A stretch of DNA of 42,221 bases from a virus: IMG/VR virus record IMGVR_UViG_3300030098_001704, positions 1 to 42,221 of that record. The stretch is one strand, 5' to 3'. The first letter of the stretch is position 1. Each line of letters opens with the position of its first letter. Below the pieces are notes generated by a model. It saw only the letters and a program-made list of their open reading frames with translations, was not told the origin of the DNA and did no database searches. The position numbers and the translations under genes are program-made. This document shows positions 1 to 42,221 of this stretch, in pieces.

Positions 1-101
1 GTTGCTTTCTTTGCTGGTAGAGCTTTCTTTGGTGGTCCTCCACAAGAAACAATGTCTGGTCATATTTTCTTTAGCCAAATTATAGAAGATGAATCTAAGA
101 T
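1..101. repeat. Terminal direct repeat, left copy
   Basis: Matches 42121-42221 except base 99 (G here, A at 42219). The change is silent (AAG or AAA, Lys) in the tail gene. Because it lies inside a gene that joins in frame, it is read as circular-assembly overlap, not a packaging repeat. Confidence 0.9.
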
Positions 102-1350
102 AGGACGATGTTACCAAGAAGCTGACCCTACTTCAGAAAAAATTAGTGACCTTGTAGCAACTGATGGTGGGGTTATTATTATTCCTGAAGCTGGTAATAT
201 AAAATCATTAAAGGTAACAGGGGAATCCCTCTTAGTTTTTGCAGATAATGGGGTATGGGAAGTATCTGGTAGTGCAGGTTCAGGGTTTTCACCTACAGAT
301 TATTCTGTTTCTAACATATCTTCTGTTGGTTTAATAGGTAAAGAAACTATTGTTGATGTAGAAGGTACTCCTATTTGGTGGAGTGATAGGGGTATTTATA
401 GTATAGGCCGTAATGAAGTTACTGATCGTATTGAAGCACAATCATTATCAGAAAAAACTTTACAGACTTACTACGATAATACTGTACCTAACGTATCTAA
501 GGTATACGCCCAAGGTTCTTATGATCCAATAACTAGGCGTGTTACTTGGATGTTTAATTCTGCTGGTAATGATACAAACTATCGTTATAAATTTAATAGA
601 GCATTAATATTTGATACAACAGCAGGGGCATTTTACCCTTGGGCAATAGGAGAATTAACAAGTAACTCCCCTTATATATTTGGTATATTTACTTTACCTT
701 CAGTGTCAACTGTAACACAGACTGATACAGTTATACAAGCTTCTTCAGGGGATACTGTTATAAGACAGAGTGACTCAGAAGTTGTTGTTGCAGATATAGA
801 TGTCATTAGGGGTGGGACAACAGCAACCGCTTTTATATGTGCTGTACCTGGAACTAACTTATCTGAGTGGACATTTGCACAAGTTAACAACGATGACTTT
901 ATGGATTGGAAAACAAAAGATGGTACAGGTGTTAGTTTTGATAGTTATTTTGAAACTGGTTATTTACTTGAAGGTAATGTAACAAACTTTAGAAGAGCAC
1001 CACATATCCTAGTATATTCTAAAAGAACAGAAACAGGTTATATAAGTGATGGGGCAGGTGGGTTTAATTTACAGAACCAAAGTAGCTGTTACCTTCAAGC
1101 TAAATGGGATTTTGCAGACCATAGTAATTCTTCTAAGTATTCGAGGACACAAGATATCTATAGAATATTAAAGACATATAATAAAACTCCAACATCTTTA
1201 GATTTTAATAGTGGCTTTCCTGTTACTATAACTCGTAATAAAGTACGAGGGAAAGGCAGGTCATTGTATTTAAGGTTTGCATCCCAATCAGGATTTGACT
1301 TTGACATCTATGGATGGGCTATAGAGTTTTCAGATAACGCAAGGGTATAG
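1..1350 (+). CDS. Tail tube protein B-like protein, C-terminal part (5' end is at the other end of the contig)
   Basis: The frame is open from base 1 to a TAG at 1348-1350, giving 449 residues. The ATG at 52 is internal: the codons before it are identical to codons 42121-42171, where the same frame continues from an ATG at 41233. Joined across the circular junction the protein is about 745 residues. It is rich in beta-type, Ser/Thr/Gly/Tyr residues, as expected for a podoviral tail tube or nozzle protein (T7 gp12-like position). It follows the adaptor-type gene (40238-41011) and precedes the internal virion genes, the usual T7-like order. The assignment rests on position and style of sequence rather than a diagnostic motif. 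Confidence 0.75.
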   Translation, partial: VAFFAGRAFFGGPPQETMSGHIFFSQIIEDESKIGRCYQEADPTSEKISDLVATDGGVIIIPEAGNIKSLKVTGESLLVFADNGVWEVSGSAGSGFSPTDYSVSNISSVGLIGKETIVDVEGTPIWWSDRGIYSIGRNEVTDRIEAQSLSEKTLQTYYDNTVPNVSKVYAQGSYDPITRRVTWMFNSAGNDTNYRYKFNRALIFDTTAGAFYPWAIGELTSNSPYIFGIFTLPSVSTVTQTDTVIQASSGDTVIRQSDSEVVVADIDVIRGGTTATAFICAVPGTNLSEWTFAQVNNDDFMDWKTKDGTGVSFDSYFETGYLLEGNVTNFRRAPHILVYSKRTETGYISDGAGGFNLQNQSSCYLQAKWDFADHSNSSKYSRTQDIYRILKTYNKTPTSLDFNSGFPVTITRNKVRGKGRSLYLRFASQSGFDFDIYGWAIEFSDNARV

Positions 1351-1352
1351 TT

Positions 1353-1835
1353 ATGGGTAGTATACTAGGTATTATAGGAATTGGCCTTGGGATTATAGGA
1401 ATTGCAGGGAGTTATTTTGCTGCTAAAGATCAACAAAAAGCATTAGATAGGCAAGCAGCAGAAGAAAATAAAGTTAGAGAACTTGAATTTCGTAAACAAG
1501 CTATAAAAGAAAGAAGAGAAAAATTTAAATTAATACGTGAAGCAAGAATTAAAAGAGCAGCCACAATTGCTGCTGCTACTGTTCAAGGAGCACAAGGATC
1601 TGTTAGAGGTGCATTTGGTTCTATCATATCACAACAAAGTTCTGGACTACAATATTTAAATCAAGCTGTTTCTTTAACTGGACAACAAAATATATTTTAT
1701 AATAGAGCAGCTTTATTTGCTTCTAGAGCTAGGGACGCAGGAACTAGAGCAGCTATTTTTGGAAGTGCAAGAAAAATAGGAGGTTCTATTTTTGATAATA
1801 GAGAAACATATTCAGATTTTCTTAAAGGATTTTAA
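1353..1835 (+). CDS. Small internal virion (ejection) protein, T7 gp14-like
   Basis: 160 residues starting two bases after the tail gene stop. Residues 1-25 are a Gly/Ile-rich hydrophobic segment. A highly charged Lys/Arg/Glu helix (about 28-70) follows, then an Ala/Gly/Ser-rich amphipathic region. A hydrophobic N-terminus plus helical coil just after the tail tube gene and before two very large virion genes is the arrangement of T7 gp14-type core proteins, which are ejected and form a channel in the outer membrane. The function is inferred from position and architecture; no catalytic motif is seen. Confidence 0.6.
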   Translation: MGSILGIIGIGLGIIGIAGSYFAAKDQQKALDRQAAEENKVRELEFRKQAIKERREKFKLIREARIKRAATIAAATVQGAQGSVRGAFGSIISQQSSGLQYLNQAVSLTGQQNIFYNRAALFASRARDAGTRAAIFGSARKIGGSIFDNRETYSDFLKGF

Positions 1836-1846
1836 AAGAGTTTATA

Positions 1847-4800
1847 ATGGAAGATTTTATAAAACTAAGTGATACTACAGAAAGTGAAAAGAATACTCCT
1901 CTTGAAATAGATAGTATTGATTTATCTAATGATAGTACTCCAATGTCACTTAACAGGGCTAATTGGGATGCAACTATTTATGCTGTTGCTGCAAAAAGAA
2001 TAAAGGGTTTATCTCCTGAAGAAACAGAAGACACATATAATTTTTTTCATCATACTCTTTTACAAGATGAAACGATTAGAATTGAAGAAGAATTACTTAG
2101 TTTAAAAAAACAAAGAGAATTGGAAATATCTCAAGCGTTAGTAAGTCAAGCAAGTGAAGAAGGGGATACACAATTAATTAAAGATATTACTGATTATAAT
2201 TATGAATACGATCCTAAAAAAGATTTATTTATAATACAAGAAGAATTTGCTAATGAAGTTATAGAAAGTGGAGCTAAAGATGCTGATAGAGAAATCCAAT
2301 TAACAAATGAAATTAATCAACCTATTGAAAAACTTTCTTGGACTGACATTACTACTGATATTTTAACTGAAAAAACATTAGTTACTAAATATATGAAAAA
2401 GTATATGGATCGTTTAGGTTGGAATACAATACCAGAATTAATTTTAGGGGCTGTTCCCCTTTATACTATGAATTCTTATTCTCAAAAAATTAAAACAGGA
2501 GATGGTAAAGATAATCCATTTTGGGCAGGGGAAGATATAGAAGCACAAGTTTTAAAATTTAAAGCTATGTCTATAGAAGACAAAGCCCAAGCTCTTAAAG
2601 AATTAGATGATTTTTTTAGTGGTCAAAATAAATTTAGTTTTGATACTTTTTCATTAGAAAAAATTAAAGCAGATTCAGAAGGTCAAGCTAATAATTTATT
2701 GGCTCTAACTTATTTTTCTTATCTTATGGATTTTGGGTACTGGGATAGAATTTCAGAAAATGCTTTACATGGTGTAGATATGCTTTTACCTATTCTTCCT
2801 GGTGCTATTAAAGGAGTTTTAGCATCAAGAAAAATTTTAAGTGCAAGAAAAGCTATTAAAGATTTAAAAAAATTAGGGGAAGAAGGACATACAATTAAAG
2901 TTACACAAGAAACTACAGTTAATGGTAAACCTAAAACAACTACAACTACAGTAACTTCTACTGAACTTAAAGCTAATGAAACTGCTAGGAATATAGCTAA
3001 TAATTTAATTGAAGGAAAAATTACAATTGCTGGTGTACACGCTGGAAATAGATCTTCTGCTGTAGATCAAGTAGTAGCTACTGGAGAAGCTATACGAAAA
3101 GGAGAACAAGCTAAAGATACAGATATAGCTCATGAAGCGGCTGAGTTAACTGGTACAACATCTTTAAATCCTTTAGGAAGTATCGGGGATACTGTAGGTA
3201 TCTCTGGAAGATTAGAAACAAAACTTCAAAGAATAGAAAAAATTGCAGAAGATTTAGCATCAATTGACCAAGTTAAAGTTTTTGATGATGTTGAAGAATT
3301 AAAAGATTTAATGCGTGTTAGAGTAATAGAAGAAATGACTGAAACTGGGATGCAACATGTAGATATTTTAAGGTATGTTGATGATGATATTAAGGAAGGA
3401 ATGGATGGAATTAACTATATTATGTATTATGGTAATGAAGTAGGAGAAGGATTTAAAGATGTAAAAACAGCAAAGAAACATATCAAACTTTTAAAATTAG
3501 ATGGTGCTACAGTAACTACTATAGAAGAAAATAATACACATTTCATAAAATTAAAAAAAGCTGTTGATATATTTGATAAAAATCCATCAGGTTTTATAGT
3601 CCCTTATAAAGATATTCAAACTTCTAATGGAGCAAGAATACTTTTAGGTTCTCCTACTAATTATATTGATACTTCTTCTAGACTTGCAGGACATAAAGTA
3701 TTAGGGATACAAGAAAATGTAACTCATCTTGGTAGAAAACTTATTAAAGTAATTAATGCTCTTAACGTAAAAGAAACTGCTGTTTTAGGTGAAGTACTAG
3801 AGTATGGTAGAACTTTTGAAAAATGGTTTAGTCCTTCTGAATTAAAATATAGATTTAATTTAACAGATAAACAAGTACTCGCATATCATGCTATTAGAAG
3901 AATGGAAGATACTAACCATATAATTCTTAATAGTGCAGAGTATTCAAGGAAACAAAGAAGTGGTTATAAAACACTTGAAATTAAAAATAAAGCAGCTATT
4001 GATAAAGGGATAGATAAAAATTTTGATGCTAAAATTATAGATGAAATCGAAAATCCAATTAATAAAACTATTTATAATGTATCTACAAATAAATATGTAG
4101 ATATTACTTCTACAAAACAATTAGAAAAATTAAAAAAAGAAGGGTATATTTTTGCTTCTTTTGAAGGAACAGTAGATACAGAAAAGTTAGCTCCTTTTCA
4201 ATATATTATAGGAAGATCTGATGATATAACAGTTAAACCATTAACATTTAATCAAGTCCCTTATGTAGCAGGTGGAAGAATAGAATATGCTGGTACACAT
4301 TTTGTTAAACAAGGTAGATTAAGAACTACGGCAGGGGGTGCTAATATTCTTTTAAAATCTAGAACACATGGGGTAGGGCGTGAAGAAGAAGCTATTGAAT
4401 GGGCAACTAGAATGGAAGATGGTAGAATAATAGCATTACAAAGTATAGATCCTAATGGTAAAGTAGTAGCCACTACTAATTTAAATGAAAAAATGCTAGA
4501 AGCTACTGGAGGTCTTTATGATGTAGAAAGATATGTGGAATATGTTGGTGTTAAAAATTTAAATATGCCTTTTGAAGTAGTTACCGATGGGCAAGAACTT
4601 TCTTCAGTTGCTAAAAAAGTAGGAGAAGGTGTAAAAGCTCACCTTAATGATATTAAAGAAGCTAACTCTATACAAAGAATGATAAATAGAAATAGGTTTG
4701 GTGACCATAGATCAAAAAGAGGGGATAGATTATTTGGTTTTGATGGTAATCCTGCCCCAGTTATTAATCCTTTTGAAACAGCCGTTAATTCTTTAAGCAG

Positions 4801-6667
4801 ATCTTTGCATCTGGTTACATTAGATAAATGGAAAGCTCGACATATAGAAAAATTTTATAAAACTTTTAATGGAATTTTAGATGATGCCCAAAATAAAACA
4901 CCACACCAACATTTTTTTAATTTAAAATTTAGAGAAAAGTTAAATAAAGAAGATGCAAAACTTAAAAGAAAAGCTGAAGCTATGATACAACATTATCGAG
5001 CTATTTTAAATACTCCAACAAAAGCCGAAGAAGTTTTAAAAGAAAAGTTTATACATAATTTAGCAGATGTTTTTAATTCGGTATCTAAAAAAATAGGGTT
5101 TCCTGCTAGATATGAAACAATAGATAATTTAAAAAATGCTGACCCAGTTAAAATGGTGAGATCTTTAGCATTTCATGGTAATTTAGGGTTGTATAACCCT
5201 AAACAATTTGCTATTCAATTACAAGCAACTTTACTTATGATGAGTGCTAATCTAGATAATGGTCCTAAAGCGGCAGCTATAATGTGGCCTATGAGATTTA
5301 TGTTAATGTCTGAAAATCCTAAAACATTAGGAAATATGACTAAAACTATAGGTAGAATTGTAGGTGTAAAACCAGATGAAATAAAAGAGATATATGATGT
5401 CCTTCAAAAATCAGGATCATGGCGTTTACTATCAGGAAGTTTACTCGAACAAGAAGAAAAACTATTTAGTGCTTCTACTGTAGCACAAAAAGTTTTAGAT
5501 TTTGGTAAAACTCCTTTCATAGAATCAGAAAGATTAAATAAAATTGCATCAACTATTGCATCTACGTTAGATTGGAAAAAAGCTAACCCTGGTAAAAAAA
5601 TTACTGAAGAAGCTATAGATATTATTAGATCTCAATCAGAATTGTACTTAGCTAATATGAATCGTGTAGATAGATCATCTTGGCAAAGAGGGTTTATGTC
5701 TATACCTACTCAATTTTGGTCATATCAATCAAGAGCATTAGAAATGATGCTTCCAGGTTTTCTTGGTGGAAGTAAAAATTTTACTGGTGGACAAAAATTT
5801 CGTATGATTATAGCACAATTAGGGATGTATGGAGTGGGTGGTGCTTTTGGTCCAAAGTATGGAATGAGGTTTAGAGATACATTTGCAGAACTGTATGAAG
5901 AAAGGTATGAAGAAAAACCTCCAGAAGAATTATTAGATCTAATAGAAGGGGGAGGGATAGAATCTTTATTATCTCTTGCGGTTGGTGATGATATTAATTT
6001 TTCCCATAGAGCAGGGCTAGGATTGTCAGAAGGGGGTTGGGCAGGAGTTGTATGGAATGCTTTTGAAGGAAATTGGGATGAATTAAATAAGATAGATGCT
6101 GCTGGATTTACAGCAATTAGAAAATTATCAGGATTAACAGATATAATAAGAATTTTTAATCCTGCTAGTGATTATTTTTTAACTAGAGAACAATTTCTAG
6201 CAGCAGGAGAAGTATTTGCATACCATTTAAGGGATGCTTTTTCTGGGGTTGATGCTCATGCAAAAGCTTACTTAGCTTTAAGGTATAAACAAACATTTGA
6301 TAAACAAGGAAGAGTTGTTGATAGAGATACTACAACTACTGAAGCAATTTTAGGTTGGCTTGGTCTTGACCCAAGTAATGAATCGGATTTAAGGGCTATG
6401 GAACAAGCTGTATTAGGAGAAAGTGCATACAAAAAAACTGTTGTTAATGTTTTAGCTAAAAATTTTTCAGAATCTTTAAAAGTAAATACCCCTGAAGGAT
6501 GGAAAAAATATTTAGATTTACGTAAATTTATGATAGGTTCTTTAGATGAAGAGGAAAGAAAAGATATTAATACTCAAATAGAAAATAAAGCAACAGGTGG
6601 GAAACCTATTACAATTCGATATAAGTATTTTAAAAAATTTGGATATGTTAGAAAGATAGATAATTAA
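1847..6667 (+). CDS. Giant internal virion / DNA-ejection protein (1606 aa), T7 gp16-like position
   Basis: 1606 residues, the largest gene here. It is mostly Lys/Glu/Asn-rich and helical, with an acidic N-terminus, charged helical stretches, and a C-terminal third containing Gly-rich hydrophobic segments (about residues 1270-1400) that could interact with membrane. I see no lytic transglycosylase (SLT) signature in the N-terminal region, although T7 gp16 has one there. Size and position between the gp14-like gene and the next internal protein support a role in DNA delivery. SIO1- and cobavirus-type phages carry similarly long proteins here. Start ATG 1847 is 11 bases after the upstream stop. 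Confidence 0.65.
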   Translation: MEDFIKLSDTTESEKNTPLEIDSIDLSNDSTPMSLNRANWDATIYAVAAKRIKGLSPEETEDTYNFFHHTLLQDETIRIEEELLSLKKQRELEISQALVSQASEEGDTQLIKDITDYNYEYDPKKDLFIIQEEFANEVIESGAKDADREIQLTNEINQPIEKLSWTDITTDILTEKTLVTKYMKKYMDRLGWNTIPELILGAVPLYTMNSYSQKIKTGDGKDNPFWAGEDIEAQVLKFKAMSIEDKAQALKELDDFFSGQNKFSFDTFSLEKIKADSEGQANNLLALTYFSYLMDFGYWDRISENALHGVDMLLPILPGAIKGVLASRKILSARKAIKDLKKLGEEGHTIKVTQETTVNGKPKTTTTTVTSTELKANETARNIANNLIEGKITIAGVHAGNRSSAVDQVVATGEAIRKGEQAKDTDIAHEAAELTGTTSLNPLGSIGDTVGISGRLETKLQRIEKIAEDLASIDQVKVFDDVEELKDLMRVRVIEEMTETGMQHVDILRYVDDDIKEGMDGINYIMYYGNEVGEGFKDVKTAKKHIKLLKLDGATVTTIEENNTHFIKLKKAVDIFDKNPSGFIVPYKDIQTSNGARILLGSPTNYIDTSSRLAGHKVLGIQENVTHLGRKLIKVINALNVKETAVLGEVLEYGRTFEKWFSPSELKYRFNLTDKQVLAYHAIRRMEDTNHIILNSAEYSRKQRSGYKTLEIKNKAAIDKGIDKNFDAKIIDEIENPINKTIYNVSTNKYVDITSTKQLEKLKKEGYIFASFEGTVDTEKLAPFQYIIGRSDDITVKPLTFNQVPYVAGGRIEYAGTHFVKQGRLRTTAGGANILLKSRTHGVGREEEAIEWATRMEDGRIIALQSIDPNGKVVATTNLNEKMLEATGGLYDVERYVEYVGVKNLNMPFEVVTDGQELSSVAKKVGEGVKAHLNDIKEANSIQRMINRNRFGDHRSKRGDRLFGFDGNPAPVINPFETAVNSLSRSLHLVTLDKWKARHIEKFYKTFNGILDDAQNKTPHQHFFNLKFREKLNKEDAKLKRKAEAMIQHYRAILNTPTKAEEVLKEKFIHNLADVFNSVSKKIGFPARYETIDNLKNADPVKMVRSLAFHGNLGLYNPKQFAIQLQATLLMMSANLDNGPKAAAIMWPMRFMLMSENPKTLGNMTKTIGRIVGVKPDEIKEIYDVLQKSGSWRLLSGSLLEQEEKLFSASTVAQKVLDFGKTPFIESERLNKIASTIASTLDWKKANPGKKITEEAIDIIRSQSELYLANMNRVDRSSWQRGFMSIPTQFWSYQSRALEMMLPGFLGGSKNFTGGQKFRMIIAQLGMYGVGGAFGPKYGMRFRDTFAELYEERYEEKPPEELLDLIEGGGIESLLSLAVGDDINFSHRAGLGLSEGGWAGVVWNAFEGNWDELNKIDAAGFTAIRKLSGLTDIIRIFNPASDYFLTREQFLAAGEVFAYHLRDAFSGVDAHAKAYLALRYKQTFDKQGRVVDRDTTTTEAILGWLGLDPSNESDLRAMEQAVLGESAYKKTVVNVLAKNFSESLKVNTPEGWKKYLDLRKFMIGSLDEEERKDINTQIENKATGGKPITIRYKYFKKFGYVRKIDN

Positions 6668-6678
6668 AGGATAAAACA

Positions 6679-8580
6679 ATGGCAGATTATACAACAGTAT
6701 TTGGAGTTAAACCTGTAGGGGAAGTGGATACATCTTTCTCTAAATCTATCCCAAAAGCAGAAAATACAAAGGTAGATACTTCAGTAGCAGCTACGATAGC
6801 ACATACAGTTGAGTCGTTAAACCAATCATTAACTTTATCTAATGAAGCTAATAGAGATGCGGCTGAAGACGAAGCTGAAAAAACTATAACTAGTTTAATG
6901 CAAAGTTTTACAGAAACAACAGACTATAGTGAAGTAGCTAAAAGATTAAACGTAACTAATAAACTTAGTAATCAAGCATTACGCAATTTAAGTTATGCTG
7001 CTGCAAGAGAACAGTTAAGACAAAAGTATAAAGGTAGATTAGCAAGAAAAGCAATTGATGCAGTTTTAGAAGGAAAATTTGGTACAGCACATCCACTTAG
7101 GAAAGTAGAAACTGAAAGAGTTGCAAGGGAAGATGCCGCATTAAAAGCTGCAACTACTAAAAAAGCAAAGGATTTAGACGACGCTTTAAAGGCTGGAATA
7201 CAATTTATAAATCCAGTAACTCGTCAGTTAGATAAAGACAAAACAGTTAAAGCTTACCAAGCTTTACGTGTTATGGATGGGGGGATAGCAGTAGTAGGTA
7301 ATAGTGTATCATCTGGTTCTGAGCCTAGTAGTGGTGTTTTTAGAGCACATAAAATACATGAATTTACTAAGGCACAAGAAATATTAGAAAGAAAATATAG
7401 TTTACAATTACATAATTTATTATATACAATTTCTAATTCAAGAAATAACAAAGAAATAGCACAAGCTAAAGAAAAATTAGGAAATGCTATTGCAAATATT
7501 AACTTGGAAGCATATGCTCTTTTAAAAGGTGGTAAAAGTTTTCAACCTTTATCTGTTAAAGAACGAGCATTTGTAACTGGTCCTGCTTTATCTACTTGGA
7601 ACGCACTCAAAGGTAAACTAGGGTTATCTGAAAAAGATTTACAAAATGATGCAGTTATAAAAACTTATACAGATGTCACTAAACTTGTAGCTGAAGCAAG
7701 ATTTATGGGATCTAAATTAGGAAGAATGATTATGATGTTAGGGCAAACCCCAATGCATGATAGTGTAAAATCGTTACTACTTGAAAATATAGAGGGTTTT
7801 AATTCTCAATTAAAAAATATAATGGCTGCTACAGGAAAAGGTACAGATTTATCAGCTACAGATGATGCAACTATTAAATCTTTTGAAAATCTTTTAAATG
7901 GTATGGATGATCAATCACCTGTAGAAGTAAAAAAATGTACTGGTTTAATAACTAATAACTTATGTAAAAATATATCTGTAGATAAAGCTAAAAAAATTAG
8001 TTCCGATGACGCAGCAAAAGTTGTAAACACTGCTGCACAAATAATAACTAGTGAAACATTCACAGATCCAGAAAATAGAAAAGAATTTATAAAAAATATG
8101 AGCAGCCCTGGAGCTATGGAATTTATAAAAAAAATGGAGCCTTCTGTGCAGAAAAAAGCTGTTCGTATATTTTTAAATGAATCTATAAGATCAGGCGATC
8201 AGCAATTGATGGAGTTATTTGAAGGTATATCTTCAATACGAAGGACAGAATTCGATCAAGATATAAAAAATGGTTTGTATACTATAGATAATGAGGGGAA
8301 ACTTAAAATTAATTTACCTTCTAGTGACGTAGATCCAAATCGAATAAAAGCAATAGATTCTTTTTTTGATTCTATGGTAAAGTTTCATGGGTTTACAGAA
8401 GAAAGTAAAACTATGACTGCATTACAATTTCGTAAAAATTATTTACGAAATAAACTTAAAGAAATATTAGCAATAACTCAAAGAGTTAAACCTTATCAAT
8501 CTCCTAGGACATTAAAAGATCAAACAAAATTCTTACAGAAGATGGGATTTAAAGTAAAAAGAAAGGTACAGAATGACTGA
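6679..8580 (+). CDS. Internal virion protein (633 aa)
   Basis: 633 residues, helical and rich in Lys, Ala and Asn, with no recognised catalytic motif. It has long amphipathic stretches (about 60-170 and 290-380) and a Lys/Arg-rich C-terminus. A good ribosome-binding site (AAAGGA) precedes ATG 6679, and the end overlaps the next gene by 8 bases. Its place between the giant internal protein and a peptidoglycan-binding virion protein suggests a core or ejection component (T7 gp15-like position). Function is inferred only from context. Confidence 0.55.
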   Translation: MADYTTVFGVKPVGEVDTSFSKSIPKAENTKVDTSVAATIAHTVESLNQSLTLSNEANRDAAEDEAEKTITSLMQSFTETTDYSEVAKRLNVTNKLSNQALRNLSYAAAREQLRQKYKGRLARKAIDAVLEGKFGTAHPLRKVETERVAREDAALKAATTKKAKDLDDALKAGIQFINPVTRQLDKDKTVKAYQALRVMDGGIAVVGNSVSSGSEPSSGVFRAHKIHEFTKAQEILERKYSLQLHNLLYTISNSRNNKEIAQAKEKLGNAIANINLEAYALLKGGKSFQPLSVKERAFVTGPALSTWNALKGKLGLSEKDLQNDAVIKTYTDVTKLVAEARFMGSKLGRMIMMLGQTPMHDSVKSLLLENIEGFNSQLKNIMAATGKGTDLSATDDATIKSFENLLNGMDDQSPVEVKKCTGLITNNLCKNISVDKAKKISSDDAAKVVNTAAQIITSETFTDPENRKEFIKNMSSPGAMEFIKKMEPSVQKKAVRIFLNESIRSGDQQLMELFEGISSIRRTEFDQDIKNGLYTIDNEGKLKINLPSSDVDPNRIKAIDSFFDSMVKFHGFTEESKTMTALQFRKNYLRNKLKEILAITQRVKPYQSPRTLKDQTKFLQKMGFKVKRKVQND

Positions 8581-9811
8581 ACTAAATACTCCCCAAGGTA
8601 TAGAAGAAGTTGAAGTAACTCATCCAGAACTAGGGACATTTGCTATTGAAGTTCCTAAAGGAATTTCTGATGAAGAAATTACAGAATATGTAGCAAGTTC
8701 TACTTTTGAACTTGATGTCGCTTCTTTTAATTCTTCTGATACAATAGTAGGGACAGAGGGAACAGATACAGTAATAGGTACAGAAGGAGCTGATACCTTA
8801 AACCAATCCCCAGTTTTACAAAGAGGTTCTAAAGACACAGAAAGTATAGGTAAGCTACAAGATGCGTTAGGTATGGATGTCGGAGAAGACAGAGGTATCT
8901 TTGGTCCTAAGACTGAAGCAGCGGTTAAAGCTTACCAAAAATCACAAGGTCTTGTTGTTGATGGTATAGTTGGTAAAAATACATGGGCTGCTTTGCAGTC
9001 TGATCCACAATCTACTGAACCTGAAGAAAGTTCTTTACTGTCTACAATTAATCCTATAAGATCAGCACAAGCTGGTGAAGCTCAAGCTGCTTTACCGTCT
9101 ACAAAAAATACTTTTTCTGATCCAAAAAAAATAACAAAAGAAGTATCTAAACCTTTAACAGATAATGATAAATTTTCTGTTGCTCCTGCTCCAACTAGGT
9201 TACTAGCGTACTCTAATTTACCTATGTCTCGTAATATTACTTTTGGAGATGGAGATATAGATTTAGGAGCTAGAAAAATTGTTAATATGATTTATAAAAA
9301 AGCAGAAGAAAGAGGTATGACTCACACTATTTATGAAGATTACCCTCCTCTTGCAAATGGTTTATCTGTTAAAGCTTTAGTTGGTGATGCTACTAAATTT
9401 GATTTTGAAAAACTTGATTATGTTCGACATACTTCTGGACCAAACAAAGGAAAAATAAAATATTTTCCTGAAATACGAAAACAATTAGCAGAAGAAAGAA
9501 AAAAATATTATCCATTAAGTAGTAATATTGAAGTACTTCAAGATATGTTTAACGATCCAATACTTAGAGCAGCATACACTGTTGGAAGATTTGATATTAA
9601 ATCCGATGGTAAAGGAAATAAATATCTTTCTGAACGATGGAATTTTAATAGTAAGAATACTACAATGAGTGATGCTGTATCTGCTATTCGTAGTTTTTTT
9701 TCTAATTTACCTACTGCTGCTATTAAGGAAGATGAAGGCCCACTTGTTGCTTTACTTCTTTCTGGTGATTTAACAACTGACGATATAGAAAAATTACATA
9801 ATAATAAGTAA
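8573..9811 (+). CDS. Virion protein with a peptidoglycan-binding domain
   Basis: 412 residues. Residues 81-141 match the PG_binding_1 fold: LQxxLG, then GIFGPKTEAAVKAYQKSQGL, and a closing VDGIVGKNTWAAL. Just before it (55-76) lie two GTEGxDT repeats resembling degenerate Gly/Asp-rich RTX nonapeptides. The rest (about 200-412) is a charged domain I do not recognise. It probably anchors the ejection apparatus or a lysin to the host wall during entry. No hydrolase catalytic residues were identified. The last 89 bases overlap a convergent leftward gene (9723-9932). The start overlaps the upstream stop by 8 bases. Confidence 0.7.
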   Translation: MTELNTPQGIEEVEVTHPELGTFAIEVPKGISDEEITEYVASSTFELDVASFNSSDTIVGTEGTDTVIGTEGADTLNQSPVLQRGSKDTESIGKLQDALGMDVGEDRGIFGPKTEAAVKAYQKSQGLVVDGIVGKNTWAALQSDPQSTEPEESSLLSTINPIRSAQAGEAQAALPSTKNTFSDPKKITKEVSKPLTDNDKFSVAPAPTRLLAYSNLPMSRNITFGDGDIDLGARKIVNMIYKKAEERGMTHTIYEDYPPLANGLSVKALVGDATKFDFEKLDYVRHTSGPNKGKIKYFPEIRKQLAEERKKYYPLSSNIEVLQDMFNDPILRAAYTVGRFDIKSDGKGNKYLSERWNFNSKNTTMSDAVSAIRSFFSNLPTAAIKEDEGPLVALLLSGDLTTDDIEKLHNNK

Positions 9812-9932
9812 CAATTGTATGAATAATTAAAAGAAATAAAATAATAACATTAAGAGTTTCGTATGATATTCCAAGTAAATTTGAAAAACTATACAAACCT
9901 TCTTCACAAATATTAAAAATATAATTAACCAT
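9723..9932 (-). CDS. Small membrane protein, antisense to the end of the peptidoglycan-binding gene
   Basis: 69 residues from ATG 9932, preceded by a G-rich ribosome-binding site (AAAGGGGG) a few bases upstream. One strongly hydrophobic segment lies at about residues 27-50, followed by a charged tail. A sigma-70-type promoter (9959-9987) sits just upstream in the right orientation, with a leader of about 20 bases. A longer frame would start inside the -10 box, so the shorter start is chosen. The C-terminal 29 or so codons read antisense to the 3' end of 8573-9811. It is next to the lysis genes but on the opposite strand. Function unknown; a regulator of lysis or superinfection is possible but speculative. 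Confidence 0.55.
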   Translation of the reverse strand: MVNYIFNICEEGLYSFSNLLGISYETLNVIILFLLIIHTIVTYYYVIFLYRQLLNHQKEVKQQVGLHLP

Positions 9933-9958
9933 AGTACCCCCTTTAAAGTATATACTAT

Positions 9959-9987
9959 ATAATACCATACCAAATTATAATTGTCAA
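9959..9987 (-). promoter_or_regulatory. Sigma-70-type promoter for the antisense membrane gene
   Basis: On the minus strand TTGACA (9987-9982), a 17-base spacer, and TATTAT (9964-9959): perfect -35 and 5/6 -10. The predicted start is near 9952, about 20 bases before ATG 9932, with room for the G-rich ribosome-binding site. Confidence 0.65.
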
Positions 9988-10005
9988 CTTAAACAGGAGT
10001 AAAAA

Positions 10006-10443
10006 ATGTTATCGTTATTAGGAAGTGTCTTAGGTTTTGGCACATCTATTATCCCTAAAGTATTAGGATACTTTGAAGAGAAGCGAGATCAGAAGCATGA
10101 GCTTGAGATGATGGATAAACAACTCCAGCATCAGTTACAGTTAGGCAACCAGAAGATGCAGCTTATGGAGATTGATGCTTCTATCAGGGAAGTAGAAAGC
10201 TTACACAAAGAACATGCTAAGATTACAATGAAGTCTAGTAGATGGGTAGTTAATCTTTCATCTTCAGTTAGGCCATTGATAACATACCTGTTATTCTTTG
10301 AGTTTATGATACTAACATTCCTGTTAGCTTTCGGTCACATTGATAATGGTATGTTCTCTCTTGTATGGTCATCTGAAATCTCAAGCGTCTGGTCTGCTGT
10401 CGTTTGTTTTTGGTTTGGACAGCGTACGTTTGGGAAGAGATAA
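10006..10443 (+). CDS. Holin-like membrane protein (3-TM, GTA-holin type)
   Basis: 145 residues after AGGAG at a good distance. Hydrophobic N-terminus (1-20), a Gln/Glu/Met-rich coiled coil (about 22-72), then two membrane segments (about 91-110 and 119-138) ending in FWFGQRTFGKR. The Arg-Pro before the second segment and the terminal WFG-x-R with basic tail fit the 3-TM holin family known from gene transfer agents. The stop overlaps the lysozyme start (TAATG), as in a classical holin-endolysin pair. The family match is from memory of the pattern, not a search. Confidence 0.7.
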   Translation: MLSLLGSVLGFGTSIIPKVLGYFEEKRDQKHELEMMDKQLQHQLQLGNQKMQLMEIDASIREVESLHKEHAKITMKSSRWVVNLSSSVRPLITYLLFFEFMILTFLLAFGHIDNGMFSLVWSSEISSVWSAVVCFWFGQRTFGKR

Positions 10444-10886
10444 TGAATATTGCAACACCTGGATTGGAGATCATAAAGTATTACGAAGGATGGTCCTCAT
10501 CAGTCTACCAATGCCCTGCTGGAAGATGGACACAGGGATGGGGTAGTACGTGGGATCATCAAGGCAATCCTATCACCGCTAACAACCCTGACATTGATGA
10601 GATCACAGGCGAGTCGTATCTCAGACGAGAAATATCGCATGTTGAGAAAGCAATTGGACAACTTGTTAAAGCGGAATTAACACAGAATATGTTTGATGCA
10701 ATCTGTTCCTTCTGCTATAACTGTGGTACCGGGGCGTTCCAAAGATCAACAATGAAAATGAAACTGAATAGAGGTGACTACATTGGTGCTTCAGATGAGT
10801 TTAGAAAATGGTGTCGAAGCGGAGGAAGAGTCCTAAAAGGATTAGTATTACGTAGAGAAAAAGAGAAGGAGTTATTTTTATCATGA
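10443..10886 (+). CDS. Endolysin, GH24 phage lysozyme
   Basis: 147 residues from the ATG overlapping the upstream stop (10443); an upstream in-frame ATG at 10404 lies inside the holin gene and was not used. The catalytic triad pattern of P21-type lysozymes is present as Glu15, eight residues, Cys24, five residues, Thr30 (YYEG, YQCPAG, TQGWG). It would cleave the MurNAc-GlcNAc bond of peptidoglycan at the end of infection. No signal peptide or anchor segment is visible, so export probably depends on the holin-like gene before it. The stop overlaps the next small gene (ATGA). Confidence 0.88.
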   Translation: MNIATPGLEIIKYYEGWSSSVYQCPAGRWTQGWGSTWDHQGNPITANNPDIDEITGESYLRREISHVEKAIGQLVKAELTQNMFDAICSFCYNCGTGAFQRSTMKMKLNRGDYIGASDEFRKWCRSGGRVLKGLVLRREKEKELFLS

Positions 10887-11059
10887 TTGCTGATATTTGT
10901 CCTAAGTGTGGAAGAGAAGGTTGCATGTGTGATCCTAATACTTGTGATTGTAGTAAAGAAGAAGGGGTCATTGAAGAACAAATTGCAGATGTAAGAGAAA
11001 GTATAAAAAAATCATACTCTAATTCTAAAATTGATCCTCTAAATAGCCCTGAGAGTTAA
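10883..11059 (+). CDS. Cys-rich microprotein in the lysis cassette
   Basis: 58 residues. ATG 10883 overlaps the lysozyme stop by four bases (ATGA), and AAGGAG lies about 12 bases upstream. Residues 6-23 hold six cysteines in the pattern C-x2-C-x4-C-x-C-x4-C-x-C, like a compact zinc- or metallothionein-type site. The remainder is acidic then Ser/Asn-rich. No signal peptide or lipobox, so it is not an obvious spanin. Last rightward gene before the convergent terminator region. Coding is supported by the overlap and Cys spacing; function is unknown. Confidence 0.65.
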   Translation: MIADICPKCGREGCMCDPNTCDCSKEEGVIEEQIADVRESIKKSYSNSKIDPLNSPES

Positions 11060-11152
11060 GGTAACGTACCTCTCTGGGGGTTTACTATCAAAAAATAGTA
11101 ACACCTCTCTATAGGCTTTAAACTGGCTCACAGAGAGGTTTCACTTTTTGTT
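11060..11152. terminator. Convergent terminator region with duplicated hairpin arms
   Basis: This gap separates rightward genes ending at 11059 from leftward genes ending at 11153. It contains AGGTA-acg-TACCT (about 11060-11072), TTACTAT/ATAGTAA arms around an A-rich loop (about 11083-11101), and ACCTCTCT...AGAGAGGT arms followed by a T-rich run near 11141-11152, which reads as a rightward intrinsic terminator. ACCTCTCT occurs twice, so the single AGAGAGGT could pair with either copy. On the minus strand the TTACTAT hairpin has a T-rich loop. Confidence 0.6.
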
Positions 11153-11395
11153 CTACTTTGTAGGGAAATCTTCTCGTATTTCCTTTAAAGATAGCTTATC
11201 TAGATAGTATTTTTCTAAAGCTCTTAGTCGATCTTCTGAATCTGCAATGATCCCTACCTGTTCATTAATTGTTTCTGTTAATGTAGAATGATCCCCAACA
11301 CCAACAGGGTTATCTAAATAGATTTGGATCTTAGCTTTGGCTACTGCTATATTAGATTTGTAAACTTCACGTAAAGCATTTAATAATACTGACAT
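11153..11395 (-). CDS. Small hypothetical helical protein
   Basis: 80 residues from ATG 11395, preceded by GGAGAG; an in-frame ATG four codons upstream is less well placed. The protein looks all-helical (residues 1-28 and 45-70 amphipathic) with a short turn around a Gly/Asp-rich stretch. Last gene of the leftward block, 16 bases after the DUF3310 gene. No family recognised. Confidence 0.6.
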   Translation of the reverse strand: MSVLLNALREVYKSNIAVAKAKIQIYLDNPVGVGDHSTLTETINEQVGIIADSEDRLRALEKYYLDKLSLKEIREDFPTK

Positions 11396-11411
11396 TGTTC
11401 TCTCCATATAG

Positions 11412-11669
11412 TTAAGGTTTAATTAATTCAATTAGTTTATTAAGATACCATTGGGCTTTTTCTAAATCCTGTTTAGGATTCCCTTTGTATTTATATCTCC
11501 AAAGATATTTTATTGTGTTACCTTTTAAGTACCCTTCATATTCTGTGTCGGTCATACTAGCTTGTATAGCATCGATACATTCTACCCCATGTTTATTATA
11601 ATGAACTGGGTTATTAACAGGATCATCTTTTTCTTTAGCCCTGTACTCTTGTATATCTTTTAACTTCAT
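11412..11669 (-). CDS. DUF3310 protein (T7 gp1.7 / SaV-like)
   Basis: 85 residues. The signature of DUF3310 runs almost full length: DPVNNPxHY near residue 16, GVECIDAI, then GNTIKYLWRYKYKGNPKQDLEKA and a closing WYLNKLI. Phage members include T7 gp1.7, which has nucleotide kinase activity. Here it sits in the same operon as ribonucleotide reductase, consistent with nucleotide metabolism. AAAGGAAAG precedes the ATG. The family call is firm; kinase activity in this copy is an inference. Confidence 0.82.
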   Translation of the reverse strand: MKLKDIQEYRAKEKDDPVNNPVHYNKHGVECIDAIQASMTDTEYEGYLKGNTIKYLWRYKYKGNPKQDLEKAQWYLNKLIELIKP

Positions 11670-11682
11670 TGACTTTCCTTTC

Positions 11683-11757
11683 TTATATTAGTTTTAATAA
11701 ATGTACTCCAATAATAAATAAGTTAACTGCACCATAAACAATTAAAACTGTAGTCAT
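11683..11757 (-). CDS. 24-residue single-pass membrane microprotein
   Basis: ATG 11757 overlaps the stop of the SleB-type hydrolase gene by four bases (ATGA), with AGGAG five to six bases upstream. The 24 residues are almost wholly hydrophobic (Val/Ile/Leu/Gly), enough for one membrane helix. The link to a cell wall hydrolase gene suggests a small holin- or export-like helper, but this is inference. Very short reading frames can arise by chance; the overlap plus ribosome-binding site is the evidence. Confidence 0.45.
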   Translation of the reverse strand: MTTVLIVYGAVNLFIIGVHLLKLI

Positions 11758-12164
11758 ACCTTTCTCCTATAAAATATATGTTTCCCTATTTTTACTACCT
11801 TTTTAAAAAATGTTATCCATTTAGGTTTTACATCATCTGAATGATAATGTGTAGCTCCTTCTGTAATATTAATATTATTATTAATCATGTAATTTGCAAC
11901 CCATCGTGCCGTATCCCAAGGTTCTTTTTCAACAGGGTTATCTGATTTCCCATCACAATAAAAACTAAATTGGCACATGTTTCTTATAGGTAATCTTTTA
12001 CCTGTTTTATACCGGGGTCCTTGTTTAACTACACCGCAAATTGTATTAGGAAACTTTGGACTGTTAACCCTGTTTAGTATAACAGAAGCTACAGCTAATT
12101 GTCCAACGATAGGCTCACCCCTCGCTTCAAAATAAATAGCTATAGCTAGACATTCCCCAAACAT
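11754..12164 (-). CDS. SleB-type cell wall hydrolase (Hydrolase_2)
   Basis: 136 residues. The N-terminus CLAIAIYFEARGEP carries the Glu (residue 13) expected to be catalytic, followed by AVASVILNRV, a central CQFSFYCDG, and TEGATHYHSDDVKPKW near the C-terminus. This is the core of SleB/CwlJ-type peptidoglycan hydrolases, which act as lytic transglycosylases. No signal peptide is seen. It lies two bases downstream of the Na/Pi transporter-like gene in the leftward operon, away from the GH24 lysozyme in the late block, so the phage has two wall-degrading enzymes on different transcripts. Confidence 0.85.
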   Translation of the reverse strand: MFGECLAIAIYFEARGEPIVGQLAVASVILNRVNSPKFPNTICGVVKQGPRYKTGKRLPIRNMCQFSFYCDGKSDNPVEKEPWDTARWVANYMINNNINITEGATHYHSDDVKPKWITFFKKVVKIGKHIFYRRKV

Positions 12165-12166
12165 AA

Positions 12167-12619
12167 TTAAAACCTCCCAATAAACCTAGCAATATGATTT
12201 ACCCACGGCAATAAAGCAATAGCCATTAAAAGGTTAGCTCCGGTATGTGCCATTGCTATCCTTAGTGTATCCCCTTTAGGCATCCCATCAGATACTAGTA
12301 ACCCTGCTAGCCAGATAGTGCCTGTAGTCCCTATATTAGCCCCTAGAACGGCAGCAATAGCACTAGGCAGGGGTAGGAACCCACTTGCTACCATTGCTAT
12401 TATAGCAGTCGTACTAAGGGAACTAGACTGCCATAATAAAGTACAAACTATACCACCTAAGAACATCCAGTAGGGACTAGAGACAAACCATTCCAGATGT
12501 TCTACATTGCCCATAGCTTTCATACCCCCAGCAAACATCTTTAAACCAAAGTAGAAGACGACTAACCCTATTCCTACTTGTACTAAAGGTATCTCCCAAT
12601 ACTTTAACACTAACCGCAC
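12167..12619 (-). CDS. Half-size Na+/phosphate cotransporter-like membrane protein
   Basis: 150 residues, very hydrophobic, with about four membrane segments. It carries the hallmark QSSS motif of the Na/Pi cotransporter family (residues 64-67, in WQSSSLSTTA), followed by GANIGTT (93-99) and AMAHTGAN (122-129). Family members (NptA, YjbB, SLC34) contain two such QSSS repeats in inverted topology; only one is present. It would need to pair with itself or a host protein to form a full transporter. A phosphate-uptake auxiliary gene is the natural reading. ATG 12619 overlaps the ribonucleotide reductase stop by 10 bases. Confidence 0.78.
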   Translation of the reverse strand: MRLVLKYWEIPLVQVGIGLVVFYFGLKMFAGGMKAMGNVEHLEWFVSSPYWMFLGGIVCTLLWQSSSLSTTAIIAMVASGFLPLPSAIAAVLGANIGTTGTIWLAGLLVSDGMPKGDTLRIAMAHTGANLLMAIALLPWVNHIARFIGRF

Positions 12620-14325
12620 TCCTTCTGCCCTGTTTCTGGATCAATAAAACATGCAGTCCCATCATGTTCTTCTTTAATTGCTGGTTTACTTTTATTTAAA
12701 ATACCATATCGTTTACCTGCAAGTCTAAAGGTAGTAACTCCTTTCAGTTTACCTTTCCATCCTCGTACATACACATCTTTAAATTCTTCAAAGGTTACAT
12801 TATCTCCTACGTTAATTGTTTTAGATACTGCACTGTCTATGTAAGGTTGGATAGCTATCTGCATTTTTATATGGTCATCTATAGTTAAGTCTTCAGTTGT
12901 CTCAGATTTAATACCATAGTTAGCATACACATAATCCTGTAGTTTAACTATAACAGGACCATCTTCTGTTATTAATGTCCTATCTACCTCATGTGTAAAT
13001 ACAGGCTCGATACCACTGCTTATATTATCAGCCGTAAAACTTATTGTACCAGTTGGAGCAATACTTGTCAAGTGGCTATTACGTATCCCCTGATGTTTTA
13101 TTAACTCAATTAAATCATTGGGTATCTTTTTAGCAAAACCACTATCAAGATATTTATCTTGGTCATATAAAGGAAACGAACCTTTCTCAACAGCTAAGTT
13201 AGAGCTTGCTTCTATTGCTGTATATGCTAGTGTTTTCCCTATCTTACGTGTAAACTTTACAGCTTGTTCAGACCCATATGTTAAGCCAACCAAAGTTAAA
13301 CAGTTAGCTAACCCTGTAATCCCTAACCCCATTCTTCTTTTACTTTCAGCCTCTAATGTTTGTTTAACTAATGGATAATTTGTCCTATCAATCACATTAT
13401 CCATAGCTCGTACAACATGTGGTATATCTTTTTTAAACTTATCAAAGTTAAATCTATTTTTATTTACGTATTTAATTAAGTTAAAACTACCTAATAAACA
13501 AGCACCATAAGGCGGTAAAGGTTGTTCTCCACATGGGTTAGTAGCTTCAATGGTTTCACAATACCAAAGAGGATTGTCTTGGTTAATCCTATCTATAAAT
13601 AGTACACCAGGTTCAGCCCACTCCCAGTTAGCTCTCATAATCTCATCCCAAAGAGCACTAGCATTTATTTCTTTGTATACTTTATCGTTAAAACGTAAGC
13701 AAAATGGTGTACCTTTTATAACACTTTGCATAAATTCATCAGTGATCCCTACTGATATATTAAAGTTTGTAAGCTGGTCCTGGTTTTGTTTAGCTCGTAT
13801 AAACTCCTCAATATCAGGGTGGTCTACACGTAAGACTCCCATCATTGCCCCTCTTCTATGCCCTGCCGATACAATTGTCCTACACACAGCATCAAAGATG
13901 TGCATAAAAGATACAGGACCACTAGCAGAACTATCGAGACTAACAATCCTATCACCATTAGGCCGTATCCTAGAGAAATCATAACCAATCCCACCACCTC
14001 TTCGCATTGTCTCAGCAGCTTGTGTAGCCTTCTCCATAATAGAAACCATACTGTCTTTAATTGTCCCTGAAACAAAACAATTATAGGCTGTAACATCCCT
14101 TGGACTCCCCATCGCTGACTGAACTCTACCTGCTGGCATAAACCTTTGGTTTAAAAAGATATCTTTTATCTCTGCACGATGCTCTTCGTTATCAGCCATA
14201 GCAGCAGCATTTCTGTGGGCAGATTCTTCAAAGCTTTCATTAGGTAGCCTATACTTATTAGCATGTAACTCGTCACAAGCTGGTACTTGTGGACCATACT
14301 TAATGTCTGGTGTCATCATCTGCAT
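12610..14325 (-). CDS. nrdJ: Class II (adenosylcobalamin-dependent) ribonucleotide reductase
   Basis: 571 residues. Reduces ribonucleotides to deoxyribonucleotides for phage DNA synthesis. Active-site features: Cys83 (AYNCFVSG), then NPCGE with Asn263, Cys265 (thiyl radical) and Glu267, and Cys276 eleven residues later, matching the Cys pair spacing of NrdJ. SIAPTGTIS occurs in the C-terminal half. Two further cysteines lie in the last 15 residues, where the regenerating thiols are expected. No NrdB partner or NrdG activase is encoded, fitting a B12-dependent class II enzyme and therefore a cobalamin-supplied host. It overlaps its upstream and downstream neighbours. Confidence 0.93.
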   Translation of the reverse strand: MQMMTPDIKYGPQVPACDELHANKYRLPNESFEESAHRNAAAMADNEEHRAEIKDIFLNQRFMPAGRVQSAMGSPRDVTAYNCFVSGTIKDSMVSIMEKATQAAETMRRGGGIGYDFSRIRPNGDRIVSLDSSASGPVSFMHIFDAVCRTIVSAGHRRGAMMGVLRVDHPDIEEFIRAKQNQDQLTNFNISVGITDEFMQSVIKGTPFCLRFNDKVYKEINASALWDEIMRANWEWAEPGVLFIDRINQDNPLWYCETIEATNPCGEQPLPPYGACLLGSFNLIKYVNKNRFNFDKFKKDIPHVVRAMDNVIDRTNYPLVKQTLEAESKRRMGLGITGLANCLTLVGLTYGSEQAVKFTRKIGKTLAYTAIEASSNLAVEKGSFPLYDQDKYLDSGFAKKIPNDLIELIKHQGIRNSHLTSIAPTGTISFTADNISSGIEPVFTHEVDRTLITEDGPVIVKLQDYVYANYGIKSETTEDLTIDDHIKMQIAIQPYIDSAVSKTINVGDNVTFEEFKDVYVRGWKGKLKGVTTFRLAGKRYGILNKSKPAIKEEHDGTACFIDPETGQKECG

Positions 14326-14557
14326 CCCCTTTATTTCTAAGTTTAAATCTATGGGCCATCTCTTCCATTTGTATTGAATCTAATAGTTCAGACATTGCTG
14401 CTTTTAAAAGTATTGTATGTTCTCCTTGTGCTGGTAACTTATTAATAATTAAAGCTAACCTCATCATACAATTAATCCTGTTAACAAGTAAATCAGGATT
14501 GAAAAAGAACCTCGCTTCGGAGTTTAGTTCGTCTTCTCGATCTCCCATCTCTATCAT
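14300..14557 (-). CDS. Hypothetical protein preceding ribonucleotide reductase
   Basis: 85 residues from ATG 14557 (an internal ATG at 14548 is an alternative). Residues 25-70 look like two amphipathic helices, and the C-terminus is Asp-rich. It overlaps the reductase start by 26 bases, suggesting coupled translation, and overlaps a small basic reading frame upstream. No family recognised. Confidence 0.6.
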   Translation of the reverse strand: MIEMGDREDELNSEARFFFNPDLLVNRINCMMRLALIINKLPAQGEHTILLKAAMSELLDSIQMEEMAHRFKLRNKGDADDDTRH

Positions 14558-14648
14558 ATCCTTTCTTAGATTTAACTATTCTTTGATGATACTTATCAGT
14601 ATGTAAATCTTTAGTGATGTGGTTTCTATGTTTTAGTTTCTTCTTCAT
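14493..14648 (-). CDS. Small basic protein (51 aa)
   Basis: 51 residues with more than a third Lys/Arg/His. Its core (DLHTDKYHQRIVKSKKGYDR) resembles a class of short basic proteins common in T7-like and T4-like phages. ATG 14648 lies within the end of the upstream gene (23-base overlap), and the stop lies within the downstream gene (65-base overlap). Such long double overlaps are unusual; the recognisable core argues that it is real. Function unknown, nucleic acid binding is plausible. Confidence 0.55.
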   Translation of the reverse strand: MKKKLKHRNHITKDLHTDKYHQRIVKSKKGYDRDGRSRRRTKLRSEVLFQS

Positions 14649-14814
14649 TATCTACCTCTATAATAAGATCTTTAAAAATATCTATGTGATCGTAAACCTC
14701 TTCCATAAAATATTCTAATATCTTTTCCATTGGTATATCTAATAACTCTACTAATTCTGCTGGAGTATACGAGCGTTCTATTTGTAGTTTAAAATTTTCT
14801 GTGTTAATAGACAT
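14626..14814 (-). CDS. Small acidic hypothetical protein (62 aa)
   Basis: 62 residues, acidic, predicted helical. ATG 14814 overlaps the metallophosphoesterase stop by one base (TAATG), an arrangement used repeatedly in this genome, with AGGAG upstream. Residues 15-35 (YTPAELVELLDIPMEKILEY) look like a short helix-turn-helix-type or coil segment. No family recognised. Confidence 0.6.
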   Translation of the reverse strand: MSINTENFKLQIERSYTPAELVELLDIPMEKILEYFMEEVYDHIDIFKDLIIEVDNEEETKT

Positions 14815-15563
14815 TAAGTATACTCCTTAGAGATAGCATCAAAGGAAATAAATTGTGGGTCATAACATCCATTATCTACATTACGTTTAATAATTATACC
14901 AGACCACCAAAGGTTTTCACTTTGAGGATTATTCCAATCAGATTTAAAATCTAAATAACACCCTGCTACTAATCCCATCATCCTCTCCCCTGCCGCATTA
15001 ATAGCAGTAGATAAGTCTAAGGTATGGCTATGCCCTTGTGTCACAGACATATGTTGTTTATTTAATAATGATTTAGCTGGACTCTCTCCACCTATTGGCC
15101 TACCCATTACACCACTCGTAAAGAAATGTGAGTACGCTATCCTATCTATAATAACTGGCTCTAAGTAAGGGCTAACTTTCCAGCCAAAACTTTTATACCC
15201 AAGATCATCGACACTTATTGTTCCATCCAGGATAGGTTCAGAAGAAATAGCCCTGTTAATCCTTTCTTCATGGTTTCCTAGACACATATAAAATTTAGGC
15301 TTCTTTCTTTTAGCTCTTTTAATTGGGGCAAATATTCTTTCTTGTGCATCTAACACACAATTTATATCTTTCTTATAGCGTCTACCTTCAAAGCCTTTTG
15401 TACCTTTATCATAGGTACATAAGCTAGGCATGTCTGCCATATCTCCTAAGTTAATAACAATATCAGGTTTAACATCTAAGATTAATTTCCCTATCCATTC
15501 AAACCTAGTGTTATTATAATCAGGATGAGCGTGTTGATCTGGTATTATTAGATGTGTTTTCAT
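14814..15563 (-). CDS. Metallophosphoesterase (calcineurin-like)
   Basis: 249 residues with all core metal-binding motifs: Asp9-x-His11 (PDQH), GDMAD (Asp41, Asp44), GNHEE (Asn97, His98) and a closing GHSH (His178, His180). It hydrolyses phosphoester bonds using two metal ions; the substrate could be a nucleotide or a nucleic acid end. Phage SIO1 has a similar gene between its nuclease and reductase genes, as here. The start overlaps the endonuclease gene by 44 bases, with AAGGA before the ATG. Confidence 0.87.
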   Translation of the reverse strand: MKTHLIIPDQHAHPDYNNTRFEWIGKLILDVKPDIVINLGDMADMPSLCTYDKGTKGFEGRRYKKDINCVLDAQERIFAPIKRAKRKKPKFYMCLGNHEERINRAISSEPILDGTISVDDLGYKSFGWKVSPYLEPVIIDRIAYSHFFTSGVMGRPIGGESPAKSLLNKQHMSVTQGHSHTLDLSTAINAAGERMMGLVAGCYLDFKSDWNNPQSENLWWSGIIIKRNVDNGCYDPQFISFDAISKEYT

Positions 15564-15951
15564 TTAACCATTCCTTCGGTACTAGTTTATCTGCATATTT
15601 AAAACCATATTTATTACACCAATCTCCGTAAGTTCCTTTCGCACCTTTATAAAGTTTAGATTTAGAGTTAGAAAAAATAAAACGTATATCATACATAGGA
15701 AATTGTTCTTTAATTAATAAATGTTTCTTCCTATCTTTTGATTCAAACAAACCTTTAGTCTCAATAATTATACCATTACTTAGAATAAAATCAGGTAGGT
15801 ATGTATGGTATGTTATTGGTTTTATATATTTTATCTTACCATCTTTAGGTTCATACTTAAATTTAACTTTTAAAGTTTTTAAATATGAAGCAACATTAAA
15901 TTCTAATGTGCTTCTATACTTACCACGTTTCTGTATACCTCTATATCTCAT
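15520..15951 (-). CDS. Endonuclease I / Holliday junction resolvase (T7 gp3-like)
   Basis: 143 residues. Carries the T7 endonuclease I active-site layout: Glu17 in RSTLE, Asp54 in YLPDFIL, and Glu64-Thr-Lys66 in IETKG, the PD-(D/E)xK arrangement. It resolves branched DNA during replication and packaging and may help degrade host DNA. The N-terminus overlaps the upstream exonuclease gene by 11 bases, and the C-terminal extension overlaps the phosphoesterase gene by 44 bases. Confidence 0.88.
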   Translation of the reverse strand: MRYRGIQKRGKYRSTLEFNVASYLKTLKVKFKYEPKDGKIKYIKPITYHTYLPDFILSNGIIIETKGLFESKDRKKHLLIKEQFPMYDIRFIFSNSKSKLYKGAKGTYGDWCNKYGFKYADKLVPKEWLNENTSNNTRSTRSS

Positions 15952-16777
15952 GTCGTTTTACCTCTGGTACACTTTCTTGAGGTTCACGTTCAACATGGGT
16001 TAGGTATCGTGGCTTATCTCTATATAAAAATAACCTTAACCCAGGCCAACACTCCCACTTATAATCACAATAAGAACAGTTAACACCTAACTTCATGTTT
16101 CCACTCTTACCATCAGCAACAGGTTCATAACACCTATCAGGTATCTCTTTCTGTTTAACAACTTTCTTTATTTCTTTTACTCGTTTCTTTATGTTGACCA
16201 TATCCATGTCTTCAACTGGCATATACGTGATTGCACCACTTTGTTTGTTAAGAGCAAGGAAACCACCCTCATTGGAGCCTTCAGTAGCATGAATATAACC
16301 AGAGATTTGAGCCATATAACCGAATGGATCATCTTCTGGTAGTGTACCATTCTTAAACTTTTGAAAAGCAAATGCAGATGCACTCTTAACATCAACCACT
16401 TTGCCATCGATCTTGCAATCAATGTGGCCTTTAATACCTTCAATCTGTACTTCATGTTGTTCATGTGTTACCTCATGTCCTGCTTCTTTTACTAAGTAAA
16501 GCATCAAAGCTTCTACTAAATCACCGAACATAAACTTTATTCTGGTATCAGGTAGTAATGGTTCTCCTTTAGTCCCATTACATTGATACCAAAGCTGTCT
16601 ATCTGGTTTACCTATATTAGACATACGCAGATTAGTATTACCTTTTCTATTTTCCATCTGATGTTTAATTGAATTCTTAATACTTTCCCCTAACTCTTCT
16701 AAAAATTGAGGGGTAGTTTCTTCTACCCCTTCAGTTACAAGAGTATGTATATCTTCTATAAGTGAATCAATCTTCAT
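15941..16777 (-). CDS. Cas4/RecB-like Fe-S exonuclease (PD-(D/E)xK)
   Basis: 278 residues. The nuclease core is GHIDCKIDG (Asp120) then VVDVKSA (Asp129, Lys131), with an upstream GDLVEA (Glu89). One cysteine before the core (Cys66) and three after it (Cys234, Cys237, Cys243, as CSYC...C) match the four-Cys iron-sulfur cluster of Cas4 and AddB nucleases. It sits where T7 has its gp6 5'-3' exonuclease, next to endonuclease I, so a role in host DNA breakdown, primer removal or recombination is likely. Confidence 0.85.
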   Translation of the reverse strand: MKIDSLIEDIHTLVTEGVEETTPQFLEELGESIKNSIKHQMENRKGNTNLRMSNIGKPDRQLWYQCNGTKGEPLLPDTRIKFMFGDLVEALMLYLVKEAGHEVTHEQHEVQIEGIKGHIDCKIDGKVVDVKSASAFAFQKFKNGTLPEDDPFGYMAQISGYIHATEGSNEGGFLALNKQSGAITYMPVEDMDMVNIKKRVKEIKKVVKQKEIPDRCYEPVADGKSGNMKLGVNCSYCDYKWECWPGLRLFLYRDKPRYLTHVEREPQESVPEVKRHEI

Positions 16778-16782
16778 TTATT

Positions 16783-16968
16783 TTATCCTTTTGATTTTAT
16801 ATCACAAGAAGTTTCATCAAATTTAAAAACACTTTCTTGGAATAACTCAATTATTTTATCTATATCTGACCCAGATACACAACTATTTATAATTACTTTT
16901 GCACACTGGCTTTGTTCAGGGCTTACAGCATGTACATATCTAAAAGTTAACTCTATATTCTCTAACAT
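16783..16968 (-). CDS. Small hypothetical protein (61 aa)
   Basis: 61 residues from ATG 16968, with GAAAGG eight bases upstream; a longer version would begin with GTG at 16995. It contains three cysteines and an acidic amphipathic helix (about 35-50). It ends five bases before the exonuclease start. No family recognised. Confidence 0.5.
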   Translation of the reverse strand: MLENIELTFRYVHAVSPEQSQCAKVIINSCVSGSDIDKIIELFQESVFKFDETSCDIKSKG

Positions 16969-17060
16969 TTGAAACCTTTCACCTAGCTTTACCACCTCTT
17001 GCTAGTCTCCAAGGACATTACGCTGCTGGTACTCGCACCCTTGGCCCAGTTTAAATTTAA

Positions 17061-17498
17061 TTACTCCATGTCATCATCGAATAGCTCATCATCACTGGAA
17101 CTATCATCATCAAAGTCATCACCATTGTTTTTGTATTCAACAAGTTCTTTAACTTTGATAGCAGCAATGCCAGCAAACAATCCAGGATACTTACCATCGT
17201 ATGCTTGGACTTTAACATCTGCTGTAGTTCCATTACCTACTATAGAACCATCAACTGGCCCTTTAGATTTATCCATAACTTTAGGTGGGAAGTTAGACTT
17301 ACAAGTCATAAACATACCACGATCATCATCCTTGGTTCTGACTCTTTCATTAAGACCTAAGTTAGAGATAGCTTTAATATGTTCTTTAGTTAAAGCAGAA
17401 ATATCTACTGTATACTTACCAGCTAACTCATTCTTTTTAGTTAGAAAAGGCCAGTAAAGTTGTACGTCTTTAAGAATTATTGTTCCTTGTATTGACAT
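17061..17498 (-). CDS. Single-stranded DNA-binding protein-like
   Basis: 145 residues. The N-terminal 115 residues look like an all-beta OB-type domain, with SNFPPKV and a later GNGTTADVKVQAYDG, as in T7 gp2.5-type proteins. The last 20 residues are almost all Asp/Glu/Ser and end in DDDME, the acidic tail that contacts polymerase and helicase. It follows DNA polymerase in the leftward operon but has its own perfect sigma-70-type promoter (17529-17557), which suits a protein needed in large amounts. AGGAG precedes the ATG. Confidence 0.82.
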   Translation of the reverse strand: MSIQGTIILKDVQLYWPFLTKKNELAGKYTVDISALTKEHIKAISNLGLNERVRTKDDDRGMFMTCKSNFPPKVMDKSKGPVDGSIVGNGTTADVKVQAYDGKYPGLFAGIAAIKVKELVEYKNNGDDFDDDSSSDDELFDDDME

Positions 17499-17528
17499 AG
17501 TGTTACTCCTTTTTGTTTATCTATAAAT

Positions 17529-17557
17529 ATTATATCATTGTAAATTTATAATGTCAA
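17529..17557 (-). promoter_or_regulatory. Consensus sigma-70 promoter for the SSB-like gene
   Basis: On the minus strand TTGACA (17557-17552), exactly 17 bases, then TATAAT (17534-17529). It lies in the gap between the DNA polymerase stop (17566) and the SSB-like start (17498), with AGGAGT downstream. Host RNA polymerase should recognise it strongly. Confidence 0.85.
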
Positions 17558-17565
17558 ATGTTTAT

Positions 17566-19419
17566 TTAATGTGTATCATACCAGTTCCTTCCTATCTTGT
17601 ACTCTCCATCTAAAGGACAGTTAAGTTTAAAATATTTACCTGCATCAACTATAGACTGCACAATAATTTTACCTACTGTATCTGCTTGAGATTTTAAAAC
17701 TTCTACTTGAAATTCGTCATGCACAATAGCTACTTGCTTTGCATCTAGGTTTAACTTTCTTATTCTTTGATGCCATAAACACATAGCATATTTCATGATG
17801 ACTGCTTCACCACCCTGTAAGTATGCACTTAATGCGAAGTGTTCTGATTTGATTTCAATTTTTCTTCCATCAAGTCCAACCATTCTTCCAACTCCAGCAG
17901 ATTTTCTTGCTCTATCTTTGAGTCGAGCGAGGGCTGGTGTATTGTTGAGGAAATCTTCCTTAACTTTTCTACCTCTTGTAGAATCTCCTCCAATAATCCT
18001 TCCAATCTTTTCATCTCCTGCTCCAAGAAGCCAAGCGTAGATGAATGTCTTTGCAATATTCCTGTTAGTCCATTGTTGTTCTTTCTCATTCCATTCTCCT
18101 TTGTCTATACCCATTGCTTCTAAATTTTTATTATGTATATCGCCATGTACTACCTCATGAGTGTAATCAGGGTCATTCATGTAGTGTGCTAAAACTCTTA
18201 GTTGAATCCCAGCTGCATCAACACCCAGTAAAACATGAGTATCAGGGTTGCCACTAATAAAACAAGAACGACACTCGCTACCATATGGGGAGTGAATACC
18301 CGGTATGTTTGCCATGTTGGGGCTATTATGAGACATACGATGAGTGATAGCCCCAATGCTAAACACATCACCATGTATTCTATTGTCATTTCCCAAAGCA
18401 TTTAACCATCCTTCTATAGTTTTATATCTAGATACACACATCGCATACTCTACAAGAGAACGTAAAGATTTAGGGGCATTAGGTGCAAGCGTATCTAAAT
18501 TCTCATCACATAATTGCCACTTATATTTTTGTTCTTCTTGGAACTCTTCCTCAGTAATCTTTTTATTAAACTTTCTTTCTAATAAAGTACGATACCCTTT
18601 GGTTCTAATCGTAGGGTTCCACCAAGGATTAAGTCTTTCTACTTTTTGTTTAGGTGAATTCAAATTAAATTCTTCCCATTCAATCCTGGAGAATGGGCCA
18701 CATACTTGTGTATAATTATCATCGAGGAACTTTAAACCTACCTTAGATAACTTACCATCTTTAGTATACCTTGGTGTGATTACTTTTATTAACTTAGGTT
18801 TTGATTCCATCTCTGATAAGATACAGTCTTGTAAGTCATCCATCTTATTTGATATTTCGGCAAAGAGCAGATGAATCTTTACTATATCTACTGCGAAACC
18901 ATATTGCTTTTGGTTTTCTAAATAGAATTGGGTAAAGTGTTCTATCATGTTAGCGTTTTCGCTTCCTAGCTCTTTGCCCTCTAACTTTAAAGATCGTGCT
19001 ACCTTATATGTTAACTCAACATCATTGATACAATAGTCTAACATCTCATTACTGTACTCAGTAAAATCTTTATGGTCTAACTTAGGGTAATTTAAATACT
19101 TACCCCAAGCTGCTAACGAGTGACCCATAGGACGGCTATACTTCTGTAGCCTAGATATTAGCAGAGTATCACGTACTCTTGATGGTCTAATCTTAACCCC
19201 TAAAATTTTTTTAATAACCTGTAAGTCATAAGCTATAAAGTTATGTCCTATCCACAACCTTACATCTTCTGCAAACTTAGCGAAGTCATCAAGAGTATCA
19301 GGAGTCCAGCTATGTATCTCTCCACTGTCATAGTCTTTACAAACTATACACCAGATAGAAGTAACATCAGGTAACAGTCCATCTGCTTCAATATCGCAAA
19401 CTACTGTACGTTGTGTCAT
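17566..19419 (-). CDS. DNA polymerase, family A (T7 gp5 type)
   Basis: 617 residues. Exonuclease motifs are intact: DIEADGL (Asp9, Glu11), GHNFIAYD, and YCINDV. Polymerase motif A is VDAAGIQLR (Asp401), motif B is R453-x3-K457-x3-Y461-x3-L465, and motif C is HDE (567-569). Compared with T7 polymerase, the steric-gate Glu480 is Gln406, Tyr526 is kept as Tyr461, and Tyr530 is Leu465. Tyr at the E. coli 762 position is usual in lytic phages. T7 polymerase uses host thioredoxin, but I did not identify a thioredoxin-binding loop. Three bases downstream of the primase-helicase. Confidence 0.95.
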   Translation of the reverse strand: MTQRTVVCDIEADGLLPDVTSIWCIVCKDYDSGEIHSWTPDTLDDFAKFAEDVRLWIGHNFIAYDLQVIKKILGVKIRPSRVRDTLLISRLQKYSRPMGHSLAAWGKYLNYPKLDHKDFTEYSNEMLDYCINDVELTYKVARSLKLEGKELGSENANMIEHFTQFYLENQKQYGFAVDIVKIHLLFAEISNKMDDLQDCILSEMESKPKLIKVITPRYTKDGKLSKVGLKFLDDNYTQVCGPFSRIEWEEFNLNSPKQKVERLNPWWNPTIRTKGYRTLLERKFNKKITEEEFQEEQKYKWQLCDENLDTLAPNAPKSLRSLVEYAMCVSRYKTIEGWLNALGNDNRIHGDVFSIGAITHRMSHNSPNMANIPGIHSPYGSECRSCFISGNPDTHVLLGVDAAGIQLRVLAHYMNDPDYTHEVVHGDIHNKNLEAMGIDKGEWNEKEQQWTNRNIAKTFIYAWLLGAGDEKIGRIIGGDSTRGRKVKEDFLNNTPALARLKDRARKSAGVGRMVGLDGRKIEIKSEHFALSAYLQGGEAVIMKYAMCLWHQRIRKLNLDAKQVAIVHDEFQVEVLKSQADTVGKIIVQSIVDAGKYFKLNCPLDGEYKIGRNWYDTH

Positions 19420-19421
19420 AC

Positions 19422-21041
19422 CTATTCCTTTTCTTCTTTGTTAAGTTCAGTTAATCTTCCTGTTAGTTTGTTAAAATAAAGTGAAGAGGTTGGTCCTGTC
19501 AAACCAGAGAACCTATTCTTTAACACACGAATGAGTGTTGTGTTCCTCTCTTGCTCGTCTTGGGCTTGTCCATTTCTCTCCAACCCAAATACAAAATTGG
19601 CGAGTTGCCCAAGTCCCGCAGTTCCTCGTAAATCTGACAGACTCGTGATGCCCCCTTCTTCAAGAGGTTTCGTTGCCTGTCTTCTTGAGTGGGCCACAGC
19701 ACACAAAACAATTCCGAGTTCAACTGCAATCGCTTTAAGTTTATGTCCGATTTCATCTAACATTTTCCTCTCATCACCAGGGTTATCCGATACCATAAAG
19801 CTAATGTGATCGAGTATTAAAAATTTACAATCACATCCTCGTACCAGGAATTTTATTTTATCTACGAGATAGTCTACTGAATTATCCCTAAACCTTTCCC
19901 CTAATGTGAAGACTCTGCCTGTACCCCACGTATTTTTGTATGCTTGTTCATACTCCTCATCAGTATACGAAGCATCTGGTAAGTGAAAAGGGATACTAGC
20001 ATCACATGTCATAAGTCCATGTGCAGTATCCAATGTCCCTTCCTCAAGGTAGATCACACCAAGGTTAACATCTGTTGACTTTAATACATGATGTGAGATC
20101 TCCCTAAGTACATTGGTCTTACCTATCCCTGTACCTGCTGTAATAATTATGAACTCACCTTCACGCATACCATAGGTAATATTCTGAAGAGCTTCCCAAG
20201 GGTAAGAGAAGATAGCTTCTTTAGGTTTACTCTTAATCACTTCCCATATATCCTGTCCAGATAAAATGTCATCAGGTTTATATTGTTCAGCCGCCCACCA
20301 TAACCTGTTAAACTCTGCTGAATCTTTTTCCTCTAAGTATTTACCTGCATCTTTTTTATTTAACTTAATAACTTTACATTTCTTAGGGAATAAAGATGCA
20401 ACTTCCTTGGCTGCATTTTTACCTGCATCATCATTATCAAAACAAATAATAATGTTATCAAAACTATCGAGCCATTCGTAGTTTTTCTTAGCGTCCCTGT
20501 ATGCAGAGGTAGCAGACCTGACTCCAACAGTAGGGTATTTACTCCCCATCATTTGGTATACTGCCATTGTATCTACCTCACCTTCACATATTGTGAGATA
20601 CTTACCGCCACTAGAAAACTTTGATGCCCCAAAGAAAGTAGCCTTGGTTATTGGTCCTTTAACAAAGAAGTCTTTAGGTTCTGTTCGTACCTTATACGCT
20701 ATAATATTCCCATCTTTTGTAGTATAAGGATAGTAATGTTTTATTACTACCTTATCACGTACATCCAGACGAACATCATAAAATTTTAATGTCTCTTTCT
20801 TTATGTTACGATCATGTAATGAACCTACCTTTGTCTCCTTTAAATCAGGTAAAGGTTCAAAGCTTTTATTTATTTGTGCTTGCATAATAGGTTTTACCTT
20901 ATCAGTTGGTGGTTGTGTTAATTTATTACAAGAGAAACAAAACATATGACCATCATCAAACAGAGTGTTAGCATCTGAAGACCCACAGACATCACATGAA
21001 TATCTCCCTACCATTTTAGAAGTATTCGATTCACTCTTCAT
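19422..21041 (-). CDS. Bifunctional primase-helicase (T7 gp4-like)
   Basis: 539 residues. An N-terminal zinc-binding domain (Cys16, Cys19, Cys35, Cys38) is followed by a TOPRIM primase domain (EGEVD at 153-157, DNDDAGK at 202-208), then a RecA-fold DnaB-type helicase with Walker A GTGIGKT (303-309) and Walker B FLILDH, and a later AHSRR. It unwinds the fork and makes RNA primers, partnering the polymerase gene directly downstream. The zinc domain is needed for template-specific priming, so both activities are expected. The start overlaps a 47-residue gene by 11 bases. Confidence 0.94.
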   Translation of the reverse strand: MKSESNTSKMVGRYSCDVCGSSDANTLFDDGHMFCFSCNKLTQPPTDKVKPIMQAQINKSFEPLPDLKETKVGSLHDRNIKKETLKFYDVRLDVRDKVVIKHYYPYTTKDGNIIAYKVRTEPKDFFVKGPITKATFFGASKFSSGGKYLTICEGEVDTMAVYQMMGSKYPTVGVRSATSAYRDAKKNYEWLDSFDNIIICFDNDDAGKNAAKEVASLFPKKCKVIKLNKKDAGKYLEEKDSAEFNRLWWAAEQYKPDDILSGQDIWEVIKSKPKEAIFSYPWEALQNITYGMREGEFIIITAGTGIGKTNVLREISHHVLKSTDVNLGVIYLEEGTLDTAHGLMTCDASIPFHLPDASYTDEEYEQAYKNTWGTGRVFTLGERFRDNSVDYLVDKIKFLVRGCDCKFLILDHISFMVSDNPGDERKMLDEIGHKLKAIAVELGIVLCAVAHSRRQATKPLEEGGITSLSDLRGTAGLGQLANFVFGLERNGQAQDEQERNTTLIRVLKNRFSGLTGPTSSLYFNKLTGRLTELNKEEKE

Positions 21042-21174
21042 TAACTTCCTGCTCCTTCCAATTATAAAAGACAGCCTTACGTTTACGTAGTTCTGTCTCA
21101 GTTATACGTGTCTCTTTTGTTGACATCTTAGGGTAAACTTTAGCTTGACGTTTATCTAACTTTTTATAGTTCAT
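21031..21174 (-). CDS. Small basic protein (47 aa)
   Basis: 47 residues, very rich in Lys/Arg/Glu. The ATG is immediately adjacent to the previous stop (TAAATG), and the stop lies 11 bases inside the primase-helicase gene, so it fills the gap exactly. AAAAAG-type basic N-terminus and a helical middle. No family recognised. Confidence 0.6.
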   Translation of the reverse strand: MNYKKLDKRQAKVYPKMSTKETRITETELRKRKAVFYNWKEQEVNEE

Positions 21175-21423
21175 TTACTTCTCCTCAATATATACTCGTA
21201 ATGATTTACTATTTTTAATTGACTGCCCATACCTATGTTCTCTCCAATTAAGACCCTCTTTAAGATGCTGTCCTCTTATACGCATCTTATATCTCTTTGT
21301 GTTAAGGTATTTTTTAACAAAGAATATAAATGCTTTACCTGTATCATCATTAGGTACATCAGTAAACACATACTTAGGACAATAAGGAACTGGTTTATCT
21401 TCAACAAGTTTCATAAAGTTCAT
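21175..21423 (-). CDS. Hypothetical protein (82 aa)
   Basis: 82 residues with AGGAG before ATG 21423; the ATG overlaps the previous gene's stop (ATGA). It has a Lys/Arg-rich C-terminal half and a hydrophobic strand (AFIFFVKKYL) near residue 33. Likely a small mixed alpha/beta protein. No family recognised. Confidence 0.65.
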   Translation of the reverse strand: MNFMKLVEDKPVPYCPKYVFTDVPNDDTGKAFIFFVKKYLNTKRYKMRIRGQHLKEGLNWREHRYGQSIKNSKSLRVYIEEK

Positions 21424-21593
21424 GTCTTTCTCCTAAAGTTTTTATTATATCCTTCAGCTTCTATATACTGGCTGACAAGTTTATCTTTGAAGTCTTGGTT
21501 TTTCTTTTCACTACCAAAACCTACCACAATTAGTTTTGATTTCAACTCATCTCGTTGAGCATCTTCAAGTTCTTGCATTATAGTTTTCTTCAT
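21420..21593 (-). CDS. Small hypothetical protein (57 aa)
   Basis: 57 residues, charged and helical, with start and stop both overlapping neighbours by four bases (ATGA type). The C-terminus is basic (KNFRRKT). The arrangement within a tightly packed operon is the main support. No family recognised. Confidence 0.62.
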   Translation of the reverse strand: MKKTIMQELEDAQRDELKSKLIVVGFGSEKKNQDFKDKLVSQYIEAEGYNKNFRRKT

Positions 21594-21856
21594 CGTCTAA
21601 AATCCTTATCCTTTTCATTATTAAAATACCAATTATCTTGATTAACATCTTGATAACCACACCCCTCTCCATCACATAATGAATCAGTAATTGTACTCAT
21701 AGCTTCACATACTTCTGCCCATTCAGTAGCATATTCCATACTGTCAGCATCTTGTCCTAACTGATTACCAAGACAAGTTTCTCCATATGCGTGTAATGCT
21801 GTCCATATTATATCTAATTCAAATTGTAAATGGTGATCTTTTTTATTGTACTCCAT
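21590..21856 (-). CDS. Hypothetical acidic protein (88 aa)
   Basis: 88 residues from ATG 21856, which overlaps the methyltransferase stop by one base (TAATG); a longer upstream start inside that gene is not needed. AAGGA lies just upstream. Acidic, Trp/Tyr-rich, with a Cys-containing turn (CDGEGCGY) near the C-terminus. No family recognised. Confidence 0.65.
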   Translation of the reverse strand: MEYNKKDHHLQFELDIIWTALHAYGETCLGNQLGQDADSMEYATEWAEVCEAMSTITDSLCDGEGCGYQDVNQDNWYFNNEKDKDFRR

Positions 21857-22914
21857 TATAATAATCCTTTCAGTATATGTTCTATCACTGCACAAGTCAT
21901 ACCATTACCTAACATCTTATACCTTTGGGTATTGCTTACACCTTCAGTATAATTATCGGGTAAGGTTTGTAGTCTTTCACATTCGATTGGTGTGAGCTTA
22001 CGCCAACGTAATGTTTCATTTACTACAACACTATCTTTAGTGATAGTAGTAAGACAATTTGTTTTATCATCGTCACGTAATTCAAGTCTTGATTGTAATG
22101 GAATAGATTTATCGTAGTCTTTCCTTACCCCATCTTTATTTAACCTACGATTAACTACCCTTCCACCTTTTACTAATACTTTAGGTTCACGATGCCCACC
22201 CTGCATGGTTGTTAAGGTAGGAGCTTTACCTTCAGGATGATACACTCTCTTGATTGAGTCATGACCCTTGAGATCAGCATCACCTACATGACATAGCCCT
22301 TCATTACTAAATACTAACTGTCTCCTATGTTTTTCAAAGTATGACTTTAGATTGCCACCTTTGAAATAGTTAGCATCTATGCAGTGAGACTTATCTCTAT
22401 CAGAGAAACCATTCTCAAGGATATCCTGTAAGACAACACCTCTGTCTTTAGGTTGTGCCACTGGTATGTTAGTCCAATACAATCTCTTCCTATTCTGGGC
22501 AGAGACTAAAGAACTATTGATTTCAATAGGTTGCACCCCAAGATATCTACTGATAACATCTTGGCTTGCCTGTTTCATACGAACATTCTCAAAGAGAAAC
22601 CATTTAGGTTTTATCTTTTCAAATAGTTTATACCATTCAAAGAATAACTTAGACCTTGGGTCATCAAACGCTAGTTGTTTACCAGCAAATGAAAAACCCT
22701 GGCAAGGACTCCCTGCTATCATAAGATCTATGTTATTGGGTGGGTACTGATCGGTTATATCACCACACTGTACTATATCAGGGTGGTTCTTTAATGCTAT
22801 TGAGATTGCAGGTTTATCTACCTCATTAGCATAGTACCTACTCACTGGGATACCAAGATTTTTAAGAGCTTGATATCCTGTACCACACCCATCGAAACCA
22901 GAGTGTACTCTCAT
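21856..22914 (-). CDS. DNA (cytosine-5) methyltransferase
   Basis: 352 residues with the motifs of C5-cytosine methyltransferases in order: I FDGCGTG (7-13), IV GSPCQGFS with catalytic Cys71, VI ENV (109-111), VIII QNRKRLYW (140-147), a target-recognition region (about 160-300), IX RKLTPIECERLQTLP, and X YKMLGNGMTCAVI. It transfers a methyl group from S-adenosylmethionine to cytosine. No restriction endonuclease gene is nearby, so it is an orphan enzyme, probably protecting phage DNA from host restriction. The target site cannot be read from the sequence. Confidence 0.93.
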   Translation of the reverse strand: MRVHSGFDGCGTGYQALKNLGIPVSRYYANEVDKPAISIALKNHPDIVQCGDITDQYPPNNIDLMIAGSPCQGFSFAGKQLAFDDPRSKLFFEWYKLFEKIKPKWFLFENVRMKQASQDVISRYLGVQPIEINSSLVSAQNRKRLYWTNIPVAQPKDRGVVLQDILENGFSDRDKSHCIDANYFKGGNLKSYFEKHRRQLVFSNEGLCHVGDADLKGHDSIKRVYHPEGKAPTLTTMQGGHREPKVLVKGGRVVNRRLNKDGVRKDYDKSIPLQSRLELRDDDKTNCLTTITKDSVVVNETLRWRKLTPIECERLQTLPDNYTEGVSNTQRYKMLGNGMTCAVIEHILKGLL

Positions 22915-23078
22915 GTTTCATCCTCTTCATTTCTATTTATTTCGATTTCATACTCAGTATTGAATAGATCAGAATCATCAATACTGTTTAAACAATTGAA
23001 ACAAGGTTCTGATTTACCTTGTTTATTAATTACTATTTCTCTTGGTAGTAATTTATTATTACAAATATAACATCTCAT
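22911..23078 (-). CDS. Small zinc-ribbon protein (55 aa)
   Basis: 55 residues with two CxxC pairs (Cys3/Cys6 and Cys26/Cys29), the ligand layout of a small zinc ribbon, and an acidic C-terminal tail. AGGAG precedes ATG 23078, and the stop overlaps the methyltransferase start (ATGA). A strong -35 promoter lies just upstream. Such short CxxC proteins are common in marine phage early regions; the role is unknown. Confidence 0.68.
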   Translation of the reverse strand: MRCYICNNKLLPREIVINKQGKSEPCFNCLNSIDDSDLFNTEYEIEINRNEEDET

Positions 23079-23099
23079 ATTTATAACTCCTATAACTAT

Positions 23100-23129
23100 A
23101 TAGTATCATAGCCAACTCAACCTTGTCAA
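23100..23129 (-). promoter_or_regulatory. Probable sigma-70 promoter for the zinc-ribbon/methyltransferase operon
   Basis: On the minus strand a perfect TTGACA (23129-23124), 18-base spacer, and TACTAT (23105-23100, 4/6). It lies in the 57-base gap before the gene starting at 23078 and ahead of a continuous run of overlapping genes leading into primase-helicase and polymerase. Confidence 0.6.
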
Positions 23130-23135
23130 CTATTA

Positions 23136-23417
23136 TTAATTTAAATTTATGAACTTGTACCTACCTTGTTTAAGGTTAGCTTCAGTTTCTTTTTTCTTTT
23201 CATTCAGAAAAATATTTCTATACTTTCCTGTTGTCTTACTATAATCCCAGTAAGTAGGATCTAAATAGGTGTTCATTAAGACACCATTGAAGTATGATTT
23301 CTTAGCAACTAATACATCATACGATTGAAACCATTCATAATAAAGATTAGTTGCTATTACTTCTGTTACGCTATACTGAAAATTACCTAATCGTTTTACT
23401 TTTATTGGTGCTACCAT
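23136..23417 (-). CDS. Hypothetical protein (93 aa)
   Basis: 93 residues. Tyr-rich with a basic N-terminus (KVKRLGNFQYSV) and a central YWDYSKTTGKYRNIFL segment. ATG 23417 is two bases after the upstream stop. Followed by the promoter at 23100-23129. No family recognised, though it looks like a folded small protein rather than a chance frame. Confidence 0.65.
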   Translation of the reverse strand: MVAPIKVKRLGNFQYSVTEVIATNLYYEWFQSYDVLVAKKSYFNGVLMNTYLDPTYWDYSKTTGKYRNIFLNEKKKETEANLKQGRYKFINLN

Positions 23418-23419
23418 AG

Positions 23420-23584
23420 TTATTTTCCTTTACTACTACTACTACTAAATTTAAAATTAACTGTTGCTATTTTATCACTAATCAACAGTTTATTACTAGG
23501 AAAAAAGATGTTATCAATCTTTTCACATTCTGTTTCCCAGAATAACGGATCAGTGTTAGTTATCTTTGCTAATTCTTTAAACAT
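23420..23584 (-). CDS. Small hypothetical protein (54 aa)
   Basis: 54 residues from ATG 23584 with a G-rich ribosome-binding site. It ends in five serines encoded by five identical AGT codons (ACT on the plus strand at 23432-23446), a short microsatellite that could slip. It ends two bases before the next start. No family recognised. Confidence 0.58.
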   Translation of the reverse strand: MFKELAKITNTDPLFWETECEKIDNIFFPSNKLLISDKIATVNFKFSSSSSKGK

Positions 23585-23628
23585 AATTACCCCCTATGGT
23601 ACTACATGTTGTGTCAAGTATTATTTCA

Positions 23629-23802
23629 TCATGGTATTTCATGATGAATTTTTATGTAGTTGATGTACTGTTCTTGTGCCTCAACTAGTTCTTTATAAAG
23701 TTCTATCATATCACCATAGTCCTTTATTCTTTTAGAAAGATACACTCGTTGCTCTTCAAGCTCCCTAATGTTTCTCTCCAATTCTTTAACTTTGTTCTTC
23801 AT
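23629..23802 (-). CDS. Short coiled-coil protein (57 aa)
   Basis: 57 residues from ATG 23802, overlapping the end of the upstream gene by 17 bases; a longer frame from 23841 would overlap more. Residues 1-50 are one continuous coiled coil of Lys/Glu/Leu heptads. No cysteine or membrane segment. Probably a small dimerising regulator or scaffold; the function is unknown. The ribosome-binding site is weak, so the exact start is uncertain. Confidence 0.5.
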   Translation of the reverse strand: MKNKVKELERNIRELEEQRVYLSKRIKDYGDMIELYKELVEAQEQYINYIKIHHEIP

Positions 23803-23977
23803 AATAATTATATCCATCTGTTTCATTTGCACTTCCTTCACACATTGATTTATCTACTTTCCCAAGACTATCATAACAATAGTCACAGTATATTTCATAG
23901 TAACCATCACGATCAACACACTCCATAATACCAGTGCCATCGCAATAATCGCAGTCAACTTCAATATACTCACCCAT
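23786..23977 (-). CDS. Small DnaJ-type zinc-ribbon protein (63 aa)
   Basis: 63 residues with CDYCDGTG near residue 9, EC at about 19-20, and CDYC near residue 31. The CxxCxGxG repeat is the zinc-binding element of DnaJ chaperones, here reduced to one module without a J domain. Acidic C-terminus. A GGGG ribosome-binding site precedes ATG 23977. It could be a zinc-binding adaptor acting on host chaperones, but that is speculative. Confidence 0.65.
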   Translation of the reverse strand: MGEYIEVDCDYCDGTGIMECVDRDGYYEIYCDYCYDSLGKVDKSMCEGSANETDGYNYYEEQS

Positions 23978-23981
23978 TTTA

Positions 23982-24104
23982 TTACCCCACTAATTGAATT
24001 AAATATTCATTAACATAATATACTAATGTAAAAAACATTGTATACATTATAAACCCACCTAATGCAAGACCTATTGCACCCAGGATTGTACTTAATTTAA
24101 ACAT
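23982..24104 (-). CDS. Small membrane protein (40 aa)
   Basis: 40 residues from ATG 24104, preceded by GGAGTGTGT; a longer in-frame start at 24206 passes through the inverted repeat at 24171-24194 and is less likely. Almost entirely hydrophobic, enough for two short or one long membrane segment. Shares its leader with the 27-residue membrane gene upstream (24327-24410). Function unknown. Confidence 0.55.
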   Translation of the reverse strand: MFKLSTILGAIGLALGGFIMYTMFFTLVYYVNEYLIQLVG

Positions 24105-24170
24105 ATTATACACACTCCTCTCATTGTAAAAAAGGCCAAAGATAAGTCTACGAAATATACTATTACAGAT

Positions 24171-24194
24171 AGTAAAGGTGATCAAACCTTTACT
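24171..24194. repeat. 9-bp perfect inverted repeat
   Basis: AGTAAAGGT and ACCTTTACT are separated by six bases (GATCAA). No T-run follows on either strand, so it looks more like an operator or RNA hairpin than a terminator. It lies upstream of the small membrane gene starting at 24104, and its centre overlaps a weak TTGATC/TAGTAT promoter-like pair on the minus strand. Confidence 0.6.
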
Positions 24195-24326
24195 GGTTCT
24201 ATTCAAATATATTTCCCTATATTATTTGCTTCCATGCAAAGCATCACCCGACTTACATGCACTCTGAAAATGGAAATTACCCCATCCAGATTTAAGGCTA
24301 TTCCTTATCTTTGGCAAGTCAAAAAA

Positions 24327-24410
24327 TTACCACCAATGCCATGGCATAGTGACAACGATTACAACTAACAACCATACAATTATAGCTGTTGTTAACAATA
24401 TTTCTAACAT
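24327..24410 (-). CDS. 27-residue membrane microprotein
   Basis: ATG 24410 with AAGGAG upstream in the same GGAGTGTGT leader as the gene at 24104. The peptide is nearly all Leu/Ile/Val/Thr and ends in PWHWW, typical of a single membrane helix with interfacial tryptophans. Length alone gives little support; the ribosome-binding site and the shared leader do. Function unknown. Confidence 0.42.
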   Translation of the reverse strand: MLEILLTTAIIVWLLVVIVVTMPWHWW

Positions 24411-24475
24411 AACACACACACTCCTTCCATTTAGTTTACAGTTTAAACAAACGTGCCCACACTCATTCAAATTAA

Positions 24476-24985
24476 TTATGCTACTTTCTTTAGATGTGGT
24501 GCTTTACTTTCAACAACACTTTTTAACTTAACAACTTCAGTGTTTGCGTGTTCATCACCCTTTGTTTTATCTACATTACTGTAGTAATTAACGACTTTCA
24601 TAATTGCTTTATAAAAATCATCTGCGTCAAACTCTTTAATCTCAGTTTGTTTTTCTACCTTGTCCCAGAAACAATTCTTGATCGCTTCCTCTACATTAGC
24701 ACGACTAGACTTAGTTGTATTAATGTCACGCACTAACTTTTTAACCTCATGGCAATACTTTTGATCTGTAAATAACACCACCCACGCAACAAATATAGCA
24801 AGACCTATTCTAGCTTTGCTACGCAGAGCTTCTAACACTTGGTTTAAAGGACCATGATCCCCATGATCGTTGTAATGTTGGATAGCAAAACAAGACGCTA
24901 TCCAAATATTTTTCTTGCCAGATGCAATTTGTTTTACACCTGTTTCTAATACTTTTTGGAATTCACTTACATTTTTTATCTTCAC
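24476..24985 (-). CDS. Early hypothetical protein (169 aa)
   Basis: 169 residues. The start is GTG 24985 with AGGAGT seven bases upstream. Helical, with a His/Asp-rich motif (HYNDHGDHG) near residue 37, a hydrophobic segment (ARIGLAIFVAWVVLF, about 58-72) and a charged C-terminal half. First sizeable gene of the main leftward operon, so a host-takeover or replication-start role is possible. Its ribosome-binding site can be sequestered by a hairpin (24993-25011). No family recognised. Confidence 0.68.
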   Translation of the reverse strand: MKIKNVSEFQKVLETGVKQIASGKKNIWIASCFAIQHYNDHGDHGPLNQVLEALRSKARIGLAIFVAWVVLFTDQKYCHEVKKLVRDINTTKSSRANVEEAIKNCFWDKVEKQTEIKEFDADDFYKAIMKVVNYYSNVDKTKGDEHANTEVVKLKSVVESKAPHLKKVA

Positions 24986-24992
24986 GTTACAT

Positions 24993-25011
24993 ACTCCTCT
25001 TGTTTAGGAGT
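24993..25011 (-). promoter_or_regulatory. Hairpin occluding the Shine-Dalgarno of the 169-aa gene
   Basis: In the minus-strand RNA ACUCCU (25011-25006) pairs perfectly with the ribosome-binding site AGGAGU (24998-24993) across a seven-base loop. Outer bases GUU/AAC could add a weak extension. Closure would mask the start at 24985. Confidence 0.55.
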
Positions 25012-25167
25012 GTGAACACGCTTGGTTAAACTGTAATATGGGTATATATAAACATAATGCTAGAATTCACGTTCAATATTTGTCACACCTTACCCATCGT
25101 AAAATACAGCAGGGTAATTCCTACAAACTAAACGCTTCATCATTCATTAGCGAGAGCAAAGAAAACG

Positions 25168-25207
25168 CACTGGCTGCACTCCAGGCACACTGGTTGCGTC
25201 CCAGGCA
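25168..25207. repeat. Tandem 20-bp direct repeat, each unit a CTGG-N7-CCAG dyad
   Basis: Unit 1 (25168-25187) is CACTGGCTGCACTCCAGGCA; unit 2 (25188-25207) is CACTGGTTGCGTCCCAGGCA. Each contains CTGG and CCAG seven bases apart, so the centres are 20 bp (about two helical turns) apart. The local sequence is clearly richer in G+C than the genome around it. Confidence 0.7.
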
Positions 25208-25295
25208 CGTTACAGGTTGCTAATCTGCTCTGCTCTGTCTCTCATTGCTTGGTTTAAAACACACCAGCACTATGTTATTTACTTCTAAATGATAG

Positions 25296-25332
25296 AAAAA
25301 ACCTATCTCAATAGACTGTTAAACAGTCTATT
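25296..25332 (-). terminator. Hairpin terminator after the 73-aa gene
   Basis: AATAGACTGTT and AACAGTCTATT form an 11-bp inverted repeat around one base (25310-25332), overlapping the TAA of the gene ending at 25331. On the minus strand a six-T run follows eight bases later (25301-25296). The gap before the T-run makes it an imperfect intrinsic terminator. Confidence 0.55.
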
Positions 25333-25552
25333 AAGCTACCTTTTTTCTAGGTGAAAGATAGGCTTTCCACTCCCATTTTTTAGAACTTGCTTTAATTTTA
25401 AAAGGGTTAATGTCACCAGAACATCTAATAAGACTTTTTTTCTGGTCAAAAGTATTTTCTCTTTTTTCTAAAACAACACCATTTAGAACTACTGCACCAT
25501 TTTTCTTCAATTGACGCAATTGTTGCCTCTCTCTACGGCCTAATCTAGCCAT
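25331..25552 (-). CDS. Small basic early protein (73 aa)
   Basis: 73 residues, Lys/Arg-rich at both ends (LGRRERQQLRQLKK at the N-terminus). AAAGAAAGG precedes ATG 25552, a promoter lies 65 bases upstream (25617-25645), and a terminator-like hairpin sits at its stop, so it appears to be a single-gene transcript. Nucleic acid binding is likely from the charge; the regulator of the nearby repeats is one possibility. No family recognised. Confidence 0.62.
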   Translation of the reverse strand: MARLGRRERQQLRQLKKNGAVVLNGVVLEKRENTFDQKKSLIRCSGDINPFKIKASSKKWEWKAYLSPRKKVA

Positions 25553-25616
25553 GATAAAAACCTTTCTTTAGTTTAGGTAAGCGTTATAGAACACGCTTTA
25601 ACCATTCAATATAATA

Positions 25617-25645
25617 ACTATAAACTAAGTAAATTTATAAATCAA
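25617..25645 (-). promoter_or_regulatory. Sigma-70-like promoter for the 73-aa gene
   Basis: On the minus strand TTGATT (25645-25640), 17 bases, TATAGT (25622-25617, 5/6). One copy of the 34-bp repeat (25678-25711) lies directly upstream. Confidence 0.55.
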
Positions 25646-25677
25646 GTAAAAAAAGCATTATTTTAAAACTTTATATC

Positions 25678-25711
25678 TATGAAAACCAAGGGTTTAATAG
25701 ATTATAACTAT
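25678..25711. repeat. 34-bp direct repeat, copy 1
   Basis: Matches copy 2 (25984-26017) at 32 of 34 positions. The core is GGGTTTAATAGATTATAAC. It lies between the 73-aa and 50-aa gene promoter regions. Confidence 0.8.
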
Positions 25712-25721
25712 ATAATTTATA

Positions 25722-25874
25722 CTAATTAAGTAACTTAAATAGTTTTAATAGTTGTTTATCTGTTGTAATTCGCTCTAATTCTTTTCCAAATCCTTCATTA
25801 TTTCTTTTTAATTCTGCTCTAATAAAATTAATAAAAATCTTTTTTCGTATGTTTTCTATCTGTTGTTTTTTCAT
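25722..25874 (-). CDS. Small basic protein (50 aa)
   Basis: 50 residues from ATG 25874, with AGGA about 11 bases upstream. Lys/Arg/Ile-rich and probably helical, ending LLKLFKLLN. Like the neighbouring 73-aa gene, it has a copy of the 34-bp repeat about 110 bases upstream. AT-rich sequence makes chance frames more likely to be Lys-rich, so confidence is moderate. Confidence 0.48.
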   Translation of the reverse strand: MKKQQIENIRKKIFINFIRAELKRNNEGFGKELERITTDKQLLKLFKLLN

Positions 25875-25983
25875 TTTGTAAAAATTCCTATTTTTGTTTT
25901 GTTATTGTATTAGACGGTTATAAAAAAAATTTCTTACAGTTTTAATAAAAAAAAATACACTGGTTTTTTTGATAAACAGAACC

Positions 25984-26017
25984 TATCAAAACCAGGGGTT
26001 TAATAGATTATAACTAT
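25984..26017. repeat. 34-bp direct repeat, copy 2
   Basis: Second copy, two mismatches from copy 1. Weaker relatives occur at 26212-26240 (keeping TTTAATAG and ACTAT) and 26381-26395 (GGGGTTATATAGATT, 13 of 15 matching). Confidence 0.8.
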
Positions 26018-26046
26018 GATTGATAATTATGATTAATGAAAGGTTA

Positions 26047-26156
26047 TGGCATGATTATTGCATGGGTAAAACTTGGCATGATAATTGCATAGGTGTATAG
26101 TTGGCATAGTTCTTGCATATCAATAACTTAGGGTAGTGGTTGGCATGGTTCTTGCA
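26047..26156 (+). promoter_or_regulatory. Four tandem sigma-54-like (-24/-12) elements
   Basis: Four sites read TGGCAT[G/A]-N4-TTGCA: 26047-26062, 26074-26089, 26102-26117 and 26141-26156, at intervals of 27, 28 and 39 bases. This matches the RpoN promoter consensus TGGCAYG-N4-TTGCW, including the GG and GC doublets at correct spacing, and all four point to the late genes. They could instead be binding sites for another regulator or origin iterons. RpoN use would need a host activator. Confidence 0.55.
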
Positions 26157-26282
26157 TAAGATGAACAGAAAGACGATGATAGTTTAGATCTATGAAGTGA
26201 TAGAGTTTGTCTATGACAGGATTTAATAGGTTTGTACTATGTCTAGATAGATTTTGTCTATGGTAGGGCATGATAGTCGAAA

Positions 26283-26340
26283 TCTATTGAGTAATAGACA
26301 GGGCCTATCAGGGGGTGCTGGCCCTCCGCTGCTTCTTTTT
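26283..26340 (+). terminator. Paired hairpins in the late leader, possible attenuator
   Basis: TCTATT-GAGT-AATAGA (26283-26298) is followed by AGGGCC...GGCCCT (26300-26325, 14-base loop) and a T-rich stretch (26333-26340). It lies downstream of the sigma-54-like sites and upstream of the sigma-70 promoter, so it would affect only transcripts starting in the array. Confidence 0.38.
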
Positions 26341-26393
26341 CAGGTAACAAAAATTTATCTCATAGAAATTCCATAGGTCGGGGGTTATATAGA

Positions 26394-26422
26394 TTGACTT
26401 AATCTATAAAATATGTTATAAT
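26394..26422 (+). promoter_or_regulatory. Sigma-70 promoter at the head of the late block
   Basis: TTGACT (26394-26399), 17-base spacer, TATAAT (26417-26422): 5/6 and 6/6. The start would fall near 26429, about 30 bases before ATG 26459. A degenerate copy of the 34-bp repeat core overlaps its upstream edge. Confidence 0.8.
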
Positions 26423-26458
26423 AACTATAGAATGTTTTAATAGAAAGGTATAATCATT

Positions 26459-26869
26459 ATGAGATTACTTAGTATTCTTATTATTCTTATTACTTCTTTA
26501 ACTTCTACATCTATTCAATCTAAACAGTTACATCATAATGTAACACAGTATATGTATACAGGAATAATTATAATGTCCTGTAATAATTTAAAATCTGTAC
26601 AGAAAGTTGCAGCGGCTGATAAAGTCTCCATACAACTTTCTAGAGATGTTTTACAGCAAGAAGCTTTAAAAGGTAACTGCGGTTTACATAGACCTCCACT
26701 ATTAGTTCAATTAGAAAAAAAAATAGAAAGTTATAAGGATTATGCTAACTCTTCAGTTAGTATATGGAAGTTAGCTTCTTCAAATATGTGGAGTATCTTT
26801 GCAGATAACAAAGTTTTAGAAAGCCCAATTAACCCTGTTCCAAAACAAACTAAAGGGGTAGAAGCATGA
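26459..26869 (+). CDS. Exported hypothetical protein (136 aa)
   Basis: 136 residues with a typical signal peptide (Arg2, then a Leu/Ile-rich core to about residue 15, and a Ser/Thr-rich stretch with a plausible cleavage near residue 21). Two cysteines follow (about residues 40 and 74). First gene of the late block, next to the promoter at 26394-26422. The stop overlaps the next gene (ATGA). No family recognised; an envelope-acting function such as superinfection exclusion is possible. Confidence 0.6.
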   Translation: MRLLSILIILITSLTSTSIQSKQLHHNVTQYMYTGIIIMSCNNLKSVQKVAAADKVSIQLSRDVLQQEALKGNCGLHRPPLLVQLEKKIESYKDYANSSVSIWKLASSNMWSIFADNKVLESPINPVPKQTKGVEA

Positions 26870-27024
26870 GGAAGTATGGTTCTTTCTGGAGAACACCTTT
26901 TATTCTTTGGTTAACCAGACAGATCGGATACCTTGATTCCTGGTTATGGAGAAGAAGTTGGCAGAAAGATACACCTCCTTTAAAAAATAAAGGGTGGGGC
27001 AACACTACAATAGATATGGAGTAA
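26866..27024 (+). CDS. Small Trp-rich basic protein (52 aa)
   Basis: 52 residues including seven tryptophans and many arginines. The ATG overlaps the preceding stop by four bases (ATGA), and the stop falls two bases before the small terminase start, so it fits the operon exactly. The N-terminal half (FWRTPFILWLTRQIGYLDSW) could be an amphipathic membrane-surface helix. No family recognised. Confidence 0.6.
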   Translation: MRKYGSFWRTPFILWLTRQIGYLDSWLWRRSWQKDTPPLKNKGWGNTTIDME

Positions 27025-27026
27025 TT

Positions 27027-27551
27027 ATGACAACAGGACCTTACAAAGATAAAATGGGCAGATACAGGACTCAATCATTGTTTCATGAATTTAGTTATAT
27101 GAGGAAACCAGATGATGACTTCAATCCAATATATACTCTTAAAAACGTACCAACATCTAACCTACCATGCCTTAAAGATATTTACATGGACTCGAATGAT
27201 CCTACAGAATATACTTTCGCTATTCAAGCGTTTAATAGCTGGGATCAATGGCAAAAGATTAAAAATAATAAAGCTCTTCAACCGTATCTGGAAGGGTGGA
27301 ACGAAGAACTAGAAGTTAAGCTGCGTTCTAAAGCTATGTCTTCTATCGTTAAGGAAGCTGTATCAGGCAAGTCTTCTTTTAATGCAGCAAAGTTTTTAGC
27401 AACCGGGGAGTGGAAAAGACAACACACCAGGGGGCGGCCATCAAAGATTGAAATAGAAAAGGAGAAAAAGATACAAGCTAAACTAGCCGAAGAGTTTGAT
27501 TCTGATGCAGAGAGAATAGGTCTACAACTTGTTAACACAGGAGAAAAATAA
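27027..27551 (+). CDS. Terminase small subunit-like protein
   Basis: 174 residues from ATG 27027, with GGAG just upstream; an in-frame ATG at 26994 is inside the preceding gene. It lies shortly before the large terminase. The C-terminal third (RGRPSKIEIEKEKKIQAKLAEE) is a basic-to-acidic helix, and the middle is helical. This position and shape fit a DNA-recognising small terminase; no diagnostic motif was identified, so the call is positional. The stop overlaps the next ATG (TAATG). Confidence 0.68.
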   Translation: MTTGPYKDKMGRYRTQSLFHEFSYMRKPDDDFNPIYTLKNVPTSNLPCLKDIYMDSNDPTEYTFAIQAFNSWDQWQKIKNNKALQPYLEGWNEELEVKLRSKAMSSIVKEAVSGKSSFNAAKFLATGEWKRQHTRGRPSKIEIEKEKKIQAKLAEEFDSDAERIGLQLVNTGEK

Positions 27552-27667
27552 TGCCAGGTAAAAATGGAAAGATCGATAAGAACGCTTATGGTAAAAAAGG
27601 TAAGAAGAAAGTAATGGCTAATGCTAAAAAGAAAGCTAAAAAGAAACCAATGAGTAAGTACGCTTAA
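27551..27667 (+). CDS. Lys-rich microprotein before the large terminase (38 aa)
   Basis: 38 residues of which 15 are lysine, starting in a TAATG overlap with the small terminase gene and ending two bases before the large terminase GTG. Begins MPGKNGKIDK and ends SKYA. The charge suggests DNA or RNA binding, perhaps linked to packaging. Short Lys-rich frames at this position occur in marine phages, but I cannot name a family. Confidence 0.62.
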   Translation: MPGKNGKIDKNAYGKKGKKKVMANAKKKAKKKPMSKYA

Positions 27668-27669
27668 CT

Positions 27670-29217
27670 GTGTCTTCTTCTGAAATTAAACTGGCTGCTG
27701 AGAGTGACCTAGTTACCTTTATAAAACTAGTGTCACCTCAGACAGTATTAGGTTCTATACATACGGAGCTTTGCAGATGGTGGGTACGACAGGAAGCAAA
27801 GTCCCACCAGCTTGTCTTACTCCCTAGAGATCACCAGAAGTCCAGGATGATCGCATACCGGGTTGCATGGCATTTAACTAACCATCCTGACCATCGTGTA
27901 CTTTATATTTCGAGTACATCTAATCTAGCAGAAAAACAATTAAAGTTTATAAAAGATATCCTTACCTCTAAGATTTACAGAAGGTACTGGCCTGATATGG
28001 TCTTACCCGAAGAAGGTAAAAGGGCTAAGTGGACAAACACAGAAATAGAACTGGACCACCCACTCCGGGCCATTGAAGGTGTACGTGACCCTTCAGTTTT
28101 TACAGCAGGGTTAACAACAAGTATCACTGGACTCCATTGTGATATAGCCGTACTCGATGATGTTGTTGTTATGGAAAATGCTTACACTGCTGAAGGACGC
28201 AACAAAGTTATCAGCCAATATTCGTTATTGTCTTCCATTGAAGGTGGGGAAGCACAAGAATGGATTGTCGGTACACGTTACCACCCTAAAGATTTATATA
28301 ATAGCTTAATCGAAATGCAGGAAGAAGTATACGATAAAGAAGGGAATATTATAGAATACGAAGCTGTTTATGAAAAGTTTGAAAGGCAAACAGAAAATAG
28401 GGGGGATGGGACAGGGGAATTTCTGTGGCCTAGACAACAACGTAACGATGGTAAATGGTTTGGGTTTGATGCAAAGATACTGGCTAAGAAACGTGCCAAG
28501 TATTTAGATAAAGTACAATTCCAGGCACAGTACTATAACAATCCTAATTCTTTAGATGGGTCAAGGATTAATTATGATTTATTCCAGTACTACGATAAAA
28601 AATACTTGACAAGTAGGGGTGGAATGTGGTATCATAAAGATAAGAGGTTAAATGTGTTTGCTGCGGTGGATTTTGCATATTCACTAAAGAAACGCTCAGA
28701 CTACACAGCAATAGTAGTTATCGGTGTTAATGCAGATGGTAACTATTATGTTTTGGCTATCGAGAGATTTCAAACTGAAAAGATATCAGAATACTTTGAA
28801 CACATCCTTAGACTACATCAGTATTGGGGATTTAGAAAATTAAGGGCAGAGATAACAGCAGCACAAAAGGCAATAGTACAAGAATTAAAAGATTCTTATA
28901 TACGGCCTTATGGTCTTGCTTTATCTATTGATGAGCATAACCCTACAAGACATTCAGGTTCTAAAGAAGAAAGGATTAGTGCTATTCTTGATCCGAGATA
29001 CGAAAACTTATCGATGTGGCATTACCAAGGGGGTAACTGCCAGTTGTTAGAAGATGAGTTAATACAGGTACATCCTTCTCATGATGATATAAAAGATGCT
29101 TTAGCTTCTGCGGTGGAAATCGCAAAGATACCTACAGCATCAGGTGTATTATCCAGACAAGGAAATAATATTGTTTATCATTCTAGATTTGGAGGGGTGG
29201 CTTCAAGATATGGCTAG
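27670..29217 (+). CDS. terL: Terminase large subunit
   Basis: 515 residues, start GTG 27670 directly after the preceding gene. The ATPase domain has a Walker A-like LPRDHQKSR (51-59), a variant seen in T7-type terminases, and Walker B VLDD (161-164). The C-terminal RNase H-type nuclease shows AAVDFAYS followed by acidic residues near EITAAQ and HDDIKDA. It pumps DNA into the capsid and cuts concatemers. The fold is clear; packaging mode (direct terminal repeats or headful) cannot be deduced here. The end overlaps the next gene by 8 bases. Confidence 0.93.
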   Translation: MSSSEIKLAAESDLVTFIKLVSPQTVLGSIHTELCRWWVRQEAKSHQLVLLPRDHQKSRMIAYRVAWHLTNHPDHRVLYISSTSNLAEKQLKFIKDILTSKIYRRYWPDMVLPEEGKRAKWTNTEIELDHPLRAIEGVRDPSVFTAGLTTSITGLHCDIAVLDDVVVMENAYTAEGRNKVISQYSLLSSIEGGEAQEWIVGTRYHPKDLYNSLIEMQEEVYDKEGNIIEYEAVYEKFERQTENRGDGTGEFLWPRQQRNDGKWFGFDAKILAKKRAKYLDKVQFQAQYYNNPNSLDGSRINYDLFQYYDKKYLTSRGGMWYHKDKRLNVFAAVDFAYSLKKRSDYTAIVVIGVNADGNYYVLAIERFQTEKISEYFEHILRLHQYWGFRKLRAEITAAQKAIVQELKDSYIRPYGLALSIDEHNPTRHSGSKEERISAILDPRYENLSMWHYQGGNCQLLEDELIQVHPSHDDIKDALASAVEIAKIPTASGVLSRQGNNIVYHSRFGGVASRYG

Positions 29218-29959
29218 TAGATTTTCACTTGTAAACAGAGGGTATGAAGTAGAAAAAGTTGGGCCAAGTACAACAAATAGGTATTTAAATCCACCAAGAA
29301 GGGTAGGGGAGATTACCCCTACAACAAATCTTAGGGATGAAAAAAACGCTAAAGGGCCATTAGCTAAAGTTAAACTAACTCCTCAAGCAGGGGATGACAC
29401 TGGAATAAAATCAGCATCAGTAAATACTGACCCTAGTTATATGACAGCTACACAATTAAGTCGATCAATAAGTGAAAGTAGAACAGCAAAAAGTTTAACA
29501 AGTTTTTTTGACCCAACTACAACAACAGGGTTGATTGCTGCAGGGGTAGTTCCTGGTGGTGGGGTAGCTGCTGGAATAAATGTATCATCAACTAAACAGA
29601 TTTCTGCGGTACAAGCTGAAGCACAAAATAGACTAACAGCAATAGACAAAGCAATGAGAACAGAAGAAGAGATGGCTAAAGATACAGATGTACAAACATT
29701 AATTTCTTTAGGAGCAAGAAGAGGTGTTGTTGCTGAACAAAGAGCAAGATCAATTAATAAAGCAACTGAAGCTAAAGCTTTTGTTACTGCATCAAAGGAA
29801 ACAATAAGTGGATCTAAAAATACACCGACAGTAATAGGTTCAGAAGGAAATGATAGATTAAGAAGAGAAAAAAATAGAAATCAAGAATCACAGACAGGAA
29901 ATGGTTATGATTACCAATCTGATCCTATTGAAGACTCCCCTACTTTTGGAGTATTCTAA
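29210..29959 (+). CDS. Hypothetical protein between terminase and portal (249 aa)
   Basis: 249 residues from ATG 29210, preceded by GGAGGGG; a longer frame from 29144 would run far into the terminase gene. Low-complexity, Thr/Ser/Ala/Lys-rich, with a hydrophobic Gly-rich segment (LIAAGVVPGGGVAAG, about 102-116) and a C-terminal VIGSEGNDRL, similar to the GTEGxDT repeats of the protein at 8573. Likely virion-associated or an assembly factor; no family recognised. Confidence 0.6.
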   Translation: MASRFSLVNRGYEVEKVGPSTTNRYLNPPRRVGEITPTTNLRDEKNAKGPLAKVKLTPQAGDDTGIKSASVNTDPSYMTATQLSRSISESRTAKSLTSFFDPTTTTGLIAAGVVPGGGVAAGINVSSTKQISAVQAEAQNRLTAIDKAMRTEEEMAKDTDVQTLISLGARRGVVAEQRARSINKATEAKAFVTASKETISGSKNTPTVIGSEGNDRLRREKNRNQESQTGNGYDYQSDPIEDSPTFGVF

Positions 29960-31777
29960 ATGGCTGGTAGAACTTTAGATTTTGAAGAGTACATTGGAAC
30001 TCCTGATAGTTTAGCTAAAGCTATTGTTACACGTTATCGTGACTACGATAGATACCGGGATACTTGGGTAGAAGAAAAGAAAGAGTTACGTAATTATATT
30101 TTTGCTACAGATACAACTAAAACAACTAACTCTTCTTTACCTTGGAAGAACTCAACAACAATTCCTAAGTTAACACAGATCAGGGATAACTTACATGCTA
30201 ATTATATGGCTGCATTATTTCCTAATGAAGATTGGATGTTATGGGAAGGGGATGACGAAGACTCCGAAGCAGAAGAAAAAAGGAAAGTAATCACAGCTTA
30301 TATGAAAAATAAATTACGTCAAAGTAATTTTATTAACGATGTGAGTAGACTTGTATATGATTTTATAGACTACGGAAATGTTTTTGCTACTACAGAGTAT
30401 ATTAATGAGGTTAGGCAAGACGAAGAAACAGGGGAAGTCTACCCTGGTTATATAGGTCCAAAGATTTCTAGGATATCCCCATACGATATAGTTATCAACC
30501 CAACAGCAGAAAATTTTGAATTAACCCCTAAGATTATCAGGTCTATTAAATCTTTAGGGGAAGTTGCTGCAGATATACAGGATCATCCTGAACAAGGATA
30601 TCTAGAAAAAGTATTTGAAAAAATTACTAACATCCGTAAGGCTGTAGCTGGTTTAACATCTAATGATATTCATAAAACAGATGGTTATCAAATAGATGGT
30701 TTCGGGAGTATCCTCGATTATTACCAATCAGGGTACGTAGAATTAATAGAGTTACATGGTGATATCTTTGATGTAGCTACAAATACTTTATTAAAAAACC
30801 ATATCATAACTATAGTAGATCGTACCCATGTTATACGTAAAATACCTAACCCATCTTGGAGAGGTAACTCTATACGTCATGCAGGGTGGAGATTACGTCC
30901 TGATAACTTAATGGCAATGGGACCATTGGATAACCTTGTAGGTATGCAGTATAGGATAGACCATTTAGAAAATTTAAAGGCAGATGTCTTTGACCTTATA
31001 GCACATCCTGTAGTAAAAGTCAAAGGGTTTGTAGAAGATTTTAATTATGGTCCAGGTGAAAAAGTTTATGTTGGTGAAGATGGTGACGTAGACTTTATGC
31101 GTCCAGATACTACGGCTCTTAATGCTGATATGCAGATACAGCTTTTAGAAAACAAGATGGAAGAAATGGCTGGTGCTCCTAGACAAGCAATGGGTATACG
31201 GACACCAGGGGAAAAGACTGCATTTGAAGTACAGACGTTAGATAACGCAGCATCAAGGGTATTCCAAAATAAAGTTGCATACTTTGAAAGAAACTTTCTT
31301 GAACCTTTGTTAAATGATATGCTTGAGTTAGCTAGACGGAATATGGATGTAAGTGATATCGTTAGGGTTGTTGATGATGAATATGGTGTAGCTTTATTTG
31401 AAACAATAACCCCTGAAGACTTAGCAGCCAGAGGTAAGATTAGACCTATGGGAGCTAGGCACTTTGCTTCTAAAGCTAACCAATTCCAAAATGTACTTAA
31501 CTTATTAAACTCTGCTGTAGGGCAAGACCCCTCAGTTAATGTACATATCTCTGGGGTACAGGTAGCTAAAGTAGTTGAAGAACTCTTAGACATAGAAAAG
31601 TTTCAACTTGTCCAACCAAATATTAGGATAGCTGAACAAATGGAAACACAAAGATTACTTAATGCTGGTCAAGCAGAATTTAATCAAGAAGATACATTAA
31701 CAGAACAAGTTGTGGAAGAAGAAGAAATTCCAGGGACAGAAGAAATCCCAGAAGAAGCTGTAATAGAAGGTGTTTGA
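29960..31777 (+). CDS. Portal protein
   Basis: 605 residues, directly after the preceding stop. It has the style of podoviral portals: N-terminal YRDYDRYRDTW, WKNSTTIPKL, an ISPYDIVINP stretch, GWRLRPDNLMAMGPLDNL, a long helix before MGIRTPGEKTAFEVQ, and an acidic tail. Twelve copies form the ring through which terminase packages DNA and to which the tail attaches. The position between terminase and scaffold supports the call. Confidence 0.9.
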   Translation: MAGRTLDFEEYIGTPDSLAKAIVTRYRDYDRYRDTWVEEKKELRNYIFATDTTKTTNSSLPWKNSTTIPKLTQIRDNLHANYMAALFPNEDWMLWEGDDEDSEAEEKRKVITAYMKNKLRQSNFINDVSRLVYDFIDYGNVFATTEYINEVRQDEETGEVYPGYIGPKISRISPYDIVINPTAENFELTPKIIRSIKSLGEVAADIQDHPEQGYLEKVFEKITNIRKAVAGLTSNDIHKTDGYQIDGFGSILDYYQSGYVELIELHGDIFDVATNTLLKNHIITIVDRTHVIRKIPNPSWRGNSIRHAGWRLRPDNLMAMGPLDNLVGMQYRIDHLENLKADVFDLIAHPVVKVKGFVEDFNYGPGEKVYVGEDGDVDFMRPDTTALNADMQIQLLENKMEEMAGAPRQAMGIRTPGEKTAFEVQTLDNAASRVFQNKVAYFERNFLEPLLNDMLELARRNMDVSDIVRVVDDEYGVALFETITPEDLAARGKIRPMGARHFASKANQFQNVLNLLNSAVGQDPSVNVHISGVQVAKVVEELLDIEKFQLVQPNIRIAEQMETQRLLNAGQAEFNQEDTLTEQVVEEEEIPGTEEIPEEAVIEGV

Positions 31778-31802
31778 CAAATTTTAAAAATTATGGTATA
31801 AT
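31774..31802 (+). promoter_or_regulatory. Perfect consensus sigma-70 promoter before the scaffold/capsid genes
   Basis: TTGACA (31774-31779), 17-base spacer, TATAAT (31797-31802), overlapping the end of the portal gene. The predicted start (about 31808-31810) is at or just before ATG 31811, so the mRNA would be leaderless or nearly so. Confidence 0.85.
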
Positions 31803-31810
31803 AGTAATAT

Positions 31811-32083
31811 ATGACTAAAATAAATTCAAAATGGTCTTCTCATTTAAAGGATGAAAAAGACAAAAAAGATTTTGAAGGATATATTAAGAATTCTATAAAC
31901 CTTTTAGAAAGGTTAACAGACATTGTTAATCAAAAGGTTTTAGAACTACAATGCCCAAGTGCTGAAGATTATACGACAGCTTCTTGGGCATTTAAACAAG
32001 CGGATCGCATAGGACAACTACGTGCGTACCGGGAAATCTTAAAGTTGACAGACTTAAAGAAAGGGATACGATCAAATGGCTGA
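31811..32083 (+). CDS. Small helical protein upstream of scaffold (90 aa)
   Basis: 90 residues, all-helical and charged (WSSHLKDEKDKKDFEGYI near the start). No ribosome-binding site is visible before ATG 31811, which coincides with the predicted start of a consensus promoter, so it may be translated from a leaderless mRNA. It overlaps the scaffold start by 8 bases. Found in the position of small head-assembly proteins in SIO1-type phages; function unknown. Confidence 0.65.
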   Translation: MTKINSKWSSHLKDEKDKKDFEGYIKNSINLLERLTDIVNQKVLELQCPSAEDYTTASWAFKQADRIGQLRAYREILKLTDLKKGIRSNG

Positions 32084-32846
32084 AGAAAATATCTTTAAAG
32101 AAAACGAAACTTCACAATCACAACAAGAGGAATCTAAACCAGTTATCAGTAATGAACACTTAACTACTTTAGTAGGGGAGGGAAAGAAGTACGAAAATAA
32201 TGAATCTTTAGCTAAAGCGTATTCTAATGCTGACAACTTTATAGAACAGTTAAAAACTGAGAACCAGGAACTTCGGTCAGAACTTGACAAAAGATTAAAT
32301 GCTGAAGATGTACTCTCGGAAATTAAGAGAGAACGTGAGGAAACATTAAAAGCAAATCAAATTTCTAGGGAGAACACCACTCCTAAGTTAGATGAAGAAG
32401 CTTTATCCAAGCTTGTCTCTAGTACTTTAGAGCAAAGAGAAAGTGAAAAAGAGGCTACTGCTAATATACAAAGAGTTGATAACCAAATGAAAAAAATCTA
32501 TGGTGAAGAAAAAGCCAGAGATGTTCTTGATAGAAAAGCTCAAGAATTAAATTTGTCTGTTGACTTCTTAGCTAGTGTTGCTGCAAAAAGTCCTGATGCT
32601 TTTTTTAATACTCTAGGTATATCTCAAAAATCGGAATCGACAATTCCAAACACAACAGTAAGTACGACAAATACTGAAGCTGTTAAAGAAGTAAACGCTG
32701 GTTCTACAATTGCAGAAGGTACTTGGCAATCTTTTGAGGCATTACGTAAAAGTAATCCTAGAAAGTATTTCAGTCCTGAAGTACAGAATCAGATTTTTAA
32801 AATGAGAAAAGAGAAAGGCCCGGAAGGGTTTTATAATTCTAACTAA
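32076..32846 (+). CDS. Capsid scaffolding protein
   Basis: 256 residues, strongly acidic, with extended coiled coil (about 55-150) and Glu/Lys/Gln-rich sequence, then a Ser/Thr-rich linker and a basic C-terminal segment (RKYFSPEVQNQIFKMRKEKG) that would bind the capsid protein. This is the usual scaffold architecture, and the gene sits directly before the major capsid gene. Confidence 0.83.
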   Translation: MAEENIFKENETSQSQQEESKPVISNEHLTTLVGEGKKYENNESLAKAYSNADNFIEQLKTENQELRSELDKRLNAEDVLSEIKREREETLKANQISRENTTPKLDEEALSKLVSSTLEQRESEKEATANIQRVDNQMKKIYGEEKARDVLDRKAQELNLSVDFLASVAAKSPDAFFNTLGISQKSESTIPNTTVSTTNTEAVKEVNAGSTIAEGTWQSFEALRKSNPRKYFSPEVQNQIFKMRKEKGPEGFYNSN

Positions 32847-32861
32847 TAGGAGAAATCTTAA

Positions 32862-33800
32862 ATGGCTATGATTACAGGAAATTCAGAGCATCTAATACGC
32901 TCTGAGGTATGGTCAAGCCAATTGAAAGAAGTGCTTGAAGATGAACTTCAGGCACAACAGTACGTCAATTGGATGTCCGAATTTCCCGATGGTACAACTT
33001 TTACGATTCCTTCGATTGGTCAAGCACAAGTAGATGACTACGTAGAAGATACGGCAGTCAAATATCGTGCCCTTGACACTGGTGAATTTCAGTTTACAAT
33101 CGATCAGTACAAATCTTCGGGACACTACATCACAAACAAGAACAAGCAGGATTCGTTTTATATGAACCAGCTTGTTTCAGCTTTCGTTCCTAAACAGGCT
33201 AGGGCAATCCTAGAAGCTGTAGAAACGAAAATACTTGGACTAGAGTCTGAACAGACTGCTTCAAACTTGAACAACATTAATGGTGCACCACACCGTTTTG
33301 TTGCTTCAGGTACAAATGAAGTTTTTACTATTGCTGACTTTGCAAAGGCACGTTACTCCCTTAAAAAGGCTAACGTACCTGATACGGATCTTATTGCTAT
33401 CGTTGATCCTTCGGTAGAGTATACTATTAATACTTTGTCGAACTTGACTAACGTAAGTAATAACCCACGTTGGGAAGGCATTGTAAGTTCAGGGATCGCT
33501 ACTGGAATGAAGTTCATTAAAAATGTATATGGCTTTGATGTATATACCAGTAACTACTTAGCAGATGCAAACGAAACTGTTGATTCGGTTACAACTGCTG
33601 CTGGTAAAGCTAATATGTTTTTCTCAGCTTCTTCAGATGTCCTACCATTTGTAGGTGCTTGGCGGCAAATGCCTCAAGTAGACTCGGAGTATAACAAAGA
33701 CTTCCAACGTGAAGAGTATGTTACTACTGCCCGATATGGCGTAAAACTGTATCGTCCTGAAAATCTTGTTTGTGTCCTCAGTGACACCGACCAAGTTTAA
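32862..33800 (+). CDS. Major capsid protein
   Basis: 312 residues with AGGAG before the ATG. The sequence has the features of HK97-fold capsids of marine podoviruses: VEDTAVKYRALDTGEFQFTI, a central helix with VPKQARAILEAVETKIL, and a C-terminal stretch ending YGVKLYRPENLVCVL. The position after the scaffold and a codon choice richer in strong codons than its neighbours fit a highly expressed structural gene. Forms the icosahedral shell. Confidence 0.9.
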   Translation: MAMITGNSEHLIRSEVWSSQLKEVLEDELQAQQYVNWMSEFPDGTTFTIPSIGQAQVDDYVEDTAVKYRALDTGEFQFTIDQYKSSGHYITNKNKQDSFYMNQLVSAFVPKQARAILEAVETKILGLESEQTASNLNNINGAPHRFVASGTNEVFTIADFAKARYSLKKANVPDTDLIAIVDPSVEYTINTLSNLTNVSNNPRWEGIVSSGIATGMKFIKNVYGFDVYTSNYLADANETVDSVTTAAGKANMFFSASSDVLPFVGAWRQMPQVDSEYNKDFQREEYVTTARYGVKLYRPENLVCVLSDTDQV

Positions 33801-33814
33801 AGGAGGGTTTTAAA

Positions 33815-34336
33815 ATGGGAGCAAATGAATTTTGGACAAACAGCGATGGTCTTAATGTCCGATTTGGACTAGAGAAGGGAGCTGCCGTAAAACAAGGGCA
33901 TCTGTCCACGATGGGCGATGAGAAGCAAGCAGTATTTACTATTACTGGTACTGACTTAACTTCTTCTGATGCTGTCCTTGAAACTCATCCATCAGTAGGT
34001 ATTCCTGATGGAGCACATATCATCTCAGCTACGTTGTATGTTACTACTGCCTTTACGTCTGGTGGTTCTGCCACTCTGACTATTGGCCTTATGCACGATG
34101 ATGGGGATGGTACGTTTTCAGTACTTGATGCTGATGGTATCGATGCTACAATAGCTCTTACTGCTATTGATGCTATCGGGGATCATGTAGCATGTGATGG
34201 TGCATTAGTTGGATCAGCTGCGGCAGCGATAGCAGGAACAGGTGATCGACCAGTGTATGTATCAGCCAAGTATGCTACGGCTGCTTTTACTGCTGGTGTA
34301 GCCGAGCTTGTAATTAAGTACAGAGATCAAAACTAA
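33815..34336 (+). CDS. Capsid decoration-like protein (173 aa)
   Basis: 173 residues preceded by GGAGGG, the strongest ribosome-binding site here. Ala/Thr/Gly/Asp-rich beta sequence with no charged clusters, placed between the capsid gene and a terminator-like hairpin. It is probably an abundant structural protein on the capsid surface or a head fibre. Assigned from position and composition only. Confidence 0.6.
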   Translation: MGANEFWTNSDGLNVRFGLEKGAAVKQGHLSTMGDEKQAVFTITGTDLTSSDAVLETHPSVGIPDGAHIISATLYVTTAFTSGGSATLTIGLMHDDGDGTFSVLDADGIDATIALTAIDAIGDHVACDGALVGSAAAAIAGTGDRPVYVSAKYATAAFTAGVAELVIKYRDQN

Positions 34337-34349
34337 CTTAATTACAAAG

Positions 34350-34380
34350 TGAGGGAGAGTTTTACTATAACTCTCCCTTA
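34350..34380 (+). terminator. Intrinsic terminator-like hairpin after the capsid genes
   Basis: AGGGAGAGTT and AACTCTCCCT form a perfect 10-bp stem around a seven-base loop (34352-34378), extendable with G-T and T-A pairs. The following TTACTCTCTTTC is T-rich but interrupted, so read-through to the fibre genes is likely. Confidence 0.65.
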
Positions 34381-34410
34381 CTCTCTTTCTAACTTTTCTG
34401 GATTAGGACA

Positions 34411-34911
34411 ATGACTGTAAACCACAAGGATTTAACTGGAGTTTCTCTACATGAACCTAAAGGGGTAGCCGCTGCGTCTGCTAATACAGTATATGTTGCT
34501 AATGGTTCTGGTTCTGGTACATGGGAGAAAGTAGATAAAGATGCAATTAATACTTCTAGTATTAAAGATTTAAACAAAATATATCTGACTTATACAATAC
34601 CTGATATTTCAACAGCAGGTTCACACTTTGTTGTTACCCCAATTGCAGGGGATATAGCTAAAATTTATTCAACAATTAATAATGCTATTACATCTGCTAA
34701 CTGTGGATTAACTTTTGAAATTGCTGGAACTGCTGTAACTAACGGAGCTATAACAATAGCTCACTCTGGATCTGCTGCTGGTACAGTAGATAGCTCTACT
34801 CCTAGCGGTCAAAAGACTTTAACAGCAGGACAAGCTATAGAAATTATTACCGATGGGGCAAGCTCTACAGCTTGTAGGGGTACAATAACTTTTGAATTGG
34901 ATGTGAGCTAA
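34411..34911 (+). CDS. Tail stalk or fibre component (166 aa)
   Basis: 166 residues, beta-rich, with the N-terminal motif SANTVYVANGSGSGTWEKV seen in marine phage fibre and stalk proteins. Small Gly/Ala/Thr content increases after residue 60. The stop overlaps the next ATG (TAATG). Likely a structural tail or fibre protein; function inferred. Confidence 0.55.
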   Translation: MTVNHKDLTGVSLHEPKGVAAASANTVYVANGSGSGTWEKVDKDAINTSSIKDLNKIYLTYTIPDISTAGSHFVVTPIAGDIAKIYSTINNAITSANCGLTFEIAGTAVTNGAITIAHSGSAAGTVDSSTPSGQKTLTAGQAIEIITDGASSTACRGTITFELDVS

Positions 34912-36005
34912 TGCCAAAATTAACAACTACTGATCTTACCTCATTATCTTCTAACGAAACTTCTTCTGTTAATACTCTTAATGCAAACTTTGCATTAGTA
35001 GAAACTGCAATGGAAAATACTCTTAGCAGGGATGGTACTGCTACAAATACCATGACTGCTAGTTTAGATATGAATAGTAACAAAATACTTAATGTTGCTG
35101 CTGGGACATCTGCCGCAGATGGAGTAAATCTTTCACAGTTAACGGCTGCTACTGGACAGGTTCCAGGTTTAAGTATGACTATGGAAACAACTACAACAGA
35201 CTCAGATCAAGGGAATGGGAAAGTTTGGTTTAATGCAGCTATCGCTTCTGCTACAATTCTATATATGGATGATGTAGATACAAACTCTGCTAACATAGCT
35301 ACCTTTGTACAGACATGGGATAACTCTACTACAACTGCAAGCAGAGGTTATATCTATGTTATACAGAAAGCATCAGCAGTAAACTATGCTGTATTTGAAA
35401 TAGATGGTGCAGTTACAGATGCTAGTGGGTATACTAAGATACCTGTAAATTATATGATTGGAGCAGGTACGTTAGCTGATGGAGATCCAGTAACAGTTAA
35501 TTTTATTAGGACAGGAAATACCGGGGCTACAGGAGATACCGGGTCTACTGGTGCAACTGGTTCTGGTGAAGGAATTGAATTAGCTTTTGAATCAACTACA
35601 ACAGATACCGATCAGGGTGCAGGTAAAGTTTGGCTTAATCATGGAACAGCTTCTTCAGCTACAGTTGTTTATATAGATGATGTTGATAGTAATGCTGCCA
35701 ATATAAATAGTTTTGTAGATTCTTTTGATGATTCTGGAAGTTCTGTTAAAGGTAGGATCTCTATTAAAAAACAATTAGCCCCAGAAAATTATCATGTATA
35801 TAACGTAACTGGTTCAGTTACCTCTGCGTCTACGTATTCTAAAGTAGCTTGTACCCATGTCGTAAGTGCAGGGACTATTTCAGATGGAGATGCAGTACAT
35901 TTATCTTTTTCTAGGACAGGGGATAAAGGGGATACTGGAGCAGCAGGGTCAGATGGTGAAGTAAGTGAAGCAACGGCAGTAGCTTTGAGTATCGCATTAG
36001 GATGA
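34911..36005 (+). CDS. Tail fibre protein with collagen-like repeats and a duplicated domain
   Basis: 364 residues. The N-terminus includes SLDMNSNKILNVAAGTSAADGVNLSQL, a common tail-fibre connector. Two similar domains follow (about 93-207 and 222-332), each starting near ES/ETTTTDxDQGxGKVW and ending in DG(D)xVxxxFxRTG. Each is followed by collagen-type Gly-x-x repeats (GATGDTGSTGATG and DKGDTGAAGSDG). The protein is therefore a trimeric fibre built of repeated modules, probably contacting the host surface. Confidence 0.75.
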   Translation: MPKLTTTDLTSLSSNETSSVNTLNANFALVETAMENTLSRDGTATNTMTASLDMNSNKILNVAAGTSAADGVNLSQLTAATGQVPGLSMTMETTTTDSDQGNGKVWFNAAIASATILYMDDVDTNSANIATFVQTWDNSTTTASRGYIYVIQKASAVNYAVFEIDGAVTDASGYTKIPVNYMIGAGTLADGDPVTVNFIRTGNTGATGDTGSTGATGSGEGIELAFESTTTDTDQGAGKVWLNHGTASSATVVYIDDVDSNAANINSFVDSFDDSGSSVKGRISIKKQLAPENYHVYNVTGSVTSASTYSKVACTHVVSAGTISDGDAVHLSFSRTGDKGDTGAAGSDGEVSEATAVALSIALG

Positions 36006-36040
36006 TTTAACAATGGGGGAAGTATCCCGAAGGAGCAATT

Positions 36041-36391
36041 ATGGCAAACACATTTAAAGTAGCAACACGGGCATCCGTAGATCACAGTTCAGCGGATACT
36101 ATTTATACAGTACCCGGTAGTACGACAACTGTAATACTGGGCATGACAATCTGTAACCGCCACAGTGCGGCCACAGACATTGATGTAATTCTGGTGTCGG
36201 ATACAGCAGGAAGTAACCCGAATACAAATGCTAACGTCTACCTTCTGAAAGATACAGAAATTCCTGCAAAGTCTACGCTAGAGGTTTTTGCTGGACAGAA
36301 GATAGTATTACAAACAACAGATAGTATAACGGCTCAAGCTGCGGCTAATGATTATATTGATATTTCACTCAGCTTTATGGAGATAACATAA
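36041..36391 (+). CDS. Small structural protein (116 aa)
   Basis: 116 residues after AAGGAG. Beta-rich, Thr/Ala/Asp-heavy, and with few aromatic residues. TVILGMTICNRHSAATDI and later VFAGQKIVLQT resemble short virion proteins common in marine phages. The base composition is slightly richer in G+C than the fibre gene before it. The stop overlaps the next ATG (TAATG), linking it to the fibre cassette. Exact role unknown. Confidence 0.58.
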   Translation: MANTFKVATRASVDHSSADTIYTVPGSTTTVILGMTICNRHSAATDIDVILVSDTAGSNPNTNANVYLLKDTEIPAKSTLEVFAGQKIVLQTTDSITAQAAANDYIDISLSFMEIT

Positions 36392-37182
36392 TGCCATTCC
36401 TTGGATCACAGCCAGCCGAAACAGCTTTAACGACAGGCGATCTTGCAGATGACATCGTCACAGAAGCCAAGATGGCTAATGATGCTATTGGCCTTGCAGA
36501 ACTCAAGGCTGGTACGGATGGCGAGTTAATTACGTGGGATGCTTCTGGCAACCCAACAACTGTAGGTGCTGGGACTTCTGGACACTTTTTAAAATCACAA
36601 GGGGCTGGATCTGTTCCAGTATTTGCTGCTGCTGGTGGAGGGTCTATGACCTTTATCTCTAGTGTGACTGCAAGTGATTCTGCAACTGTAGCTTTTACTT
36701 CTGGAATTGATACGACTTATGAAGAATATATTATTAAAGGGGTAAATATCCATTCGGCAAGTGATGACGTATATTTTTATGCTGTAGCAGGAACAAGTGG
36801 GCCATCTTATTTAACGACAAACGAATACGATTGGCGAATCGATGGAGCTAATCAAGGAGGCACTTCGGGTGCTGATAACGGGAGTACTTTAGGTCGAATC
36901 GGATTTCACAAGGACAGCGGTTCTGGTGAGATGGCTGGAAATGCGACTTACGAAATGATGGACGTGGAATTCATTTTACGTGCTCCGGGAGCGACTGATA
37001 ATTGGAAAAAGTTCTTTATAAGAACTGTTCACACGCAAGCTGCTAGTGGGCAAGGAATATACGTGAGTACAGGGGGTGGTCAGATAAGAAGTTCTACTGC
37101 CATTACTGCAATTAAATTTCAATTTAGTTCTGGAAATATCTCATCTGGAAATTTTTATTTGTACGGAATTAATAAGAGCTAG
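36391..37182 (+). CDS. Tail fibre protein, cassette 1
   Basis: 263 residues. Begins MPFLGSQPAE and has an N-terminal stem with LADDIVTEAKMANDAIG-type repeats, GTSGHFLKSQG, then a C-terminal beta domain (about 90-263) with no recognised enzyme motif. The first residues and domain order match the protein at 37497-38273, so the two are paralogues. The short conserved N-terminus is probably the tail-binding end, and the divergent C-terminus the receptor-binding end. Confidence 0.75.
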   Translation: MPFLGSQPAETALTTGDLADDIVTEAKMANDAIGLAELKAGTDGELITWDASGNPTTVGAGTSGHFLKSQGAGSVPVFAAAGGGSMTFISSVTASDSATVAFTSGIDTTYEEYIIKGVNIHSASDDVYFYAVAGTSGPSYLTTNEYDWRIDGANQGGTSGADNGSTLGRIGFHKDSGSGEMAGNATYEMMDVEFILRAPGATDNWKKFFIRTVHTQAASGQGIYVSTGGGQIRSSTAITAIKFQFSSGNISSGNFYLYGINKS

Positions 37183-37191
37183 GAGGATAGA

Positions 37192-37482
37192 ATGGCAAGA
37201 CACCACGCAACTCCAGATGGCAATGTAGCCTTTTCATCAGAGGAAGAAACTGCAAGGGATGCAGAAGAAAAAGCATGGGCAGATAAAAAAACTGACAGGG
37301 ATTGGTTAGCAATTAGGAACAAAAGAAATACTTTATTAGCAGAAACAGATTGGTGGGCTAATAGTGACTTAACTATGTCGGATGCTCGAAAAAAATACAG
37401 AACAGATTTACGTGATCTTCCTTCAACTGTATCTGACCCATCGAAATGGGAGGACATAACATGGCCTTCAAAACCAGATTAA
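37192..37482 (+). CDS. Tail fibre assembly chaperone-like protein, cassette 1
   Basis: 96 residues with AGGAGG before the ATG. The C-terminal half matches the Phage_tail_APC pattern: RNKRNTLLAETDWW, a central YRTDLRDLP, and a closing WPSKPD. These proteins accompany fibre genes and help fold or attach the fibre. The gene follows its fibre gene by nine bases, and a longer relative follows the second fibre gene. Confidence 0.78.
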   Translation: MARHHATPDGNVAFSSEEETARDAEEKAWADKKTDRDWLAIRNKRNTLLAETDWWANSDLTMSDARKKYRTDLRDLPSTVSDPSKWEDITWPSKPD

Positions 37483-37496
37483 TTAAGGAGTAGGAC

Positions 37497-38273
37497 ATGC
37501 CATTTTTAGGAGTACAACCATCTAGAGGTTTAGTCGGTACGGCTGGTATCGATGCAGATGCCATTACAGCGGCTAAAATTGCTGACGATCAAATTAACAG
37601 TGAGCATTATGTTGCCGCTTCGATTGATAATGAGCATTTAGCTGACGATGCTGTAGGAGTAGCCGAGTTAAGTGCTACAGGTACAGCTTCAAGCTCAACC
37701 TTTTTAAGAGGAGATAACTCTTGGGCTGCTGCTGGAGGTGGAGCATGGACGTTAGTGGACATGACTAATGTTACATCAGCTACTTCAGCCGTAACCGTTA
37801 CAGGCTTAGATAATTCCACATATAATACTTATTGTATAACAATCGCTAATCTCGTTCCCGAAACTGACAATCGTGGACTTAGAATGAGGTTGGGCGACAG
37901 TGGTGGGTTAAAAACAGGAGCCTCAGACTATGCTTGGGTACATTCAAATATTGATCAGGCAGGTAATGAATCAAACATAAGTGATAGTTCAGATAGTTTT
38001 GTGCCAATCGTGAATACTACGGATTGGGTAGGATCATCTACAGGTGAGGGATACTCGGCTGTGATTTATCTGCATATTTCTACTAGCAGTGGGCCAGTAG
38101 ACCCGATGTTTCACGGTACGCATTGTGCAAAAGATCAGTCACGAGCGCATCATGCTGGCTGGCTGTCTGGCTCTACAGTTGGAATGTATACGATAACGCA
38201 ATTTAGTATATATGCTAGCTCTGGAAATATAGACAATGGTCGTGTTTCGACTTACGGAATCAAACATACATAG
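37497..38273 (+). CDS. Tail fibre protein, cassette 2
   Basis: 258 residues, paralogous to 36391-37182: begins MPFLGVQPS, followed by an Asp/Ala/Ile stem (ADAITAAKIADDQI, ADDAVGVAELS), SSTFLRGDNSWAAAGGG as a hinge, and a distinct C-terminal beta domain. Preceded by AAGGAG. With the chaperone gene after it, this forms a second tandem cassette. Probably gives the phage a second receptor specificity or a mixed fibre. Confidence 0.75.
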   Translation: MPFLGVQPSRGLVGTAGIDADAITAAKIADDQINSEHYVAASIDNEHLADDAVGVAELSATGTASSSTFLRGDNSWAAAGGGAWTLVDMTNVTSATSAVTVTGLDNSTYNTYCITIANLVPETDNRGLRMRLGDSGGLKTGASDYAWVHSNIDQAGNESNISDSSDSFVPIVNTTDWVGSSTGEGYSAVIYLHISTSSGPVDPMFHGTHCAKDQSRAHHAGWLSGSTVGMYTITQFSIYASSGNIDNGRVSTYGIKHT

Positions 38274-38282
38274 GTGAAAAAT

Positions 38283-38696
38283 ATGGCGTGGATAACGGTC
38301 AACAAAGTCAATTCAGATAATCAGATTACCAGTTATAATATCTTTGATGCTGAATCAGATGCCAATGCTAAAGTTGTAGAACTTACAGAATTAGGATTGA
38401 GTAATGTATATGCTGTAGAGAAACCTGATGCAGATATACAGCATCTTATTCCTAATGTTTCTAATAAGACTGTTGCTATTAATACAAGTGCTAAGACAGC
38501 AGAAGAAACAGAACAGAAAAAACAAAAATTACGTTCTATTAGATCCCCCTTAATAAAAGAAGCAGACCATACAATTTGGACATTAGAAGATGCTGGCTCC
38601 GATACTTCAGCATGGAAGACTTATCGCCAAAAGCTAAGAGATATAACTAAAGACGCTGATCTCGATAACCCAACATGGCCTGATAAACCTAGTTAA
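38283..38696 (+). CDS. Tail fibre assembly chaperone-like protein, cassette 2
   Basis: 137 residues from ATG 38283 with AGGTG upstream; a GTG three codons earlier is less likely. The N-terminal half (about 1-75) is a small alpha/beta domain absent from the 96-residue relative; the C-terminal half keeps the chaperone pattern (RSPLIKEADHTIW, YRQKLRDI, WPDKPS). It follows its fibre gene closely. Confidence 0.75.
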   Translation: MAWITVNKVNSDNQITSYNIFDAESDANAKVVELTELGLSNVYAVEKPDADIQHLIPNVSNKTVAINTSAKTAEETEQKKQKLRSIRSPLIKEADHTIWTLEDAGSDTSAWKTYRQKLRDITKDADLDNPTWPDKPS

Positions 38697-38711
38697 TTTG
38701 GTGTATAATAA

Positions 38712-39269
38712 ATGGTAGTAGCGGAAACTTTAGTTGGTATCCAACTAGTTAAAAGTGCAGTAAGTGGTATAAAGGAAGTAATACATACTTGCCAAGATAT
38801 ACATGAAATTAGCCATCATATAGATAATGTTTTTAGTGGGCAAGAACATATTGATAAAAAGATTGCCGCTAAAAAGAAAAAAGCTAAGTCAGGTATTGCT
38901 GGTAAGTGGCAAACATTTATAGGTTCTAAAATTGGCGGTGAAGAAGGGGATGGCACTAGTATACAGGAGATAGCTGCTGAGATTATAGAGCAAAAACAAG
39001 CACAAAAAGAGATACGTAATATGTCCTTGATGCTCAATAAACGCTTTGGGGCAGATACGTGGGCTACAATTATAAAAACAAGACAGGAACGTATTAAAGA
39101 AAGAGATGAAAGATTAAAACGACAAGCAGAAGAAGCTAAAGATAGGGCTTATGAAAATAAAAAGAAACTTAAAAAAACCTTAGAAGAATTTGGTAAACTA
39201 TTAATAATTATAGGCGTAGCCCTAGGAATGTATTGGTACATTAGTTGGGCTTGTAAGGGCTGTATTTAA
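38712..39269 (+). CDS. C-terminally anchored coiled-coil protein (185 aa)
   Basis: 185 residues. A helical N-terminus, Lys-rich linker (about 55-66), long charged coiled coil (about 90-160), and a C-terminal membrane segment (about 163-180, IIIGVALGMYWYISWACKGC). No clear ribosome-binding site; TATAAT lies three bases before the ATG but is too close to act as its promoter. The stop overlaps the next gene (TAATG). First of four consecutive small membrane/coiled-coil genes. Function unknown. Confidence 0.6.
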   Translation: MVVAETLVGIQLVKSAVSGIKEVIHTCQDIHEISHHIDNVFSGQEHIDKKIAAKKKKAKSGIAGKWQTFIGSKIGGEEGDGTSIQEIAAEIIEQKQAQKEIRNMSLMLNKRFGADTWATIIKTRQERIKERDERLKRQAEEAKDRAYENKKKLKKTLEEFGKLLIIIGVALGMYWYISWACKGCI

Positions 39270-39661
39270 TGGCTACAGAAGTAAGTTCAACCACATCAGT
39301 AGCAATGCCAATACGTAATCTTATTAGTATTGTAAGTGCAGTAGCTGTAGGAACGTGGGCATATTTTGGTGTAGTAGAACGATTAAATAAACTAGAAACT
39401 AAATCACAATTAATGCAATCTGATTTAGAAAAGAACAATGAGTTCCGTATAAAAACCCCCCAAAGTCCTACAGACAAAGAGCAGTATATGTTAATAGAAC
39501 ATCTTTCTGGCCAAGTAGAAAAGATACAAACAACTATAGAATCTATGGCACATAATGCTGTCAATATATCACGGTTACAAAAGGATGTTGAGAAAGCTAT
39601 GGGTAATATTGAAGATCTTAAAGATAGTCAAAGAAACTTAAAATATACTAATGGAAAATGA
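39269..39661 (+). CDS. N-terminally anchored coiled-coil protein (130 aa)
   Basis: 130 residues with one membrane segment (about 18-37) followed by long coiled coil to the C-terminus. The layout is like an inner-membrane spanin or a membrane-anchored tether. No lipobox. It overlaps both neighbours (TAATG before, ATGA after). Function unknown. Confidence 0.6.
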   Translation: MATEVSSTTSVAMPIRNLISIVSAVAVGTWAYFGVVERLNKLETKSQLMQSDLEKNNEFRIKTPQSPTDKEQYMLIEHLSGQVEKIQTTIESMAHNAVNISRLQKDVEKAMGNIEDLKDSQRNLKYTNGK

Positions 39662-39894
39662 TAGAAATATTTACCGGGTTTATATTACAAATGATTGCAA
39701 GTGTAAGTGGTACAGTGATGGAGTTTACCCCACGTAAGTCATTAAGTGATTGTTTAAAGGTTAAACGAAAGATAGAAAGAGAAAGTGATGTATACCAAGG
39801 GCCACGTTGGGTTTGTAAGAAAGGCAAATTAGAAATGCATAAGACAATGGATGGAAGTTACCGACCTATGAAAATGCTACCTATGGAGGAATAG
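39658..39894 (+). CDS. Small protein with hydrophobic N-terminus (78 aa)
   Basis: 78 residues. The first 21 residues are hydrophobic (IEIFTGFILQMIASVSGTVM) and could be a signal or anchor; the remainder is basic with Cys near residues 32 and 53 that could form a disulfide if exported. It starts in an ATGA overlap and ends directly before the next ATG. Function unknown. Confidence 0.6.
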   Translation: MIEIFTGFILQMIASVSGTVMEFTPRKSLSDCLKVKRKIERESDVYQGPRWVCKKGKLEMHKTMDGSYRPMKMLPMEE

Positions 39895-40245
39895 ATGGAG
39901 TTAGGTAGTAGAGAAGCTATTCAATTCCTGTTTGTTGTTGCTACATTAGCAGGGTCATTTCAAATGGTCAAGTCTAACCTAGCAAGAGTAATGAAAGACC
40001 TTGAAAATTTAAAAAAAGAATTAGAAGATATTAATATGCGTATAGATAATGTAGAGTCTGCTTCTGCTGTTATACATCACCAAGTAAAAGTCTTAGGTAG
40101 TATCCTATCCCCCGATAATTTAGAAAAACATAATAGAGAGTTACAAGATTTACAAGCTCGTACAGATGTTAATACAAGAGATATACAAATAATAAGTAAA
40201 ATGCACAATGGTTCACACCCACATATAGGAAAAGGCAATGCCTAA
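39895..40245 (+). CDS. Spanin- or holin-like small membrane protein (116 aa)
   Basis: 116 residues. One membrane segment (about 10-25) is followed by a continuous coiled coil (about 30-100) ending in a His/Gly tail. This is the shape of an inner-membrane spanin, but no partner lipoprotein is identifiable, and it lies far from the lysozyme. It overlaps the tail adaptor gene by 8 bases, so a tail-linked role is equally possible. Confidence 0.55.
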   Translation: MELGSREAIQFLFVVATLAGSFQMVKSNLARVMKDLENLKKELEDINMRIDNVESASAVIHHQVKVLGSILSPDNLEKHNRELQDLQARTDVNTRDIQIISKMHNGSHPHIGKGNA

Positions 40246-41011
40246 ACTTACATTATTAGATATGGTACAAAGAACATTATCATCTATGGATAGTGATACA
40301 GTTAATAGTTATGATGATACAGTAGAATCTGAACAAGTAGCTTATATTGTTAGGGACGTATACTACGATTTAATTAATAATATTGAAATACCCGAACATA
40401 GAAAACTTATTACATTAACTGCATTGGGTGCTACTGCTACCCCTACCCATATGAAAATTCCTGATGGGATACAAAGAGTAGAAGAGGTTCGTTATAATAC
40501 AATTAAATCTGGAGGTACAGATAAAGATTATAGTATAATGAGCTATATCGAACCAGAAGTATTTTTACAAAGGACTTTATCAAGATCTTCTTCTGGTAGT
40601 AATATTGTAACTGTTACTATTGATGGGGGAGAAGTACTAATACAAAATGATAAATCTCCAGAATATTATACAAGTTTTGACGATGAATATTTAGTCTTTG
40701 ATTCTTACGATAGTGATGTAGACAGTACATTACAATCAAGTAAGTTTATTGTATGGGCAATACAAGAACCAACATTTACTATGTCTAATACATTTACACC
40801 AGACCTTGATGTAAACCTGTTTCCTTTACTATTGAATGAAGTGAAATCTGTTGCACACGTAGAGTTAAACCAACAGGCTAACCCTAAAGCAGAACAGATG
40901 GCACTAAAACAAAAGATACGTTGGCAAAGTGATAGGCATAATGTATCTGCATCTGCATTTAATACTTATGGAAGGAATAATTATGGAAGAGCGAACCGTA
41001 GAAGATCTTGA
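40238..41011 (+). CDS. Tail adaptor / tail tube protein A-like
   Basis: 257 residues. The motifs IVRDVYYDLINNIEIPEHRKLITL and THMKIPDGIQRVEEVRYN, with a Lys/Arg/Asn-rich C-terminus, are typical of the T7 gp11-like adaptor family in marine podoviruses. This ring joins portal and tail nozzle, and the gene lies before the nozzle-type gene, as in T7. The family call is from recognition of pattern and synteny. Confidence 0.75.
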   Translation: MPKLTLLDMVQRTLSSMDSDTVNSYDDTVESEQVAYIVRDVYYDLINNIEIPEHRKLITLTALGATATPTHMKIPDGIQRVEEVRYNTIKSGGTDKDYSIMSYIEPEVFLQRTLSRSSSGSNIVTVTIDGGEVLIQNDKSPEYYTSFDDEYLVFDSYDSDVDSTLQSSKFIVWAIQEPTFTMSNTFTPDLDVNLFPLLLNEVKSVAHVELNQQANPKAEQMALKQKIRWQSDRHNVSASAFNTYGRNNYGRANRRRS

Positions 41012-41264
41012 GTGGACTACGCCTAGAGGAAAAACATTACAAGTAAAAAGACAAAACCCTTATGGTTTTCTTTGTTTCTATTTTAAAGAAGGTGGGCAAT
41101 TACCTGATGAATTATCTGGATCATATACTAGTTTTAAAGAAGTTCAAACAGCAGGAGATTGTTATATAAAGAAACAACCAACATTTTCTCGTGACCCTAA
41201 ATCCCCTAGACCAGAGTTAAAATTAAAATCAGATGCCAAGAAACAACAGCCTAAAAGTTTATAA
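40983..41264 (+). CDS. Small tail-associated protein (93 aa)
   Basis: 93 residues from ATG 40983, with GGAAGGA just upstream; an earlier in-frame ATG would lie further inside the adaptor gene. It overlaps the adaptor end by 29 bases and the nozzle start by 32 bases. Lys/Pro/Gln-rich C-terminus, no recognised motif. The position suggests a tail assembly role. Confidence 0.62.
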   Translation: MEERTVEDLEWTTPRGKTLQVKRQNPYGFLCFYFKEGGQLPDELSGSYTSFKEVQTAGDCYIKKQPTFSRDPKSPRPELKLKSDAKKQQPKSL

Positions 41265-42221
41265 TAGTTTTGTAGGTGGCCTTGTCACAGAAGCTACTCC
41301 TTTAACATTCCCTGAGAATGGAGTCACAGATACGTCTAATTGTATCTTTGATAAAAAGGGGGATATTCGTAGAAGACTTGGTATAGACTATGAATCTTCT
41401 GCTGCTCTTACTTCTAAAAGTTTAGCCGAAAGTAAATGGCAAACTAAAGCTGTAGGATGTTTTGAATGGGGTGAAGTAGGTGGAGATGGAGATAAAAAGT
41501 TTTTAGTAGTACAAGTAGATACTTTACTATACTACTATGATCTTGGAAGTACTCCTATATCTGGGAATTTAAAAAGTTTTACAACAAATCTAGCTTCTTT
41601 TGCTGCACCATCTGCTACAGATGTAGGTTCAGAACTAGTTAGTGTAGCTTTTGGTAAAGGTTTTCTTTTTATTACCTCTAAAAAACTAAAACCCTTTTAT
41701 GTTACTTACAATTCCAGTGGGGATTCTATCACTAATACTGAAATTGGTTTAAAAATTAGGGATTTTGATGGAGTAACAGAAAGTCCTGCCCTTGATATCG
41801 ATGAAGAACCTACTAGTTTAAGTACTTCACATAATTATAACCTTAGAAACCAAGGATGGGTTAGCCCAGGTGGGTCTGTAACAAATCCTATTACAACTTA
41901 CTACTCTAGTCAAAGTAAATACCCTGGAAATAATAAACAATGGTGGGTAGCTAAAGACAGTAGTGATAACTTTGACCCTGCTGAACTTACTAAAATATTT
42001 TTTGGTAATACATTAGCACCTAGAGGGCATTTTATTCTTGATCCTTTTAATAAAGACAGGTCTAGTGTTTCTGGGGTAGCAGGTATATCTGTAGAAACAA
42101 CAACAACTCGTCCTGAATCTGTTGCTTTCTTTGCTGGTAGAGCTTTCTTTGGTGGTCCTCCACAAGAAACAATGTCTGGTCATATTTTCTTTAGCCAAAT
42201 TATAGAAGATGAATCTAAAAT
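41233..42221 (+). CDS. Tail tube protein B-like protein, N-terminal part (continues at base 1)
   Basis: ATG 41233 (begins MPRNNSLKVYNSFVGGLVTE) opens a frame with no stop to the end of the window. From 42121 the codons repeat those at 1-98, so the gene continues into 1-1350. This part supplies about 296 unique residues of the roughly 745. The start, with its overlap on the previous gene, and the NGVTDTSNCIFDKKGDIRRR region are typical of podoviral nozzle-type proteins. Confidence 0.75.
   Translation, partial: MPRNNSLKVYNSFVGGLVTEATPLTFPENGVTDTSNCIFDKKGDIRRRLGIDYESSAALTSKSLAESKWQTKAVGCFEWGEVGGDGDKKFLVVQVDTLLYYYDLGSTPISGNLKSFTTNLASFAAPSATDVGSELVSVAFGKGFLFITSKKLKPFYVTYNSSGDSITNTEIGLKIRDFDGVTESPALDIDEEPTSLSTSHNYNLRNQGWVSPGGSVTNPITTYYSSQSKYPGNNKQWWVAKDSSDNFDPAELTKIFFGNTLAPRGHFILDPFNKDRSSVSGVAGISVETTTTRPESVAFFAGRAFFGGPPQETMSGHIFFSQIIEDESK
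42121..42221. repeat. Terminal direct repeat, right copy
   Basis: Right-hand copy of the 101-base overlap, one mismatch at 42219. The unique genome length is therefore 42,120 bases if circular. Confidence 0.9.

Follow-up and report, generated by a model that had tools for sequence, protein, structure and literature searches.

Sigma-54-type boxes clustered at the early/late operon border of a marine podovirus, with similar arrays in other phages

The window, i.e., the whole stretch of 42,221 nucleotides analyzed here, is the genome of a podovirus related to the Zobellviridae/Cobavirinae, a marine virus of bacteria. Its large terminase subunit (TerL) is 66% identical to that of Siovirus and 56% identical to those of the Methylophilales phages MEP401/402. 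The contig ends overlap by 101 nt, so the genome is essentially complete. Replication genes are read leftward from position 25552, and packaging and structural genes are read rightward from position 26459. The control region between the two operons contains an array of four repeated boxes, present once in the genome, and the other elements listed in Table 1. The boxes point right, at the first late ORF, which begins 302 nt downstream of the array; the preliminary description was thus right in placing the array 5′ of the packaging and structural operon.

Table 1. Features of the control region and neighboring late genes (window coordinates).
Feature	Position	Strand	Details
Block with array, almost unchanged in sister phage L002	25984..26158		windows with at most one difference in 156 nt
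Sigma-54 box 1 (candidate)	26047..26062	+	TGGCATGATTATTGCA; exact match; 20.6 bits; outscores 41 of the 42 E. coli sites; GG at 26048-26049, GC at 26060-26061
Sigma-54 box 2 (candidate)	26074..26089	+	TGGCATGATAATTGCA; exact match; 20.9 bits
Sigma-54 box 3 (candidate)	26102..26117	+	TGGCATAGTTCTTGCA; exact match; 19.1 bits
Sigma-54 box 4 (candidate)	26141..26156	+	TGGCATGGTTCTTGCA; exact match; 19.7 bits
Probable right boundary of direct terminal repeat	26311..26372	+	G-run, then AAAATTTATCTCATAGAAATTCC
Sigma-70 type promoter	26394..26422	+	TTGACT-N17-TATAAT; 11 of 12 consensus letters, TG before the −10
First ORF of the rightward late operon	26459..26869	+	136 aa, no family
Terminase large subunit, anchor for locus comparison	27670..29217	+	phrog_38, E 1.4e-90

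Two elements separate the boxes from the late genes, as follows. A G-run and a AAAATTTATCTCATAGAAATT element match, by eye, the annotated edges of the direct terminal repeats (DTRs) of phages ICBM1 and ICBM2, and the alignment with these two phages makes this segment the probable right boundary of the DTR of the source phage. Between it and the late operon, directly 5′ of the latter, is the sigma-70 type promoter. By eye, counterparts of this promoter occupy the same place in L241, L247, ICBM1/2, CRP-4/5, MEP401/402, and T5S1; that is, they occur in relatives with an array and in relatives without one. Inside the probable terminal repeat, the segment 26160-26310 holds many short GATAG/CTATG repeats, and at the matching position L241 has three CTACAGAGTTTCTGTGTAGT-like repeats.

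To the left of the array, an A/T-rich hairpin read by eye at 25960-25994 (CTGGTTTT...AAAACCAG) is followed by a T-run on the minus strand. It is possibly a leftward terminator between the early genes and the array; the terminator scan did not flag it. The exact 12-mer GATTATAACTAT occurs at 25700 and again at 26006 within a longer, imperfect repeat (AAACCA-GGGTTTAATAGATTATAACTAT), possibly an early promoter or operator pair. Farther away, in the replication operon, a gene for a Na+/Pi cotransporter-like protein (12167-12619, minus strand) and a cell-wall-hydrolase gene (11754-12164, minus strand) adjoin the ribonucleotide reductase gene.

A pattern search of the whole window for TGGCAT[G/A]-N4-TTGCA finds four exact plus-strand matches, with start-to-start distances of 27, 28, and 39 nt, exactly as first described. 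No fifth match with fewer than two mismatches is present anywhere else in the window. The invariant GG and GC doublets, with exactly 10 nt between them, are found in all four boxes. The boxes follow the extended consensus YTGGCAYR-N4-TTGCW at the level of real sites, the first position of box 1 being A rather than Y. The N4 cores of boxes 1 to 4 are ATTA, ATAA, GTTC, and GTTC, and the DNA between the boxes has no likeness from spacer to spacer. The earlier statement that the N4 differs between pairs therefore stands for the three different cores and the unlike spacers, but not for boxes 3 and 4, which share one core. Simple tandem duplication is ruled out for the window because the spacers differ and relatives retain the boxes alone. 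A reading of box 2 as the −35 element of a sigma-70 promoter (TTGGCA-N17-TATAGT) was rejected as not general, since box spacings vary widely.

The boxes were scored with a sigma-54 matrix made from 42 intergenic sense sites that ChIP-seq had located in E. coli (PMC4591121). By this matrix, the scan that the preliminary description had proposed, the boxes are the top four 17-mers of the genome, at 19.1-20.9 bits, and the next 17-mer scores 13.3. Each box outscores 41 of the 42 mapped sites, and the expected number of matches at this level is 0.017 per simulated genome. Since the matrix derives from bound sites, it is an independent, experimentally anchored check of the sigma-54 reading. A chance origin of the boxes is ruled out by the exact matches, the matrix scores, and the control scans given below. 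The same scans, the matrix, and the relatives uphold the fit to the RpoN −24/−12 consensus at both doublets and at exact spacing, and from their sequence the four boxes are very probably sigma-54 sites.

The array is kept in the sister phage L002 (TerL 95% identical) with a single change, located in a spacer. To the right of 26158, L002 differs from the window at about one in six positions. The conservation of the block around the array is suggestive only, because segments of 156 nt that are this similar make up 4.4% of the window/L002 genome pair. L247 (TerL 76%) has five boxes and L241 (TerL 67%) has four, all forward and with unrelated spacers. The preliminary description had named, as the outcome adverse to sigma-54, relatives that keep the repeats and lose the GG/GC doublets; the retained boxes and diverged spacers of L241 and L247 favor sigma-54 instead. 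In L296 (TerL 46.5%), three boxes lie on the opposite strand, and the array faces away from the late genes.

Most of the cultured or complete relatives examined are without a strict sigma-54 box, and none was found in the complete Siovirus, Veravirus, MEP, and several other Zobellviridae genomes examined. No array is present in a cultured Vibrio phage whose terminase is related, and when arrays were compared with cultured phages by BLAST, most matches were single boxes or weak. On the TerL tree, the presence of the array amounts to four label changes, which indicates repeated gain or loss, although the count may be inflated because L003 and L004, scored as lacking the array, end before the array region.

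The Cobavirinae (Siovirus, Veravirus; Lentibacter phages ICBM1 and ICBM2) have the same genome plan as the window, and the ICBM1/ICBM2 control region resembles that of the window in its G-run/terminal-repeat boundary element and its sigma-70 late promoter. In contrast to the window, the cultured members examined carry no strict sigma-54 box. CW02 and KZY1, Zobellviridae phages and thus of the same family as the window, have no single-subunit RNA polymerase annotated in their records. They encode a sigma factor of their own, whereas nothing matching the KZY1 sigma factor was found in the window, which has host-type sigma-54 sites. KZY1 (PQ867851) also has two outward-facing single sigma-54 boxes, at 2453 and 2675, at its early/late border. 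The L296 record, which carries an array, encodes a weak homologue of the KZY1 sigma factor at 38029-38445 on the minus strand (25% identity, E 1.6e-8).

Arrays of this kind extend far beyond these relatives. A scan of IMG/VR for pairs of TGGCAN6TTGC, made with no TerL input, gave at least 120 matches. Triple arrays with the exact N4 were found at no fewer than 120 IMG/VR loci, and the control patterns gave one locus each when reversed, with scrambled doublets, or with N5, and none with N3. Among the matches listed, viral clusters contain 3 to 10 boxes, adjacent ones mostly 25-60 nt apart; the spacings have a main peak at 25-29 nt and others near 36-38, 41-43, and 46-47 nt. The combination Y6R7, which the pattern did not impose, occurs in 314 of 352 clustered boxes among the matches listed, compared with 25% by chance. 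In this Y6R7 subset, position 16 is A or T in ~91% of boxes and position 0 is T or C in ~86%, and the flanks follow tTGGCAYGrTTcTTGCW. The TerL proteins of array-bearing loci, again among the matches listed, form 20 groups at 35% identity, and the G+C content of these records ranges from about 0.31 to 0.65. Such commonness casts doubt on the earlier remark that phages rarely rely on sigma-54.

Bacterial and archaeal genomes (257 Gb) yielded 18 triple-array stretches, about ten of which are plain tandem duplications. Among the non-duplication matches, the array of L221 adjoins a terminase gene. L231, a Methylococcaceae MAG, has six diverged boxes beside a phage-type integrase and a D5-type helicase; this array belongs to a mobile element and not to a terminase operon.

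The placement of the arrays is distinctive. Among the matches listed, arrays lie at 29 divergent, 1 convergent, and 2 same-direction operon borders, compared with 29 divergent, 8 convergent, and 139 same-direction control gaps in the same loci. A terL homologue was detected at 100 of the listed loci. Of the 466 boxes at these loci, 458 are no more than 5 kb from terL on its 5′ side, and terL itself contains none. The terL queries were drawn from genes near arrays, so the array-terL distance may be biased, but the 5′ side is not. Among the matches listed, 150 boxes point toward terL and 308 point away. Frequent neighbors, in the same set, are TerL, endolysin, portal (phrog_332, the PHROG of the window's portal), and a basic protein of 130 aa with no family, for which no cultured relative was found. 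The common denominator of the arrays is the control region between divergent operons, and not a late promoter specifically. The boxes of one array are mostly co-directional; across phages either direction is found, and some arrays use both strands. In L116, L130, L139, L153, L180, L254, L262, and L272, boxes on the two strands are interleaved in a unit of ~46-47 nt, with adjacent convergent pairs. These interleaved arrays are unexplained if every box is a simple promoter.

No form of bacterial transcription is gated more tightly than that by sigma-54, which does not fire in the absence of an activating ATPase. Neither RpoN nor a sigma-54 activator domain was found in the window or in 41 array-bearing virus records, many of them fragments. 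This implies a host RpoN and a host activator as readers of the boxes. The single-subunit RNA polymerase family PF00940 has no match in the window, and the control genomes gave none either. No obvious upstream activator or IHF site appeared when the sequence was read by eye. In the Gemmobacter family (Rhodobacteraceae), the rpoN gene scores above the cut-off in 33 of the 101 genomes sampled; the host of the source phage need not carry it. All eight genomes with array matches have rpoN, which carries little weight because 111 of 120 sampled genomes of the wider phylum (93%) have it as well. Host rpoN presence was therefore dropped as uninformative evidence for reading of the boxes.

We propose that the boxes are RpoN −24/−12 elements that recruit host sigma-54 RNA polymerase to the border of the leftward early and rightward late operons. 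This explanation as a whole has a probability of roughly 0.65, judged from the sequence comparisons above; the consensus, the exact spacing, the conservation, and the position at divergent borders support it. The binding of sigma-54 polymerase and its opening by a host ATPase are the steps that we infer. The cluster would be a set of redundant promoters pointing right, each closed until opened by a host enhancer-binding ATPase, with transcription expected to start ~12 nt after each GC; the boxes are probably active promoters. With a distance of 27 nt between them, neighboring boxes cannot all be occupied by polymerase simultaneously. Since spacings of 27-28 nt are shorter than one polymerase footprint, clustering would make it more likely that a site is occupied, rather than give four firings at once, and its reason is more probably redundancy or occupancy.

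Transcripts from the boxes may run through the probable terminal repeat, enter the late operon, and supplement the sigma-70 promoter. If the terminal repeat is correctly placed, one end of the linear virion DNA carries the array and the other the late genes. It follows that the array could reach the late genes only after circularization or concatemer formation. That the boxes drive the late operon is plausible, and we give it about even odds. The presence of a strong sigma-70 promoter between the array and the late genes, which it serves, is a point against this role, since late transcription need not depend on sigma-54. Further points against it are the orientation in L296, the excess of boxes pointing away from terL, and a weak terminator-like hairpin in between. 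The original proposal of sigma-54 late promoters is thus supported in part: strongly for the sigma-54 identity, and as a plausible role for control of the late genes.

Sigma-54 polymerase can also bind without transcribing. The bound but silent complex might then separate the divergent operons, acting as a roadblock or insulator, or might deplete the sigma-54 available to host genes by titration. In E. coli, some bound sites may never yield productive transcription (PMC4591121), and the variable direction of the boxes between phages, sometimes with both strands interleaved, would suit such a role, as would a late operon with its own sigma-70 promoter. Yet a sponge could sit anywhere, and arrays concentrate at divergent borders; their boxes mostly share one direction, and closely packed boxes that cannot all be filled are a poor design for titration. 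We regard a silent complex as unlikely.

Lower in probability is the possibility that the sigma-54 promoters yield a short RNA of the terminal-repeat region, for processing, regulation, or replication priming, that ends before the late genes. The terminator-like hairpin and T-run downstream of the array, better formed in L002, could end such an RNA. The segment 26167-26345 folds better than its shuffles (z −3.1; L002 z −2.0; L241 z −2.9), but the value for L247 is −1.3, the structures are not the same from phage to phage, and folding here is inflated by abundant short inverted repeats. The window hairpin on its own folds no better than shuffles, and there is no Rfam match. A conserved RNA fold at 26167-26345 was rejected as inconsistent between relatives.

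It is improbable that the boxes serve some other, possibly phage-encoded, protein as operators or packaging sites and only resemble sigma-54 sites. The arrays do adjoin the terminase operon and, in the clade of the window, a probable genome end as well. However, small terminases and repressors vary, and a single motif with the sigma-54 consensus is found in 20 TerL groups and stays constant over G+C contents of ~0.31 to 0.65. The motif requires the exact N4 and is directional. Operators of a dimeric repressor, which the preliminary description had offered as an alternative, also fit poorly: there are no dyad half sites, and no inverted repeats were found in 25700-26500. Replication-origin iterons, the other alternative offered there, are very improbable: the boxes are direct repeats in an A+T-rich intergenic region, but their spacing is irregular (27/28/39), their cores vary, relatives have them on either strand, the consensus is fixed across unrelated phages, and no initiator-type gene was recognized among the tested proteins.

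Tandem repeats ahead of phage operons are familiar from T7-type promoters, which are read by the phage RNA polymerase. The proposed sigma-54 promoters would share this repeated arrangement and differ in their reader, host sigma-54. Bacterial RpoN promoters, such as E. coli pspG (TTGGCATGATTCTTGTA) and zraS (ATGGCATGATTTCTGCT) (PMC4591121), have the same consensus, the same GG-N10-GC geometry, and a single directional motif, and the scores of the window boxes fall in the highest part of the range for such real sites. Unlike these promoters, the phage boxes form clusters of 3 to 10 at divergent operon borders. A search of open-access papers turned up no description of clustered sigma-54 promoters in phages. 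While sigma-54 promoters are already known, their clustered use by phages looks new.

That many phages with no relation to one another have box clusters at this type of border suggests that phages commonly use the host sigma-54 switch. It is tempting to propose, at somewhat less than even odds, that numerous unrelated phages lacking their own polymerase connect their main divergent-operon border to host sigma-54 through near-optimal RpoN clusters. If this is a general strategy, the timing of infection would depend on a host enhancer-binding ATPase and so be coupled to the host's activators, whether for nitrogen, stress, motility, or other states. Host rpoN would then be a direct genetic requirement, beyond receptor regulation. 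Phage resistance based on rpoN has been ascribed to receptors, glutamine supply, or RpoS (PMC6188897, PMC8744999); phage sigma-54 promoters would be an additional, testable cause. The array could also be used as a sequence marker to sort uncultured phages by their mode of transcription.

Single boxes are seen in a cultured phage of another type. The T5-like Vibrio phage Thalassa (MG649967) has strict single boxes at 501 and 3562, both non-coding and near the left end, one of them ~395 nt 5′ of a gene annotated A2. BLAST matches suggest that the Thalassa box is common to related Vibrio phages.
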